Source: Tahibacter harae
GTDB lineage: Bacteria > Pseudomonadota > Gammaproteobacteria > Xanthomonadales > Rhodanobacteraceae
Length of the DNA: 64,000 bases
Assembly (NCBI RefSeq): GCF_024437735.1
Contig: NZ_JANFQO010000011.1
Coordinates: 1-64,000 of the forward strand
Reading direction: 5' to 3'
Shown here piece after piece: positions 1 through 64,000 of the stretch. Position numbers and translations under genes: made by a program. Position 1 is the first letter of the stretch. Each line of letters opens with the position of its first letter. The notes below the pieces were generated by a model. That model worked only from the letters and a program-made list of their open reading frames with translations. It did no database searches and had not been told where the DNA came from.

Positions 1-34
1 GGGGGCCCGCGGGGGGGGGGGCCCCCCCCCCCCA
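1..34. repeat. G/C homopolymer tract at window edge
   Basis: The first 33 bases are only G and C, in long runs of G followed by long runs of C, forming a self-complementary block. It lies just past the stop of the first minus-strand gene, so it could be a GC-only hairpin. The near-pure runs at the very edge of the sequence look equally like an assembly or contig-end artefact. No function can be assigned. Confidence 0.5.
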
Positions 35-49
35 CGGCGGCCATGCAGT

Positions 50-2551
50 TCAGAAACGGTCGATGAAGATCACATCGTCGGCCGGCGAACCGGGCACGGC
101 GAAGCAGATCAGGCGCGGGCGGTAGCCGTTGCGCGAGCCGGGCTGTTCGCTCAGGTAGACGCTGCCGTCGTCGGACAGGCTCCAGTGTTCCCAGTAGGTA
201 TCGTAGTGCGGATAAAGGTCGGGTCCGTCGGTGTCGAAGCGGGCCAGTTCGGTGAGGTCGTCGGCGGACAGCAGGCGGCCGGTGTAGAAGCTGCTGGAGA
301 CGATGAATCCGGGTTCCGCGTAGGCCACGGCGTTGCCGAAATCCTGGCTCGCGCGGGTCGCAACCAGATTGTCGTTGCGATCCACCAGGCGGAAGCCGTC
401 ATGCGTGCTGAACAGGTAACGGCCGCGCACGGGGCCGATTACATGGCCTACCGAGCCATCTGTACTGTCAGGGATGGGAACGGCCGCGCTCACGTTGCCC
501 TTGGCATCGATCTGGCGCAACAGCACGGACTCGCCGAATTCCATGGCGCTGACCAGTACGACATGGCTACCGTCGTCCTCGATACTGGCATTGAGCCATT
601 TCCTGTCCAGATCCGCGCGCCAGCGCTCGCTGCCATCGGCATTGATGCGCAGCACGGTGTTGCGCCAGTCGTAGCAATATTCCGGCGGCGGATCCGCTTC
701 GCAGCCGTAAAGGTAGTAGCGCTGTGTCACCAGGCTGACGCTGCCATCGGGCCAGAGCCGGCTGTTGAGCAGTTCCACCTGGTCGTGATCGCCGGGCAGG
801 GGCAGGGTCGTCGCGGCCAGCGGACTGCCGCTGCTGCTTGCACGGCTCCAGCTCACGCCGCCGCGCTGCGGCACCAAGACCACGACCTGATCGGCATCGG
901 CGAGCACCTGCGTGCGGTCCCACAGCGCGCCTTCACCCGGCAATGGCAGCGGCGTCTCGCCCAGTACGCTGCCGCCGGCCGCCAGGCGCAGCAGCTTGTG
1001 TTCGCTGGGGAGTGAACCAGCAGTGCCGTAGTAGCGGGTGGTGATCCAGGCCGTGCCATCGGGCATCAGCCGGCTGCCGCCGGTATAGGTCGAACTCGCA
1101 TAGCCCGGGCAGAATGGGCAGGTATCGTAGTCCCAGCGTTTTTTGCCGTAGGCGTCGAAGCGGAGCATGCGCCGGTCGAGATGGCCCACGATGCCGGCAC
1201 TGGGGTCGCTGCTGATCCCGCGCCAGTAGCGGCGCACCGGTACGGTACAGGCGCGCACGGTGCTTTGTGGCACGCCGGCGGCATCCAGTGTCACCAGGCC
1301 GGGCGAGAAGCCGCAGTCCGCACTTTCCCGCTCGACCATGGCGACCACGCGCGTGACGCCATCCTCATAGCGTGCACCGCCGAGCGCGGTGCCGTCGCTG
1401 GCTTCGATCTGTCGTGTCCATTGCGTAGTGCCGTCCGCGCCGAACGCGCTGATCGTCAGTGCGCCGGTGCCGCTGGTCGGTGCCTGGGCGATCAGCACGC
1501 CTTCGGGCAGGGCGGAAATGTCGCTGCCGCTTTTCTGCCAGCGCACGCTGCCGTTGGCCGGATCGATCGCGCTGACGGTACCGGTGTCGCGGGCGAGGGC
1601 GTAGACATTGTTCGCTGCATCGGCGACGACATGGTCATAGCCGCCGCCCGGTGCGGTGAAGACGCGCAGGCGCTGCGCGCCGTATTGCCCGAACATGGCG
1701 AAGAAGCCGGGCTCGCCCGCGCCGGAACGGCCGACTACCGCGGCCTCTCCATTGGGCAGCAGGGCCAGCCCGAGCACGCGGCTGTGCGTGCAGCTGTCGC
1801 ACAGCAAAAGTCCCAACGAGAGCAGCGCGCCCTGGCTGTCGAAACGGCGCACCGCGGCGAACTTGAGATGATCGGCACCCAGGCGCAGACCACCGCCGCC
1901 GCCGACCCAGGACACGCCCAGCGAATCCACGGCCAGCACGGCCTGGTCCAGCATGACGTGGTCGGCATTGCCGTTGCCGAAGTGCCATTTGATCTGGCCG
2001 CTCGCATCGACCTTCAGCACCGAACGCTTGCGCAGCACCAGGGCCGAGCCGTCGGCCTGGGCAGACAACGCCACGGCAGGACCGTCGCCATCTGCCGCGT
2101 TGCTGGGCAAGGGCAAAGACCAGCGCAGACGTCCGTCGGCTTCGAGAAACTGCAGCTGTGAACCCGTCGTTTCGCCAGTCGAGGAGGTCAGCACCCACGC
2201 GCCGGTCTGCGCGGCGGCCAGCAGCACCCGCGCGGCATCGCCGTAGTGTGTCTCCGGCAGCTGGCCGTGGCCGCCCGGCGTGAACTGGCCGAAATCGCTG
2301 ATCTGTCCGTCCGGCGTGATACGCCGCAGCGTGCGGTGATGTTCGGCGGTTCGGCTCTGTGCGGCCAGCAACTGGCTGCCGTCGGCGAGCAAGGTCCAGC
2401 TGGCGCCGAGATCGGCCAGCGGCTGCTCCTGCGTGCGCACGAGGTTTTCCACATTGACCATCCACTGCGGCGACACCGCAGCGGCGGGCATGACGGCGAA
2501 CAGGCCGGCCAGGGCAATGACTGCCGCCAGCAGCAGGGCGGATCTGTACAT
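50..2551 (-). CDS. secreted beta-propeller-like protein of unknown function
   Basis: An 833-residue protein that begins with a clear signal peptide (short basic start, hydrophobic stretch to about residue 23, AAA-V cleavage region), so it is exported. The mature part consists of repeated short strands with recurring patterns such as DGS-x-LL, DADGRLRW and DASGQIKW, typical of PQQ-like or delta-60-type beta-propellers. Cys-x-x-Cys pairs (for example CDSC and CPFC) suggest disulfides. It has no transmembrane helix after the signal and no recognisable catalytic domain. It is divergent from aceK across 231 bp. I do not recognise a named family; the propeller fold is inferred from repeat spacing only. 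Confidence 0.8.
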   Translation of the reverse strand: MYRSALLLAAVIALAGLFAVMPAAAVSPQWMVNVENLVRTQEQPLADLGASWTLLADGSQLLAAQSRTAEHHRTLRRITPDGQISDFGQFTPGGHGQLPETHYGDAARVLLAAAQTGAWVLTSSTGETTGSQLQFLEADGRLRWSLPLPSNAADGDGPAVALSAQADGSALVLRKRSVLKVDASGQIKWHFGNGNADHVMLDQAVLAVDSLGVSWVGGGGGLRLGADHLKFAAVRRFDSQGALLSLGLLLCDSCTHSRVLGLALLPNGEAAVVGRSGAGEPGFFAMFGQYGAQRLRVFTAPGGGYDHVVADAANNVYALARDTGTVSAIDPANGSVRWQKSGSDISALPEGVLIAQAPTSGTGALTISAFGADGTTQWTRQIEASDGTALGGARYEDGVTRVVAMVERESADCGFSPGLVTLDAAGVPQSTVRACTVPVRRYWRGISSDPSAGIVGHLDRRMLRFDAYGKKRWDYDTCPFCPGYASSTYTGGSRLMPDGTAWITTRYYGTAGSLPSEHKLLRLAAGGSVLGETPLPLPGEGALWDRTQVLADADQVVVLVPQRGGVSWSRASSSGSPLAATTLPLPGDHDQVELLNSRLWPDGSVSLVTQRYYLYGCEADPPPEYCYDWRNTVLRINADGSERWRADLDRKWLNASIEDDGSHVVLVSAMEFGESVLLRQIDAKGNVSAAVPIPDSTDGSVGHVIGPVRGRYLFSTHDGFRLVDRNDNLVATRASQDFGNAVAYAEPGFIVSSSFYTGRLLSADDLTELARFDTDGPDLYPHYDTYWEHWSLSDDGSVYLSEQPGSRNGYRPRLICFAVPGSPADDVIFIDRF

Positions 2552-2782
2552 GCGAATCGTCCCCTGCGGCGCCGGATGCAGCAGGCCGGCGCTCCCCGTG
2601 GCGATCCGGTGCCCGTGCAGCGGATGCGGCGCCGCCGCCGCAGTCTAGTGTGGATACCGCTGTCGTCCCGGTAAGAAAAAGTTATCCGTGCCCGGTGCCG
2701 GCCCTGCCGGCGCCACGCGCACGGCTACTTGCCACCCGCCCGCCAGCCGCGATACTGCGGCAAACCCCGCGCGCGACCGCCC

Positions 2783-4522
2783 ATGACCCAGACTGCACTC
2801 GCCACCCAGGCCGCCAGCCTGATCCATGCCGGCTTCGAGGATTACCACGCCCGCTTCCGCGCCGTCACCCAGCGTGCGCAGCGGCGCTTCGAGACGCGCG
2901 ACTGGAGCGGGGCGAATGCGGACGCGGTGGAGCGCATCGAACTTTACGACCTCTGCGCGCAGCGCATGGCCGCGGTGCTGGAACGGGAGCTGGGCGACTC
3001 GTTGCGCGACCGCGGCCTGTGGCGGCAGATCCACGCGGCGTATTCGGCCATCATCGCGAGCCTTCTCGACCAGGAACTCTACAAGACCTGGTACAACACC
3101 CAGACCCGGCGCTGCTTCAAGACCCGCGGCGTCGATGCGGACATCGAATTCGTCGCGCTGGACATAGAGCCCACCGACCGCATCACCCATCCGGTGGCGC
3201 GCCACAGCTATGCGGTGTGGAGCAATCTGCCGCGGGTCTGCCAGGCCATACTCGACGACTATCCGTTCGCGGCGGCCTACGCACATGCCGGCCTGTGCGC
3301 GATCCGCATTGCCGAGGCGGTGTCGCGCCGGCTGGAAGGCTGGGGCAGCGATCCGGTGCGCGCGATCGAGTTGCTGCAGACCGTGTTCTACCGCGAGCAG
3401 CGCGCCTATCTGGTCGGCCGCGTCTTCGGCGCCGAGCGCATCGCGCCGCTGGTGATCGCGCTGGTGCACGAACCCGGCGGCATCCGCGCCGACGCGGTGC
3501 TGACCGAGCGCGAACATGTGGCCCAGGTGTTCGGCTATACGCGCAGCTACTTCCAGGCCGATCTGGCCACCGTCGGCGACGCGGTGGTGTTCCTGCGCAC
3601 CCTGCTGCCATCCAAGCCCATCGACGAGCTTTACACCGTGCTGGGACGGGCCAAGCAGGGCAAGACCGAGCGCTACCGCCACTTTTTCCGCCACCTGCAG
3701 CGCGATCCGGACGAACAGCTGGTCCACGCCGAGGGCGAGCGCGGCATGGTCATGCTGGTATTCACGCTGCCCTCGTACCCGCTGGTGTTCAAGCTGATCC
3801 GCGACAAGTTCGCCTTTCCCAAGGAGAGCGTGCGCGAGGAAGTGATGGCGAAATATCACCTGGTATTTCACCACGATCGCGCGGGCCGCCTGGTCGACGC
3901 GCAGGAGTTCCGCTTCCTGCGCTTTCCGCAGAAACGCTTCGCGCCCGGACTGCTGCGCGAGATCCTGCAGGAATGCCGCGAGAGCGCCTATGTCGACGGC
4001 GGCGACCTGGTCATCGCCCACTGTTATATCGAGCGCCGCCTGCGTCCGCTCAACCTGTATCTGCGCGAAAGCGATCCCGCGGCGGCGCGCCGCGCCATCA
4101 TCGACTACGGCCAGGCCATACGCGACCTGGCGCGCAGCAATGTGTTCCCGGGCGACCTGCTGCTGAAGAACTTCGGCATTACGCGAAACGGCCGCGCCAT
4201 CTTCTACGACTACGACGAACTGTGCCTGGTGCACGAATGCCGCTTCCGCGTACTGCCCGAGGACGAGGGCGACGGCGCCAGCGGCGGCGAGGCTTGGTAC
4301 GTGGGGCCGCATGACGTGTTCCCGCAACAGTTTCCGCGCTTTCTCGGCCTGAGCCCGGATCAGCGCGAGGCACTGCTGGAGCGCCACGCCGATATCTTCG
4401 ATGTGCGCTGGTGGCTGGATCTGCAGCAGCGCCTGCAGCGCGGCGAGCGGGTCGATGTGCCGCCGTATCCGGCGGCGGCGTGTCTGGATCCGCTGGCGCT
4501 GCTCGGTCAGGCGCTGGACTGA
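2783..4522 (+). CDS. aceK: isocitrate dehydrogenase kinase/phosphatase
   Basis: AceK phosphorylates and dephosphorylates isocitrate dehydrogenase, setting the split between the TCA cycle and the glyoxylate bypass. The protein is 579 residues, the usual family size. The kinase nucleotide-binding segment VFKLIRDKF carries Lys337, equivalent to the catalytic lysine near 336 in E. coli. GDLLLKNFG and YDYDE (about residues 457-479) form the catalytic and metal-binding loop. I chose the ATG at 2783 (MTQTALAT) rather than the upstream in-frame ATG at 2729 because homology starts there. aceA and aceB are not adjacent, unlike the enterobacterial aceBAK operon, so the gene is transcribed alone here. 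Confidence 0.96.
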
Positions 4523-4662
4523 AGCGCGCGCCGCGGCGGCGGTTCGTGGCGCGGAGCGGATTCGCACGCCGCAGCTTTGCGTCGGATGGGCGTCGCTGCG
4601 CCGCTGCGCGGACCCGGGCGCGGCGGCGGAAAGTTTCCGTACCGCCGCGGCACACGGACGGC

Positions 4663-4836
4663 TCAGGCGCAGCCGCCGGCGAGTTCCGGCGCCGGCCGCG
4701 CGGCGGCGCGCGGGGCGTTTTCCGGCTCGCTTTCGCCGGGCTGCGGCCGGAGTTCCGGCCTGACCGGTCCGGCCAGGTCCTCGGCGCGCACGAAATGCCC
4801 GTGCAGGAACAACAGTTCTTTCCAGATGCTTGCCAT
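4663..4836 (-). CDS. 57-aa hypothetical microprotein divergent from LysR
   Basis: A small reading frame of 57 codons beginning MASIWKELLFLHGHFV, with a Pro/Glu/Ala-rich C-terminal half. The start at 4836 is preceded by GGGAGA seven bases upstream, a good ribosome binding site; a longer start at 4866 lacks one. It is transcribed divergently from the LysR gene with 114 bp between the two starts, the usual arrangement of a LysR regulator and its target. I recall similar short WKELLFLHGH proteins in Xanthomonadales but cannot name a function. There is no signal peptide or transmembrane helix. Confidence 0.5.
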   Translation of the reverse strand: MASIWKELLFLHGHFVRAEDLAGPVRPELRPQPGESEPENAPRAAARPAPELAGGCA

Positions 4837-4904
4837 GGCGGTTTCTCCCGAGGTGCCGTTCGACACGACTTGAACGTGTTGCTAGCCTAGCCAGCCGTTG
4901 CCTG

Positions 4905-4926
4905 TGCAAAAAGCGAGATCTTTGCA
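4905..4926. promoter_or_regulatory. candidate LysR-type operator
   Basis: TGCAAA-N10-TTTGCA forms a 22-bp dyad in the 114-bp divergent region between the microprotein and the LysR gene. LysR regulators usually bind dyads built on T-N11-A in the shared promoter, so this is the best operator candidate. No binding data can be derived from sequence. Confidence 0.4.
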
Positions 4927-4950
4927 AGCCAGCCTTGAGGAAAATTCAAG

Positions 4951-5880
4951 ATGAGCAAGCCGCCGCTGGGCGCACTGCAGGCCTTCGTACTGGCTGCGCA
5001 GCAGCGCAACCTGTCACATGCGGCGCAGCGCCTGAACCTGACCGTCAGCGCGCTGAGCCACCAGATCCGCGCGCTGGAACAGCGCCTGCAGCGCACCTTG
5101 TTCGTGCGCGGCCCGCGCGGCGTCAGCCTGACCGAGGATGGCGAGCGCCTGCTCGACGCCGTCGCCGGCCCGCTGCAGGCGATAGAACGCGCGCTGCAGC
5201 CGCCGCGGCAATGCCGCGAAGGCGTACTGGCCCTGAGCACACTGCCCACCATCGCGACCGGCTGGCTGGTGCCGCGCCTGCCGCGCTTCGTCGCGCGCCA
5301 TCCGGAACTGGAACTGCACCTGCACTCGGGTTCGGGACTTGTGGATTTTTCCAAGGAGCCGGTGGACGCCGCGCTGCGCTTCGGCCCCGGCGCCTGGCCC
5401 GGCCTGGAGGCGATCCATCTGTTCGACGAATGGGTCACGCCGGTGGCAAGCCCGGCCTTCCTCAAGCGCCGTCCGCGCCGGCCCGGGCCGGCGGAGCTGG
5501 CGCGCTGGCCGCTGCTGGGCGATCCCGGCGGGCGCTGGCGCGACTGGTTTGCCCAGTTCGGCGGCGCCGAGCCACGCCGCTACGTGGCCAACTTCGACGA
5601 CAGCGAAAGCCTGCACCGCGCCGCCCTGGAAGGGCTGGGCGTGGCGCTGGGCCGCCTGACCCTGGTCAAGCCGCTGCTCGACGCCGGCCGCCTGGTCGCG
5701 CTGATGCCGCAGCGGCTGCGCGCGGAGTGGTCGCATTACCTGGTCTATCCGCCGCGCTCGGCCCAGCACGCCGGCGTCGCCGCGTTTCGCGCCTGGGTGC
5801 TGGAGGAAGCCGCGCAGCACAGCGCGGCAACGGCGGCGCTGGCGGCGGGCGCTGCGCCGGCGAGGAAACGGCGTCGCTGA
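4951..5880 (+). CDS. LysR-family transcriptional regulator, GcvA-like
   Basis: A 309-residue regulator. Residues 5-65 form the LysR winged helix-turn-helix (LGALQAFVLAAQQRNLSHAAQRL, then SALSHQIRALEQRL), followed by the FVRGPRGVSLTEDG wing. Residues 90-300 are a periplasmic-binding-protein-like effector domain. The pattern around HLHSGSGLVDF and the overall length fit the GcvA subgroup, but the neighbours are not glycine-cleavage genes, so no target is assigned beyond the divergent microprotein. The start is preceded by GAGG ten bases upstream. The C-terminus is a short Ala/Arg tail beyond the conserved domain. Confidence 0.9.
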   Translation: MSKPPLGALQAFVLAAQQRNLSHAAQRLNLTVSALSHQIRALEQRLQRTLFVRGPRGVSLTEDGERLLDAVAGPLQAIERALQPPRQCREGVLALSTLPTIATGWLVPRLPRFVARHPELELHLHSGSGLVDFSKEPVDAALRFGPGAWPGLEAIHLFDEWVTPVASPAFLKRRPRRPGPAELARWPLLGDPGGRWRDWFAQFGGAEPRRYVANFDDSESLHRAALEGLGVALGRLTLVKPLLDAGRLVALMPQRLRAEWSHYLVYPPRSAQHAGVAAFRAWVLEEAAQHSAATAALAAGAAPARKRRR

Positions 5881-6121
5881 GCGTGCGGCTGCGCCCGGTC
5901 TTGCTGCGGCGACGGCGGCCGGCCCCGCCGTACGCGAAGCGGCCCGGAGCGCGCGTCGCAACGGCGCGGCAAGGCGCGGTCGGCGCCGCGGCAACGGGCC
6001 TGCCACAACGCATCCACGGCTCGGCGCGTTAATGTTTCGTCAGGCCGACATGGCGCAGCGTCGGTCGGCCGCTCCGTGCTAGCCTGCTGCCTTTCCCCGC
6101 CCCAAATAACCTGGAGCTGTC

Positions 6122-7102
<981 letters not shown>

Positions 7103-7148
7103 GCCTCGATGGCGCGCGGCGGCCACGGCCGCCGCGCGCCGCTGCCGC

Positions 7149-7688
7149 ATGCTCATCGCGTTCAACAAACCCTACGGCGTGCTGTGCCAGTTCACCGACC
7201 GCAGCACGCCGCCGCGGCCCACACTGGCCGCCTACATAGACCGGCCCGGCGTGTATCCGGCCGGCCGCCTGGATTTCGATTCCGAAGGCCTGCTGCTGCT
7301 GACCGATGACGGCGCGCTGGCGCACCGCCTGACCGATCCGCGCCACAAGCAGGAAAAGACTTACTGGGTGCAGGTCGAAGGCGCACCCGACGAGGCCGCG
7401 CTGCAGCAGCTGCGCCGCGGCGTGCAGCTCAACGACGGCCCCACCTTGCCCGCCAAGGCGCGCCTGCTCGATGCCGCGCCGCCCGGCCTGTGGCCGCGCG
7501 ATCCGCCGGTACGCTTCCGCAAGAGCGTGCCCGATGCCTGGCTGGAACTGAGCATCCGCGAAGGCCGCAACCGCCAGGTGCGGCGCATGACCGCCGCGGT
7601 CGGCCTGCCGACCTTGCGCCTGATCCGGGCGCGCATGGGCACCTGCGCGCTGGACGGACTGGCGCCGGGACAGTGGCGGGTGGTTTGA
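7149..7688 (+). CDS. rluE: 23S rRNA pseudouridine synthase, RluE-type
   Basis: A 179-residue RsuA/RluB/E/F-family enzyme. The N-terminal [12 protein letters not shown] and the catalytic block [17 protein letters not shown], with Asp42 as the expected nucleophile, identify pseudouridine synthase activity. The later [11 protein letters not shown] motif is also family-typical. Lack of an N-terminal S4 domain and the short length match RluE, which modifies U2457 in 23S rRNA of E. coli. There is no clear Shine-Dalgarno sequence before the ATG, and the gene lies 46 bp after the methyltransferase gene, so translation may depend on the upstream gene. Confidence 0.93.
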
Positions 7689-7901
7689 CCGCAGTCGGCG
7701 CGGTCCGTGGCTGTCCCGATTTTCGGTGTCCCGATTTTCGCGCTGTTATTTCAACCGCTGCGGTGAATCGACCCGGTGGCACGCTTCGCCGCCACCCCTG
7801 CAAGGCGGCTCCATCACGCCGCACCATCCGCCGGAGCCATCGGCAACAGCCCGCAGCGCTGCAGTATCTTTTGCGCCTGATCGACAGGACGGAGCGGCGG
7901 C

Positions 7902-8648
7902 GTGAGCTTCAAGGATCATTTTTCCACCCAGTCGGCGATCTACCGCAGCGCGCGGCCGCGCTACGCGCCGGAACTGTTCGCCTGGCTGGCGCAGCAGGCA
8001 CCGCGGCGCGGACTGGCCTGGGACGCGGGCTGCGGCAACGGCCAGGCCGCCGTGGGCCTGGCGGCGCATTTCGACCGCGTCTTCGCCAGCGATCCCAGTG
8101 CCGCGCAGATCGCCCAGGCCGAAGCCGCCGGCAACATCGACTACCGTGTGGAGCGGGCCGAAGACTGTTCGCTGCAGCAGGCCAGCGTGGATCTGGTCAC
8201 CGTCGCCCAGGCCCTGCACTGGTTCGATCTGGATGCCTTTCACGCCCAGGTCCGGCGTGTGCTGCGGCCGGGCGGCATAGTGGCGGAATGGACTTATGCC
8301 GATTGCAGCATCACCCCGGCGGTGGATGCGGTAAAGCAGCGCCTGTATGTGGATCTGCTCGACAGCTACTGGCCGCCGGAGCGGCGGCTGGTGGAATCCG
8401 GCTATGCGGAACTGGATTTCCCGTTCACGCGCCTGGCCGCGCCGGCCTTCGGCCTCGGCGCGGACTGGGATCTGGTCCAGTTCCTGGCCTATCTGCGTTC
8501 CTGGTCGGCCACGCAGCGTTATCTGGCCGCGCTGGGCCGCGATCCGGTGAGTGAGCTGGAGGCCGAGTTCGTCGCCGCCTGGGAAGATCCGGCCGTCGTG
8601 CGCCGGGTGCGCTGGGATCTGGCGATGCGTATAGGCCGCCTGGACTGA
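7902..8648 (+). CDS. class I SAM-dependent methyltransferase
   Basis: A 248-residue cytoplasmic methyltransferase of the UbiE/trans-aconitate-like type. The SAM-binding glycine loop is AWDAGCGNGQAAV (residues 39-51), then an acidic FASDPS, and VDLVTVAQALHWFDLD with VLRPGGIVAEW as motifs II/III. The start codon is GTG at 7902, preceded by GGAG eight bases upstream. It stands alone after a 213-bp gap that holds a tandem 14-15 bp repeat near 7712-7740. Substrate is unknown: such enzymes range from trans-aconitate to quinone and small-molecule methylation. Confidence 0.88.
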   Translation: MSFKDHFSTQSAIYRSARPRYAPELFAWLAQQAPRRGLAWDAGCGNGQAAVGLAAHFDRVFASDPSAAQIAQAEAAGNIDYRVERAEDCSLQQASVDLVTVAQALHWFDLDAFHAQVRRVLRPGGIVAEWTYADCSITPAVDAVKQRLYVDLLDSYWPPERRLVESGYAELDFPFTRLAAPAFGLGADWDLVQFLAYLRSWSATQRYLAALGRDPVSELEAEFVAAWEDPAVVRRVRWDLAMRIGRLD

Positions 8649-8764
8649 GCGCGTCGGCCGCGGCGTTGCAACGCGCGCGGATTCGCCGGGCCCGCCTTGC
8701 GCGGTTCACGCCGCGAGCCGCGCAGCGCGATAATCGCCGCCATCCCGCCGCCCGGAGTGGAATC

Positions 8765-9277
8765 ATGCGAACGCAACTGCTAGGCGCTCTTGCACTGCTG
8801 GCTTCTGCGACGGCCCAGGCCGAAGTGAAGCAGGCCGCCGCCGACGGCTTCATCGTCGAACACCGCCTGAGCATCGCCGCCACGCCGGAGAAAGCCTGGC
8901 AGCTGCTCATCCAGCCGGGACGCTGGTGGCCCAAGGAACACACCTGGTCCGGCGATGCGGCCAATCTCAGCCTGGAAGCCAAGGTCGGCGGCTGTTTCTG
9001 CGAGCGCTGGAAGGATGGCGGCGCCGAGCACGGCCGCGTAATCATGCTCAAGCCGCGCCAGCTGCTGCGCCTGAATGCCGCGCTGGGGCCGCTGCAGGAC
9101 ATGGCCGTCACCGGCGTGCTCAGCATCGCGCTCAGCGCCAAGGACGAAGGCAGCCAGGCCGTGGTGACGTATCGCGTCAGCGGTACCGCCGCGCACAACC
9201 TCGACAAGATCGCGCCGGCGGTCGATCAGGTCGTGGGGCTTCAATTCGGCGGCTGGGTTTCGGCGGCGAACCCTTAA
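8765..9277 (+). CDS. exported SRPBCC (AHSA1/polyketide-cyclase-like) protein
   Basis: A 170-residue protein with a clear signal peptide (LLGALALLASATAQA, cleavage after about residue 19) followed by one SRPBCC/START-like domain: HRLSIAATPEKAWQLLIQPGRWWPKEHTWSGDA and a C-terminal long helix. SRPBCC domains bind hydrophobic ligands or act as chaperone-like modules. The export signal is unusual for this fold. I start it at 8765 because GGAG precedes that ATG and the signal begins there; an upstream in-frame ATG at 8666 would give an Arg-rich, unlikely leader. An ATAATC hexamer about 30 bases upstream is a plausible -10. Confidence 0.83.
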   Translation: MRTQLLGALALLASATAQAEVKQAAADGFIVEHRLSIAATPEKAWQLLIQPGRWWPKEHTWSGDAANLSLEAKVGGCFCERWKDGGAEHGRVIMLKPRQLLRLNAALGPLQDMAVTGVLSIALSAKDEGSQAVVTYRVSGTAAHNLDKIAPAVDQVVGLQFGGWVSAANP

Positions 9278-9474
9278 GTTCAGCGCGCAATGTGTCGATG
9301 GCCTGGCCGCAGGCGTCGCGGCGGCCGCGGACTTGAGTGTGTTGCGTGTATCGACGGCGCAGGCGCGCCTTCCGCGCGCCGGATCCGTGACGGTGCAGCG
9401 CGGCGCTGCGGCGATTCTGCAGGCGGTTGCGTGTTGCCGCGCAGTGTGTCGAATGCGCGGCCGCGCGCGGAGCC

Positions 9475-10560
9475 TCAGCGATTGGTCAGCTGTATCTCGA
9501 TGCGCCGGTTGCGCGCGAACGCTTCCGGCGTCTGCGCCGCGTCCAGCGGCTGGAATTGGCCGAAGCCGTTGGCCGACAGGCGATGCGCCGGTATGCCCTG
9601 CACGACCAGGTATTTGACGATGGACACGGCGCGCGCCGAGGACAATTCCCAGTTCGACGGGAAGCGGTCGGTGTGGATGGGGCGCGAATCGGTGTGGCCG
9701 TCGATGCGCAGCACCCAGTCCAGGCTGGACGGGATTTCCGCCGCGACCAGCTTCACCGTCTCGGCCAGCTTGTCCATCGAGGCCTGCGCGGCTGGGCCCA
9801 GTTCCGCCGAGGCGGTGTCGAACAGGATGTCTGTGGGCACGACGAAGCGGTCGCCGACGACGCGGATATCCGGCCGGTCGCCCAGCGCGGCGCGCAGGCG
9901 ACCGAAGAATTCGGAGCGGTAGCGTTCCAGCTCGCCGACGCGGTTGGCCAGGGCGATATTCAGTTCCTTGCCCAGGTCGGCGATCTTCGCGTCCTTGGCC
10001 TTGATGTCCTTGTTGGCCACGTCCAGCGCGGCCTGGATCTGCGCCAGCTGCGCGTTCAGCGCCTGCATCTGCCGGTTCAGCAGCTCCAGCTGGGCGATCT
10101 GCTGTGCCGACAGTTCCTTGCCCTTGGTGACTTCGGTCTGGGCCAGACCCAGATCGTTGACGAGTTTCGCGACCTCGCTTTCCAGCTGCGCCTTGAGTTC
10201 GTTCAGCGCGGCAATATCCGTGTTCAGCCGCGCGGCTTCGGCCAGGGCGGCGTCGCGTTCGCCGCGGGCCTGGTCGCGCTCGGCGCCGGTGCTGCCGAGC
10301 GAGGCGGAAAGCTCCTTGACCTTGGTATCGAGCTGGCGGTTGCTGTCCTGGCTCAGCGACAGGGTTTTCGCCAGTTCCGCCACGCGCGCGTTCAGATCGT
10401 CCAGCGCGCGGTTCTTGCCGGCCAGCGAATCCGACAGCACGAACTGGCCGATGGCGAACAGCAGCAGCACGAACACCATCACCATGATCAGCGAAGTGAG
10501 TGCATCGACGAAGCCGGGCCAGATGTCCTGGCCGCGGCGGCGGCTGGCAAGGCTGCGCAT
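9475..10560 (-). CDS. MotB-like stator protein with coiled coil and OmpA domain
   Basis: A 361-residue inner-membrane protein. The single N-terminal helix GFVDALTSLIMVMVFVLLLF contains Asp19 at the position of the proton-binding Asp of MotB. A long coiled coil follows (about 40-210), then a C-terminal OmpA/peptidoglycan-binding domain with IDGHTDSRP and NWELSSARA (about 235-358). It would be the peptidoglycan-anchored half of a proton-driven stator. It starts one base after the stop of the MotA-like gene, so translation is coupled. No flagellar genes are near; its motor partner is unknown. Confidence 0.88.
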   Translation of the reverse strand: MRSLASRRRGQDIWPGFVDALTSLIMVMVFVLLLFAIGQFVLSDSLAGKNRALDDLNARVAELAKTLSLSQDSNRQLDTKVKELSASLGSTGAERDQARGERDAALAEAARLNTDIAALNELKAQLESEVAKLVNDLGLAQTEVTKGKELSAQQIAQLELLNRQMQALNAQLAQIQAALDVANKDIKAKDAKIADLGKELNIALANRVGELERYRSEFFGRLRAALGDRPDIRVVGDRFVVPTDILFDTASAELGPAAQASMDKLAETVKLVAAEIPSSLDWVLRIDGHTDSRPIHTDRFPSNWELSSARAVSIVKYLVVQGIPAHRLSANGFGQFQPLDAAQTPEAFARNRRIEIQLTNR

Positions 10561-10561
10561 G

Positions 10562-11635
10562 TCAGTAGCTGCGGTCGGTGCTGGCGCGGCGCTGGTTGTC
10601 CATGGCCGCGGCGATGGTGCGCGAAAGCAGGCGGAATTCGCTGCGCAGGTCGTCGTTCAGGCCGCCGCCCTGGTTCTGTCCGGCCAGGGTCTTGAGCGCC
10701 GCGCGCAGTTCCTCCTGCACTTCGGCCGCGGCATGACGCTCGCGTGCGTCGCGGCCGAGGAATTCGGTCAGGCGGGCGAGCTGGGCGTTGAGTTCGCCCA
10801 GCTGTTCGTTCGCGTTGCGCCGCTCGCGCTCGTTTTCGACGATGGCGCGCTGCATGCGCTCCAGGCCGTCGGCAGTCTGTTCCAGCAGCGCCTGCACATA
10901 GGCCGGCACCGAGCTGTCGATCTCGCCGCCGGGGCCGGCGGAGGAAGACAGCCGGGTCACGCCGGAAAGCCATTCTTCCATTTCGTTGTAAAAGCGATTT
11001 TGCGCGTGGCCGGCCTGGAGATCGAGGAAGCCCAGTACCAGCGAGCTGGCCAGGCCGAACAGCGAGGTGGAGAAGCTGGTGGCCATGCCGGCCAGCGGTT
11101 CGCGCAGGTGATCCTTGAGCGCGCTGAACATGGCCACGGCATCGGTGCCCACGCCCAGCGAGCCGATGATGTCGGCAACCGAGCGTATGGTGGCGAGCAG
11201 GCCCCAGAAGGTGCCGAGCAGGCCGAGGAAGATAGCCAGGCCGATCAGATAGCGCGACAGGTCGCGCGCCTCTTCCAGGCGCAGGTAGACGCCGTCGAGC
11301 ACGGTGCGCATGGAGCTGGGGCTGAGGGTGAGCTTGCCGCGGTCGCGGCCGGCCAGCATGCGCGCCATGGGCGCGAGCAGGCGCGGCTGGCCGGCGACCG
11401 GGCGCTCCGGGTTGGCGCGGCGGTAATGCTCTATCCAGTCGATGTCGCGGTTCAGCGCCAGCACCTGGCGCAGGTTGATCGCGATGCCGGCCAGCAGCAC
11501 CGCCAGGATCACGCCGTTGAAGAACGGATTGGCCATGAACGCCTGGGCCAGGCGCGGCGCGATCAGGCCAGCCAGAACGAACACGGCGGCCAGGAAGCCG
11601 CCAATCCAGATCAGGCTGCGGGTGGGTCGGGTCAT
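10562..11635 (-). CDS. MotA/TolQ/ExbB-type proton channel protein
   Basis: A 357-residue membrane protein with hydrophobic helices near residues 8-28 and 35-52 and a pair around 130-220, including GLLGTFWGLLATIRSVADI and FSTSLFGLASSLVLGFLDL, which match the MotA/TolQ/ExbB channel core. A charged alpha-helical cytoplasmic tail of about 120 residues follows. It forms an ion-channel pair with the immediately downstream MotB-like protein. Length and tail are unlike TolQ/ExbB. Upstream on the same strand is tatD, 113 bp away. The role of this pair in a non-flagellar context is not established. Confidence 0.87.
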   Translation of the reverse strand: MTRPTRSLIWIGGFLAAVFVLAGLIAPRLAQAFMANPFFNGVILAVLLAGIAINLRQVLALNRDIDWIEHYRRANPERPVAGQPRLLAPMARMLAGRDRGKLTLSPSSMRTVLDGVYLRLEEARDLSRYLIGLAIFLGLLGTFWGLLATIRSVADIIGSLGVGTDAVAMFSALKDHLREPLAGMATSFSTSLFGLASSLVLGFLDLQAGHAQNRFYNEMEEWLSGVTRLSSSAGPGGEIDSSVPAYVQALLEQTADGLERMQRAIVENERERRNANEQLGELNAQLARLTEFLGRDARERHAAAEVQEELRAALKTLAGQNQGGGLNDDLRSEFRLLSRTIAAAMDNQRRASTDRSY

Positions 11636-11748
11636 GCGATCAGCCTCGCTAGGGGCGTCCGTAAGATGCCAGAGGGGTCTGACCGGTTGCGTGCGGCTTG
11701 GTTCCGCCGGTTTGCTGCGCTTCAGCTCGGCCCCGTTTTACCGGTTCT

Positions 11749-12549
11749 TTACCCGGCGGCTTCCGGCAGGCCGAAGAATTGCCGCGCCGTGGCCGTGGTA
11801 GCGGCGGCCGTCGCGGCCGGTGTTTCGCCGCGGCTCTGCGCCACCGCGGCGCAGATATGCGCCAGGTACATGGGTTCGTTGCGGCGGTGGCTGGGCATGG
11901 GCTTGAGGTCGCGCGGCAGCAGATAGGGGCTGTCGGTCTCTATCATCAGCCGGTTCGCCGGGATGTTGCCGACGATCTCGCGCAGATGCAGGCCGCGGCG
12001 CTCGTCGCAGATCCAGCCGGTGATGCCGATGTGGCAGTCGAGATCGAGGTAGTCGAACAGTTCCTCGCGCGTGCCGGTGAAGCAATGCACGACCACGGCG
12101 CCGAGCCGGTCGCGCACGCTCTTGAGTATGGCCATGAAATCGCCGTGCGCGTCGCGCTGGTGCAGGAACAGCGGCTTGCCGCAGTCCAGGCCGATCTGCA
12201 GCTGCTGTTCGAATGCGAACTGCTGCGTCGCACGCGGGGACAGGTCGCGGTGATAATCCAGGCCGGTCTCGCCCACGGCGCGTACTTCGGCGGCTGCGAC
12301 GAGTTCGCGCAGCAGTGCGTCCGTGTCGGAATCGTATTCGGTGGCATGGTGAGGATGTATGCCGGCAGTGGCGTAGAGCAGGCCGGGATGCGCCCGGGCC
12401 AGTTCCAGCGCCTGCGGGCTGCCCTCGCGGCTGGCTCCGGTGACGACGAGCTGGGCCACGCCGCCGTCGCGGGCGCGCTGCAGCACCGCGGCGAGGTCGT
12501 GCTGGAACGAGGAATGGGAGAGATTGGCGCCGATATCGACGAGCTGCAT
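11749..12549 (-). CDS. tatD: TatD-family metal-dependent DNase
   Basis: A 266-residue TIM-barrel hydrolase. Family motifs are all present: DIGANLSHSSF near the start, GIHPHHA, VGETGLDYHRDLSPRATQ with the metal-ligand Glu, PLFLHQRDAH, VVHCFTG and IETDSPYL with the late Asp. TatD enzymes are Mg-dependent 3'-5' exonucleases involved in DNA repair and fragmentation, not protein export. I start it at 12549 (MQLVDIGANL), where homology begins, instead of an upstream in-frame ATG at 12609. The first bases after the stop run toward the stator genes, possibly co-transcribed. Confidence 0.93.
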   Translation of the reverse strand: MQLVDIGANLSHSSFQHDLAAVLQRARDGGVAQLVVTGASREGSPQALELARAHPGLLYATAGIHPHHATEYDSDTDALLRELVAAAEVRAVGETGLDYHRDLSPRATQQFAFEQQLQIGLDCGKPLFLHQRDAHGDFMAILKSVRDRLGAVVVHCFTGTREELFDYLDLDCHIGITGWICDERRGLHLREIVGNIPANRLMIETDSPYLLPRDLKPMPSHRRNEPMYLAHICAAVAQSRGETPAATAAATTATARQFFGLPEAAG

Positions 12550-12704
12550 GCGGGGATTCCCGGCCGGCAAAAGGACGCGATTATCGGCGATCCCGGCGCC
12601 GCGCTCCACGACCGCGGAAAGGGACTAAAGTTCATCCGGAATTCATGCGTTCGCGCCGACGCTGCGAACGTTGCAACCACGCTTTGGATCATTGGAGAAA
12701 CGCG

Positions 12705-13970
12705 ATGCGCAAGTATGCAAAGTACTGGCTGGCCGCGGCGGTACTGCTGACGGCGGCCTCGGCCGGCGCCCAGTCCGCCGGCCCCGACGAGGCGACCCTG
12801 CAGCGCCGGGCCGCGGTGGAAAAGGAAAAGGCGGCGCAGGCCGAACTCGCCGCCGGCCGCAACGCCGAAGCGATCAAGGCGGCCGTGCAGCGCATCGAGA
12901 TGCAGTCGCGCAGCGGCGAAGGCGCCAAGGCCGTGCTGCCGCCGTATGCGACGCCGGTGCGCAACCCCTACCGCGCCTACGCCCCCAGCTGCGTGGCCTA
13001 CCGTCTGCCGGAAGGCCTGCCGCTGGATGCCAGCGGTCCGCTGTATCCGTCCTCGGACTCGCTGCGCATGCGCCTGGCGGCCGTGGAGACCAACAACCCG
13101 AACTACGTCGATGAGTTCGTCGACATCGATATCTGGCGCATTCCCTGCAGCAGCAGCGTCTTCAGCAACGGCCAGTACCGCTACGATTCGGTCACCCTGG
13201 TGCGCATCAAGCGCGACGCGGCCAATGAAGGCCGCCTCAACCGCTATCCGCTGTTCCCCGCGGTCTTCATGAGCCAGCAGCCGTTCGGCAACAACCTGCG
13301 CGTGCGCGTGGCCGAGGAACCCAACACGGTGCGCGAGCAGATCACGGTGGACACGCCGATCATTTTCACCACCACCTACGTGCTGGAGAACATCGCCACC
13401 AACGCCAACACCACGGCGCTGTTCGATTTCAACAATCCGTTCACCATCACCTTCGACAACCTGTTCAACGGCGCTTCCAACCGCTACGGCTCCATCAGCG
13501 TGCCGGCGTATGCGCCGACCCAGGCGCAGTATCCGCTGCGCGGCGGTCCCATCCCCATCACCGGCTACCTGACCGGCAACTGGTATGACGAAGCCCACTC
13601 CGGCGAAGGCATGCTGGTGCAGATCTTCGACCTGCCGGGCAGCACCGACAAACTGCTGTTCACCTTCGCCTGGTTCACCTTCAGCAACGACGGCCGTCCG
13701 TTCTGGCTGTTCGGTTCCACCCCGATCAACCACGACGAACGCGGTCCGATCAATGTACCCACGGTCTGGTCCAGCGGCGGCGGCTTCGCCGGCAATTTCG
13801 GTCCTTCGGCCCAGGTCAACTCCTGGGGCACGGTGAGGTTCACATTCCCCAATTGCTACGAAATGGATTTCGAGTACAGCAGCACTGTCAACGTGCCCGG
13901 CGTGCCCGCTGGCAACGGCGCCAAGACCTGGACGCGGCCGGCCAACAACAACGGCCTGACCTGCGAGTGA
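12705..13970 (+). CDS. secreted protein with C-terminal W-Y-D-x-x-H-S-G-E-G domain
   Basis: A 421-residue exported protein: signal peptide to about residue 24 (LAAAVLLTAASAGAQ), an Ala/Glu-rich helical segment, a middle domain without known motifs, and a C-terminal domain of about 130 residues beginning GNWYDEAHSGEG and continuing FTFAWFTFSNDGRPFWLFGS. That domain recurs in many secreted Xanthomonadales proteins, to my recollection without an assigned function. Three Cys residues could form disulfides. The start at 12705 has GGAG nine bases upstream. A strong intrinsic terminator follows the stop. No neighbours suggest a role. Confidence 0.82.
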   Translation: MRKYAKYWLAAAVLLTAASAGAQSAGPDEATLQRRAAVEKEKAAQAELAAGRNAEAIKAAVQRIEMQSRSGEGAKAVLPPYATPVRNPYRAYAPSCVAYRLPEGLPLDASGPLYPSSDSLRMRLAAVETNNPNYVDEFVDIDIWRIPCSSSVFSNGQYRYDSVTLVRIKRDAANEGRLNRYPLFPAVFMSQQPFGNNLRVRVAEEPNTVREQITVDTPIIFTTTYVLENIATNANTTALFDFNNPFTITFDNLFNGASNRYGSISVPAYAPTQAQYPLRGGPIPITGYLTGNWYDEAHSGEGMLVQIFDLPGSTDKLLFTFAWFTFSNDGRPFWLFGSTPINHDERGPINVPTVWSSGGGFAGNFGPSAQVNSWGTVRFTFPNCYEMDFEYSSTVNVPGVPAGNGAKTWTRPANNNGLTCE

Positions 13971-13989
13971 TGTCCGCACGGCATGTGTG

Positions 13990-14025
13990 AAACAAAGAGG
14001 CCGCCTTCGGGCGGCCTCTTTGTTT
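13990..14025. terminator. bidirectional intrinsic terminator
   Basis: A perfect 16-bp stem closed by a TTCG tetraloop, with an A-run on the 5' side and a T-run on the 3' side. It terminates the secreted-protein gene that ends 20 bases earlier and could also work on the opposite strand. Confidence 0.92.
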
Positions 14026-14108
14026 CGGACGCGCGGGCCGGCAGGATTGGAGATTCGAGAGCATTGCATTCGGCGAATCCCGAATCCCGGCCCTGCTACG
14101 CTATCCGG

Positions 14109-16619
14109 ATGAGCGATCGTTCCCCGGCTTCCTTTCCCATCTACGAAATCCTGCCCCAGCTCTGCGCCGCGCTCGAAAGCGGCAGCCGGCTGGTGCTGGA
14201 AGCCCCGCCCGGCGCGGGCAAGACCACCCAGGTGCCGCTGGCCCTGCTGGCCGCGCCCTGGCTGGATGGGCGCAAGATCCTGCTGCTGGAGCCGCGCCGC
14301 ATCGCCGCGCGCGCGGCAGCGGAATTCATGGCGCGCCAGCTCGGCGAGGAGGTCGGCCAGACCGTCGGCTACCGTATCCGTTTTGAAGCGCGGGTCAGCG
14401 CGGCGACGCGGATCGAGGTCGTCACCGAAGGCATCCTGACCCGTCTGCTGCAAAGCGATCCCGAACTGGCCGACGTCGGCGCCATCCTGTTCGACGAATT
14501 CCACGAGCGTCATCTGCACGGCGATCTCGGCGCCGCGCTGGCGCTGGACGTGCAGAACACGTTGCGGCCGGATCTGCGCCTGCTGGTGATGTCGGCCACC
14601 CTGGACGGCGAGCGCATCGCGCGCTGGCTGGACGCGCCGCGTCTGAGCAGCGCCGGGCGCAGCTATCCGGTACAGATCAGCCATCCGCCGGCACGCAGCG
14701 GCGAGGACTGGCTGGCCCAGCTGCGCCGGGCGACCGAGCAGGCCCTGGGCGACACCGAAGGCGACATCCTGGTCTTCCTGCCTGGCAAGCGCGAGATCGA
14801 CCGCGCGCGCCAGTTGCTTGCGGCCCTGGCCGACAACCGGCCGCAGCTGCAGGTGCTTGCGCTGCACGGCGAACTGTCGCTGCAGGAACAGCGCGCGGCG
14901 CTGGCGCCGGCCGCGGCCGGTACGCGCCGGGTCGTACTGGCGACGAACGTGGCCGAGTCCAGCGTCACCTTGCCCGGCATCCGCGCCGTGATCGACAGCG
15001 GCCAGGCGCGCGAACCGCGCTTCGATCCCAATTCCGGCTTCACCCGGCTGGAGACCGTGGCCATTTCCCAGGCTTCCGCCGACCAGCGCGCCGGCCGTGC
15101 CGGCCGCGTCGCCGCGGGCAACGCCTACCGCCTGTGGCCGCAGAGCCAGCGTCTGGAGCCGTCGCGCCGGCCTGAGCTGGAACAAGTGGAATTGTCCAGT
15201 CTTGCGCTGGAGCTGGCCGCCTGGGGCGCCGACAGCCTGAACTGGCTGGACCCGCCGCCGCCCGGCGCGCTGGCCCAGGCGCGCGAGCTGCTGGTGCTGC
15301 TCGGCGCGCTGGATGCGGACCGCCGCATCACCACGCTGGGCCGCGACATGCTGCAACTGGGCGCCACTCCGCGCCTGGCCGCCGCCGCCCTGCGCGCGCC
15401 GCCGCGCGACCGCGCGCTGGCCGCCGATCTGCTGGCGTCACTGGACGCGCGCAGCCCGCTGCGCGGCGAGGCCGGCCGCAGCGACGATTTCCGCCTGCGC
15501 ATCGCCGCCCTGCATGCGTGGCGCCGCGAAGGCGCGCGCGGCGCACGCGAGGCCGATGCCGGCGCGCTGGCTGCGCTGGAACAGGCCAGCTCCGGCTGGC
15601 GCCGCCGCCTGCGCTGCGAGCAGCCCGCGCGGGAGCTGCCGGATTCGCTGCGCCTGGGCGACCTGCTGCTGCACGCTTTTCCCGACCGCGTGGCGCGGCA
15701 GGATGCGGCCAACCCGCGGCGCTACGCGCTGTCCAACGGCCGCGGCGCGCGCCTGCACGACAACAGCGCGCTCTACGGCGAACCCTGGCTGATCGTGCTG
15801 GACCTGCGCCTGGAAGACAAAGACAGCCTGGTGCTCGCGGCCGCGCCGTTCGATGCCGATTTGCTGGAACGCGATTTCCCCGGGCGCTTCACCAACCAGC
15901 GCACCGTGCGCTGGAACACGGCCAAGCGCGCCGTCGAAGCCTTCGAGGAACGCCGCTTCGCCGCCCTGGTACTCAGCCGCCGCCAGGTCGCCGTCACCGC
16001 CGCCGATGCGGTGCCCGCCCTGATCGGCGCCGTGCGCGATGCCGGCCTGGACACCCTGCCCTGGAGCGACAACGCGCGCGAACTGCGCAACCGCGTGCAG
16101 GCCTTGCGCGAATGGTGTCCGGAACTGGGGCTGCCCGATTTTTCCGACACGGCTTTGCTGGCCTCACTGGAGGACTGGCTGGCGCCTTATCTTGAAGGCA
16201 AGTCGCGCCTGGACGCGCTGCGCGCCGAGGATCTGTCCCAGGCCCTGAGCGCCATGCTCGACTTCGACCAGCGCCGCGCCCTGGACGCCCAGGCGCCGAC
16301 CACCCTGCGCGTACCCAGCGGCAACGAGCGCCGCATCGAATACGCCGCCGGCCAGCCGCCCGTGCTCGCAGTCAAGCTGCAGGAACTGTTCGGCCTGGCC
16401 GACACCCCGCGCATCGCACAGGGCCGCGTGCCCCTGACCCTGCACCTGCTGTCACCGGCACAACGGCCGATACAGGTGACCCAGGATCTGAAAGGCTTCT
16501 GGGAACGCACGTATCCGGAAGTGAAGAAAGAACTGAAAGGCCGCTATCCGCGGCATCCCTGGCCCGACGATCCGTGGACGGCGGTGCCTACGGCGAGGGC
16601 GAAGCCGAGGGGGACTTGA
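14109..16619 (+). CDS. hrpB: ATP-dependent RNA helicase HrpB
   Basis: An 836-residue DEAH-box helicase. Walker A is APPGAGKTTQ near residue 38, the DEAH-box variant is DEFHERH, motif III SATLD, and the C-terminal HrpB-specific domain runs to the end (ERTYPEVKKELKGRYPRHPWPDDPW). HrpB is a conserved proteobacterial helicase of unsettled cellular role. The ATG at 14109 lacks a Shine-Dalgarno; a TACGCT -10-like hexamer ends only six bases before it, so the transcript may be leaderless. A longer in-frame start at 13983 would lie in the upstream terminator and is rejected. Confidence 0.94.
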   Translation: MSDRSPASFPIYEILPQLCAALESGSRLVLEAPPGAGKTTQVPLALLAAPWLDGRKILLLEPRRIAARAAAEFMARQLGEEVGQTVGYRIRFEARVSAATRIEVVTEGILTRLLQSDPELADVGAILFDEFHERHLHGDLGAALALDVQNTLRPDLRLLVMSATLDGERIARWLDAPRLSSAGRSYPVQISHPPARSGEDWLAQLRRATEQALGDTEGDILVFLPGKREIDRARQLLAALADNRPQLQVLALHGELSLQEQRAALAPAAAGTRRVVLATNVAESSVTLPGIRAVIDSGQAREPRFDPNSGFTRLETVAISQASADQRAGRAGRVAAGNAYRLWPQSQRLEPSRRPELEQVELSSLALELAAWGADSLNWLDPPPPGALAQARELLVLLGALDADRRITTLGRDMLQLGATPRLAAAALRAPPRDRALAADLLASLDARSPLRGEAGRSDDFRLRIAALHAWRREGARGAREADAGALAALEQASSGWRRRLRCEQPARELPDSLRLGDLLLHAFPDRVARQDAANPRRYALSNGRGARLHDNSALYGEPWLIVLDLRLEDKDSLVLAAAPFDADLLERDFPGRFTNQRTVRWNTAKRAVEAFEERRFAALVLSRRQVAVTAADAVPALIGAVRDAGLDTLPWSDNARELRNRVQALREWCPELGLPDFSDTALLASLEDWLAPYLEGKSRLDALRAEDLSQALSAMLDFDQRRALDAQAPTTLRVPSGNERRIEYAAGQPPVLAVKLQELFGLADTPRIAQGRVPLTLHLLSPAQRPIQVTQDLKGFWERTYPEVKKELKGRYPRHPWPDDPWTAVPTARAKPRGT

Positions 16620-16746
16620 AGGCGATGTTCGGGGTTCGAGACCCGAGACCCGGGTTTCGGGTCGGCATTCGCGGGGAAACGTGCGGCGGAATCCGCTGTT
16701 TCCGGCAAATGAAACTACCGGATCTCATCGGGAAAAGCGGGATAGC

Positions 16747-16777
16747 TCCCTTCGCCCCAAGCTCGCTTGGAGGGAGG
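16747..16777. repeat. single REP-like palindrome
   Basis: In the 261-bp gap between hrpB and hslU lies an imperfect palindrome with core CCAAGC-TC-GCTTGG flanked by CTCCC and GGGAG. The core matches the stem of the REP elements near 50.9, 58.4 and 61.4 kb. The rest of the gap shows no gene. Confidence 0.55.
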
Positions 16778-16880
16778 CTTTTCCCGGCGATCCACCCCGG
16801 CTCTCCAATCCGGACTTTCAGCTCCGGAAGTTCAGGTCCAGAACCTCAATTCCAGAATAGCGAACCTCGAAACCCCACCC

Positions 16881-18212
16881 TCACAAGATATACCGCGAGT
16901 GATCCTCGTCCTTCACCAGCTCGCCCAGATGCGCGTCCACATACGCCGCATCGACGCGGTAGTGGGTGCCGCTCTTGTCCGGCGCTTCGTAGGAGATGGA
17001 ATCCAGCAGCCGTTCCAGCACGGTATGTAGGCGCCGCGCGCCGATATTTTCGGTGCGTTCGTTGACCTGGAAGGCGATGGCTGCCAGGCGTGCGACGCCG
17101 TCGTCGGTGAATTCCAGGGTGACGCCTTCGGTGGCCAGCAGCGCGGTGTATTGCTTGGTCAGCGCGTTGTGCGGCTCGCGCAGGATGCGTACGAAATCCT
17201 CGCTGCTGAGCGCGCCCAGTTCGACGCGGATGGGGAAGCGGCCCTGCAGTTCCGGGATCAGGTCCGAGGGCTTGGCCAGCGAGAACGCGCCGGAGGCGAT
17301 GAACAGGATATGGTCGGTCTTGATCACGCCGTACTTGGTCGAGACCGTGGAGCCTTCGACCAGCGGCAGCAGGTCGCGCTGCACGCCTTCGCGGCTGACG
17401 CCGGCGCCGTGCCATTCGCCGCGCTGGGCGACCTTGTCGATCTCGTCGATGAAGACAATGCCGTTCTGCTCGCAGTTGCGCAGCGCCTCGGCCTTGAGTT
17501 CTTCCTCGTTGAGCAGCTTGCCGGCTTCTTCCTCAATCAGCAGCGGACGCGCCGCGCGGATGGTGAGCTTGCGCGACTGGGTGCGCGCGCCGGCCAGGGT
17601 CTGGAACATGCCGCGCAGCTGCTGGCTCATTTCCTCCATGCCCGGTGGTGCGGCGATTTCCACGCCGAGATTGACGTTGGTTTCCAGCTCGATCTCGCGC
17701 TCGTCCAGCTTGCCTTCGCGCAGCTGCTTGCGCAGCTTCTGGCGCGTGTCGGAATCGCCGCCGCTTTCGGCCGCGCCCTGTTCCCAGCCGCTGTTGCGGC
17801 GCGGCAGCAGCGCATCGAGCATGCGTTCCTCGGCGCGGTCCTCGGCGGTGGTCTTGACCCGCGACTTGGCCTGTTCGCGCGTCATCTTCCAGGCCATGTC
17901 GGCCAGGTCGCGCACGATGGATTCCACATCCTTGCCGACATAGCCGACTTCGGTGAACTTGGTCGCCTCGACCTTGATGAAAGGCGCATTGGCCAGGCCG
18001 GCCAGGCGGCGCGCGATCTCGGTCTTGCCCACGCCGGTCGGGCCAATCATCAGGATGTTCTTGGGCGTGACCTCGTCGCGCAGCGCCGGATCCAGCTGCA
18101 TGCGGCGCCAGCGGTTGCGCAGCGCGATCGCCACGGCGCGCTTGGCGGCGTGCTGGCCGATGATGTAGCGATCGAGTTCGTTGACGATTTCGCGGGGAGT
18201 GAGTTCGGACAT
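16881..18212 (-). CDS. hslU: ATP-dependent protease ATPase subunit HslU
   Basis: A 443-residue AAA+ unfoldase, the standard HslU length. Walker A is [10 protein letters not shown], Walker [11 protein letters not shown], with the I-domain insertion between about residues 110 and 230 and sensor/C-terminal tail ending EDHSRYIL, the conserved tail that inserts into HslV. It pairs with HslV to degrade misfolded and regulatory proteins. I start at 18212 ([10 protein letters not shown]), where homology begins. It lies 133 bp downstream of hslV on the same strand, forming the usual heat-shock hslVU operon. No sigma-32-type promoter was confidently seen. Confidence 0.97.
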
Positions 18213-18345
18213 GCGGGGATTTGCCTGGGAGTGAGGAATGCGGGAAGGGCGAGGGAAGGTGTGGATGCCGCTGCCTCGTGTGCAGCCGTCTGACAGGTGT
18301 TCCGTACGCTCCCGCCCGCTTCCGGAATGGAAGCGCGATGCCGGC

Positions 18346-18900
18346 TCAGGCCGGCGCGCGCGCGTCCAGTTCTTCGATCGTGATGGAGTGATTGGTGTAG
18401 ATGCAGATGTCGCCGGCGATCTTGAGCGAGCGCTCGACGATGCTGCGTGCATCCAGCTCGGTGTTTTCCAGCAGCGCCTTGGCTGCGGCCTGGGCGTAGG
18501 GGCCGCCGGAGCCGATGGCGATGAGGCCGTTCTCAGGTTCCAGCACGTCGCCGTTGCCGGAGATCAGCAGCGAGCTTTCCCTGTCGGCGACGGCGAGCAT
18601 GGCTTCGAGCCGGCCCAGGCGGCGGTCGGTGCGCCATTCCTTGGCCAGTTCCACCGCGGCGCGGATCAGCTGGTTGCCGTGCTTGGAAAGCTTGTCCTCG
18701 AACAGCTCGAACAGGGTGAATGCATCGGCCGTCGCGCCGGCGAAGCCGGCGAGCACGTCGCCGCGGCCCAGCCGGCGCAGCTTGCGTGCATTGGATTTGA
18801 CCACGGTATGGCCCAGCGTGACCTGGCCATCGCCGCCGATCACCACTTTGCCGTTGCGCCGTACCGACACGATGGTCGTGGCGTGGAAACTGTCCGCCAT
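18346..18900 (-). CDS. hslV: ATP-dependent protease peptidase subunit HslV
   Basis: A 184-residue proteasome-like threonine peptidase. The sequence [17 protein letters not shown] shows a seven-residue propeptide before the Thr-Thr that becomes the N-terminal nucleophile after processing; E. coli has only Met there, while Xanthomonadales have longer leaders. [25 protein letters not shown] and [12 protein letters not shown] are family signatures. The ATG has GGAGG five bases upstream. Upstream on the same strand is a DUF3050 gene, not the xerC often found before hslV in relatives. Confidence 0.97.
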
Positions 18901-19047
18901 AAAACCTCCGGAATTCGAATCCGGAAGGTAGGGATGCGCAGGGGTCTACGCAAGGGAAGGCGGCCAGAGCGCGAAAAGCGCGCGGACAGGTGAGGAAACA
19001 GTGAAGGCCGCGCACAAGCCGCCGCGTCCCGGGCGGCCCGGCAGCAG

Positions 19048-19075
19048 CCGGCGGACGGCGCGGACCGTCCGCCGG
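19048..19075. terminator. GC hairpin after DUF3050 gene
   Basis: An 11-bp stem with a six-base loop lies six bases beyond the stop of the minus-strand DUF3050 gene. There is no T-run on either side, so it is a hairpin that may stabilise a 3' end or assist termination, not a textbook intrinsic terminator. Confidence 0.4.
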
Positions 19076-19081
19076 GCCGGG

Positions 19082-19876
19082 TCAGGCGCTGGCGCGGCGC
19101 GGCAGGCGCTTGCCCAGCAGTTTCTCGGTGCCGTCCCAGAGCTGGCGCCGGGCATCCAGGCTGGCGATGGCCGCCTTGCGCACCAGCGGGGCGAGTTCGG
19201 GTTCGCGTGCCAGCGCCCGGGCGATGATGGCTTCGGCCGCCGGGCCGTGGGCATCGCCGTCGAGTTCGATGTGGCGGTCCAGGTAGTAGACGAAGCACGG
19301 CGCTTCGAGGCGGTCCAGGCCCCAGCTGTCGAGGAGGCGCTGGAACATGCCGGGAATGACGTTCTCGCGGCCGTAGAAGAAGTTTGCCATCACCACCAGG
19401 GTGCGTTCGCCCAGGGCTCCGCGCAGGGTATGGCTGACGAAGTCGATCACGCAGGTCGGCGCGCCGACGCGGCCCAGAGCGTTCTCCACCGGCACCCGGT
19501 CGCGCACCAGCGACAGGAATTGCTGGAACGGCCGCGTGTCGGCGCCGACTTCGCGCATCGCGGCAAGGTAGAGATCCATGTGGCTGATGGGATGGCCGTC
19601 CGGGCCGGTATCGGTTTCCTCGCCCAGGATGATCTCGTTGATCAGATGGGCGGCCTCGATGTCGGCGGGCGGCATCCACGGCAGTTCGACACAGGTGAGG
19701 TCGCGCTGCAGACGCTTGGCCAGAGACATGAAATCCCAGACCGCATAGACATGGACCTGCATGAACGCCCGCAACGAATCCATGTCACGGATGGCGTCGA
19801 ACACGCGGTGCGTGTGCAGGGCGTCGCGCAGCTCACGTACATCCGGCGTGAACACCTGTTCGAGTAGTGCGGACAC
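19082..19876 (-). CDS. DUF3050 (heme-oxygenase-like fold) protein
   Basis: A 264-residue protein with the pattern of the DUF3050 family: FMQVHVYAVWDFMSL, LPWMPPADIEAAHLINEIILGEETD, SHMDLYL-AM and YYLDRHIELDGDAHGP. The conserved His and Glu residues suggest a di-iron helical domain like heme oxygenase, but substrate and reaction are unknown. I place the start at a GTG at 19876 because AGGAGGAG lies six bases before it; the ATG at 19927 has no ribosome site and adds an Arg-rich leader. It is followed by hslV 181 bp downstream and preceded by the hemerythrin-like genes, all on the minus strand. Confidence 0.85.
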   Translation of the reverse strand: MSALLEQVFTPDVRELRDALHTHRVFDAIRDMDSLRAFMQVHVYAVWDFMSLAKRLQRDLTCVELPWMPPADIEAAHLINEIILGEETDTGPDGHPISHMDLYLAAMREVGADTRPFQQFLSLVRDRVPVENALGRVGAPTCVIDFVSHTLRGALGERTLVVMANFFYGRENVIPGMFQRLLDSWGLDRLEAPCFVYYLDRHIELDGDAHGPAAEAIIARALAREPELAPLVRKAAIASLDARRQLWDGTEKLLGKRLPRRASA

Positions 19877-19954
19877 GGCTGACTCCTCCTGTGGATGCGC
19901 GGCCCCCGGCCGGCGCCGCCACGGCATCCGGCCCGCGCCGCGCGTATGAAACCT

Positions 19955-20467
19955 TCAGCTGGATTGGTAAAGCGGATACAGGCTGCCTTCCTCGCGCTCT
20001 ATGCGCTGGACCAGCAGCGTGCCTACATGGCGGTAGTCGGCGAGGAAGGCGCCGCGCTCGGACGAATTGGTCAGCGGGTGCTGGTATTTCTTGACGAAGT
20101 CGATCACGCCGCGGGCTATGGAATTCATTTCGCGGCGGAAGTCGCGGATGAGGTTGAAGTTTTCCTCATCGTCGCGCAGGGTGAATTCGACGTAGTTGTA
20201 GAAGCGTACGTTCTCGGCGAGAAGATGCGCCTCCAGCTGGGACTTGAAGGCCAGCAGCTGGGCCGGCAGCAGGTCCCAGCGGTCGCGTTCGGGCAGCAGG
20301 CCTATCTGTTCGTAGGCGTGCAGCAGTTCGCGGTGTTCATTGACCAGCTGCGGCACCAGCTGGCCATCGTAGCGCGGCGCGCGGACCGGGGCATGGCGCA
20401 GTACAGGGGCGGGCGTGGCCGCGGCGGGAGCCGGCTTGCCGAAGAGCTTGCGGATGGCTGCGAACAT
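19955..20467 (-). CDS. hemerythrin-like protein, paralogue 1
   Basis: A 170-residue protein: a Pro/Ala-rich N-terminal linker (11-35), then a helical domain with LVNEHRELLHAYEQI (His45), LEAHLLAENVRFYNYV (His81, Glu85) and EREEGSLYPLY near the end, resembling the HHE hemerythrin four-helix bundle. Fewer histidines are visible than in a standard di-iron hemerythrin, so metal binding is uncertain. It is a paralogue of the protein encoded at 20871-21392, sharing RDFRREMN-IARGVIDFVKKYQ almost exactly. The two genes are separated by 403 bp containing the heptanucleotide repeat. Confidence 0.82.
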   Translation of the reverse strand: MFAAIRKLFGKPAPAAATPAPVLRHAPVRAPRYDGQLVPQLVNEHRELLHAYEQIGLLPERDRWDLLPAQLLAFKSQLEAHLLAENVRFYNYVEFTLRDDEENFNLIRDFRREMNSIARGVIDFVKKYQHPLTNSSERGAFLADYRHVGTLLVQRIEREEGSLYPLYQSS

Positions 20468-20640
20468 GCGGGCTCCGGAGCGAAACCGCCGCGTGGCAGC
20501 GGCCCTGGTCTGGATCCTAGCAGCCTGGTTATTAATTGCAATCGTATACGTGTATCTGATTTTGCGAAAATCTTAAAGCTAAATTGAGACGTGCTTTGCA
20601 AAAATCGTGAGCCGGTGCGGCGCCGTTTTCCGCTGTGCCT

Positions 20641-20773
20641 GGCTTGAGGCTTGAGGCTTGAGGCTTGAGGCTTGAGGCTTGAGGCTTGAGGCTTGAGGCT
20701 TGAGGCTTGAGGCTTGAGGCTTGAGGCTTGAGGCTTGAGGCTTGAGGCTTGAGGCTTGAGGCTTGCGGCTTGC
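20641..20773. repeat. 19-copy heptanucleotide tandem array (GGCTTGA)
   Basis: Seventeen perfect copies of GGCTTGA are followed by two GGCTTGC variants, 133 bp in all. It lies in the 403-bp gap between two minus-strand hemerythrin-like genes, 174 bp upstream of the start at 20467. A unit of seven is prone to slippage and would shift any spacing by seven bases. Around it the gap holds an AT-richer stretch (20521-20600) that could carry the promoter of the downstream gene; no gene is seen in the gap. Confidence 0.95.
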
Positions 20774-20870
20774 GGCACACTGGCTGTGGCGCAATGGATC
20801 GGGTGCCACGGGCGCAGCCGCACATCCCAGGCGAGGCCCGGGATGCGCGGCTGTCGGTCGGGACGGAATC

Positions 20871-21392
20871 TCAGGTCGGCATGTACAGCGGGTAGAGGTT
20901 GCCTTCCTCGCGCTGGATGCGCTGCACCAGCAGGCCGCCGACGGCGCGGTAGTCGGCGAGGAAGCCGTGCAGCAGATGTTCCGGGTCGTGCTGCGCCTGG
21001 TATTTCTTGACGAAGTCGATGACGCCGCGGGCGATGGTGTTCATTTCGCGGCGGAAGTCGCGGATCAGGCTGAGATTTTCCGCGTCGTCGCGCAGGGTCG
21101 ACTCGACATAGTTGTAGAAGCGCACGTTCTCGGTCAGCAGGTGCGCTTCCAGGCGGGTCTTGAACGCGGTGAGCAGGGTCGGGATTTCGGTGAAGCGGCG
21201 CTGTTCGTAGGTGCGGCCGATCTGCTCGAACAGGGCGATGAGCTCCTGGTGGTCGTTCTTCAGCGCTGGCACCAGGCCGGAATCGTAGCTTGGCGCGCGC
21301 GGCGCCGGAGCAACGGTGGGCCGCAGCGGGGCGGCCGGTGCAGGCGCGGGTTTGGCCGGCTGGCCGATCAGCTTGCGCAACATGTCGAGCAT
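20871..21392 (-). CDS. hemerythrin-like protein, paralogue 2
   Basis: A 173-residue paralogue of the protein at 19955-20467, with the same layout: amphipathic N-terminus MLDMLRKLIG, Pro/Ala-rich linker (11-36), ALKNDHQELIALFEQI (His48), LEAHLLTENVRFYNYV (His84, Glu88) and REEGNLYPLY. The start at 21392 has GAGGAGG six bases upstream; a longer frame to 21485 is Arg-rich and unlikely. Together they suggest a local duplication. A role in oxygen or NO sensing is possible from the hemerythrin fold but not shown. Confidence 0.82.
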   Translation of the reverse strand: MLDMLRKLIGQPAKPAPAPAAPLRPTVAPAPRAPSYDSGLVPALKNDHQELIALFEQIGRTYEQRRFTEIPTLLTAFKTRLEAHLLTENVRFYNYVESTLRDDAENLSLIRDFRREMNTIARGVIDFVKKYQAQHDPEHLLHGFLADYRAVGGLLVQRIQREEGNLYPLYMPT

Positions 21393-21736
21393 GAAACCTC
21401 CTCGGCCGCGTCGGGCGGCGCTGGTGCGGGGGCGCGCTGCCACGCGGTGCGTACGCGGCGCCGGACCGCGCCGATATCCGGGCACGGCTTGGCGCGCTGC
21501 AGCAAAACCGGCAGCGGTCGTTCAGGCATGTAAAAAGTGCGCATAGCCTACCGAATTGCACGTAAGAAAAATATGACGAATCGCGCATTAGAAAATAAGT
21601 GGATAAGCGACGGAGTGGGGATTGGCAACTGCCGGCGCGGGCGGCCGGCGCCGCACTGCGTCGGAGTGTCGCAGGGCTGTTTTACATTCCATCATTGATG
21701 GTATGTTTCGGCCGCGCTCCGAACGGAGAATCCGGC
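21393..21736. other. divergent regulatory region, no gene
   Basis: A 344-bp gap between the hemerythrin-like gene (minus) and the DevBCA-type operon (plus). It includes an AT-rich island at about 21530-21610, unusual for this genome, that likely holds the promoter of the minus-strand gene, and the palindrome at 21684-21706 described separately. No supported reading frame was found. Confidence 0.6.
21684..21706. promoter_or_regulatory. candidate TetR operator overlapping operon promoter
   Basis: A 23-bp palindrome, ACATTCCATC-ATT-GATGGTATGT, with 9 of 10 arm positions complementary, lies 30 bases before the first ATG of an operon that encodes a TetR repressor as its second gene. TTTACA at 21681 and TATGTT at 21702 form a weak, closely spaced promoter overlapping it. 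Autoregulation by the TetR protein is the simplest reading. Confidence 0.6.
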
Positions 21737-22105
21737 ATGAACCATTGGCTGTTGGCTGCCGCCATTGCGGCCCTGCTCACCTTTGCGGTGCATACCTTCG
21801 TCGGCGGCCGCCTGATCGCCGCGCCGCTGCTGGCCGCACCGGGACTGGCGCGGATTCCGCGCCTGACGACGTACTACTGCTGGCATATGGTCAGCATCCT
21901 GCTGCTGGCTATGGCGCTGGCGCTGGGCTGGACGGCCTGGCAGGCCAATCCGCCAATGGTGCTGCTGCTGGTGGTGCTTGCCGCGGCGTTCGCGTTGCTG
22001 AGCCTGGGCCTGGCCGCGGCGTTCCGGGTCAGCCCATGGCAGCTGCCACAGTGGATCTTCTTCGTGCTGATCGCGCTGCTCGGCGCCGCCGGTCTGAGTG
22101 CATGA
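21737..22105 (+). CDS. small four-helix membrane protein
   Basis: A 122-residue hydrophobic protein with about four transmembrane helices; His residues occur in the first helix end (AVHTFVGGRLI) and in YYCWHMVSILLL. I do not recognise a named family. The start at 21737 has GGAG upstream. Its TGA stop overlaps the ATG of the tetR gene by four bases, so it is the first gene of the five-gene export operon and probably shares its regulation. It could be an accessory subunit or an unrelated passenger. Confidence 0.75.
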   Translation: MNHWLLAAAIAALLTFAVHTFVGGRLIAAPLLAAPGLARIPRLTTYYCWHMVSILLLAMALALGWTAWQANPPMVLLLVVLAAAFALLSLGLAAAFRVSPWQLPQWIFFVLIALLGAAGLSA

Positions 22106-22674
22106 TGGCGCGGCGCAGCGAGGTTGACTGGATCGCGATTGGCCTGGCGCTGCTGGCCGAGCATGGCCATACCCGCCTGACCGTGGCGGATCTCTGCGCG
22201 CGCTCGGGGCTGACCAAGGGCTCGCTCTACCACCACTATCCGGACATGGGCGCGTTCCGCGCCGCGCTGCTCGCGGCTTGGCGCGAACGCAATACCGAGC
22301 GGCTGATCCTGGAAGCAGAACGCCAGGCGAGCGTGGCAGAGAAAACCCGCGTGCTCGACCACCTGGCCCAGGCGCTGGATCCGGCGCTGGAACGCGCCGT
22401 GCGCAATTGGGCCGCACACGAGGCCCAGGCGCGCGAGACGGTGCAACAGGTGGACCGCCAGCGCATCGACTATCTCGCCGGCCTGTGCCGCGAGGAAGGC
22501 GTCGGCGCCGCCGAGGCGCGCGACCACGCTACGCTGACCTATGCCGTCTACCTGGGGTTGCAGCAACTGTTCGGCGCCGACGAACAGGCCATTTTGCGCC
22601 GGCTCGCGCCCAAGGTGGAATTCGTGCTGCCGGCGGCGACGCGCGGCGGAACCGCCCGCGGACGGCGTGCATGA
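22102..22674 (+). CDS. TetR-family transcriptional regulator
   Basis: A 190-residue repressor. Residues 8-55 form the TetR helix-turn-helix (LLAEHGHTRLTVADLCARSGLTKGSLYHHY); the rest is a ligand-binding helical domain without recognisable ligand signature. It overlaps the preceding membrane-protein gene and the following permease gene through ATGA, so it is translated as part of the operon it most likely controls via the palindrome at 21684-21706. A start three bases later is equally possible. Confidence 0.92.
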   Translation: MMARRSEVDWIAIGLALLAEHGHTRLTVADLCARSGLTKGSLYHHYPDMGAFRAALLAAWRERNTERLILEAERQASVAEKTRVLDHLAQALDPALERAVRNWAAHEAQARETVQQVDRQRIDYLAGLCREEGVGAAEARDHATLTYAVYLGLQQLFGADEQAILRRLAPKVEFVLPAATRGGTARGRRA

Positions 22675-23818
22675 ACGCCGCCGGACGCGGCCTGGGCGGC
22701 ACCAGCCTGCTCGCCTGGCGCAATCTCAGCCACGACCGCGCGCGCTTTGTCGTCACCCTGGTCGGCGTGTTGTTCGCGGTGCTGCTGATGGGCGTGGAAC
22801 TGGGCCTGCTGCTGGGGTTCGCGCGCACCACCTCGGGCATGGTCGATCACACCCAGGCGGATCTGTGGATCACCCCGGCCGGCACCACCAATGTGGATAT
22901 CGCCGGACGCCTGGACGAGCGCCGCCGCTTCGAGGCGCTGGCCGTTCCCGGCGTGGCCGCGGTGGATGCGCTGATGCTGCAATTCGCGTTCTGGCGCAAG
23001 CCCGACGGCGGTACCGAGAGCGTGAGCATGATCGGCTATAACCTGGCCTCGGGCCAGGGCCGGCCGTGGAATCTGGTGCAGGGCCGCGTCGAGGATCTGC
23101 AGCAGGATGACGCGGTAATCATCGACACGCTGTACGCGGCAAAGCTCGGCGTCGCCGCGCTGGGCCAGACCGTGGAGATCAATAACCAGCGTGCCCGCGT
23201 CGTCGGTTTCACCGAGGGCATACGCACCTTCACCCAGAGCCCGTACGTGTTCACCACGCACCGCAATGCGCAGAAGTTCACTTTCCTGCGCCCGGACCAG
23301 ACCACCTACCTGCTGGTGCGGCTGGTCCCCGGCGCGGATGTGGACACGGTGCGCGACGCGCTGCAGGCGCGCCTGGGCCGGGTCGATGTCTGGCGCTCGG
23401 CCGATTTCGCGCGCGCCGCGCAGCGCTACTGGCTGGTAACCACGGGCGCGGGCTCGGCTCTGCTGCTGGCGGCGCTGCTGGGGCTGGTCGTCGGCATCGT
23501 CATCGTCGGCCAGACCTTGTACGCGACAACGGTGGACCGCCTGCCCGAATACGCCACCCTGCGCGCAATGGGGGCGCCCAACCGCTATCTGTACGCGGTC
23601 ATCCTCAAGCAGGCGGCGATCAGCGCGGTGCTGGGCTTTGCCGGCGGGATGCTGCTGGTCGGCCTGGTCGTGCTGGGCGGCGAGGGCAGCACGGTCGCGG
23701 TGGCGATGCCGGCCGGACTGGTCGGCGTGCTCGCCCTGCTCACCTTGTTCATGTGCATGCTGGGCGCGCTGATCTCGATTCGGCGCATCACCCGCATCGA
23801 CCCGACCTCGGTGTTCCA

Positions 23819-23822
<4 letters not shown>
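22671..23822 (+). CDS. ABC transporter permease, DevC/MacB-like
   Basis: A 383-residue permease: one N-terminal helix (LVGVLFAVLLMGVELGLLLGF), a long extracytoplasmic domain (about 50-260), and three C-terminal helices, the FtsX/MacB layout. Motifs such as RLPEYATLRAMGAPNRYL and the overall order permease-ATPase-fusion protein resemble the cyanobacterial DevBCA glycolipid exporter, whose homologues export lipids, peptides or drugs in proteobacteria. The ATG overlaps the TetR stop; the stop overlaps the ATPase start. The substrate is not determined by sequence. Confidence 0.9.
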
Positions 23823-24519
<697 letters not shown>

Positions 24520-24523
<4 letters not shown>

Positions 24524-25518
24524 AACCGCTGCTGCCCTGCGTGGCCTGCCTCTTCCTGCTCGCCGCCTGCGGCGGCGCGGCGCCGCCCGCGCCGTCGGCG
24601 CAGGCGCAGATCAGTTCCGTCGCCGCCGGCGGCCTGGTCGAGCCGGCCGGCGAGGAGCGCGTGCTGATTCCGCAGATCTCCGGCCGTCTGGCCAAGGTCC
24701 ACATCGCCGAGGGCGACGCGGTACAGGCCGGCCAGCTCATCGCCGAAATCGAGAACAGCGAATACCGCGCCGCCCTGGCCGCGGCCACGGCCGAGCTGCA
24801 GCGGCGCGAAGCGGAACTGGCGCGCCTGCGCGCCGGCGCGCGCGCCGAAGAGCTGGCCGCCGCGGCGGCGGCCCGGGACGAAGCCGCGGCGCTGGAGCAG
24901 CAGGCCCTGGCCGAGCGCGAGCGCCGCGACAACCTGCTGCGCAACAGGCTGATCGCGGTAGAGGCCGCGCAGCAGGCGCGCGCCCAGGCCGCCGCCGCCA
25001 CGGCGCGGCGCCAGCGCAGCGAGGCCGACCTGGCTCTGCTGCGCGCCGGCGCCCGCGCCGAAGACATCGCCGCTGCCGAGGCGGCCGTGGCCGCCGGCCG
25101 GGCCGATGTGGAGCGCGCCGCGGCGCTGCTGGAAAAGACCCGCATCTACTCGCCCATCGCCGGCCATGTGCTCAAGCGCGACCTGGGCGAGGGCGAGACC
25201 GTGGTCGCCCTGTCGCCGCTGCCGCTGGCGCGCATCGGCGACCTGAGCAAGCGCTACGTGCGCGCCGACGTGGACGAACTGGACATCGGCCGCGTCCAGG
25301 CCGGTCAGGCCGCCACCATCACCAGCGACGCCTTCCCGCAGCAGCAGTTCGCCGGCAAGGTGGTGCGCGTGAGCCAGCGCATGGGCCGGCGCAATTCGAT
25401 TTCCGGCGATCCGGCGGAGAAGCAGGATGCCAAGATCCTCGAAACCCTGATCGAGCTGGAGGGCGCGCCGCCGTTGCCGATCGGGTTGCGGGTGGATGTG
25501 AGGATTGCGGTGAAATGA
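24520..25518 (+). CDS. lipoprotein HlyD/DevB-like membrane fusion protein
   Basis: A 332-residue periplasmic adaptor. It has a lipoprotein signal with LAAC lipobox (Cys17), a lipoyl half-motif near AKVHIAEGDAVQAGQLIAEIENS, a long Ala/Glu/Arg coiled-coil hairpin (about 85-205) and a beta-barrel ending LRVDVRIAVK. Such adaptors connect an ABC pump to an outer-membrane channel; no TolC-like gene is adjacent. It closes the five-gene operon. The next gene, the SagB-type dehydrogenase, ends 62 bp away on the opposite strand. Confidence 0.9.
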
Positions 25519-25580
25519 TGCCGCGTGCGCGGCGGTCGCTGCGCTGGAGCTGCAAATGTTGGTGCGGCTTGCCGCGGCGT

Positions 25581-26753
25581 CTATTCCTTGTCCGGCCAGA
25601 TCTTGCCCAGCGGGTCGAATTCGCTGGTGACGCGCTCTGCCGCGCGCCGGCCGAAACCGCAGACCGCGAGCACGCCTTCGTCCAGGCCATCCAGGCCAAA
25701 GGCCTGTTCGATTTCCTTTTCGTTGATTGCCGCGGTGACAAAGGCGCCCAGGCCTTGCTCGGTTGCGGCCAGGTACAAGGTCTGCGAGAGATGGCCGGCG
25801 TCCAGTGTCACCACGCGATAGGCCTTGGCATGGTTGCGGTACTTCCAGAAGCTGCGCGCGAAGCGCGAAACCAGGGCGATCAGCACAGGTGCATCGGCGA
25901 AATAACGCTGGGCGGCGACACTGCGCAGAGCCAGGTCATCGGCCGCCGCCGCATCCAGCGGCTGCAACAGTTCCAGCTCATGGCGCAGCGGCTGGTAGTG
26001 GTATAGCCCGCAGGCGACGCCGGCCACACGCTTGACGATCAGATAGGCTTCGGTCGGATGCAGGCCGCCGCCGGAGGGGCTGTTGCGCTTGAGCACCGGG
26101 TTGCCCGGCAATACCTCCACCACGGCCTGGGCGCCGAAGACACGGTGCAGCAAGGTGGAAAATGTATTGCCGTCCATTTCCGCGGATGCGTCGAAATTGC
26201 GGCAGGTGGCCCGGCGCTGCAGCAGTTCGTCGAAGCTGTTGCGAAGCGGCGGCGGCAAGGCGATGGCATGGGCGGATTTCCGCGCCGTCACCGCTGGCGG
26301 TGCGCCGAGCTTGTCTACCATTTCGCTGAAGCGGTCGTAGCCCGCGCGCTGGGCATCTTCGCCCGAACGCACCTGGCTCCAGCGGCTGAAGTAATGTTGC
26401 GTCGCGGACAGCGCCGCCCAATGGGTGTCGCGCAGGCGCTGGTCGCGCCGGGCCGCCGCTGTAGGCGGCTCCTGGTCGCTGAGGAGCAGGCCTCGTTCGA
26501 GCAGGCCATCGACCAGGGACGCGCCGTAACGTTCGTGCAGTTCGGCCAGGCTGCTCCAGGCCTCCACTGGCATGCCGGCGAGAATCCCGACCTGCTGCGG
26601 CGTGATCGGGATTTCCTCGTCCAGGTGCGCGGCCAGCGCATACAGCCCGCGCTCGGCGGCGATGCCGTCGCCGCCGGCGAGCAGTCCCTCCAGGTCCAGG
26701 CGCAGGCTCTCGCGCGGCTCGAACACGAGTACGGCACAGCGGCGAACACGCAC
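25581..26753 (-). CDS. SagB-type putative peptide maturation dehydrogenase
   Basis: A 390-residue protein. Residues 15-95 look like a winged-helix segment (TPQQVGILAGMP... LVDGLLERGLLL), as in SagB-type proteins, and 165-385 form a nitroreductase-like FMN domain: RRATCRNF (180-187), SPSGGGLHPTEAYLIV (225-240), the diagnostic SagB signature, and LGAFVTAAINE. SagB enzymes oxidise azolines to azoles in thiazole/oxazole peptides. The start is a GTG at 26753 with GGAG six bases upstream. It is divergent from the modified-peptide gene and matches, from memory, the TIGR04511 group. No YcaO cyclodehydratase is in the window, so the substrate reaction is uncertain. Confidence 0.88.
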   Translation of the reverse strand: MRVRRCAVLVFEPRESLRLDLEGLLAGGDGIAAERGLYALAAHLDEEIPITPQQVGILAGMPVEAWSSLAELHERYGASLVDGLLERGLLLSDQEPPTAAARRDQRLRDTHWAALSATQHYFSRWSQVRSGEDAQRAGYDRFSEMVDKLGAPPAVTARKSAHAIALPPPLRNSFDELLQRRATCRNFDASAEMDGNTFSTLLHRVFGAQAVVEVLPGNPVLKRNSPSGGGLHPTEAYLIVKRVAGVACGLYHYQPLRHELELLQPLDAAAADDLALRSVAAQRYFADAPVLIALVSRFARSFWKYRNHAKAYRVVTLDAGHLSQTLYLAATEQGLGAFVTAAINEKEIEQAFGLDGLDEGVLAVCGFGRRAAERVTSEFDPLGKIWPDKE

Positions 26754-27056
26754 GGGCGGCTCCGGCCAAAGAATGCAGGCTAGCTTGCGCCTGCGCGCAG
26801 TCGCAAGCCGCCGAACGGCGACGGGCGCTGTTGCCAGCGGTGCCGGGTCGGCTTGTACAGTCGCAATCGGTGAGCACATGGCCTGCTTGTTGCAACTGGA
26901 TGCACTGGCTAAGCTGCCGGCACGCTGCGGAACACACGTTCCCGCGGTGCTGCACTGCTCAGGGAATGGGTGCAGTAGTCCACAGCAGCCGCAGTCTGCG
27001 TCAAGCAAAGAAGACGCAGGTTTACCGATACCGTATAGCCAGATCAGGGGGGACAT
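26754..27056. other. divergent promoter region of the peptide-modification locus
   Basis: A 303-bp gap between the minus-strand dehydrogenase and the plus-strand peptide gene must carry both promoters. TATAGC at about 27034 is the nearest -10-like element to the peptide start, without a convincing -35. I see no gene, hairpin terminator or obvious operator in it. Confidence 0.45.
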
Positions 27057-27314
27057 ATGGCCAATGAACTGACTCCGCAGCAGGTCGAACTGCTGCTGGA
27101 CCGTCTGGGTAATGACGACAATTTCCGCGCCGCGGTCAGCAAGGACCCTGCCGCCGCGCTGCAATCCGCGGGATTGCCGGTGGAGCTGGCGGCCTGCTTC
27201 CAGAAGGCCGAGACGCTGCCGACCAAGCAGGCCGCGGTCGCGGCGAATCAGGTATTGCGCGCCAAGAGCAATGTCACCTTGTCCATGAGCATCCACAAGC
27301 TCTGCGATCGCTGA
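27057..27314 (+). CDS. putative modified peptide with NHLP-like leader
   Basis: An 85-residue precursor-like peptide. Residues 1-45 resemble a nitrile-hydratase-alpha-type leader (LTPQQVELLLDRLGND-NFRAAVSKDPAAALQSAGLP), the leader class used by many RiPP systems. Residues 66-85 form a possible core with Ser71, Thr74, Ser76, Ser78 and Cys83 among hydrophobic residues. No Gly-Gly cleavage site is seen. A strong AGGGGGG ribosome site precedes the ATG by four bases, implying high translation. It lies between the divergent SagB-type dehydrogenase and the convergent cyclase-like gene, the arrangement of the 'putative modified peptide' family (TIGR04509, from memory). Confidence 0.85.
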   Translation: MANELTPQQVELLLDRLGNDDNFRAAVSKDPAAALQSAGLPVELAACFQKAETLPTKQAAVAANQVLRAKSNVTLSMSIHKLCDR

Positions 27315-27420
27315 GCCGGATTGTTTCCGGGTAATCCGGCGCAGAGGAAGAGCGCCGCGCAAGGGGGGCGGCTCGTCGGGCGAGCGGTCCGGCGGTCTCT
27401 CGCGGCAGTCGTTCGACGGG

Positions 27421-27450
27421 GCAGGCCGGCCGCCATGGCGGCCGGCCTGC
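27421..27450. terminator. 14-bp palindrome between convergent peptide and cyclase genes
   Basis: A perfect 14-bp stem with a two-base centre sits one base past the stop of the cyclase-like gene and 106 bp past the peptide stop. It lacks a T-run, so it is a hairpin that may separate the convergent transcripts; termination ability is uncertain. Confidence 0.5.
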
Positions 27451-27451
27451 A

Positions 27452-30097
27452 TCAGGGCTTCTGCCTGACTGCGGCAAGCCGCCGGGCGAGGCCTGGCGGC
27501 AGCGGCGCCGCCCACGCCCGTTCGAAGGCGCCGGCGTATTTCTCCGCCTCGTCGTAGCGCTTGAGAGCGTGGCTGTATTCGGCCGCGCACAGTAGCGCGT
27601 GGGTGGACTCCAGCACGTTGACCAGCGACAGCATCTGCAGTGCGCTGTCTTCCGCATAGGCGCGGCCGCGGTGATGCGTCAGCCACAGCGCCTGTTCCAG
27701 TGCTTCTTCGTGGCGCCCGGCCGCGGCATAGGCGTCGCGCAGGGCGACGCGGGTCAGGTACAGGCTGGTGTCGTTGACGAAGGGGCGCAGCGTTTCCACC
27801 GCCCTGTCCGCGTCGCCCCTGGCGCGCTGCAGTTCGGCGCGCGCGATCGCGGCCAGATTGACGGCGTTGGGGAATTCGCTGCTCTCGGCCGGTTTGGCAA
27901 TCTGTCCGACGAGGCTCTCGGCCAGTTCGCCATTGCCACTGCGCGCCGCGGCATAGGCGGCGAACAGGCTGGCTTCGATCGCGTGATGGCGTTCCAGGTC
28001 CTCCGTGTCCAGGCCGGCGGCGAGTTCGATTCTTGCGAAGCTGCGCAGCGCGGCGTCGGCATCGGGCTGTGCAGCGAACAGCAACAAGCTGCTGCGCATG
28101 CCTTCGAACACGCGGTGATACAGCGGACCGGCGGCCTTGGCCGCTTCCAGTGCGCTGCCGCTCAGGCGCAGGGCTTCGTCGAACTGGCCTTGGTCGGCGG
28201 CCAGCAGCAGGCGTACTCGCCAGCGGAATACGTCATTGCCGGCGACCCCGCTGTCGCGCGATTCGGCCAGCGCCGCATTGGCCTGCACGAAGCGGCGTTC
28301 GGCCGCGAGCAATTCCACATGCTGCAGGCCCATGCCATCGCCCCTGAGCTGACGCGCAAGGCGCAGTTGCTCGGCGGCCTTGGCGTAGTCGTCGCTGGCG
28401 AGGTACAGGGCACCGAGCAAATAGCGGCTGGAGCCCAGGCGCGGATTGTGCGTCGACAGCGCCGGCGCCAGCGCGGTGATCGCGTCGGCGTAGCGATTGG
28501 CATAGGTGCGCAGCATCATCGCGTAGTTGGCGTGGGCGGCGTGATAGTCGGGATACAGCTTGGCCAGCACGCTCCAGCGTTCGAACATGACGGCCGGCTT
28601 TTCCAGGCTGGCGGCGATCGCGTCCACGTACATGGCCTCGCGAGTCGGCAGCTTGTCGCGCAGTTCCTGCGCGCGGCGCAGCGAAGGCAGGGCGGCGACC
28701 TTGTCCGACGCGCTCAGGTAAATGCCGGCGATACCGACATGGGCCAGGGCGAAATCCGGATCCAGCGCGATCGCCTGGCGGTACATGGCCAGCGCCTCGC
28801 CCCAGTTCTCCGTCGCCAGCGCGCGCCGGCCCAGGGAGAATGCGCGCAGGGCGTCGATATTTGACGTCGTCACCTTGGCCAGCGGCTGCGTAGTCTCCGA
28901 AATCGCCGCCAGGTTCTCGCCCAGGCGCTGGCGCAGGGCTTCGTTGACTTTGTCGATGGAGGCCAGTGCCGATTCCACGCCTTCGCCCTCGGCCGATTCG
29001 GTATAGACCGTGGCTTCGGTGGTGGGGTCTATCACTTCAGCGGTGATGCGCAGCTTGCCGCCGACTTCGGTCGCCAGCGGCAGAATGGCGGCCTTGGCGC
29101 CTTCGCGCAGGGCGATCTCGGCGGCGCGGCGGCGGTCGACCTTGACCTTGGCCGGGTCCAGTTCCATGCGCCGCAGGGTGTCGCGCACCTGCAGATCGGA
29201 TACGACATTGACGTGGCGCGACTGCTCCAGGCCAATGCGGAAGGCGGTGCGCAGGGTGTCGTCCAGCGCACTCGCGGTGGTCAGGTTGTTGATATCGCCG
29301 ACCACGACCCAGTCGCGCTCGGCGAAGGCGATCGCCGCGGGCGGCCGCAGCAGCAGCCACAGGCCCAACAGCAGGGCGGCGGCGGCGATGCCGGCTTCGA
29401 TGAACATGCTGCCGGGGCGGCGCCACCAGGGCACTTCGCGCCAGGCCTTGCCGGAATACGGCGGCAGGCGCAGCGGCGCAATGCCGGCTTCGCCCACTTC
29501 GTAGACCACCAGCGGCTCGGGTACGCCCTTGAAGCGGTAGCGGCCGTGGTTGAGCCAGCGCGTGCGGTCGGCGTTGGCGCCCAGCTCGCCATGGGCGCGC
29601 TGGGCCAGGCTGGCGGCCACGCCGGAGACCAGGATCTGGCCGGGCAGGGCCAGCGAGGCCAGGCGCGCCGTCACCGGCTTGACCAGGCCCTCCACCTCGA
29701 TCGGCTTGGCGCCGTGGACCACGTCGCCGGGATCGTTCTGCCAGACCAGCACATCGCCCACATGCACGCCGATGCGCGCCTTGAGCACCAGACCTTCCTC
29801 CTGGCTCAGGCGCATCAGCTCGCGCTGGTAGGCCAGGGCGTAGGCGACGGCATGGATGGGACGTTCAAACAGCACCAGGAAGCCGTCGGTCTTGTCGATT
29901 TCCTGGCCCTGGTGGCGCAGCATCAGGTCGCGGGCCAGGCGGTCGTGCCGGCGCAGCAGGGCAGCGGCGCGCTGGTCGCCCAGGCGTTCAACCAGGCTGG
30001 TCGAATCGACCAGATCGCACAGCGCCAGGCTGCGCAGCAGCGGTTCGCCCTGCTGCGGCTGCGCCGTGGGTTCGGCGGGGGACACCAAGGCGTTCAT
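27452..30097 (-). CDS. putative peptide modification system cyclase (class III cyclase-like, TM, TPR)
   Basis: An 881-residue protein. Residues 20-200 are a class III nucleotidyl-cyclase-like domain: CDLVDST with metal-ligand candidate Asp28, DKTDGFLVLF with Lys69 and Asp71, and ARIGVHVGDVL. The usual transition-state Asn appears replaced (Pro141 near PVTARL, Arg145 kept), so catalysis is doubtful. Residues 231-250 are a transmembrane helix, 255-390 a CsgG/TolB-like domain, and about 400-870 TPR-type helical repeats. The start at 30097 has AGGAG nine bases upstream. It matches the cyclase partner (TIGR04510, from memory) of the modified-peptide family and is convergent with the peptide gene. 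Confidence 0.85.
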   Translation of the reverse strand: MNALVSPAEPTAQPQQGEPLLRSLALCDLVDSTSLVERLGDQRAAALLRRHDRLARDLMLRHQGQEIDKTDGFLVLFERPIHAVAYALAYQRELMRLSQEEGLVLKARIGVHVGDVLVWQNDPGDVVHGAKPIEVEGLVKPVTARLASLALPGQILVSGVAASLAQRAHGELGANADRTRWLNHGRYRFKGVPEPLVVYEVGEAGIAPLRLPPYSGKAWREVPWWRRPGSMFIEAGIAAAALLLGLWLLLRPPAAIAFAERDWVVVGDINNLTTASALDDTLRTAFRIGLEQSRHVNVVSDLQVRDTLRRMELDPAKVKVDRRRAAEIALREGAKAAILPLATEVGGKLRITAEVIDPTTEATVYTESAEGEGVESALASIDKVNEALRQRLGENLAAISETTQPLAKVTTSNIDALRAFSLGRRALATENWGEALAMYRQAIALDPDFALAHVGIAGIYLSASDKVAALPSLRRAQELRDKLPTREAMYVDAIAASLEKPAVMFERWSVLAKLYPDYHAAHANYAMMLRTYANRYADAITALAPALSTHNPRLGSSRYLLGALYLASDDYAKAAEQLRLARQLRGDGMGLQHVELLAAERRFVQANAALAESRDSGVAGNDVFRWRVRLLLAADQGQFDEALRLSGSALEAAKAAGPLYHRVFEGMRSSLLLFAAQPDADAALRSFARIELAAGLDTEDLERHHAIEASLFAAYAAARSGNGELAESLVGQIAKPAESSEFPNAVNLAAIARAELQRARGDADRAVETLRPFVNDTSLYLTRVALRDAYAAAGRHEEALEQALWLTHHRGRAYAEDSALQMLSLVNVLESTHALLCAAEYSHALKRYDEAEKYAGAFERAWAAPLPPGLARRLAAVRQKP

Positions 30098-30405
30098 GCC
30101 CGAGACTCCTGCGGCGGGACGGCAGCCGGTCCGCCGCCCCTCCGCGGTGGATGCAGACTGCAGGCAACCGGTTTGCATAGCGCAAAAACGTGGCCGGCTG
30201 CATCACCCTGGCGTGCAGCTGGCCGCCGGCGCGGGCGGGCCGGGTTGCTGGGCTCGGAAGGTCTCGCCGCACTCATGCGTCACTCCGGCGGGCCGGGCGG
30301 TTTGCAGGGAGTGCATCTTGCAACGGGCGCAAGCGCCGCGCCAGTGGCGCGGGCGCCCAAGTACAGAAGGGGATTCGTAGCTTTGGCGGCCGGCGGCGGC
30401 CCGGT
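30098..30405. other. upstream region of the cyclase-like gene, no gene
   Basis: A 308-bp gap between the cyclase-like gene start and the end of the GGDEF gene, both minus strand. It should contain the promoter of the cyclase-like gene; AT-richer sequence around 30170-30190 is the likeliest place. No reading frame is supported. Confidence 0.4.
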
Positions 30406-31443
30406 TCAGGCGATGACGCGGTGGTTGTCGCCGCCTTCGCCCTTGACCAGGTACAGGGCGCAGTCCGAATCGCTGTACCAGGCCGACCAGTCGGCGGTCT
30501 CGTGGCACAGGCTGCCGCCGACGCTGACGCTGACCGTCAGCCCCTCGGCCGGGGCATGGAAGCGCAGGCCGCGCACGCCGCTGGTGATCTGGGCGGCGCG
30601 GCTGCGCAGCTCGTCGGCATCCTTGACCTGCACCAGCAGGGCGAATTCGTCGCCGCCCAGGCGGCAGGGCAGGTCGCAGGCCGCGGCGGCCTGCTGCACC
30701 TCGCGCGCGACGGCGCGCAGGGTCAGGTCGCCGGCGAGATGGCCGTAGTGATCGTTGATCTGCTTGAAGCGGTCGATGTCGATCAGCAGCAGGCCCAGGC
30801 GCAGGCCGGGCAGGCGCTTGCTGCGCAGCTCTTCCAGGTAGCTGTACAGACCGCGCCGGTTGCACAGCCCGGTCAGTTCATCGGTGCGCACCAGGCGTTC
30901 GGCGGTGGAGAGCTGGGTCTGGGTCTGGCGCAGCGAATCCAGCGTGACCATCAGGTCTTCGTTGCGGCGCTTGAGGCTCTGGATCAGCTGCTGTTCGCTG
31001 GCCACCAGGTAGGAGAACGAGCGCCGCATGAACTGCGCCAGCAGCGGCGCTTCCGTCTGTAAAAGTTTCTCGAATGCGGCGTGCTCGATCACGCGCAGTA
31101 CGGCGGCTTCCGCGGCGACCGCGTTGGCCACGCGCGCGTGGTTGCCGATGAACAGGGCCAGCTCGCCGAAGAATTCGCGGGCGCCGATCAGCTTGTCCGG
31201 CATGCCGTCGCCGAATTCCAGCTGAATGGTGCCGGATTCGATCACGAACATGGCCCGGCCCAGCTCGCCCTTGCGGAAGATCATCTCGCGCGCGACCAGT
31301 TCGCGGCGCTGGCCGGCGCCGACGAACAGGGCCAGCTCCTCGTCCGACAGCTGCCGCGGCAGGAAGGTCGGGCGATGGCGGGCGAAGGCGCTGCTGGGCG
31401 TGGCCGACTGCGTCAAGGAAGCTCCAGGACTGACCATGACCAC
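30406..31443 (-). CDS. cNMP-binding-domain diguanylate cyclase
   Basis: A 345-residue signalling protein. Residues about 25-145 are a cyclic-nucleotide-binding-like domain (REMIFRKGELGRAMFVIESGTIQLEF, then GAREFFGELALF), a short helix joins it, and residues 185-345 form a GGDEF domain with intact RLGGDEFALL, so c-di-GMP synthesis is expected. I prefer a GTG start at 31443 with GGGAGG six bases upstream; ATGs at 31437 and 31482 are alternatives with poorer ribosome sites. It is upstream of the cyclase-like gene on the same strand, suggesting a cyclic-nucleotide link, but the 308-bp gap makes co-transcription uncertain. Confidence 0.9.
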   Translation of the reverse strand: MVMVSPGASLTQSATPSSAFARHRPTFLPRQLSDEELALFVGAGQRRELVAREMIFRKGELGRAMFVIESGTIQLEFGDGMPDKLIGAREFFGELALFIGNHARVANAVAAEAAVLRVIEHAAFEKLLQTEAPLLAQFMRRSFSYLVASEQQLIQSLKRRNEDLMVTLDSLRQTQTQLSTAERLVRTDELTGLCNRRGLYSYLEELRSKRLPGLRLGLLLIDIDRFKQINDHYGHLAGDLTLRAVAREVQQAAAACDLPCRLGGDEFALLVQVKDADELRSRAAQITSGVRGLRFHAPAEGLTVSVSVGGSLCHETADWSAWYSDSDCALYLVKGEGGDNHRVIA

Positions 31444-31524
31444 GAAATCCCTCCCCGGGATCCCTCGTTGTGGATCAGGCATCTTACATCAGCCGCCGGC
31501 GCCGGCCAGCCGGGCCGGCGGGCT

Positions 31525-32301
31525 TCAGGCGCGCAGGCCCACGCCGCGCTTGAGCAGGTACAGGCCGAAGCCGGCCAGCACCGCCGCAGCCAGCAGCATC
31601 ACGCCGTAGGCGGCGTACAGGTTCACGTCGCTGATGCCGAGCAGGCCGTAGCGGAAGGCGTTGACCATGTAGACGATGGGGTTGGCCAGCGAAATGCTGT
31701 GCCAGGGCTCGCTCAGGTGGCTGACCGGGTAGAACACGCCGCCGAGATAGGTCAGCGGGGTGAGGATGAAGGTCGGCACGATGGCGATGTCGTCGAACTT
31801 CTTGGCATACACCGCGTTGACGAAGCCGGCCAGGGCGAACACCACCGCGGTGAGCAGGAAAGTGGTCAGAGTGACGGCGAAATGGTGGATGCGGATGGGG
31901 GTGAAGAACATGGCCACCGCCAGCACGATCGCGCCGACCATCAGCCCGCGCACCACCGCGCCGGTGACGTAGCCGGCCAGGATCACCCAGCTGGGCATCG
32001 GCGACACCAGCATTTCCTCGACATAGCGGCCGAACTTGGAGCCGAAGAAGGAGCTGGAGATATTGCCGTAGGCGTTCTGGATCACGCTCATCATGATCAG
32101 CCCCGGCACGATGAAGTCGATGTAGCTGATGCCGGGCTGCATTTCGCCGATGCGGCTGCCGATCATGTTGCCGAAGATGAAGAAATACAGCGTCATCGTG
32201 ATCGCCGGCGGCAGCAGGGTCTGGCCCCAGATGCGCAGGATGCGGGCGATCTCGCGGCGGACTATCGTGCCCAGGGCGACCAGGTTGGCTTGGGTTTGCA
32301 T
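31525..32301 (-). CDS. ABC-2 type transporter permease, YadH-like
   Basis: A 258-residue integral membrane protein with six predicted helices and the ABC2 signature region SYIDFIVPGLIMMSVIQNAYGN and VEEMLVSPMPSWVILAGY. It lies directly downstream of its ATPase gene (45 bp) and forms a two-component exporter of the YadG-YadH/NodIJ class. YadGH-type exporters are common in proteobacteria with unknown substrates. The C-terminal helix ends with a short basic tail. Confidence 0.93.
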   Translation of the reverse strand: MQTQANLVALGTIVRREIARILRIWGQTLLPPAITMTLYFFIFGNMIGSRIGEMQPGISYIDFIVPGLIMMSVIQNAYGNISSSFFGSKFGRYVEEMLVSPMPSWVILAGYVTGAVVRGLMVGAIVLAVAMFFTPIRIHHFAVTLTTFLLTAVVFALAGFVNAVYAKKFDDIAIVPTFILTPLTYLGGVFYPVSHLSEPWHSISLANPIVYMVNAFRYGLLGISDVNLYAAYGVMLLAAAVLAGFGLYLLKRGVGLRA

Positions 32302-32346
32302 CGGGAGTCGTTCGGAATGGGGAGATTGGGGGCGGTCGTGCCGCGC

Positions 32347-33285
32347 TCAGGCCGCAGCCTGGCCGTTGTTGCCTTCGACCAGGCGCACGAACAGTTCTTC
32401 CAGGCGGTTGGCCTTGTTGCGCATGGAGGTGACCACGATGCCGCGCGCGCTGAGCGCGGCGAACAGCGAATTCAGGTCGTGGGTGCGCGACATTTCCGCC
32501 TCCAGCGTGTGCGCGTCCACCGCCGCCAGCTTCACGCCGTCGACCTCGGGCAGGTCGGCCGGCATCTGCGCCACGTCGAGCACGAAGGTTTCCACGTCCA
32601 GCTTGGCCAGCAGGCGCTTCATCGAGGTGTTCTCGATGATGCTGCCCTTGTCGATGATGGCGATGTTGCGGCAGAGCTGCTCGGCTTCTTCCAGGTAATG
32701 CGTGGTCAGGATCACCGTGGTGCCGGCGCGGTTGATCTCGGTGACGAACTTCCACATGGAGCGGCGGATCTCGATATCCACGCCGGCGGTGGGTTCGTCC
32801 AGGATCAGCAGGCGCGGCTCGTTCATCATGGCGCGGGCGATCATCAGGCGCCGCTTCATGCCGCCGGACAGGGTACGCGAGGCCACCGCCTTCTTTTCCC
32901 ACAGGCTGAGCTGGCGCAGGTATTTCTCCGCCCGTTCGCAGGCGATGCGCCGCGGAATGCCGTAGAAGCCGGCCTGGTTCACGCAGATGTCGAACGGGTT
33001 CTCGAACTGGTTGAAGTTGAGTTCCTGCGGCACCAGCCCGATCAGCTGCATGGCGCCGCCGCGGTCGGTGTGGATGGAGCGGCCGAACACGCGCGCCTCG
33101 CCGCCGCTGGCGTTGACCAGGGAGGACAGAATGCCGATCAGGGTGGACTTGCCCGCCCCGTTTGGCCCCAGCAGCGCGAAGAAATCACCGGGTTCCACCG
33201 TCAGCGACACGCCCTTGAGTGCGTGCACGCCGTTGGCGTAGGTCTTGGTCAGGTCGCGGACTTCCAGCGCGGGAGCAGTGCTCAT
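32347..33285 (-). CDS. ABC transporter ATP-binding protein, YadG-like
   Basis: A 312-residue ABC ATPase: Walker A LGPNGAGKSTL, Q-loop LVPQELNFNQFENP, signature LSGGMKRRLMIARAMM and Walker B LLILDEPTAGVD, then a C-terminal extension to residue 312 typical of the NodI/YadG group. It energises the permease encoded 45 bp downstream. The gene is divergent from the ferredoxin-NADP reductase gene with 65 bp between starts, so their promoters overlap. Confidence 0.95.
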   Translation of the reverse strand: MSTAPALEVRDLTKTYANGVHALKGVSLTVEPGDFFALLGPNGAGKSTLIGILSSLVNASGGEARVFGRSIHTDRGGAMQLIGLVPQELNFNQFENPFDICVNQAGFYGIPRRIACERAEKYLRQLSLWEKKAVASRTLSGGMKRRLMIARAMMNEPRLLILDEPTAGVDIEIRRSMWKFVTEINRAGTTVILTTHYLEEAEQLCRNIAIIDKGSIIENTSMKRLLAKLDVETFVLDVAQMPADLPEVDGVKLAAVDAHTLEAEMSRTHDLNSLFAALSARGIVVTSMRNKANRLEELFVRLVEGNNGQAAA

Positions 33286-33350
33286 GGGCTGCAGGTTGGG
33301 GGAGGGGCGGGTAGTATACGGCCCCCTTTGCCGACGATTGGTTCTGTCCC

Positions 33351-34100
33351 GTGGCCGAACAGTTTCCGCTGCGCCTGGTTTCCAGCTACATGCTCGCCGA
33401 CGCGGTGCGGCATCTGGTGTTCGAGCGGGCCGACGGCCAGGCCTTCGCCTTCGCCCCGGGCCAGTTCATCCAGGTGCATTTCCATTACGCCGACGGCAAG
33501 CCGACCAAGCGCAGCTATTCGGTGGCAACGGTGGGCGCCGGCGACGCCACGCCGGTGAGCCGTATCGAGATTGCCGTGTCCTATGTCGAAGGCGGCGCGG
33601 CGACCGCGCTGCTCGGCGGTCTGCAGGAAGGCGAGACCATCACCGCCAGCGGCCCCTACGGCCGCTTCTGCCTGTTCGACAACGACGCCAACCGGCGCTA
33701 TCTGCTGGTCGGCACCGGCACCGGCATCACGCCCTACCGCGCCATGTTGCCGCAGTTGCGCCAGGTGATCGCCGCGCGCGGCTGCGAGGTCAACCTGATC
33801 TTCGGCGCGCGCAATGAGCAGGAACTGCTCTACGACGCCGACTTCACCGCGTTCGAGCGCGAAGTGCCCGGTTTCCGCTACTACGCCTGCCTCTCGCGCG
33901 TGCCGCGCGCCCAGCCGCGGGCGCAGGACCGGCAGGGCCATGTGCAGGCGCTGATCCGCGAGCTGGCGCCGGATCCGGCCGGCGACATTGCTTACCTCTG
34001 CGGCAACCCGAATATGGTCGACGAGGCCTTCACCCTGCTCAAGGAAGCCGGCCTGCCGGTGCCGCATATCCGCCGCGAAAAGTACATTTCGTCCAAATAA
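33351..34100 (+). CDS. fpr: ferredoxin-NADP reductase
   Basis: A 249-residue FAD- and NADP-binding oxidoreductase. The FAD-binding KRSYSVAT motif, the NADP-binding GTGTGITPYRAML and the C-terminal REKYISSK fit the FNR superfamily, bacterial Fpr-like. It transfers electrons between NADPH and ferredoxin or flavodoxin, supporting redox balance. The start codon is GTG at 33351 with no clear Shine-Dalgarno; TAGTAT about 33 bases upstream is a likely -10. Subclass (Fpr versus related flavin reductases) is less certain than the superfamily. Confidence 0.85.
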   Translation: MAEQFPLRLVSSYMLADAVRHLVFERADGQAFAFAPGQFIQVHFHYADGKPTKRSYSVATVGAGDATPVSRIEIAVSYVEGGAATALLGGLQEGETITASGPYGRFCLFDNDANRRYLLVGTGTGITPYRAMLPQLRQVIAARGCEVNLIFGARNEQELLYDADFTAFEREVPGFRYYACLSRVPRAQPRAQDRQGHVQALIRELAPDPAGDIAYLCGNPNMVDEAFTLLKEAGLPVPHIRREKYISSK

Positions 34101-34121
34101 GCGGGCTGGCGGCCGGCCGCG

Positions 34122-34658
34122 TCAGACCATACGCCGCAAGGTGTTGTCGCGCACCGCGAAGTGATGCCATAGCGCGGCGGCGGCGTGCAGGCCGATGACG
34201 AAGTAGAAGGCCGTGCCCAGCCATTCGTGCAGTTCTTCGGCGGTCTCGTGCAGGCCCGGGTCGCGCCCGACCAGGGCCGGCAGGGCCCAGTCGGTCATCG
34301 GGATTGCCACGGCGCGTTCGGCGCTCTGCGCCGTGATCAGCCCGAGCACCGGCTGGGCGATCAGGAAGGCATACAGCAGCAGGTGCGTGGCCAGGGCGGC
34401 CCAGCGCAGCAGGCGCGCGGGCGGCGGCAGTATCGGCGGCGCCGGCTGCACCAGGCGCAGGCCTATGCGCGGCAGCACCAGCAGCAGCACGAACAGACCC
34501 AGGAACATGTGCCATTGCATCGCCAGGGCGCGCTGGCCGCCTTCGCGCGGCAGGTAGCCGCGGAACTCGGCGACCAGATACACCACGGCGATCACTGCAA
34601 CCGTCGCCCAGTGCAGCGCGCGCAGCGGCAGGGCGTAGCGGGTCGCGACGGTCTTCAT
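34122..34658 (-). CDS. cytochrome b561
   Basis: A 178-residue diheme membrane cytochrome with four helices. Candidate heme-ligand histidines are in RALHWATV (16), MQWHMFLGL (50), the LHEWLG region (about 144) and IGLHAAAALWHHF (158 region). E. coli-type b561 proteins transfer electrons from quinol or oxidise superoxide. The ATG overlaps the stop of tag by four bases, so it is the last gene of a three-gene unit (KSI-like, tag, b561). Its physiological partner is unknown. Confidence 0.93.
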   Translation of the reverse strand: MKTVATRYALPLRALHWATVAVIAVVYLVAEFRGYLPREGGQRALAMQWHMFLGLFVLLLVLPRIGLRLVQPAPPILPPPARLLRWAALATHLLLYAFLIAQPVLGLITAQSAERAVAIPMTDWALPALVGRDPGLHETAEELHEWLGTAFYFVIGLHAAAALWHHFAVRDNTLRRMV

Positions 34659-35227
34659 GCGTTGCTCCGGCGGCAGAAACAGTCGGCCATGTGATCGTTG
34701 ACCATGCCCGTGGCCTGCATGAAGGCATAGCAGATGGTGGTGCCGACGAAGGTGAAGCCTTTCTTCTTCAGCGCCTTGCTCATCGCATCGGAGCGTTCGG
34801 TGCTGGCCGGCACGTCGCCGCGGCTGCGCGGCGTGTTGTCGAGCGGCTTGGCGCCGACGAAGGACCACAAATAGGTGTCCAGGCTGCCGTGCTCTTTCTG
34901 CACCGCCTGTGCGGCCAGTGCATTCTTGCGCACGCCGTAGACCTTGAGGCGGTTGCGCACTATGCCCGGATCCAGCAGGGCTTTTTCCAGCTCCTTGTCG
35001 GTCAGGCGGGCGCAGCGATCTATGTCGAAATCGTGGAACACGCGGCGGTAGTTGGCGCGCTTTTCCAGGATGGTGCGCCAGGACAGCCCGGCCTGGGCGC
35101 CTTCGAGGCAGAGGAATTCGAACAGCTCGCGCTCGCCGTGCAGCGGGCGGCCCCATTCGGTGTCGTGGTAGTCGCGTTCGCTGTCGCTGCCCTCGGCCCA
35201 GAAACAGCGCTTGAGCGGCTGGCTCAT
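34655..35227 (-). CDS. tag: DNA-3-methyladenine glycosylase I
   Basis: A 190-residue base-excision repair enzyme that removes 3-methyladenine. The family core CFWAEGSDSERDYHDTEWGRPLHGERELFEFLCLEG is intact apart from its length, with zinc-ligand candidates Cys8, His21, His179 and Cys183 (HMADCFC). LSWRTILEKRANYRRVF forms the helix-hairpin-helix-like region. It is joined by ATGA overlaps to the KSI-like gene before it and the cytochrome gene after it. Confidence 0.96.
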   Translation of the reverse strand: MSQPLKRCFWAEGSDSERDYHDTEWGRPLHGERELFEFLCLEGAQAGLSWRTILEKRANYRRVFHDFDIDRCARLTDKELEKALLDPGIVRNRLKVYGVRKNALAAQAVQKEHGSLDTYLWSFVGAKPLDNTPRSRGDVPASTERSDAMSKALKKKGFTFVGTTICYAFMQATGMVNDHMADCFCRRSNA

Positions 35228-35652
35228 GCGCTCACCTGGTTCAGCCAGGCATCCAGGTTGTAGTAGTTGGTCACCCGGGTGATCTGGCCGTCGACGATCT
35301 CGAAGAAGGCGCCGCCGGGCAGTACGTAATGCTGGCCGCGGGCTTCGGGCAGGCCGGCGTCGCTGGCCAGGTACTGGCCGTGCACCACGTATTCGGCCGC
35401 GGCGCGCGAGCCGTCGGCATTGGCCATGACGACGATGTCGCGCAGCTGTTCGCTGTAGCAGCGCTGCATGCGGGCGAGGAATTCGCGGAACGCGGCGCGG
35501 CCGGTTTCGCGCCCGCCCTGGTTGACGTCGTGGCGCACATCCTCGGACAGGCAGGCGAGCATGCTGTCCCAGTCGGCGCGATTGAACGCGGTGTAGTAGC
35601 GCAGCAGCAGTTCGGTCGCGCGATCCATGGCGCGCACACCGTCGATGATCAT
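35224..35652 (-). CDS. ketosteroid-isomerase/SnoaL-like protein
   Basis: A 142-residue NTF2-like protein: LLRYYTAFNRADWDSMLACLSEDVRHDVNQGG and VLPGGAFFEIVDGQITRVTNYYNLDAWL. This matches the ketosteroid-isomerase-related group, small alpha+beta cones that bind hydrophobic ligands, mostly without known substrates. The ATG at 35652 has GGAG six bases upstream. Its stop overlaps the tag start by four bases, so it leads the operon. Confidence 0.85.
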   Translation of the reverse strand: MIIDGVRAMDRATELLLRYYTAFNRADWDSMLACLSEDVRHDVNQGGRETGRAAFREFLARMQRCYSEQLRDIVVMANADGSRAAAEYVVHGQYLASDAGLPEARGQHYVLPGGAFFEIVDGQITRVTNYYNLDAWLNQVSA

Positions 35653-35764
35653 GCAAAGCTCCGGCCGGCGCAGCGCCGGGTCGATCTATGGGAAACCCAA
35701 GCATAGCCGCCGCGGATGCGCGGCGCAGCCTTATCATGCATGCTTTCTGCCAGCGCCAGCGCCC

Positions 35765-36649
35765 ATGTCCGAATCCGCTTCCCGTCGCGGCGCCCTGCTG
35801 GCGCTGGCTGTGCTGACCCTGGTGTGGAGCTACAACTGGGTCGTCATGAAGCAGGTGCTGCAGTATTCCGGCCCGTTCGGCTTCGCTGCGATCCGCGCCG
35901 TGCTGGCTACCCTGGTGCTGTTCCTGGTGTTGCTGCTGCGGCGCGAATCCCTGCGCCCGCCGCCGCTGGGGCCGACCATCCTGCTCGGCCTGGCCCAGAC
36001 CACGGCCTTCCAGTCGCTGGTGCAGTGGGCCCTGGTCGACGGCGGTGCCGGCAAGACGGCGCTGCTGGCCTACACCATGCCGTTCTGGCTGCTGTTGCTG
36101 GCCTGGCCGCTGCTGCGCGAGCGGCCGGACCGGCGCCGCCTGCACTGCGCCGCCCTGGCCGGCGTCGGGCTGGTCCTGGTGCTGCGGCCCTGGGCCGGTC
36201 TGGGCGGGCTGAGCAGTGCGCTGCTGGCCCTGGTCAGCGGCCTGGCCTGGGCGCTGTCGGTGGTGATCGCGAAGAAGACCTTCGCCGACGGCAGCGTCAC
36301 GCCGCTGCGCCTGACCGCCTGGCAGATGGGCTTCGGCGCGATCGGTCTGTGCCTGATCGCGCTGTGCGTGCCGGAGCGGGCCATCGACTGGAGCGCGCCC
36401 TTCCTCTGGGGCCTGGCCTACAACGCCGTGCTGGCTTCCGGCCTGGCCTGGGTGCTGTGGGCGCTGATCGTGCAGCGGCTGCCGGCGACGCTGGCCGGCA
36501 TCGTCAGCCTGGCCGTGCCGCTGTGCGGCGTACTGCTGGCCTGGCTGCTGCTGGGCGAGCGGCCGGACCTGGCCGAGGCGGCCGGCATCGTGCTGATCGC
36601 CGCGGCGCTGGTCGGCATCAGCCGCGCGCCGGCGCGGGCTTCGTCGTAA
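35765..36649 (+). CDS. EamA/DMT-superfamily exporter
   Basis: A 294-residue membrane protein with ten predicted helices in two EamA halves (first WSYNWVVMKQVL..., second SSALLALVSGLAWALSVVIAKK). DMT/EamA proteins export amino acids, nucleosides or other metabolites; the substrate cannot be assigned. A TTATCAT stretch about 30 bases upstream may be the -10. It is convergent with the threonine/serine dehydratase gene, ten bases apart, with no terminator hairpin evident between them. Confidence 0.92.
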   Translation: MSESASRRGALLALAVLTLVWSYNWVVMKQVLQYSGPFGFAAIRAVLATLVLFLVLLLRRESLRPPPLGPTILLGLAQTTAFQSLVQWALVDGGAGKTALLAYTMPFWLLLLAWPLLRERPDRRRLHCAALAGVGLVLVLRPWAGLGGLSSALLALVSGLAWALSVVIAKKTFADGSVTPLRLTAWQMGFGAIGLCLIALCVPERAIDWSAPFLWGLAYNAVLASGLAWVLWALIVQRLPATLAGIVSLAVPLCGVLLAWLLLGERPDLAEAAGIVLIAAALVGISRAPARASS

Positions 36650-36658
36650 GGCCGCGGC

Positions 36659-37621
36659 TCAGGCGCCGAGCCAGGGCAGTGCGTCCAGGTCGACATTGCC
36701 GCCGGACAGCACCACGCCCACGCGCCTGCCGGCGAAGTGCTCGCGGTGGCGCAGGATCGCCGCGAGCACGGTGGCGCTGGACGGCTCTATCACCTGCTTG
36801 AGGCGCTCCCACACCAGGCGCATCGCGGCGACGATTTCCGCTTCGGAAACCGGCAGCACCTCGCGCACGTTTTCCCGCATCAGCGTGAAATTGATCGCAC
36901 CTATCGTGCCGCGCAGGCCATCGGCGATGGTGTTCGGGGTGATGTCGGTGAAGCGCTCGCCGCGGCGGAAGGATTCGTAGGCATCCGGCGCGCCTTCGGG
37001 TTCGGCCGCATAGACGGCTACGGCGGGATCGATGCCGCGCACCGCGATGGCGCAGCCGCTGACCAGGCCGCCGCCGCCGACCGGCGCGATCAGCGCATCC
37101 AGGCCGCCGCTCTGCTGCAGGAGTTCCAGCCCCGCCGTGCCCTGGCCGGCGATGACGCGCGGATCGGCGTACGGATGCACCAGGCTGGCGCCGGTTTCCG
37201 CGCGCACGCGCTCGGCGGTCTGTTCGCGCGCGGCAATGCTCGGGGCGCAGTGGTGCAGGGTCGCGCCGTTGCGTTCGATCGCAGCCAGCTTGGCCCTGAC
37301 CGCGCCTTCGGGCACGACGACATGGGCCGGAATGCCGCGCGTCGCGGCTGCCAGGGCCAGCGCCGCGCCGTGGTTGCCGGAAGAATGGGTGACCACGCCG
37401 CGGCGCGCGCTGTCCTCGTCCAGCGACCACACCGCATTGCAGGCGCCGCGGAACTTGAACGCGCCGGCGCGCTGCAGCTGTTCGCACTTGAAGAACAACT
37501 GGGCGCCGCTGAGTTCGTCCAGGCTGCGCGAGCGCAGCAGCGGAGTGACCTGGGCATGGGCGGCGATGCGTGCGGCGGCGTCGCGCACGTCAGCGAGGGT
37601 AACGCGGCTGTGAGTTTCCAT
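36659..37621 (-). CDS. PLP-dependent threonine/serine dehydratase
   Basis: A 320-residue fold-type II PLP enzyme. Lys56 in GAFKFRGACNAV is the Schiff-base lysine, SSGNHG binds the substrate carboxylate and GGGGLVSG the PLP phosphate. It should deaminate threonine or serine to the keto acid and ammonia. It lacks the C-terminal ACT-like regulatory domain of biosynthetic IlvA, so it is of the short, catabolic TdcB/serine-racemase-like type; hydroxyaspartate ammonia-lyase is an alternative. The start at 37621 is divergent from pepN, 71 bp between the starts. Confidence 0.91.
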   Translation of the reverse strand: METHSRVTLADVRDAAARIAAHAQVTPLLRSRSLDELSGAQLFFKCEQLQRAGAFKFRGACNAVWSLDEDSARRGVVTHSSGNHGAALALAAATRGIPAHVVVPEGAVRAKLAAIERNGATLHHCAPSIAAREQTAERVRAETGASLVHPYADPRVIAGQGTAGLELLQQSGGLDALIAPVGGGGLVSGCAIAVRGIDPAVAVYAAEPEGAPDAYESFRRGERFTDITPNTIADGLRGTIGAINFTLMRENVREVLPVSEAEIVAAMRLVWERLKQVIEPSSATVLAAILRHREHFAGRRVGVVLSGGNVDLDALPWLGA

Positions 37622-37692
37622 GAGCCGGCGACAATACAGCGGCCCAGGCGGGCGTGCTAGCCTGCGCGGCCTGTGCAGCACCGTTTCCAGCC

Positions 37693-40332
37693 ATGACTGC
37701 TTCCGACAACGGCGTGGTCCATCTCGCCGACTACCGCGCGCCGGCCTGGCGCGTGGAACAGGTCGAACTCGAATTCGATCTCGACATCAGCGCCACCCGT
37801 GTGCTGGCCCGCCTGCATCTGCGCCGCGGCGCCGGCGCGGCGCAGCCGTTGCGGCTGGACGGCGCCGGCCAGGAGTTGCACGCGATACGCCTGGACGGGC
37901 GCGCGCTGGAACCGCACGAGTACCAGCTGGATGCGCAGTCGCTGACCGTGTTCGCCGTGGACGACGGCGCCGTGCTGGAAACCGAGGCCGGCCTGGCGCC
38001 GGATGCGAACAGCGCGCTGTCCGGGCTGTATCTCTCCGGCAGCGCCGGAGCCGGCTTCCTGCTGACCCAGTGCGAGGCCGAAGGCTTCCGCCGCATCACC
38101 TGGTACCCGGACCGCCCCGACGTGCTCGCACGCTTCCGCGTGCTGCTGCGCGCCGACCGGCAGCGCTTCCCGGTGCTGCTGGCCAACGGCAATCCGGCTG
38201 GCAGCGGCGAACTTGAAGACGGCCGCCACTGGGCCGCCTGGGACGACCCGCATCCCAAGCCCAGTTATCTGTTCGCCCTGGTCGCCGGCCGGCTGGAGCA
38301 GATCGAGCAGGACTACACCACCGCCGACGGCCGCGCGGTCAAGCTGCGCATCTTCGCCGAGGCCGACGCCATCGACCGTTGCGGCTACGCCATGGACGCG
38401 CTGGTGCGCGCCATGCGCTGGGACGAGCAGCGCTACGGCCGCAACTATGACCTGGACGTGTTCCACATCGTCGCCACCCACGATTTCAACATGGGCGCGA
38501 TGGAGAACAAGGGGCTCAATATCTTCAACGCGAAGTACCTGCTGGCCGATCCGCAGCGCTCCAGCGACGAGGACTACGCCCATGTCGAGGCCATCGTCGC
38601 GCACGAATATTTCCACAACTGGACTGGCAACCGCGTCACCTGCCGCGACTGGTTCCAGCTGTCGCTGAAGGAAGGGCTGACGGTTTACCGCGAACAGCAG
38701 TTCAGCGCGGAGATGAATTCGGCCACGCTCAAGCGCATCGAAGACGTGCAGGTGCTGCGCCGCGCCCAGTTCACCGAGGACGCCGGCCCGCTCGCCCATG
38801 CGGTGCGGCCGGAACGCTACAGCGCGATCGACAACTTCTACACCGCCACCGTCTACGACAAGGGCGCGGAACTGGTACGCATGATCGCCGGCCGCCTGGG
38901 CGAGACCGCCTGGCGCCGCGGCATGGACGAGTATTTCCGCCGCCACGACGGCGAGGCGGCGACGGTGGAGCAGTTCCTCGCCGCGCTGGGCGATGCCAAT
39001 GGCGTCGATCTCAGTGCGTATCTGGCCTGGTACGCCCAGGCCGGCACGCCGCAGTTGCAGGCGCGCGGCACCTACGATGCGGCAGCGCGGCGCTACCGCC
39101 TGGACCTGCGCCAGCGCACCGCGCCCACGCCGGGCCAGGCGCGCAAGCAGGCGCTGCCGATTCCGCTGCGCGTCGCCCTGCTCGGTGCCGACGGCCGCGC
39201 CCTGCCGCTGCGGCGCGAAGCCGGCGCGGCGCCGCAGGACGAGTGCGTGGTCGAGCTGGACGCGGCCAGTCGCTGTTTTGAATTCGTCGACATCGACGCA
39301 CCGCGCGTGGCCTCGCTGCTGCGCGGCTTTTCCGCGCCGGTGCAGCTCTCCACCGACCAGGGCGCGGACGATCTGGCTTTCCTGCTGCGTTTCGAGAGCG
39401 ACGGCTTCAACCGTTGGGAAGCCGCGCAGCAGCTGGCGCGGCGCGCGTTCGAGCGCGTGCTCGGCGGTGCGCAGAACGTGCCCGAGCTGGATATCTGGTG
39501 CGACACCCTGGCCGGCCTGTTCGACGATGCGGCGCTGGATCCGGCCCTGCTGGCCGAACTGCTCACGCCGCCCGAACTCAACGAACTGGCGCAGCCGTGC
39601 ACGCCGCTGGATCCCGCCGCCGTGTTCGCCGCGCGCGAACGGCTGGAGCAAGCCCTGGCCCAGCGCCTGGGCGCCGCGCTGGAGCAGCGCCACGCGGCGT
39701 TGCTGAAGACCGAACGCGGCGGACTCGACGGCGCCGCGCGCGGCCGCCGCCGTCTGCTCAATCGCTGCCTGCGCCTGTGGCTGCGGCAGGATCCGGCACA
39801 GGCGCAGGAAATCGCCGCGACGCGCTATGTGCTGGCCGCCAGCATGAGCGAGCGCCTGGCTGCGCTGGCAGGCCTGCTCGCCGATGGCGCGGAATCCGGC
39901 GAGAAGGCGCTGCAGGATTTCGAGCGGCGCTACGACAACGATCCCGTCACCCTGGACAAATGGTTCGCCCTGCAGGCGACGATTCCGCGCCCCGACACGG
40001 TGGAGCGGGTCGCCGGCCTGCTGCGCCATGCGCGCTTCAGCCTGCGCAATCCGAACCGCGTTTCCGCCCTGCTGATGGGTTTTGCCGCGCGCAATCCGCT
40101 GGCCTTCCATCGGCCCGACGGCGCCGGCTACGTCCTGATCGAGCAGGCCCTGGCCGAGATCGACAGTCTCAACCCGACCACCGCCGCACGCCTGGCCACC
40201 GCGCTCAAGGACTGGGCGCGGCTGGAACCCGGCCGCCGCGCACTGCTGCAGGCCGCCTTGCAGCGCTTGGCGGCGGGCGCGCGGTCGCAGGACCTGGCGG
40301 ACATTCTGCGGCGTACGCTCGGCGATTCCTGA
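37693..40332 (+). CDS. pepN: aminopeptidase N (M1 metallopeptidase)
   Basis: An 879-residue zinc aminopeptidase, close to the E. coli length. GAMENKGLNIFN is the exopeptidase substrate motif, and HEYFHNWTGNRVTCRDWFQ... EGLTV supplies the HExxH-type zinc site (HEYFH) and distal Glu. Four domains of the M1 PepN type are expected. It degrades cytoplasmic peptides. A TAGCCT hexamer 29 bases upstream of the ATG at 37693 is a plausible -10. The divergent neighbour is the threonine/serine dehydratase gene. Confidence 0.96.
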   Translation: MTASDNGVVHLADYRAPAWRVEQVELEFDLDISATRVLARLHLRRGAGAAQPLRLDGAGQELHAIRLDGRALEPHEYQLDAQSLTVFAVDDGAVLETEAGLAPDANSALSGLYLSGSAGAGFLLTQCEAEGFRRITWYPDRPDVLARFRVLLRADRQRFPVLLANGNPAGSGELEDGRHWAAWDDPHPKPSYLFALVAGRLEQIEQDYTTADGRAVKLRIFAEADAIDRCGYAMDALVRAMRWDEQRYGRNYDLDVFHIVATHDFNMGAMENKGLNIFNAKYLLADPQRSSDEDYAHVEAIVAHEYFHNWTGNRVTCRDWFQLSLKEGLTVYREQQFSAEMNSATLKRIEDVQVLRRAQFTEDAGPLAHAVRPERYSAIDNFYTATVYDKGAELVRMIAGRLGETAWRRGMDEYFRRHDGEAATVEQFLAALGDANGVDLSAYLAWYAQAGTPQLQARGTYDAAARRYRLDLRQRTAPTPGQARKQALPIPLRVALLGADGRALPLRREAGAAPQDECVVELDAASRCFEFVDIDAPRVASLLRGFSAPVQLSTDQGADDLAFLLRFESDGFNRWEAAQQLARRAFERVLGGAQNVPELDIWCDTLAGLFDDAALDPALLAELLTPPELNELAQPCTPLDPAAVFAARERLEQALAQRLGAALEQRHAALLKTERGGLDGAARGRRRLLNRCLRLWLRQDPAQAQEIAATRYVLAASMSERLAALAGLLADGAESGEKALQDFERRYDNDPVTLDKWFALQATIPRPDTVERVAGLLRHARFSLRNPNRVSALLMGFAARNPLAFHRPDGAGYVLIEQALAEIDSLNPTTAARLATALKDWARLEPGRRALLQAALQRLAAGARSQDLADILRRTLGDS

Positions 40333-40564
40333 CCGCCCGGATACGGCGTTCGGCTGCGAAGCGCCAAACCGGCGGCGTTCGGTCGCGGCGGCCTGAGCCG
40401 GTGCGGCGGCACCCCGTCTGCGCGACGAACCTTGGGCCAATGCCGTCGAAGCAGGGGCCAGGCGCGCGGCCGCGGCGCGCCTGTTGTCCGTTCCGGCCTG
40501 GATCAGACGCAGTTAACAGCCGCGGCGTTAGACTGGCTGCGTTGTTCGCTCTGAGGTGACTGTC

Positions 40565-41422
40565 ATGCGCCGCGTCCTTGCCGTCCTCTTCGCCGCCGCC
40601 GCTCTTTCGGGATGCGTCAGCACCGGCTACTACCGTGACCACGGAGCCGCCGACTATTACTACGAGCGCGACGGCGGCTACGCCGGCCATGCCAGCTACA
40701 GCTATTACGGCGGCGGCTGGGGCTATTCGCCGTACTACAGTTACGGCGGCTTCTATCCTTCCTACGGCTACGGTTACTACGGCTATCCCGCGTTCGGCTT
40801 CAACAGCTGGTACGGCGGTTCCTGGTACTACCCCGGCTACGATTACTACGACTCGGTCTGGTGGCATCACCAACAGGCACAGGCGCGCCAGCGCCAGCGC
40901 GAATACCGGGTGCGCAGCGAAAACGCCGCGATCGCGGCGATGCCGCGTGCGGCGGGTCCGTCGCGCGGCGGAGCGATGACCGGGTCTTCCCGCTCGGGCC
41001 GCTTCGGCGCGCCGCCGGAGGCCGGCCGCAGCGCCGGGCCGGATGCCCGTTCTTGGCGCAACGCTGACGAATCGCGGCAGGTTAGGACAGGTACTGTCGA
41101 TCCTTACTACGGTACGCCGCGGCAACGTCGCGGCGTGGATGCGCCGGAGCGCAACGCGGCCCCGCTGGGCGGGCGCGAAGCCATGCCGCGCGGCGGCGCG
41201 ATGCCGCAGCGTCCGGCCGGCGGCGGCCTGATGCCGGCGCGCTCCGATCGCGCGCCCGCACCCCTGTTCCGCGGCGAACGCGCACCGGCGCCGATACGCA
41301 GCAGCGAGCCGGCGTTCGACCGTGCGCCCAGCCCTGCTCCCAGCTTCAACAGCCCGCGCATGGCGCCCAGCGTGTCGCCGCCGCCCCGGGCGGGCGATGG
41401 CGGACGCATCCGCGAACGCTGA
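40565..41422 (+). CDS. Tyr/Gly-rich lipoprotein of unknown function
   Basis: A 285-residue exported lipoprotein: signal peptide with LSGC lipobox (Cys20), then a region rich in Tyr, Gly and Trp (about residues 22-105, YGGFYPSYGYGYYGYP), a Gln/Arg helical part, and a long Arg/Pro/Ala disordered tail. No known domain. GAGGTGA lies five bases before the ATG, supporting this start over the GTG nine bases upstream. TAGACT at 40529 is a plausible -10. A strong terminator follows. The composition suggests a surface or adhesive role but nothing is proven. Confidence 0.78.
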   Translation: MRRVLAVLFAAAALSGCVSTGYYRDHGAADYYYERDGGYAGHASYSYYGGGWGYSPYYSYGGFYPSYGYGYYGYPAFGFNSWYGGSWYYPGYDYYDSVWWHHQQAQARQRQREYRVRSENAAIAAMPRAAGPSRGGAMTGSSRSGRFGAPPEAGRSAGPDARSWRNADESRQVRTGTVDPYYGTPRQRRGVDAPERNAAPLGGREAMPRGGAMPQRPAGGGLMPARSDRAPAPLFRGERAPAPIRSSEPAFDRAPSPAPSFNSPRMAPSVSPPPRAGDGGRIRER

Positions 41423-41425
41423 GCG

Positions 41426-41457
41426 AAAAGAAGGCCCCGCTGACGGGGCCTTCTTTT
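41426..41457 (+). terminator. intrinsic terminator of the Tyr/Gly-rich lipoprotein gene
   Basis: A 14-bp perfect stem (AAAAGAAGGCCCCG with its complement) around a CTGA loop, followed by a T-run, four bases after the stop. Confidence 0.93.
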
Positions 41458-41503
41458 TTGCGGAAATCTTCGCCGCGGCGACTGCCAGCTAAAAAACTGG
41501 CAA

Positions 41504-41527
41504 AAAAGAGGCCCCGCAAGCGGGGCC
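41504..41527 (-). terminator. intrinsic terminator of the 66-aa gene
   Basis: On the minus strand GGCCCCGC-TT-GCGGGGCC is followed by a run of six T after two bases. It lies 41 bases past the stop of the minus-strand 66-codon gene, a good sign that this gene is transcribed. Confidence 0.88.
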
Positions 41528-41567
41528 CGGATAATTCCGCGCGGGTCGGCGCGGAGGAGAGAGACGT

Positions 41568-41768
41568 TCAGGCGGTAAGACGGCCCAGCGCTTCATTCAG
41601 GCGGGCGATGCGGGAAGCCAGCGGAGCGACCAGCGGCTCGGCCTCGTTGGCGGCCTTCTGGTTGCGGATGCTCGCAATGGCGAGTTCCAGACGGCTGACT
41701 TCGATCAGCAGATCCACGCGCATGAACAGCGGATTGACCCGGATGGCGGTATCAGTGGCGATGTTCAT
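41568..41768 (-). CDS. 66-aa hypothetical cytoplasmic protein
   Basis: A 66-residue mostly helical protein (MNIATDTAIRVNPLFMRVDLL, then ASIRNQKAANEAEPLV and ARLNEALGRL). No signal or membrane helix; no recognised family. A GGGGA ribosome site lies seven bases before the ATG and an intrinsic terminator follows the stop, so a real gene is likely despite the small size. It lies alone between the Tyr/Gly lipoprotein and mnmG. Confidence 0.7.
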   Translation of the reverse strand: MNIATDTAIRVNPLFMRVDLLIEVSRLELAIASIRNQKAANEAEPLVAPLASRIARLNEALGRLTA

Positions 41769-41984
41769 GCGGCGTCCCCTGGATGCGATCTACTCAGATT
41801 TTGTGATGCAGTTCGCGTGCCAGTCGGAAAAATTTGCGCGGCCCGTCACGGTTGACATGATTTGTCCGGGGTGTGACGCGGCTGGTCGCTTACTGACCGG
41901 TATGGAATCGCCGGCCGGTGCACGACTAATTTCGAAGTTGTTCACGGTTTGCTAATGCGCCCCGGGGATACTCTGCGCCGGCGC
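41769..41984. other. AT-richer intergenic region, no gene
   Basis: The upstream region of the 66-aa gene continues for over 200 bp with lower GC than its surroundings and a TTGACA hexamer at 41849. No gene was found. A promoter for the small gene is expected here but no clear pair is visible. Confidence 0.4.
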
Positions 41985-41993
41985 AAATAAAAA

Positions 41994-42024
41994 ACGCCGC
42001 AGTTGCTTGCGCAATCTGCGGCGT
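41994..42024 (-). terminator. intrinsic terminator with no upstream ORF
   Basis: ACGCCGCAG-TTGC pairs with GCAA-CTGCGGCGT with one bulged base; the minus-strand product ends in TTTTTTATTT. No protein gene lies on that strand immediately upstream. Confidence 0.85.
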
Positions 42025-42146
42025 CTTACCGGTTACTGGCGCCCGGCACACGGTCCTCTTGGATTCCCCCTGTTCCTAAGACCGCCGGGCGCCAGCCTCT
42101 AACCCCTGAAATCAGCGCCACGCCACGAAACGGTCTTTGGTGCGTC

Positions 42147-42219
42147 CTCCCACCGACGCAGAGCCGGCCCCTGAATTCCGACTGTCAGCGTGCTCGCAAA
42201 CGCCGTGCGTCGGTGGGAG
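42147..42219. repeat. perfect 14-bp inverted repeat
   Basis: CTCCCACCGACGCA (42147-42160) pairs perfectly with 42206-42219 across a 45-base loop, just upstream of mnmG. It could be part of the candidate sRNA on the minus strand or of the mnmG leader on the plus strand, though the likely mnmG promoter (-10 TAGAAT at 42319) lies downstream of it. Confidence 0.8.
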
Positions 42220-42351
42220 TGCGAGGAATCCAATGCAGGCGGCGTGCCAACTCCGTCGCGTTTTGCGTTCAGATTCCGTCTTCCTGTCCTGCGCGGCGAC
42301 CCGCTGGCGCCCAGGCGCTAGAATTCCGCCACTGTTTCTGGACGCTTCCCC

Positions 42352-44226
<1,875 letters not shown>

Positions 44227-44228
44227 GC

Positions 44229-44265
44229 GCTGTGCCGCCGCGGCACAAGACCGCGGCGGCACAGC
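44229..44265. terminator. 15-bp hairpin between convergent mnmG and ompW
   Basis: A perfect 15-bp GC stem with a seven-base loop starts two bases after the mnmG stop. No T-run follows, so it may act as a transcription or mRNA 3' barrier between the convergent genes and not as a standard intrinsic terminator. Confidence 0.55.
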
Positions 44266-44326
44266 CGTCGACCGATTCACCTGTTGCGCCGCTGCGGCAG
44301 GCAGCGGTTTCCGGTACGGCGTTTCT

Positions 44327-44938
44327 TCAGAAGCGATAACCCACGGCGACGCCGTAAGCCAGCGGATCGATGCTGACCGTGCCCACCTTGGCGCCATTCA
44401 CGCGAGCTTCGGTGTCAATGTCCATCCAGCGCACGTCGATGGCGAGCAGCCAGCGTTCGTCCAGCGCGAAATCCAGGCCGGCGTGCGCCGCGGCGCCCCA
44501 GGACTTGTCCAGCGTCAGGTGCGTGCCGGCCAGCGGGCCGCGTTCCTCCACATCGAAGAAGGCCGTGTAGTTCAGGCCCAGGCCGACGAAGGGCGAGACC
44601 TTGCCGCCGCGGTTGAAGTGATATTTCACCGACAGCGTCGGCGGCAGGTGGGACACTTCGGCCGCCTTGGCGCCGTTGAGCCTCACATCGTGCTTGAACG
44701 GCGTGGCTGCGAGCAGTTCCACGCCCCAGGATTCGCCGAGGAAATATTCCAGCTGGAAAGTCGGCCGCCAGTCGCCCGAAACATCACTTTGCAAAGTGCC
44801 GCCGGCGAGGCGGCCGTTGTCCGAGCGCGGCTGCACCTGGTGTGCGCCGACCTTGAAAGTCCAGTCCTGGGCCTGGGCGCCGGCGCTGCCCAGCAGCAGT
44901 GCGAACAGCGCAGTGGCGGCGATCTTGCGTGTAGTCAT
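44327..44938 (-). CDS. ompW: OmpW-family outer membrane protein
   Basis: A 203-residue beta-barrel: signal peptide to about residue 23 (LLGSAGAQA), then HQVQPRSDNG, FLGESWGVELLAATPFKHD and PFVGLGLNYTAFFD, ending with the aromatic C-terminal YRF that directs barrel assembly. OmpW forms an eight-stranded barrel with a hydrophobic channel. In E. coli it is controlled by FNR under oxygen limitation; a perfect TTGATCCGGATCAA box lies 61 bases upstream here. Divergent from tex. Confidence 0.93.
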   Translation of the reverse strand: MTTRKIAATALFALLLGSAGAQAQDWTFKVGAHQVQPRSDNGRLAGGTLQSDVSGDWRPTFQLEYFLGESWGVELLAATPFKHDVRLNGAKAAEVSHLPPTLSVKYHFNRGGKVSPFVGLGLNYTAFFDVEERGPLAGTHLTLDKSWGAAAHAGLDFALDERWLLAIDVRWMDIDTEARVNGAKVGTVSIDPLAYGVAVGYRF

Positions 44939-44998
44939 GGGGCTTGCCTTGGGGTTGGGAAGATGTGCGCATCCTCGCAGTACCGCGCGTGGTGCCTC

Positions 44999-45012
44999 TT
45001 GATCCGGATCAA
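44999..45012 (-). promoter_or_regulatory. perfect FNR/ANR box upstream of ompW
   Basis: TTGATCCGGATCAA matches the FNR consensus TTGAT-N4-ATCAA at every fixed position. Its centre is 67 bases before the ompW start codon and 111 bases before tex, so ompW is the likely target of an FNR-type oxygen sensor. Confidence 0.75.
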
Positions 45013-45116
45013 AGCGCACCGCTCCCAGGCCAAAAACCCCGCGTCTGGCACTAGAATGCCGCTCCAGTACCGGGGCCGCCCCGGTGCTGCTGCTCAACCA
45101 GGAAGATCAGGTTTTC

Positions 45117-47456
45117 ATGCTTACGATCAAACAGAAGATTGCCGAGGAAATCGCCGCCACGCCGGTCCAGGTGCAGGCTGCCATCGAACTGCTGGACGGC
45201 GGCGCGACCGTGCCGTTCATCGCGCGCTACCGCAAGGAAGTCACCGGCGGTCTGGACGATACGCAGCTGCGCAACCTCGAAGAACGCCTGCGCTACCTGC
45301 GCGAGCTGGAAGAGCGTCGCGAAGCCATCCTCGCCAGCGTCGCCGAACAGGGCAAGCTCAGCGACGAGCTAAAAAGTGAAATTCTTGCGGCTGATACAAA
45401 AGCAAGACTAGAAGATTTGTATTTGCCCTACAAGCCCAAACGCCGCACCAAGGCGCAGATCGCGCGCGAGGCCGGCCTGCAGCCGCTGGCCGACGGCCTG
45501 CGCGCCGATCCCACGCAGAAGCCCGAGGAACTGGCCCTGCAGTTCATCAGCAGCGAGAAGGGCGTGGCCGACATCAAATCCGCCCTGGACGGCGCCCGCG
45601 CCATCCTGCTGGAAGAATTCTCCGAAGACGCCGCCCTGGTCGGCGAACTGCGCCACTGGCTGACCGAACGCGGCCAGGTGCGCGCCAAGGTCGTCGCCGG
45701 CAAGGAAAACGAAGGCGCCAAGTTCCGCGATTACTTCGACCACGCCGAGCCGATCAAGGCGATCCCCTCGCACCGCATGCTTGCCCTGTTCCGCGCACGC
45801 AACGAAGGCATCATCGACCTGGAGCTGGAACCCACCACCGAAGCCGAGCAGGGCCATGCCGAGGCCGAAGGCCGCGTCGCCGCGCACTTCGGCATCGCCC
45901 AGCGCGGCCGCCCGGCCGATGCCTGGCTGCTGGACACCTGCCGCCAGACCTGGCGCATCAAGCTGCACCTGCACCTGGCGCTGGACCTGTTCGGCAAGAC
46001 GCGCGAATCGGCCGAAGATGAAGCCATCCGCGTGTTCGGCGAAAACCTCAAGGACCTGCTGCTGGCCGCGCCGGCCGGCCCCAAGGTCGTGATGGGGGTG
46101 GATCCGGGCATACGCACCGGCTGCAAGATCGCCATTGTCGACGGCACCGGCAAGGTCGTCAGCACCGGCGTGATCTATCCGCACGAACCCAAGAACCAGT
46201 GGGACCAGTCGCTGGCCCAGCTCGCCGCCTGGAGCCGCCAGTACGGCGTCAACCTCATCGCCATCGGCAATGGCACGGCCTCGCGCGAGACCGACAAGCT
46301 CGTCGGCGAACTGATCAAGAAGGCGCCGGAACTCAAGCTGGCGAAAGTCGTGGTCAGCGAAGCCGGCGCTTCGGTGTATTCGGCCTCGGAGATTGCGGCC
46401 AAGGAATTCCCCGAACTCGACGTCAGCCTGCGCGGCGCGGTGTCCATCGCCCGGCGTCTGCAGGATCCGCTCGCCGAGCTGGTCAAGATCGAACCCAAGG
46501 CCATAGGCGTGGGCCAGTACCAGCACGACGTGAACCAGGTGAAGCTGGCGCGCGCGCTGGATGCCAAGGTCGAGGACTGCGTCAACGCCGTCGGCGTGGA
46601 CGTGAACACCGCCTCGGCGCCGCTGCTGGCCCGCGTGGCCGGGCTGTCGTCGTCGGTGGCGGAGAACGTGGTCAAGTTCCGCGACGCCAACGGCGCCTTC
46701 CGCACGCGCGAGCAGCTGAAGAAAGTGCCGCGCCTGGGCGACAAGGCCTACGAGCAGTGCGCCGGCTTCCTGCGCATCGCCGACGGCGACAATCCGCTGG
46801 ATGCGTCCTCGGTGCACCCGGAGGCCTATCCGGTGGTCGAGCGCATCATCAAGGCCTGCGGCCGCGAAGTGAAGAACATCATCGGCGACGGCGCCTTCCT
46901 CAAGACGCTGAAGGCCGACCAGTTCACCGACGCCACCTTCGGCCTGCCCACGGTCAAGGACATCCTCAAGGAGCTGGAAAAGCCCGGCCGCGACCCGCGT
47001 CCCGAGTTCGTCACCGCCGCCTTCGCCGAAGGCGTGGAAGACCTCAAGGACCTCAAGCCCGGCATGGTGCTGGAAGGCCGCGTCTCCAACGTGGCCGCGT
47101 TCGGCGCCTTCGTCGATATCGGCGTGCACCAGGATGGACTTGTGCACGTTTCCGCCTTGTCCACCAAGTTCGTCAAGGATCCGCGCGAGGTGGTCAAGGC
47201 CGGCGATGTGGTGAAGGTCAAGGTGCTGGAGGTGGACATCCCACGCAAGCGCATCGCCCTGACCATGCGCCTGGACGATCCCATCGGCGAAGCCGCCGCG
47301 AACCATGCCGCGCCCGGCGCGGGCGCCGGCCGCCGCGACGAGCGCGGTCCGCGCCGCGACGGCGGCCAGCGCAGCTTCGGTCCCAAGCCGGGCAGCGCGC
47401 CGCCGCCGTCCAACAACGCCTTCGCCGACGCCTTCGCCAAGGCCAAGCGCAACTGA
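45117..47456 (+). CDS. tex: Tex-family RNA-binding transcription accessory protein
   Basis: A 779-residue protein with the Tex layout: N-terminal helical region, YqgF-like nuclease fold ([16 protein letters not shown]), helix-hairpin-helix motifs (around [18 protein letters not shown]), and a C-terminal S1 RNA-binding domain ([34 protein letters not shown]). Tex affects transcription and stress or toxin expression in several bacteria. The ATG at 45117 is chosen over an upstream in-frame ATG at 45084. TAGAAT at 45052 is a likely -10. A Gly/Arg/Pro tail follows the S1 domain. Confidence 0.96.
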
Positions 47457-47521
47457 TGCGGCTGCCGCCGGGCGCGTTGCGCCCGGCGGTGCTCGTACCC
47501 ACCTGATCCGCGGATACCGCC

Positions 47522-48364
47522 ATGCGCTTTGAAGGCACCGACCGTTACGTCGCCACCGATGAACTCAAGCTCGCGGTCAACGCGGCGATCACGCTGCAGC
47601 GGCCGCTGCTCATCAAGGGCGAGCCCGGCACCGGCAAGACCCTGCTCGCCGAGGAAGTGGCGCGGGCGCTGGATGCGCCGCTGATCGAATGGCATATCAA
47701 GTCCACCACCAAGGCCCAGCACGGCCTGTACGAATATGACGCGGTGGCGCGGCTGCGCGATTCCCAGCTCGGCGAGGCGCGCGCCACCGACATCGCCAAT
47801 TACATCGTGCCCGGCAAGCTGTGGCAGGCCTTCACCAGCGAAAAGCGCGCGGTAATGCTGATCGACGAGATCGACAAGGCCGACATCGAATTCCCCAACG
47901 ACCTGCTGCGCGAACTGGACCGCATGGACTTCCATGTCTACGAGACCGGCCAGACCGTCAGCGCGCGCCATCGTCCCATCGTGATGATTACGTCCAACAA
48001 CGAGAAGGAGCTGCCGGACGCCTTCCTGCGCCGCTGTTTCTTCCACTACATCCGCTTCCCGGACGCGGAGACCCTGGGCGCCATCGTCGACGTGCATTTC
48101 CCCGGGCTGCGCCGCGATCTGGTGCACGAGGCGCTGACCGCCTTCCTCGCCCTGCGTGAGACGCCGGGCCTGAAAAAGAAGCCGACCACCTCGGAGCTGC
48201 TGGACTGGCTAAAACTGCTGCTGGCCGAGGACCTGGCCGTGGAAACCCTGCGCGAGCGCAACGCGAAGAAGTCGATCCCGCCGCTGTACGGCGCGCTGCT
48301 CAAGAACGAGGCCGACGTGCAGTTGTTTGAACGCATCGCGTTCATGGCGCGCCGCGGCAGCTGA
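47522..48364 (+). CDS. MoxR-family AAA+ ATPase
   Basis: A 280-residue AAA+ chaperone-like ATPase with Walker A GEPGTGKTLLAEEV and Walker B LIDEIDKAD. MoxR ATPases work with von Willebrand A proteins to assemble or activate metal cofactors or enzymes; a VWA/CoxE-like gene lies 1.2 kb further, beyond a minus-strand lipoprotein gene. It follows tex by 65 bp on the same strand, so read-through is possible. The client is unknown. Confidence 0.93.
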   Translation: MRFEGTDRYVATDELKLAVNAAITLQRPLLIKGEPGTGKTLLAEEVARALDAPLIEWHIKSTTKAQHGLYEYDAVARLRDSQLGEARATDIANYIVPGKLWQAFTSEKRAVMLIDEIDKADIEFPNDLLRELDRMDFHVYETGQTVSARHRPIVMITSNNEKELPDAFLRRCFFHYIRFPDAETLGAIVDVHFPGLRRDLVHEALTAFLALRETPGLKKKPTTSELLDWLKLLLAEDLAVETLRERNAKKSIPPLYGALLKNEADVQLFERIAFMARRGS

Positions 48365-48437
48365 GCGCAGGCGGCGGCGCAGGAAGCCGGCGGGCGCATT
48401 TGTCGGACAAAAGCGCACCGGCGCTGCAGAAAAGCAA

Positions 48438-48487
48438 AAGGCCGCCGCAGCGGCCTTGAACGCGCACCCCGGCGACGCCGGGGTGCG
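48438..48487. terminator. double hairpin between convergent moxR and ybaY-like genes
   Basis: An 8-bp stem (48438-48457) with a minus-strand TTTTGCTTTT tail acts as intrinsic terminator for the lipoprotein gene ending at 48503; a second GC stem (48463-48487) lies next to it. Confidence 0.7.
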
Positions 48488-48502
48488 TGCGGCGGCGCCG
48501 GA

Positions 48503-49345
48503 TTACTTCGGCGCGCGCTTGGAGATCACTTCGTACTTGGACGCGGCGCGGTCGCGCAGCGCCTTGGCGTCGGCATCGGCCAGCTCGCCTACGTTGCCGC
48601 CTTCCTTCTTGACCTTGAGCACCAGGTTGCCGGCTTCATCCCAGCCCGCGCGGCTGGAGGCATTCGGCTTCTCGGCCATGGCCGGCACGCGCTCCTGCAC
48701 CACGGCCAGCACCTTGCCATCCTCGCGATAGGCGTAATAGAAGTTGGTGCGGCCCTTGTCGCCGTAGTCGGTGATCTCGCGGATGTAGCGCAGGCCCTTC
48801 TTGTCGAAGAAGCCGTCCCAGGCGGTGGTGCTGGTCTCGTCCTCGCTGGAGCCTTGCGCGCGCTTCATGCCGCCGATGGCACGTTCCAGGCTGGCGTATT
48901 CGGTTTCCAGCTTTTCCGAGGCCGTGGGCTCGGGCGTCATCACCACGTCGACCTTGTAGCTCGAACCCTTGGTGATCACCGGATACTGGCGCGGTGCGAC
49001 GTAGCGGCGCTCGCCGTCGGTCAGTTCCACGTTCAGCACGTACAGCGCGTTCGGATCGATCTTGCCGGCTTCAAACGGCAGCTGGAACTGGGCCGGCAGC
49101 TGGCCCGGGCTGGTCGTGCTCTGCGCCACGGTGATTTCGGGCTTGAGGCTGACATTGACCAGCGCCAGCTTGAGCTGCGCGGCGGGGCTGAGCGGCGCGG
49201 CGACCTTGAGCGAAACCGTTCCCGTGACCGACGTCGGCAGGGGCGCCTGGGCAGCGGGCTTGGCCGGACCGGCGTTGTTGTTGGACTGGCCGCAGGCGGC
49301 CAGGGCCAGACTGGCGATCAGCAGGGGAAGGGCAAGCTTCTGCAC
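48503..49345 (-). CDS. YbaY/YscW-like lipoprotein
   Basis: A 280-residue lipoprotein with LAAC lipobox (Cys18), an Ala/Pro linker, then an immunoglobulin-like YbaY/YscW domain (about 38-140: VTGTVSLKVAAPLSPAAQLKLALVNVS) and a C-terminal alpha/beta domain of unknown type (WDGFFDKKGLRYIREI). YbaY-like lipoproteins are often periplasmic and glycosylation- or secretion-associated, but function is not settled. The signal begins MQKLALP, like the methyltransferase lipoprotein at 6122. It is transcribed away from the VWA gene, 234 bp between them. Confidence 0.82.
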   Translation of the reverse strand: MQKLALPLLIASLALAACGQSNNNAGPAKPAAQAPLPTSVTGTVSLKVAAPLSPAAQLKLALVNVSLKPEITVAQSTTSPGQLPAQFQLPFEAGKIDPNALYVLNVELTDGERRYVAPRQYPVITKGSSYKVDVVMTPEPTASEKLETEYASLERAIGGMKRAQGSSEDETSTTAWDGFFDKKGLRYIREITDYGDKGRTNFYYAYREDGKVLAVVQERVPAMAEKPNASSRAGWDEAGNLVLKVKKEGGNVGELADADAKALRDRAASKYEVISKRAPK

Positions 49346-49579
49346 GAGTTAGTCTCCGCAAACGTAGAATCGTGGCCGGCGCCTGTGCGGCGGCATAAAG
49401 ACCGCGCAGCCTAGCGGGTTTGCCCGCCCCTGTCGCGAATCCGAAGGTCGAATGATGCCATCAACCGTGTTGCGTAGGCGTTTAATCGGGCGGATCCGGC
49501 CCCAGGCCGGCCTGCGGCCCGGGCTGTGGACGGCCATTCCGGCGCGGTTCCGGCGCCCGGCCGGGCGGATTTCCGGCGT

Positions 49580-50761
49580 ATGCTGATTCGTTTTTTCCTG
49601 TGGCTGCGCAGCCAGGGCCTCAAGCCCGGGCTGAACGAACTGCTGGCCCTGCTGGATGCGCTCAAGGCCGGCTTCGCGCGCCTGTCGCTGGACGAATTCC
49701 ATCTGCTGGCGCGCATTTGCCTGATCAAGGACGAAAGCCAGTTCGACCGTTACGACCGCGCCTTCGGCACGTTTTTCAGCGGCGTGGATGCGGCCGCGGC
49801 CCAGCTCTACGGCCAGGTGCCGGAAGAATGGCTGCGGCGCGAGTTCGAGCGTGAATTCACGCCCGAGGAAAAGGCCGCCGTCGAGGCACTGGGCGGGTTG
49901 CAGAAATTGCTCGATGAGCTGCGCCAGCGCCTGGCCGAACAGCACGAGCGCCACCAGGGCGGCTCGCGCTGGATAGGCACCGGCGGCACCTCGCCGTTCG
50001 GCCATTCCGGCTACAACCCCGAAGGCGTGCGCATAGGCGGCCGCTCCAGCCAGCGCCGCGCGGTCAAGGTGTGGGAACAGCGCCAGTTCCGCAACCTCGA
50101 CGACACGCGCGAACTGGGTACCCGCGATATCAAGCTGGCCCTGCGTGCCCTGCGCCGTCTGGCGCGCAGCGGCGCCGAGCAGGAGCTGGACCTGGATTCC
50201 ACCATCAGCGCGACCGCGCGCAATGCCGGCTGGCTGGACCTCAAGCTGCGGCCGGAACGCCATAACGCCGTCAAGGTGCTGTTGCTGCTGGACATCGGCG
50301 GCTCCATGGACGACCACGTGCGCATCTGCGAGGAACTGTTCTCCGCCGCGCGCAGCGAGTTCAAGCACCTGCAGCATTTTTATTTCCACAATTTCATCTA
50401 CGAGCGCCTGTGGAAGGACAATTCGCGGCGCTGGGACGTGCATCAGAACACGCTGGATCTGATGCATACGTATGCGGCGGACTACAAGCTGGTCATCGTC
50501 GGCGATGCGAGCATGAGCCCGTACGAGATCACCCATGCCGGCGGCAGCATCGAACACCACAACGCGGAAGCCGGCGCGGTCTGGCTGGGGCGGCTGACGG
50601 AGCTGTACCGCCGCGCGATCTGGCTGAACCCGGTGGAGGAAGCGCGCTGGGAGTGGACGCCGTCGATAGGCATAACGCGGGAGCTGATGGCGGGGCGGAT
50701 GTTTCCGTTGACGCTGGAGGGGTTGAATCGGGGTGTGGAAGCGTTGCGTGGGCGGAGCTGA
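49580..50761 (+). CDS. VWA (CoxE-like) domain protein
   Basis: A 393-residue cytoplasmic protein with a C-terminal von Willebrand A domain: LLLDIGGSMDDHVRIC, the MIDAS motif D-x-G-x-S, and later LVIVGDASMSP. The N-terminal half is helical with a Gly-rich loop region (GGTSPFGHSGYNP). CoxE-type proteins pair with MoxR ATPases, and a moxR gene lies just upstream on the same strand (separated by the minus-strand lipoprotein gene). The ATG at 49580 is where homology begins; no clear ribosome site is present. Confidence 0.9.
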   Translation: MLIRFFLWLRSQGLKPGLNELLALLDALKAGFARLSLDEFHLLARICLIKDESQFDRYDRAFGTFFSGVDAAAAQLYGQVPEEWLRREFEREFTPEEKAAVEALGGLQKLLDELRQRLAEQHERHQGGSRWIGTGGTSPFGHSGYNPEGVRIGGRSSQRRAVKVWEQRQFRNLDDTRELGTRDIKLALRALRRLARSGAEQELDLDSTISATARNAGWLDLKLRPERHNAVKVLLLLDIGGSMDDHVRICEELFSAARSEFKHLQHFYFHNFIYERLWKDNSRRWDVHQNTLDLMHTYAADYKLVIVGDASMSPYEITHAGGSIEHHNAEAGAVWLGRLTELYRRAIWLNPVEEARWEWTPSIGITRELMAGRMFPLTLEGLNRGVEALRGRS

Positions 50762-50821
50762 TTGGCGGGGTGGGCTAGGCGGTACGCGCCGGCGCTGATG
50801 GATCGCAGAGAGCCCTTATCT

Positions 50822-51013
50822 CTTCTCCCCCCAAGCGCGAATGCGCTTGGGGGGAGAAGGTTGGGTGAGGGCAACGCTTCAGTTCGCGAAGAAATCTGGT
50901 TTTCGCGGGTTCTTCGTGTGTTGAAGATTCTGAAAAAAACTCAAACGCGAGGTGCGTTGATCGTTGCCCCCTTCACCCCGGCCCTCTCTCCCAGGCGGGG
51001 CTTGGGGAGAGGG
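50822..51013. repeat. REP doublet A (192 bp)
   Basis: In the 345-bp gap between the VWA and bioC genes. It starts with a perfect 17-bp stem around GAAT (50822-50859), continues with TTGGGTGAGGG, a conserved core of about 100 bp, then CCCCTTCACCCCGG and a second hairpin (50982-51013). The two hairpins are inverted relative to each other. The whole unit is homologous, in opposite orientation, to the 192-bp unit at 58287-58478. Confidence 0.85.
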
Positions 51014-51106
51014 AGTGTCCCGCTTCTTCTCGATGAAGCTCGGCAATTTTCGCTTGCCGCATAGCTGGGATTCCTCCGCGCACTCGCCGCGAATCCCGAA
51101 TCCCAA

Positions 51107-51985
51107 CTACCCGCCCCTCTTCCTGATCCTCAGCTGATCCACTGGAAACGTCGCAATATCCATGCCTTTGCTGCGCCGCGGCTGGCCGGGCTCCGGGCCC
51201 CAGGCGTGGGCGTAGATGACTTCGTAGGTGGCCGGCAGGCGGCCGTCGGGCTGGCGGAAGGGTTCGTAGGCGCGGGCGACGGCTTCCAGGCGCTTGCGGC
51301 CGGTGAGGCCGCGGGGTCTGGCCTGTTCGGCGTTGGTGGCGCCTATGGCCTTGAGGTCGCGCATCAGGGCGGGGGCGTCGGCATAGGTCAGGGTGAAGTC
51401 TTCGGCGTCGAGCACGGGATCGCGGAAGCCGGCGGCGAGCAGAGCGTCGCCTACGCGCTGGATATCGGCGAAGTGGCTCACATGGGGGGCGCGGTCGACT
51501 TCGGCCCACGCGGTGCGCAGTTCGTGCAGTGTCACCGGCCCGAAAGTGGACAAGGCAAGAAATCCCCTGGGCCGCAGCACGCGGCGGAACTCGTCGAACA
51601 GCGCCGGCAGGTCGTCGATCCACTGGATGCAGAGGCTGGAAAACAGCAGATCCACGCTCGCATCGGCCAGCGGCAGCTGCGCGGCGTCGGCGCAGATGCG
51701 CGGCAGCGGGCGCAGCCAGCTGCCCTGGCGGCGGGCTTCGCGCAGCATGGGCAGGGCCAGATCCATGGCGATGACTTCAGCCTTGCGCCAGCGCTTGCGT
51801 ATCAGCCCGCTGGCGCGGCCGGGGCCGCAGCCCAGGTCGAGCACGCGCAGCGGCGGATCGGGCACGAAATCCAGCCGTTCCAGCAGGCGGTCTTCCACTT
51901 CGTGCTGCAGCACGGCGTGTTCGGCGTAGCGCGCGGCGGCGCGGCCGAAGGCGCGGCGAACATGGTCGCGGTCGAACGGGGTCAT
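51107..51985 (-). CDS. bioC: malonyl-[acyl-carrier protein] O-methyltransferase BioC
   Basis: A 292-residue SAM methyltransferase that caps malonyl-ACP to start pimelate synthesis for biotin. The motif I LDLGCGPGRASGLI, the BioC-typical FSSLCIQWIDDLPALF and the context right after bioH settle the assignment. It is the last gene of the minus-strand biotin operon, separated from bioH by 160 bp in which no gene is seen. Confidence 0.94.
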   Translation of the reverse strand: MTPFDRDHVRRAFGRAAARYAEHAVLQHEVEDRLLERLDFVPDPPLRVLDLGCGPGRASGLIRKRWRKAEVIAMDLALPMLREARRQGSWLRPLPRICADAAQLPLADASVDLLFSSLCIQWIDDLPALFDEFRRVLRPRGFLALSTFGPVTLHELRTAWAEVDRAPHVSHFADIQRVGDALLAAGFRDPVLDAEDFTLTYADAPALMRDLKAIGATNAEQARPRGLTGRKRLEAVARAYEPFRQPDGRLPATYEVIYAHAWGPEPGQPRRSKGMDIATFPVDQLRIRKRGG

Positions 51986-52145
51986 GCCATGGACTCGGTG
52001 AATGGGGCGGATGCGCAGCGTGCCGGCTCATGCGGGACTACGCGCAGGAAGGCGTCCCGCGCGTGGCGGCGGCGGATGGCGCAAGGAAAGGCAGTGCCTG
52101 TGTCGTCGCAGCGGCCCGCACGGAGCGCTGCCCGTGTGGACGGCG

Positions 52146-52907
52146 TCATGCGCGGATCTCCGCATTGAACGCGACGATAGCCTCGGCGATTGCCTGGGCA
52201 TGGCCTATGAACGGCGCATGCCCGGCGGAGAATTCGAGATAGCGCCCGCCGGGGCTGTGTTCTGCGGACCACTGCATGGCGCCGGGCGGGATCAGGCGGT
52301 CGCGGCGGCCGGCGATCCACAGGCTGGGCACGGGGAGTTCGGCCAGGCTGTCGCGCAAGTCAGCCTGGTCGAGGATGTCCAGGCCGTCGCAGAGCACCTG
52401 CAGCGCCGGTTCGCCGCGGTCGAACACGTGTGCCTTGAGTTCGCGCAGTTCGCTCTGCGCGCGTTCGGAGCCGTGGGCTTCCAGCGCGAGGAAGCGCTCG
52501 ATGGTGCGGTGATAGTCCTGGCGCAGGCCGCTGCCGAACTGGCGGAAGATTTCCGCGTCCACGCCGTGGGGCCAGTCCGGTCCAAGCACGAAACGCGGAC
52601 TGGACGCGATCAGCACCAGCCCGCGCGGGCCGCTGTTGCGCCGCGCGGCTTCCAGGCAGACCTGGCCGCCCAGCGACCAGCCCAGCCACAGCGCCGGCGG
52701 CAGCTGCGCGGCCAGGCGTTGCGCGCAGTCGTCCAGGCGCAGGGTGAGATCGCGTTCGGCGCTGAGGCCGTGGCCGGGCAGGTCGACCAGATGCAGGCGG
52801 AACTGTGCGGTGAGTTCGCGCGTCAGCGGCGCGAAGATGCCGCTATGCATGGCCCAGCCGTGGATGAGGACCAGATCGGGGCCTTGGCCCAGGGTTTCGA
52901 TATGCAT
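52146..52907 (-). CDS. bioH: pimeloyl-[acyl-carrier protein] methyl ester esterase BioH
   Basis: A 253-residue alpha/beta hydrolase that removes the methyl cap from pimeloyl-ACP. The nucleophile elbow is LGWSLGGQV with Ser, the oxyanion region LIHGWAMHSG, and the late ASP/His positions (RDRLIPPGAMQW, GHAPFIGH) complete the triad. Located between the 136-aa gene and bioC in the biotin operon. Confidence 0.94.
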   Translation of the reverse strand: MHIETLGQGPDLVLIHGWAMHSGIFAPLTRELTAQFRLHLVDLPGHGLSAERDLTLRLDDCAQRLAAQLPPALWLGWSLGGQVCLEAARRNSGPRGLVLIASSPRFVLGPDWPHGVDAEIFRQFGSGLRQDYHRTIERFLALEAHGSERAQSELRELKAHVFDRGEPALQVLCDGLDILDQADLRDSLAELPVPSLWIAGRRDRLIPPGAMQWSAEHSPGGRYLEFSAGHAPFIGHAQAIAEAIVAFNAEIRA

Positions 52908-52919
52908 GAGGAGCGTCGA

Positions 52920-53330
52920 TCAGTGAGGGGGGCCGGCCGCTGCGGTGTGTCCGGGCGCGTTGCCTGCGTCGTGCGCAGCTTCGCGCCGCCGCTGCACCTC
53001 CGCGGCCAGCGCGGCCCAGTGCCAGCGCAGCGCGCGCTGTGTGGTCAGGGCGCGTAGCCAGCGCGGGCGGCGGCTGCGGCGCAGGATCTCGCGCTCCAGC
53101 CAGTCCGCGTCGAAACCGTCCCACACGCCCGCGGTGGCATGCAGATTCCAGTGCAGTACGGGGTTCACCTCGTAGCGCAGGATGTCGTGCAGTTGCGCCA
53201 CGCTGTACGGCGCGGCCGCGAGCGTGGCGGCGATGCCGGGCAGGGCGGCTTCGATATCGCTGTCCAGATACAGCAGCGCGAATGCCTGCCATACCGGCCG
53301 GCGCGCCGCGAGATCGTCGGCCGGGTTCAT
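52920..53330 (-). CDS. 136-aa conserved protein within the biotin operon (DUF7079-like)
   Basis: A 136-residue protein: RRPVWQAFALLYLDSDI, PYSVAQLHDILRYEVNPVLHWNL and WDGFDADWLEREILRR. It resembles, from memory, the DUF7079 family, which is uncharacterised. Its ATG overlaps the bioF stop by four bases, so it is translationally coupled to bioF, and bioH follows 12 bp later. The position suggests, but does not prove, a link to biotin synthesis. Confidence 0.75.
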   Translation of the reverse strand: MNPADDLAARRPVWQAFALLYLDSDIEAALPGIAATLAAAPYSVAQLHDILRYEVNPVLHWNLHATAGVWDGFDADWLEREILRRSRRPRWLRALTTQRALRWHWAALAAEVQRRREAAHDAGNAPGHTAAAGPPH

Positions 53331-54496
53331 GCGGCGACCTGGGCCAGCGCGTCCAGCAACTGCTCGACCTGGCTTTCCGTATGCAGCGCCGACAGGGTGA
53401 TGCGCAGCCGCGCCTTGCCCGCGGCCACGGTGGGCGGACGAATCGCCGGCACGTAGCAGCCGCGCGCTTCCAGTCCGTTCGCCCAGCGCAGCGCGTCTTC
53501 GCTGGCGCCGACCAGCAGCGGCTGTATCGGCGTGCGCGAAGCCAGCAAATGCAGGCCGCGCTGCTGCGCGCCGTGGCGCAGATGTGCGATCAGGGTGCGC
53601 AGGCGTTCGCGGCGCCAGGATTCAAAACGCGCGATATCCAGCGCCACCCGCGTCGCCGCGGCCAGGGCCGGCGGCGAGGCGGTGGTGTAGATGTGGCTGC
53701 GGGCGAACTGCACCAGGCCGTCGATCAGCGCGGCGCTGCCGGCGACGAAGGCGCCGGCGGTGCCCAGGGCCTTGCCCAGCGTGGCCATCAGCACCGGCGC
53801 GGCATCCTGGTCCAGGCCGGCCTCGGCCAGGCTGCCGGCGCCGTCGGGGCCGAGCACGCCCAGGCCGTGGGCATCGTCCACGTGCAGCAGCGCGCCCTGT
53901 TCGCGGCACAGCGCGGCGAGTTCGCGCAGCGGTGCAACGTCGCCGTCCATGCTGAACACGCCGTCGGTTGCCAGCAGCGCGGCGGCGCCCGGCGCGCTTT
54001 CCAGCTGGCGCTGCGCGCTGGCCACGTCGTTGTGTACGTAGCGCTTGAGCACGGCGCCGCTCAGGCGCGCGCCGTCGATCAGGCAGGCGTGGTTGAGTTT
54101 GTCCTGCACGCACAGGTCGTCCGCGCCCAGCAGCGCGCCGAGCACGCCGATATTGGCCACATAGCCGCTGGAAAACAGCAGTGCGCGCTCGCGTCCGGTC
54201 CAGTTTGCCAGCGCAGCTTCGAGTTCCTCGTGTCCGGCGCGGTGGCCGCCGAGCAGATGTGCGGCCGTCGCGCCTACGCCCCAGCGCGCGGCGGCCTGCA
54301 CCAGCGCCTCGCGCACGCGGGGGTGCTGCGCCAGGCCGAGGTAGTCGTTGCTGGCGAAGCTCAGCAGGCGCCGGCCGGCAACGACGATATGCACGCCGTC
54401 GGCCTCATCGACGCGGCGCAGCCGGCGCAGCAGGCCGGCCTGGCTGCGCTCGGCCTGGGCCTGGGCGAGTCGGGCCAGCAGTTCGGGACGGGACAT
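53327..54496 (-). CDS. bioF: 8-amino-7-oxononanoate synthase BioF
   Basis: A 389-residue PLP enzyme that condenses pimeloyl-ACP/CoA with alanine. The PLP lysine is in ATLGKALGTAGAFV, substrate and cofactor residues in HVDDAHGLGVLG and SNDYLGLAQHP. It follows bioB by 33 bp and overlaps the next gene start by four bases. Standard length. Confidence 0.97.
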   Translation of the reverse strand: MSRPELLARLAQAQAERSQAGLLRRLRRVDEADGVHIVVAGRRLLSFASNDYLGLAQHPRVREALVQAAARWGVGATAAHLLGGHRAGHEELEAALANWTGRERALLFSSGYVANIGVLGALLGADDLCVQDKLNHACLIDGARLSGAVLKRYVHNDVASAQRQLESAPGAAALLATDGVFSMDGDVAPLRELAALCREQGALLHVDDAHGLGVLGPDGAGSLAEAGLDQDAAPVLMATLGKALGTAGAFVAGSAALIDGLVQFARSHIYTTASPPALAAATRVALDIARFESWRRERLRTLIAHLRHGAQQRGLHLLASRTPIQPLLVGASEDALRWANGLEARGCYVPAIRPPTVAAGKARLRITLSALHTESQVEQLLDALAQVAA

Positions 54497-54529
54497 GGGC
54501 GATGGCCGCGCGGCGCGCGGCCGCGTGCT

Positions 54530-55576
54530 TCAGGCCGCGAGGCCGGCGCCGGCGCAGGAACCGGCGCAGCTGCCGGCTTCCGCTTCGAGTTCCACGATGT
54601 CCGCATGCACGGTGGAAGACTGCTGCACCACCTGCAGGGGATGGATGCCCAGGCGCGCGAACAGGGCCTGGTCGTGTTCCACGTCCGGGTTGCCGGTGGT
54701 CAGCAGCTTCTCGCCGTAGAAGATGGAATTGGCGCCGGCGAGGAAGCACAGCGACTGCAATTCGTCGCTCATCTCGGCGCGGCCGGCGGACAGGCGCACC
54801 ATGGACTGCGGCATCAGCAGCCGCGCCACGGCGATGGTGCGCACGAATTCAAACGGATCGAGCAGGGCCGTGCCGGCCAGCGGCGTGCCGGCGACCTGGA
54901 CCAGGCGGTTGATCGGCACCGAGGTCGGGTGTTCGGGCAGGTTGGCCAGGGTGTGCAGCAGGCCGGCGCGCTGCTCGCGCGTCTCGCCCATGCCGACGAT
55001 GCCGCCGCAGCAGGTCTTCATGCCGGCCTGGCGCACGTGCTCCAGGGTGTCCAGGCGGTCCTGGTATTCGCGCGTCTTGATGATGTCGCCGTAGAACTCC
55101 GGCGCCGTGTCCAAGTTGTGGTTGTAGTAGTCCAGGCCGGCCTGTTTCAGCGTCTGCGCCTGGCCGCCGTCGAGCATGCCCAGCGTGGCGCAGGTTTCCA
55201 GGCCCAGCGCCTTCACCGCGCCGACCATCTCGGCCACTTTCTGCACATCCTTGTCCTTGGGCGAGCGCCAGGCGGCGCCCATGCAGAAGCGCGTGGCGCC
55301 GGCGGCCTTGGCCTGGCGCGCCTTGTCGACCACGGTTTCCAGGCTCATCAGCTTTTCGGCCTTCAGGCCGGTGGCGTAGCGCGCGCTCTGCGGGCAGTAG
55401 GCGCAGTCCTCGGGGCAGCCGCCGGTCTTGATCGAGAGCAGGGTCGATACCTGTACCGCGTTCGCGTCGAAGTGGGCCCGGTGGGTGGTCTGGGCGCGGT
55501 GCATCAGGTCGGCGAAGGGCAGGTCGAACAGGGCGAGGACTTCCTCGCGCGTCCAGTCGTGGCGTAGGGCTGTCAT
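54530..55576 (-). CDS. bioB: biotin synthase BioB
   Basis: A 348-residue radical SAM enzyme that inserts sulfur into dethiobiotin. The radical-SAM cluster motif CPEDCAYC binds the [4Fe-4S] cluster, and [14 protein letters not shown] and [12 protein letters not shown] are BioB signatures. It leads the operon bioB-bioF-136aa-bioH-bioC. The end carries a short [11 protein letters not shown] tail. No clear ribosome site precedes the ATG at 55576; its promoter lies in the short gap shared with comF. bioA and bioD are not in the window. Confidence 0.97.
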
Positions 55577-55637
55577 GGGCGATCGCTTGCGGGCTAAATT
55601 CGGCGCGAGTGTCCGGAGCGCGGCGGAGGCTGTCAAC

Positions 55638-56351
55638 TTGAAATCCCCGTTCGCGGTTGACGGCTGGCTGCGGCGGCTCAGCTTCGCCCTGCTGCCGGCA
55701 AGCTGCCTGCTCTGCGGCGGCCCTGGCGGCCGCCAGCGCGATCTGTGCCCGGCCTGCCAGGCCGACCTGCTGCGCAATACCTGCGCCTGCCCGCGCTGCG
55801 CCCTGCCGCTGGCGCGGCCGGAAGCCCTGTGCGGGCGCTGTATCAAGCGCGCGCCGGCTTTCGAGGCGGCCTGGGCGCCCTTCGTCTACGCCGCGCCGCT
55901 GGCCGGCCTGCTGACCCGCTTCAAGTTCGCCGGCGACCTGGCCGCCGGCCGCCTGCTGGCCGAACTGGCGGTCGAGGCCTATCCGGCCGATCGGCCGCTG
56001 CCTCAGGCCGTACTGCCAGTGCCGCTGCACCCGCGCCGGCTGCGCGAGCGCGGCTACAACCAGGCGCTGGAGCTGGCCCGGCCGCTGGCCCGCGCCCTGG
56101 ACCTGCCGCTGCTGCTGCAGGCGCTGCGGCGGCAGCGCGAGACGCCGGCGCAGAGCGGCCTCAGCGCCCTGGCGCGGCGGCGCAACCTGCGCCAGGCCTT
56201 CGCTGTCGCCGCGCGCCGCCTGCCGGCGCACGTAGCCGTGGTCGACGACGTGATGACCACCGGCGCGACCGCGCAGGAATGTGCCCTGGCCCTGCGCCGC
56301 GCCGGCGTGGCGCGGGTCGAAGTCTGGGCCCTGGCACGGGCGCCGCGCTGA
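55638..56351 (+). CDS. comF: ComF-like phosphoribosyltransferase-domain protein
   Basis: A 237-residue ComF/GntX protein: N-terminal zinc-finger cysteines ([26 protein letters not shown]) and a C-terminal PRTase domain with [14 protein letters not shown]. ComF supports DNA uptake or nucleotide metabolism in some bacteria. I prefer a TTG start at 55638, with GGAGG eight bases upstream and a TAAATT -10 hexamer at 55595; an in-frame ATG at 55575 would overlap bioB and lie upstream of that -10. Confidence 0.88.
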
Positions 56352-56439
56352 AACGCGCGGCGGGCAAAATGCCGGGCCGGTCCGCTTTCGGCCGCCGCCA
56401 GGCGCGGCATACTAGGGCCATCCATCCGGGGGAATTTCC

Positions 56440-58146
56440 ATGACGGCCAAGGGCTTGCACCGGCGCCAGGCGGGTCTTTCGTTCAAGCGCGTACTCAGTG
56501 CCGTATTCGTGATCGCCGTGCTGGGCTTCTGGACCATGCGCCACGCCAATTTCGTGCTCGGCCGCGCGCTGTATCTGGCCTTCCCGGCCGATGACACCAC
56601 CTACCGCGCCGCCTGGCCCAGCCTGACCGGCACCGTCACGGCCAAGGACGTAGTGTTCCCCGCGCTGGAAGGCAGCGGCCTGCAGCCGTTCCGCTTCGAG
56701 GAAGTGACGGTGGAAGTGCCCACCTGGCAGTACCTGCGCAGCGCCTTCTCGCGCCGGCGCGGCTCCATGCTCAATGCCATCAACGAAGTGCGCATCACCC
56801 TCAAGGGCGGCAGCGGCGAATACGGTCAGCCCTTCACTGCCATGCTCGGTGCCTTCGGTGCGGCCAGCGCTTCGCCGTTCGAGGCCGACGGCTGCGCCGG
56901 GGACAGCCTCTGGAGCAGTGCCGAACTGCGCGACATGGGCCTGCAGCCCGGGCCTACCGAGCTGGTGGTCCATTACAAGCGCGACAGGGAGACGCTGATC
57001 CTGGAAGAGGATCTGCACACCCCCGGCGTGGCCAGCGTGAGCTACCGCGGCCGCATGCAGATGAACGACAACTACTCGCTGTTCAGCCTGCTCGACGGCG
57101 GCAAGAACGCCGTCACTGCCGACAGCTGGAGCCTGGCCGACGAAGGTTTCGTTGCCGCGCGCAACCGCTACTGCGCCGGCAAGGACAAGATCACCCCGGC
57201 CCAGTTCGCCGACCGTCATATCGCCGCCGTGCAGCGCCTGCTGGCCAGCGCCGGCCTGCGCGCCAACGCCGACATGGCCGCCGCCTACCGCGACTACGCC
57301 ACGAACGGCGGCAAGCTCGACATCAGCGTCGAATACCAGCCCGCGCTGACCGCCGAGCGCTATGCCGATCCCAATGTCGGCAGCTGGCTGGCGCAGCTGC
57401 AGGGCCGCTTCAGCCTCAACGGCAAGGCACTGCCGTTCGGCCTGGAGTCCCGCGCCGTGCAGCCGCTGCCGGAAGCCGACGAGGATGCGGACTACGCCCT
57501 CAACACCCTGGCCGTGCTACAGGCCGAAGGGGCCGATCCGGTGCGTAACGGCACGGCGGGCCTCCGCGCGACGGCGCCGGTGGAAACGGCTGCAGCGCTG
57601 GCGGGTAGTGCTGCAACGGGCATTGCGGCGCCGGGCGGCGTGGCCGCGACATCGGCAAGCGGCGCGACGACGCCGGCTGCGCCACCGGCCGTCGCAGCTA
57701 CCGCGAACGCGGCGCGGCCCGCCGCGGCGGCACCTGCGACCAGTTCCTTCCTCAACGACCCGCCGCTGCCGGCATCGGCCAGGCCGGCGGCGCCAGCTTC
57801 CGTCGCAGCGATCGTTCCAGCCGCAACGGCCATGGCAAGCCCGGCCGCGGGCACGGCCGCCGCGCCCGCGGCGGCGCCCCCGCCCATCGTCGCCAGCGCC
57901 CGCGGCGGTGCCGACACCAGCCTGCCGGACAACTACGTTCCCGCCGGCACCCGCGTCGATTACGCCCAGCTCGGCAAGATGGTCGGCCAGTACGCCCGCG
58001 TCTACATGAAGACCCGCCCGCCCATGCAGGGCCTGGTCGTGAAGGAGGAAAAAGGCGTGGTCTATCTGCGCCGCCACCTCGGCAGCGGTTATGCGGTGCT
58101 GCAGATCGATAAGGCGGCGTTCGATTACGCCGAATCCATGAACTGA
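56440..58146 (+). CDS. membrane-anchored protein with Ala/Pro linker and C-terminal SH3-like domain
   Basis: A 568-residue protein: basic N-terminus, one transmembrane helix (about residues 18-33, LSAVFVIAVLGFWTM), a large extracytoplasmic domain with no recognised family (about 45-370, containing YRGRMQMNDNYSLFSLLDGG), an Ala/Pro/Thr linker (about 375-485), and a C-terminal domain of about 65 residues (RVYMKTRPPMQGLVVKEEKGVVYL) that could be an SH3-like barrel. GGGGGA lies five bases upstream of the ATG. It follows comF by 88 bp. A cell-envelope role is likely from topology only. Confidence 0.78.
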   Translation: MTAKGLHRRQAGLSFKRVLSAVFVIAVLGFWTMRHANFVLGRALYLAFPADDTTYRAAWPSLTGTVTAKDVVFPALEGSGLQPFRFEEVTVEVPTWQYLRSAFSRRRGSMLNAINEVRITLKGGSGEYGQPFTAMLGAFGAASASPFEADGCAGDSLWSSAELRDMGLQPGPTELVVHYKRDRETLILEEDLHTPGVASVSYRGRMQMNDNYSLFSLLDGGKNAVTADSWSLADEGFVAARNRYCAGKDKITPAQFADRHIAAVQRLLASAGLRANADMAAAYRDYATNGGKLDISVEYQPALTAERYADPNVGSWLAQLQGRFSLNGKALPFGLESRAVQPLPEADEDADYALNTLAVLQAEGADPVRNGTAGLRATAPVETAAALAGSAATGIAAPGGVAATSASGATTPAAPPAVAATANAARPAAAAPATSSFLNDPPLPASARPAAPASVAAIVPAATAMASPAAGTAAAPAAAPPPIVASARGGADTSLPDNYVPAGTRVDYAQLGKMVGQYARVYMKTRPPMQGLVVKEEKGVVYLRRHLGSGYAVLQIDKAAFDYAESMN

Positions 58147-58286
58147 ACGGGGAAATCGGACAGCTCACGGCAACAGAGCGGGCTGATGTGGCTGAGATTG
58201 GTTGTGGCGAAGCCCGCGTCAACAGAGTTGGCTGATGCGGCAGAGACTGGTTGTGGTGAAGCCGCGTCGGAGTGCGGGAAAAAGCT

Positions 58287-58478
58287 CCCTCTCCCCAACG
58301 ACGCAGCCGTTGGGGGAGAGGGTCGGGGTGAGGGGGGCGATCAACGCGCCTCACCGTTTGGATTTTCGCCCGATTCTTCAACAAGCGAAGATCCGGCGAA
58401 AACCGGGATTCTTCGCAGACTGATGCGCTGCCCCCTCACCCAACCCTCTCCCCAAGCACGTTCCGTGCGTGGGGAGGG
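58287..58478. repeat. REP doublet B (192 bp)
   Basis: In the 384-bp gap between the membrane-anchored protein gene and ubiA. Hairpin 1 (58287-58322) is followed by TCGGGGTGAGG, a core of about 110 bp, CCCCTCACCCAA and hairpin 2 (58444-58478). Read on the minus strand it aligns over its whole length with the unit at 50822-51013, including the CGAAGAA and GCGTTGATCG blocks. The rest of the gap holds short near-repeats around 58170-58260 and no gene. Confidence 0.85.
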
Positions 58479-58530
58479 CTTTATGCTACGGCGCACGTTT
58501 GAAGCGTCGCTTCGTCGGCCCGTTTGTCCG

Positions 58531-61167
58531 CTACAACGGATGCTTCAACGCCAGCGCCAGACAGATCCCCGCCCATACCACCATTCCCAGCCACAGGTTG
58601 TTGCGGAAGGCCGCAAAGCAGGCGGCGCGCTCGCGGGCGCGGATCAGCCATTGCTGCCAGGCGCACAGCCCGGCGGCGGCGGCTACGCCCAGGTAGTAGA
58701 CCCAGTGCAGGCCGGCGCGGCTGCCGATCAGCACCAGGGCCAGGATCAGGGTCGCCATCAGCACGCCGAGGATCATGCGGTCGTCGTCGCCGAACAGGAT
58801 GGCGGTAGATTTGGAGCCGGCGGCGATGTCCTCGTCGCGGTCGACCATGGCGTATTCGGTGTCGTAGACCGTCGCCCAGATCACGTTGGCCAGGAACAGC
58901 AGCCAGCACAGCGGCGGCAGCGCGTCGAACCAGCCCACGTTGGCGCCGCCGCCCTTGACCGCGGCGAAGGCCATGGGAATCGACCAGCCGAAGGCAGCGC
59001 CCAGCACGACCTGGGGCAGGTGGGTATGGCGCTTGGCGAAGGGATACAGCGTGGCCAGCGCCGCGCCGCCCAGGGACAGCAGTACGGTGCGGGTATTGGT
59101 CAGCAGTACCAGGCCGAAGGCCAGCAGCATCAGCACGCCGAACAGCACCAGCGCCGCCCGCGGCGTGACCCGGCCGGCGGCGATGGGCCGGCCGCGGGTG
59201 CGTTCGACCTGGGGATCCAGCCAGCGGTCGGCATAGTCGTTGATCACGCAGCCGGCCGCGCGCATCAGGAATACGCCGATGGTGAAGATGACCAGCAGGT
59301 GCGGCGGCGGGAAATCGCCCTGTGCCAGCCACAGCGCCCACCAGGTCGGCCACAGCAGCAGCAGCGCGCCGATGGGGCGGTCCATGCGCATCAGCACCAG
59401 GTAGTCGCGCGTGCTGTCGCGCCAGCCCTTGGGCAGCAGGCGCAGCAGGGCTTCCAGCACGCCGCGCGAGCGGGCCGAGGCATCGGCCGGATGCGCCGGC
59501 GGCGGCTGTTTGGCCGTTGCCTTGCCGCCGCGGCCCGGCGTGGCGGCTGGTTTCGCCCCGGCGGCTGCGGGCCTGGGCGCTGCGGCCGGGCTGCGCAGGA
59601 AGGCGGGGGGCGGCGAGGGCTCCTCCGCCTCGACCTTCTCGTGCGCAGCGGATGCAGCGGACATGGCGGGCGTTTCCGCAGCCGGCCGCGCGGAGGCCGC
59701 CTGCGGTGTAGCGCGTGCGGGTGTCGCCGTCTGCGCCGGCGTTGCCGTTGGCTTGGCCGGGACAGCGGGCGGGGCGGCTGTCTGCGGCGCTGCTGCGGCG
59801 GCAGCCGGAGGCGGTGCGGCGGCTGATGTGGCAACGGCACGCGGCGGCGCAACGGCGGACCGTGCGCCCGCTGCGGCTGGAGTGGCGTTAGAAGCCGGCG
59901 CTGTGGCCAGACCGGCGCTAGAAGCCGGCACTGCGGCGGAATGGACCGGCACGGCACCCGGCTGCGCCGAAGTGGCCGGTACCGCGGCCGCGGGCGCTGC
60001 AGCCGGCTTCGCCGCGGACGATGACGGCATAGCGCCTGGCGGCGGCGGGCGGGGGACCGGTCTTGCGGGAGCCGGCGACGGCGTTGCGGCAGGCAGAACC
60101 GGCGTCGCTGCTGGCGCCATCGGAGAGGCCGGCGAGGCGGCGGCAATCGGGGTCGCTGCCGATTTTGCGGGCGCTTGCAGCGCAGCGGCAGTCCGTTCGG
60201 GGGGCGGCGGCGGGTTCGCCGAAGCAGCGGCAGCCGGTTGTGCCGCCGTCGCAGCGGATCTTGTAGAAGCGGCCGGTTCGGTAGCGGATTGTGCAGGCGC
60301 GGCCGCTGGTGTTGCGGGACCGGCCGCAGCTGGCTGTCCAGCCATCGTCCCGGGTTTCGCAGCCGCCGCCTGTACTGTAGCGGGCTGTGCAGGCACTGCC
60401 GCTGGTCTTGCCGGCGAAGCGATATCTGGCGGCATCGCCGTTGCGGCAGCGGGTTGCACAGGGGCTGCTGCTGGTTTCGCCGGAGCGGCTGTGACGGCTG
60501 TCTGCGCCACGGGTGCAGCAGGCATGGCGGAAGGCGCGGCAGCGGGCGGTGCGGGCTGTGTGGTCGGCCTGGCTGTGGAAGCTGGCGGTGCCGTTGCCGG
60601 CGCGGCCGGCGTCGTTGCGGCCGGCGCGGAACTCGCCATTGGCGCGGCCATGTCCGCCGCGGGCATTGCCGGCGCGGCAGCCGGAGCTGTCGTCGCGGCA
60701 GCCGGTGTCTTTCCTGGGGCTGCGGTCATTTCCGCCGCAGCGGGCCTGGCCGTGGCGGTTCCGCTTTTCGGTGCGGTAGTCCTCGCCGTTGTACGCGGCG
60801 CCGGGACGGGTGCTGCCGGATCGGCGCCCGGGGCCGGCGGCGATGCAGGATTCGCCGCCGCCTTGGCGCGCGGCGTACGCGCGCGAGGCTTGGTCGTGGC
60901 GGCCTCAATGGCTGTTCCGGTACCGGCAGCCTCTGTCCCCGCGATTCCCGTTTTCGCGGGCGCCGCCGCGGCGGTCTCTGCCGTTGCGTCCGCCCTGGCC
61001 GCCGGCTTGCGCGGCGCGCGTGCACGGCTGGTGCCGCTTTCCGCCGCCGCGCCGGCATCGCCGTCCGGGCCGCCGCTGTCGGCGGGCGCCGGCTTGCGGC
61101 GGCTGCGGGAAGCGGAAGGCGGGGTTGCGGCCTGATCGTCGCCGGGCGCTTCGGGTTTCTTGCTCAT
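58531..61167 (-). CDS. ubiA: 4-hydroxybenzoate polyprenyltransferase with giant Ala/Pro N-terminal extension
   Basis: An 878-residue protein whose C-terminal part (about 570-878) is a complete UbiA prenyltransferase for ubiquinone synthesis: first Asp-rich motif [20 protein letters not shown] near residue 640, second motif [13 protein letters not shown] near 765, and about nine helices. The N-terminal 560 residues are Ala, Pro, Thr and Gly-rich low complexity with an Arg/Lys-rich start ([10 protein letters not shown]). UbiA is normally about 290 residues. The frame is open throughout. A TACACT hexamer ends six bases before the ATG at 61167, fitting a leaderless transcript from this start, though an internal start nearer the UbiA domain remains possible. 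Confidence 0.88.
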
Positions 61168-61402
61168 TGCGCGAGTGTAGCCGGGCGGGCGCGATTGCGG
61201 ACCCGCGCTGCGGCATCTTGTGCACAGTCTGCGAAGTGCAGCGCGGTATTGCGGCGGTGTGTGGAAGCGTGCGCAATTACAGCGTCAGGAGTGCTGCGGT
61301 GCCGGCGCTGCGGAGGAATGGACTGTCGCGGCAAGCGGCGAGGGCGTTTCCTGCACAAAGCGTACGCAACACATGCGACTGCACCAACACGAGGCGAAAT
61401 AC

Positions 61403-61441
61403 TCCCTCCCCCAAACGCGCGAACGCGCTTGGGGCAGAGGG
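61403..61441. repeat. single REP-like palindrome
   Basis: CCCTCCCCCAAACGCG with the near-complementary CGCGCTTGGGG forms a hairpin in the 284-bp gap between the cpdB-like and ubiA genes. It shares the CCCCAA/TTGGGG stem of the doublets at 50.9 and 58.4 kb. It sits just past the nucleotidase stop. No gene is seen in the gap. Confidence 0.6.
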
Positions 61442-61451
61442 CTCTAGTGCA

Positions 61452-63440
61452 TCACGGCGAGAAGCTGTACGTCGCCGTCCCGTCCCCATTGTCCTTCAGC
61501 TCCGCCACGCCCTTGATGCCGTTGGCCCTGGCCACGCCGGCCTGGCCGGCGCGGGTGCGGAAGGTGAGCGGGGCCTTGAGCTTGAGCGGGGCGAAGCTGA
61601 CCGGGCTGGGCTGGATGTCGCTGCGCTTGAGCTGCGGATGCCTGCGGATCCACTCGATCACCACGTCGCGGTTGGTCACTTCCTCGGACATGACGATGTT
61701 CTTGCCGTCCAGGCCGGGAATGTTGCCGCTGCCGCTGGCGCGGTAATTGTTGGTGGCGACGATGAAGGGCTGCTGCGGCTGCACCGGCTTGCCCTGGTAT
61801 TCGAGCTTGACGATCTTCTCGCCGGACGCGCGGGTCAGGTCTATGGTGTAGTTCAGGTCGCCCTGGATCACATCGAAGTTGTAGGTCGGTACCTTGGTGT
61901 TGATCAGCGCCTGCGCCTCGGCCGCCTGCGGGTCGATGCGGTTGAAACGCTCGGCGGATTTTTCCAGCCAGCCCTTGAGCACAGCGCCGTCGATCTTCAC
62001 CGCGGCGATGGTATTGGGATAGAGGTACAGATCGGCCGCGCTCTTGATCGTGATTTTGCCCGGCTTGACGTCGCTGTAATCCTCCGGCCCGGCGAAGCCG
62101 GCCTTGAATGCGGCAGCGGCGGAGAGCACCGGCACCCCGGCCAGGTCCGGCCGCTCGGCCTTGATCCATTCCTGGGTGAAGGCGCGCTGCGCGGCATTGA
62201 CCACGCCCAGCGCGCTGACGTCGCCCTGGTCGGCGAAATACGTGCTCAGGTGGAAATCGCTCTGGCCTATCGCGGTCTCCACCCAGGCGATGGTGGCGCG
62301 GTGCTCGGCATCGACGATGCGGCCGATTTCCACATCCGGCGCGACGCAGTCGCCGCCCTTGGGGCAGATAGGCCGCACTTCGCTGTAGCTCTTGTCCTTG
62401 ACTACCTGCCAGCGGCCGTCCTTGCGTTCCAGCGCCAGCTTGATGAGGCCCAGTCCCTTGCCCCAGAAGCTGCCCATGACCGCCGGCACGCCGCGCACCA
62501 GGCCGCGTTCGTTGTCCACCTCGGGCATGTTGTTGAAGCGCGACTTGGGATTGCTGGCGTTGGGAAAGGTGTCGTGGGAATGGCCCAGCATGATCGCGTC
62601 GATGCCGGCGATGCCGGCCAGATGCCAGTTGGCGTTCTCCATGTCGACGTTGTAGGGCGAAGGATTCAGCCCGCCGTGCGACACCGCCACGACCAGGTCG
62701 ACTTTCTGCGCGCGCAGCTCCGGCAGATAGCGCTGGGCTGCCTCGACCACACCCATCACCGTGACCTTGCCTTCGAGATTGCGCTTGTCCCATTTCAGGA
62801 TCGGCGGCGGCGCAAAGCCCAGCACGCCCACGCGCAGCGGCACGCTGAGCGCGCTGCCGTCGGGCGTATAGGCGGTGATGGTCTTCTCCACCACGTGCCA
62901 GGGCGCGTACAGCGGCTTGCCGTCGCGGGCGGAGAACACATTGCTGAGCACGAAGGGAAAGGACGGGCCGGTGCAGCGCGGCGTGGTCACGCCGTCGGCG
63001 TTCATGGGCGTGCCGGTGACCTGGGCCAGGTAGTCCAGGCCGTAGTTGAATTCGTGATTGCCTATGGCCGCGGCGTCGTAGCCCAGCGCATCCATGGCCT
63101 TGTACATGGCCAGCTTCTCGCCGCAGGGCAGGCGCTGGGCCAGGGCCTGGTAGTCCGACAGTGCGGTGCCCTGGATGGTGTCGCCATCGTCGAACAGGAA
63201 GCTGTTCGGGTTTTCCTTGCGCGCCTCGCGGATCAGGGTGGCGACGCGCTCGAAGCCCAGGGTCGGATCTATCACGCCCTTGAAGTAGTCGAAGCTCAGC
63301 ACATTGGCGTGCAGGTCGGTGGTTTCCAGCAGGGCTACATCGGCGCGGGCGCCGTCCTGCAGGCTGGGACCTTTCTTCTGGCCGGCGGCGCAGGCGGTCA
63401 GGGCGAGGGCGAGACTGAGGGCGAGGACGGCACGGGACAT
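61452..63440 (-). CDS. cpdB: CpdB-like 2',3'-cyclic-nucleotide phosphodiesterase/3'-nucleotidase lipoprotein
   Basis: A 662-residue exported enzyme: lipoprotein signal with LTAC lipobox (Cys17), N-terminal metallophosphatase domain (ETTDLHANV, DGDTIQGT, GNHEFNYG, VAVSHGG, GHSHDTFP supply the dimetal ligands) and a C-terminal 5'-nucleotidase domain (NYRASGSGNIPG). It hydrolyses 2',3'-cyclic nucleotides and 3'-nucleotides outside the cytoplasm to salvage phosphate and nucleosides. CpdB in E. coli is soluble periplasmic; the lipobox predicts membrane anchoring here. It is divergent from a phosphatase gene, fitting phosphate scavenging. Confidence 0.93.
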   Translation of the reverse strand: MSRAVLALSLALALTACAAGQKKGPSLQDGARADVALLETTDLHANVLSFDYFKGVIDPTLGFERVATLIREARKENPNSFLFDDGDTIQGTALSDYQALAQRLPCGEKLAMYKAMDALGYDAAAIGNHEFNYGLDYLAQVTGTPMNADGVTTPRCTGPSFPFVLSNVFSARDGKPLYAPWHVVEKTITAYTPDGSALSVPLRVGVLGFAPPPILKWDKRNLEGKVTVMGVVEAAQRYLPELRAQKVDLVVAVSHGGLNPSPYNVDMENANWHLAGIAGIDAIMLGHSHDTFPNASNPKSRFNNMPEVDNERGLVRGVPAVMGSFWGKGLGLIKLALERKDGRWQVVKDKSYSEVRPICPKGGDCVAPDVEIGRIVDAEHRATIAWVETAIGQSDFHLSTYFADQGDVSALGVVNAAQRAFTQEWIKAERPDLAGVPVLSAAAAFKAGFAGPEDYSDVKPGKITIKSAADLYLYPNTIAAVKIDGAVLKGWLEKSAERFNRIDPQAAEAQALINTKVPTYNFDVIQGDLNYTIDLTRASGEKIVKLEYQGKPVQPQQPFIVATNNYRASGSGNIPGLDGKNIVMSEEVTNRDVVIEWIRRHPQLKRSDIQPSPVSFAPLKLKAPLTFRTRAGQAGVARANGIKGVAELKDNGDGTATYSFSP

Positions 63441-63611
63441 GGGCGGCAGGGCTGAGGAAGTCGGGGCCGCACCTTAGCACCGGTGCGCGTCGGTCGCATG
63501 TCCAGGCCGGCCTGGTGCGGTCGCGGCGTCTGTCGCGGGGCCGATAGCGGGCGCAACCCGGCGCTGTCACACTCGCCGCCTATCGTTGCAATTCCTGCCG
63601 GAGAACGCCCC

Positions 63612-64000
63612 GTGAAACATCTGCGCCTGCTGCCCTGCCTGATCGCCTTCGGCCTCAGCGCCTGCGCCACCCGGCCCGAAGCGCCGGCGGCGGCCGGCAC
63701 TTCGGCAAACCCGATCACGGTGCCGCAGATCACCCGGCCGCAGCAGGAAACCGCGCAGTGGTGGTTCACCGCCGGCGCGGCCGCGGCGCATGCCAATGTC
63801 GGCGCCACGCCGCCGCGGGCGAAGAATGTGATCGTCTTCCTCGGCGACGGCATGAGCATCACCACCATCGCCGCGGCGCATATCCTGGCCGGCCAGCGCC
63901 AGGGCAAGGACGGCGAAAGCACGCGCCTGGCTTTCGAGACCCTGCCTTACACCGCGCTGAGCCGCACCTACGAGACCGATTCGCAGACGCCGGATTCGGC
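63612..64000 (+). CDS. alkaline phosphatase lipoprotein (partial, cut by window end)
   Basis: The first 129 codons of a gene that continues past the window. A GTG start at 63612 has GGAG about eight bases upstream. The product has a lipoprotein signal with LSAC lipobox (Cys18), a short linker, and the start of an alkaline-phosphatase domain: KNVIVFLGDGMSITT, metal-binding Asp, and TDSQTPDSA where the Ser is the expected phosphorylated nucleophile. It is divergent from the CpdB-like gene with 171 bp between starts, where a shared phosphate-responsive promoter could lie; no clear Pho box was seen. Confidence 0.9.
   Translation, partial: MKHLRLLPCLIAFGLSACATRPEAPAAAGTSANPITVPQITRPQQETAQWWFTAGAAAAHANVGATPPRAKNVIVFLGDGMSITTIAAAHILAGQRQGKDGESTRLAFETLPYTALSRTYETDSQTPDS

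Follow-up and report, generated by a model that had tools for sequence, protein, structure and literature searches.

A SagB-type dehydrogenase, peptide and cyclase locus of Tahibacter harae as a putative peptide-signal input to a cGMP to c-di-GMP cascade

We favour, with modest confidence, the view that the locus described here is a peptide-signal (pherotype-like) module feeding a cGMP to c-di-GMP cascade. The new observation is that in relatives of this locus, the cytoplasmic domain of a membrane cyclase can stay near-identical, while its periplasmic half, the adjacent peptide gene and the adjacent dehydrogenase gene are replaced together. The window, i.e., the whole 64,000-nucleotide stretch of Tahibacter harae DNA that was analysed, contains the following features of the locus:

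25581..26753, minus strand: SagB-type FMN dehydrogenase (TIGR04511), the predicted peptide maturase, with a C-terminal nitroreductase domain; TIGR04511, TIGR03605 and PF00881
26754..27056, no strand: divergent promoter region between the dehydrogenase and peptide genes; only a two-mismatch sigma-28-like site
27057..27314, plus strand: precursor peptide (TIGR04509), 85 aa; TIGR04509 at 50.4 bits and columns of 144 relatives
27452..30097, minus strand: cyclase (TIGR04510), whole ORF; TIGR04510 at 892.7 bits
29498..30097, minus strand: N-terminal part of the cyclase (residues ca. 1-200), predicted class III (guanylate) cyclase domain, cytoplasmic
29342..29404, minus strand: transmembrane segment of the cyclase (residues ca. 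232-252), by hydropathy
27452..29335, minus strand: periplasmic half of the cyclase, TolB-like region and TPR repeats, the part replaced in relatives
30406..31482, minus strand: cNMP-binding and GGDEF diguanylate cyclase protein of the XC_0249 type; PF00027 and PF00990; predicted pathway output

In an NCBIfam profile search, the products of the adjacent TIGR04509, TIGR04510 and TIGR04511 genes all scored above the curated cut-offs (dehydrogenase, 502.4 bits versus 240; peptide, 50.4 versus 34; cyclase, 892.7 versus 400). The three ORFs that the initial annotation had placed in 25581..30097, and the family assignments it had given, were thus both confirmed. Its description of a complete three-gene locus did not hold: a fourth gene, coding for the cNMP-GGDEF protein, belongs to the conserved unit, and a stand-alone three-gene biosynthetic cluster is an incomplete description. 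Recurrence of the peptide gene beside SagB-type genes, on which the same annotation had staked its claim, was borne out. Among 398 genomes of the order, with three match lists compared by hand, TIGR04511 matched in 121 (119 above cut-off), TIGR04510 in 121 (120 above cut-off) and TIGR04509 in 120; the first two were found together in 119 genomes and all three in 118, far above chance. The genome of origin carries a single copy of the peptide. The layout cyclase> peptide< dehydrogenase> was seen in 85 of 120 loci, taken from 120 genomes picked from the TIGR04511 and TIGR04510 match lists and not at random, and most of the remaining loci were close variants.

Judged by its sequence, the window cyclase is of the XC_0250 type and a predicted guanylate cyclase. 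XC_0250 of Xanthomonas campestris was reported as a guanylate cyclase with demonstrated activity, for which mutations revealed the importance of D41, D71, L73, A150, L157 and A161 (PMC3770947). All six residues are found at identical numbers in the TIGR04510 proteins of X. hortorum and X. euroxanthea; the X. cucurbitae protein does not have all six and carries I at 157. The window cyclase has four (D41, D71, A150, A161), with apparently conservative exchanges (F in place of L73, V in place of L157), and its D28, D41, D71 and A150 are conserved in the family alignment. No match to Pfam's own cyclase domain model was obtained at E 0.1. Of 124 full-length relatives, 111 showed a single transmembrane segment by hydropathy, and in those 111 the K+R value was 5.5 before the segment versus 2.1 after it; the N-terminus of the cyclase is therefore placed inside. 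A second, borderline hydrophobic segment of the window protein, at 146, lies within the catalytic domain. TPR matches were present (the best, PF13432, at 32.4 bits, is just below the cut-off of 32.7), and the TolB-like label was assigned by eye. The TPR part of XC_0250 is termed uncharacterised in the original report (PMC3770947) and in a review (PMC8042644). Calling the TIGR04510 protein a "peptide modification system cyclase" is potentially misleading, since it is a nucleotide cyclase and most likely the receptor rather than a modifying enzyme.

The product of the fourth gene matched PF00027 (57.6 bits) and PF00990 (114.8 bits). In 107 of 116 loci, such a gene lies directly upstream of the cyclase gene and on its strand, and this is the count to use (the larger count of 162 of 181 is redundant, as 80 named loci overlap the same genomes). 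The cGMP contacts E90, L91, H98 and E146 were retained in all of the 109 alignment rows that have residues at these positions; the window protein retains four of the five residues E90, L91, H98, N145 and E146, with S in place of N145, and its GGDEF motif is intact. PDB entry 5h5o aligns almost identically with the cNMP domain of the X. hortorum protein. In X. campestris, XC_0249 was described as the cGMP-binding, cGMP-responsive diguanylate cyclase partner of XC_0250, in a pathway where cGMP drives c-di-GMP synthesis (EMBO J 2013, PMC3770947). The locus resembles this pathway in its cyclase family, with identical residues and positions in the two Xanthomonas orthologues, and in the kind of adjoining cNMP-GGDEF gene, with cGMP contacts retained; it differs in the peptide, the dehydrogenase and the cassette swap, which the present analysis adds. 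The words peptide, operon, SagB, nitroreductase, XC_0251 and XC_0252 do not occur in the main text of PMC3770947. The X. campestris neighbours were deduced from five other Xanthomonas species and one further Xanthomonas record, a set without X. campestris loci. The initial annotation had stated that no function was established for the locus; this stands only in part, given a cyclase of the XC_0250 type with an XC_0249-type neighbour. The XC_0250 pathway has no known input, and the locus names candidate input genes beside the receptor.

Allele replacement was followed in 92 loci with exactly one full-length cyclase, peptide and dehydrogenase (28 loci were excluded), the same sample that was used for covariation. 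Among 82 pairs with a cyclase-domain distance below 0.10, 38 showed less than 25% alignable DNA over the ectodomain, peptide and dehydrogenase, and 37 of these 38 were alignable on both flanks. In one pair, DNA identity was 96.9% up to a point shortly after the membrane segment; the cassette itself could not be aligned, and beyond it identity was 98.8%. Swap breakpoints fell at cyclase residues 266-415, none within the catalytic domain. The swapped pairs belong to four of 15 clusters (36 of them to two) and involve only 20 loci; when cassette types were told apart by protein distance in the second TPR half, eight of 15 clusters contained at least two. The window and its nearest congener (second TPR half, 0.63; tail, 0.73; 56% of segment DNA alignable) are a divergent pair and not a clean swap. 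In pherotype systems such as ComQXPA and agr, a peptide, its modifying enzyme and a receptor ectodomain vary together, and the output is conserved. The locus shares with them the joint variation, in relatives, of peptide, maturase and ectodomain beside a conserved output domain. It differs in its Gram-negative host, in a flavin dehydrogenase that replaces the prenyltransferase or AgrB, in a predicted receptor guanylate cyclase instead of a histidine kinase, in a ligand that is putative, and in the limitation of clean swaps to the four clusters.

The following sequence of events is proposed. A peptide of ca. 85 aa with an NHLP-type leader, visible in the sequence, would be made as a precursor. 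The YcaO-free SagB-type flavoenzyme would recognise the leader and, by analogy with PflD (see below), may act as a dehydrogenase (-2 Da) on a hydrophobic residue close to the C-terminus. The tail would be released and exported, both putative steps, and the membrane guanylate cyclase would sense it by binding through its matched TPR half in the periplasm; sensing is supported by the fact that ectodomain, peptide and dehydrogenase are replaced as a set in relatives. A rise in cGMP, as expected from orthology with XC_0250/XC_0249, would activate the adjoining cNMP-GGDEF protein and lead to c-di-GMP. Since the peptide, the enzyme and the outer half of the receptor are exchanged together in some relatives, the data suggest a strain-specific signalling role for the modified peptide, in the control of biofilm-type behaviour. 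A fuller version, which falls a little short of probable, is that of a Gram-negative pherotype in which a ribosomal peptide, oxidised without YcaO, serves the receptor cyclase as ligand and is the missing XC_0250 input, the cassette is exchanged between relatives as a single specificity unit joined to a conserved cGMP to c-di-GMP output, and a sigma-28-type promoter ties the system to motility in Xanthomonas and neighbouring genera. Joint allele replacement in relatives is a genetic reason to think that the input genes are functionally matched to the receptor, and two questions, the product of the TIGR04509/04511 pair and the input of XC_0250, are joined into one.

NHLP-type precursors are often natural-product precursors, and swaps of alleles are seen in competition loci as well. 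The peptide could accordingly be a secreted antibacterial or metal-binding product, with a cyclase that senses only its level or the envelope stress it provokes, and with swaps that represent toxin/immunity types. The presence of many precursors in some loci (10 in L123, five in L081) is in line with this. We nevertheless consider it unlikely: 93 of 120 loci have a single copy each of precursor, cyclase and dehydrogenase, in one or other of the two most frequent simple layouts, the commonest neighbour is a signalling protein, and neither an exporter nor an immunity gene was recognised by eye among the 30 listed neighbour clusters. Six neighbour representatives corresponded to an S9 peptidase, a Mg-chelatase type protein, biotin carboxylase, isocitrate lyase, malate synthase and one matchless protein; on the far side of the dehydrogenase, an S9-type peptidase is found in only 18 of 120 loci, and the only C39 peptidase match of the genome is on another contig. 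The lack of a recognised exporter among the listed clusters, and these peptidase results, also weigh against the favoured signal reading. A MacB-like ABC set at 22.3-25.5 kb is not among the 30 listed clusters. Locus L113, where one dehydrogenase is shared between two full-length cyclases with a separate peptide for each, speaks for the peptide-signal reading.

The peptide consists of an NHLP/Os17-type leader (residues ca. 5-41), a middle segment and a variable tail (residues ca. 71-85). The NHLP-type leader that had been proposed from the sequence of the 85-residue peptide was correct: columns L13, L17, D20, F23, R24 and G39 were kept at at least 90% in 144 relatives, and the Os17 model NF038399 gave 29.6 bits with the window leader, below its cut-off of 40. 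The tails of these relatives are mostly variable, and no conserved double-Gly site is present in their alignment columns. An [FL][DE] pair was found in 89 of 144 tails versus 34.3 in shuffles (maximum 48); it is missing from the window tail and from 55 tails overall, which include two empty tails and one two-residue tail by the tail rule used. The partner enzyme matched the TIGR03605 SagB domain with 130.6 bits, and PF00881 as well. Its N-terminal region of ca. 170 aa is conserved and begins with MRxRRC; no RRE-type or leader-binding domain was matched by sequence in PDB or Pfam. A longer in-frame start exists at 26879, and GTG at 26753 was taken as the start because of column 43 of the family alignment, which holds M in 92% of 114 rows and V in the window. 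Columns invariant in 75 sequences, numbered from the longer start, include R47, W167, R223, R227, G271, R342, W345, K346, Y347, H350 and K352.

The window enzyme shares a SagB-type nitroreductase domain with the SagB/McbC/CyaGox azoline oxidases, and its FWKY aligns with FWKY of CyaGox, but it has no YcaO partner and belongs to a separate TIGR04511 subfamily with the conserved N-terminal region. PflD of Pseudomonas, an MNIO-nitroreductase fusion, was reported to make dehydrophenylalanine on an NHLP precursor whose tail pair, in PflA, is Phe-Asp (preprint PMC12636437). The common trait would be nitroreductase chemistry on an NHLP-type precursor without a YcaO, an activity that is predicted for the window enzyme; unlike PflD, this enzyme stands alone as a TIGR04511 protein and has an N-terminal region of its own, neither an MNIO nor a HEXXH partner was seen in the locus, and the window tail has no Phe-Asp-like pair. 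An intracellular role was also considered, in which the peptide would remain inside the cell and act with the dehydrogenase as a redox- or flavin-responsive regulator, the cyclase being a mere neighbour under transcriptional control only. Consistent with it are the absence of a visible export signal, the invariance of W345, K346, Y347, H350 and K352 despite varying peptides, and a Western blot that suggested full-length precursor in whole cell lysates for a related Pseudomonas system (PMC12636437). Replacement of ectodomain alleles along with the peptide and dehydrogenase would, however, be needless for an intracellular regulator, and we regard this role as quite unlikely.

Because the three exchanged parts lie side by side, a single recombination event swaps all of them at once even without interaction, and joint replacement is shared fate, not contact. 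Pressure from phages or predators could have diversified the ectodomain, which is predicted outside the cytoplasm, or the ectodomain may just evolve fast, with the peptide and dehydrogenase as passengers of the tract. Sixteen of 44 unswapped pairs also had a strongly diverged second TPR half, and fast divergence therefore accounts for part of the pattern. Covariation (kinship ignored) was highest for the leader with the N-terminal region of the dehydrogenase (partial 0.26); for the tail it was 0.18 with the first TPR half, 0.10 with the second and -0.13 with the TolB-like part, and 0.16 and 0.15, about equal to the TPR part, with the dehydrogenase. All ten block pairs exceeded all 200 within-group permutations, again with kinship ignored; the test thus does not single out a tail-ectodomain contact, and breakpoints were relied on instead. 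Seven pairs, drawn mostly from the top discordant pairs, were aligned at the DNA level; six were swapped (L071/L077 showed no swap), and in these six the lower breakpoint lay 40-255 bases past the dehydrogenase. A tract that spans the whole unit speaks against mere passengers, as does conservation of the peptide-dehydrogenase pair without a cyclase in the examined stretches of Streptomyces, Kribbella, Duganella and Rugamonas, which makes this explanation very unlikely. The occurrence of the pair without a cyclase in those stretches also counts against the favoured signal reading.

Ordinary azole (TOMM/LAP) chemistry, in which the dehydrogenase would oxidise azolines made by a distant YcaO, agrees with the SagB domain match but was rejected as highly improbable: the genome of origin contains no YcaO, as the initial annotation had noted for the locus, and YcaO, which 48 of the 398 genomes carry, occurs in nine of 119 with TIGR04511 above cut-off (hand comparison), in none of these nine within 500 kb on the same contig. 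Cys was absent from 16 of 144 peptides, which rules out Cys-based chemistry as a universal rule, and from the last 25 residues in 97. The locus also draws attention to a broad group of flavoenzymes without a YcaO partner.

In Oxalobacteraceae loci, a hybrid kinase adjoins the peptide; the link is counted as weak because the wider neighbourhood is also conserved there. CRP-like sites were present in 10 of 113 divergent promoters versus one to six in five shuffles. Control of the window peptide by sigma-28 was rejected, the only site having two mismatches and the genome containing no FliA above cut-off; in other genomes, the link of sigma-28 to the peptide gene is strong.

HMM searches confirmed the TIGR04509/04510/04511 three-gene arrangement proposed in the initial annotation, with all three window genes exceeding the curated cut-offs. 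These genes, and the one next to the cyclase, are as follows.

25581-26753, minus strand: SagB-type FMN dehydrogenase, TIGR04511 over the curated cut-off, with a longer in-frame start at 26879
27057-27314, plus strand: precursor peptide, TIGR04509 over the curated cut-off, divergent from the dehydrogenase
27452-30097, minus strand: cyclase, TIGR04510 over the curated cut-off
30406-31482, same strand as the cyclase and directly upstream of it: gene encoding a cyclic-nucleotide-binding domain and a GGDEF domain (cNMP-GGDEF)

A profile search found a single TIGR04509 peptide in the Tahibacter harae genome (5.99 Mb, 79 contigs; congeners G004 and G007). No YcaO was present in this genome, so that its absence, earlier remarked on for the locus, holds genome-wide.

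Co-occurrence was surveyed in 398 genomes of the order Xanthomonadales, whose gene lists were compared by hand. TIGR04511 was found in 121 genomes (119 over the cut-off), TIGR04510 in 121 (120 over the cut-off), TIGR04509 in 120, and YcaO in 48. Dehydrogenase and cyclase occurred together in 119 genomes and all three genes in 118, the sole exception being G289, which lacked a TIGR04509 match and whose peptide was found by a custom profile (locus L133). Peptide homologues beside SagB-type dehydrogenases, as the initial annotation implied, thus exist in other genomes, and 120 loci were retrieved. YcaO was present in just nine of the 119 genomes with TIGR04511 over the cut-off, and on no shared contig did it lie within 500 kb. 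One further genome, G109, carried YcaO and a SagB-type gene (G109:C51:89992-94223); the latter lies less than 3 kb from YcaO, scored below the cut-off and was ruled out as a TIGR04511 member. It probably forms part of a genuine azole cluster within Xanthomonadales.

The cyclase was forward, the peptide reverse and the dehydrogenase forward in 85 of the 120 loci; the dehydrogenase was inverted in eight more, and the remainder mostly carried additional peptides or a duplicated unit, one locus (L152) having a cyclase without peptide or dehydrogenase. Ten precursor peptides and five dehydrogenases surround one cyclase within 20 kb in L123 (genome G256), and five near-alike precursor copies lie about 400 bases apart in L081 (4615-6800), where the cyclase is beyond the dehydrogenase. 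A cyclase paralogue without the catalytic domain directly follows the dehydrogenase in L078 (8170-9999) and L079 (8155-9996); with its membrane segment, TolB-like and TPR parts, it is a predicted sensor-only copy. Beyond the dehydrogenase, 18 of the 120 loci (e.g., L037, 302-2548) carry a gene for a peptidase of the S9 type (prolyl oligopeptidase family), possibly a leader or tail protease, or a chance neighbour.

We aligned the 92 of 120 loci with exactly one full-length cyclase, one peptide and one dehydrogenase. In the 52 pairs whose cyclase domains differed by less than 0.06, the median distance was 0.03 for the cyclase domain, 0.38 for the TolB-like part, 0.59 and 0.75 for the first and second TPR halves, 0.50 for the peptide leader, 0.70 for its tail, and 0.41-0.53 for the dehydrogenase. 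L104 and L134 (same genus as G375) show the pattern at the DNA level: identity is 96.9% as far as roughly residue 254 of the cyclase, nothing can be aligned over ectodomain, peptide and dehydrogenase (the latter also inverted), and identity returns to 98.8% about 250 bases beyond the dehydrogenase. A pair was scored as swapped when, at a cyclase-domain distance below 0.10, under a quarter of its ectodomain-peptide-dehydrogenase DNA could be aligned. By this rule 38 of 82 pairs were swapped; the upstream flank could be aligned in every one of them and the downstream flank in 37, whose breakpoints lie at residues 266-415 (window numbering). The swapped pairs come from 20 of 47 loci and occupy four of the 15 clusters; a cluster of nine members supplies 23 of them, one of seven members 13, and two pair-clusters one each. 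Judged by protein distance alone, eight of the 15 clusters hold two or more cassette types. The other 44 pairs failed the DNA rule, and in 16 of them the second TPR half was still at a distance of at least 0.5; part of the divergence is therefore due to drift or fast evolution. The window and its congener L100 are one of these cases and show no clean swap, as 56% of the segment's DNA still aligns; their distances were 0.08 for the cyclase domain, 0.63 for the second TPR half, 0.73 for the tail, and 0.29 for the C-terminal part of the dehydrogenase.

ComQXPA and agr are polymorphic peptide-signal loci, in which ectodomain, peptide and modifying enzyme vary jointly and the output domain is conserved. 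The swapped TIGR04509-04511 loci resemble them in that the output domain is conserved and ectodomain, peptide and putative modifying enzyme are replaced together. By hydropathy, 111 of 124 full-length cyclases have a single membrane segment, preceded by the positive side (in the window cyclase a second, borderline segment falls within the catalytic domain), and this predicted topology fits a receptor. The peptide is predicted to be modified, exported, cleaved and bound. Alternatively, one contiguous recombination tract may replace ectodomain, peptide and dehydrogenase without functional matching. Two observations favour matching. L113 has two full-length cyclases, each with its own peptide, and a single shared dehydrogenase (L145 shows the same pattern, though a contig end cuts its second cyclase), and partial rank correlations of the peptide tail were 0.18 for the first TPR half and 0.10 for the second, against -0.13 for the TolB-like part of the same protein. 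The case is tempered by a similar covariation of the tail with the dehydrogenase (0.16 and 0.15), and by ten of ten block pairs tested surpassing every within-group permutation.

Of the 116 loci whose sequence reaches far enough upstream, 107 have the cNMP-GGDEF gene immediately before the cyclase in the same orientation (exceptions: L081, L098, L103, L109, L113, L123, L131, L141 and L145). The X. hortorum protein is near-identical across 128 residues to PDB 5h5o, a cNMP domain named 'Diguanylate cyclase' and the lone PDB sequence matched at E 1e-25; we infer that 5h5o is XC_0249. Neither that search nor the 60 of 90 matches listed from another one included 4KG1, the structure deposited with the XC_0249 paper. 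That paper (PMC3770947) shows that XC_0250 produces cGMP and that XC_0249 binds it, whereupon its c-di-GMP synthesis rises; it reports probing XC_0250 residues D41, D71, L73, A150, L157 and A161 and calls the TPR part of XC_0250 uncharacterised. None of the words peptide, SagB, nitroreductase, operon, XC_0251 and XC_0252 appears in the paper's main text. The X. hortorum and X. euroxanthea TIGR04510 proteins carry all six residues at identical positions, fewer than six match in X. cucurbitae, and the window cyclase has D, D, F, A, V and A. In the cNMP-GGDEF proteins, E90, L91, H98 and E146 are invariant in the 109 rows with letters (seven of 116 are gapped); at position 145, 74 rows have N, 27 have S (the window among them) and eight have G. 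In the literature searched, mostly without subscription journals, we found no mention of the TIGR04509, TIGR04510 or TIGR04511 numbers and, among the matches listed and judged by title and abstract opening, none tying the cGMP pathway to a modified peptide. Aligned to Ma1120, the window cyclase has its first metal Asp at D28, whereas the XC_0250 paper names D41; D28 is kept in 100% and D41 in 98% of the family.

Outside the order, peptide and dehydrogenase occurred without a cyclase, in fetched stretches of up to 15.4 kb, in L217 and L230 (Streptomyces; one and two TIGR04509-type peptide copies), L229 (Kribbella; five copies), and six Duganella/Rugamonas loci (L191, L203, L208, L216, L221 and L227). 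Three peptides and three dehydrogenases tested from outside the order all exceeded the TIGR cut-offs. The Streptomyces and Kribbella copies suggest transfer of the pair across phyla. A very long ORF adjoins the peptide in the Duganella/Rugamonas loci; in L191, L203 and L221 its sequence looks like that of a propeller-type (Reg_prop/Y_Y_Y) hybrid histidine kinase, confirmed by Pfam for L203, and would be a different membrane sensor beside the pair. Since the pair occurs without a cyclase in these four genera, peptide and dehydrogenase look like the core and the cyclase like their usual partner in Xanthomonadales.

Dehydrogenase residues W345, K346, Y347, H350 and K352 (numbered from the longer start) are invariant in 75 sequences, and the region holding them aligns with FWKY of CyaGox; the K-Y is presumably the catalytic pair of azoline oxidases. 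Phe/Leu followed by Asp/Glu occurs in 89 of 144 tails (shuffled expectation, 34.3), and in 60 tails a Pro/Val also precedes the pair by two or three residues (8.1 when shuffled). The window's own tail lacks the pair; its leader scored 29.6 bits against the Os17 leader model, below the cut-off of 40. Passages of a preprint (PMC12636437) describe the PflD nitroreductase half, without YcaO, converting Phe of Ile-Phe-Asp in an NHLP precursor to Z-dehydrophenylalanine; comparable functions are proposed there for further nitroreductases that lack a YcaO partner.

Upstream of the peptide, 26 of 109 intergenic regions contained TMAA-N14-16-GCCGATA (up to one mismatch across 11 positions), which we take to be a sigma-28-type site, versus a mean of 0.3 and a maximum of 2 in shuffles and 0-2 of 109 in 20 repeats of random windows from the same loci; none of the 109 had it in the dehydrogenase direction. 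FliA was present in 58 of 118 genomes, including all 26 with the motif versus 24 of 79 others (Fisher 4e-11, ignoring phylogeny). The 26 loci (e.g., L071, L078 and L114) fall within three genera, coded g38, g58 and g67, and in Xanthomonas and neighbouring genera this promoter would tie the peptide to the motility regulon. This link does not apply to the window, because its best site has two mismatches and its genome has no FliA over the cut-off; sigma-28 control of the window peptide was thus excluded. A separate group of 19 loci carries TTG-N17-20-TAGATT.

Adjoining the dehydrogenase, 21622-25518 encodes a TetR regulator, a MacB-like permease, an ABC ATPase and an HlyD-type protein, a set absent from the frequent neighbours of relatives' loci. 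A tandem repeat at 20532-20825, encoding SLKPQASSLKPQAS in several ORFs, lies close to two ORFs that resemble each other; the one at 20871-21485 encodes a hemerythrin-domain protein.
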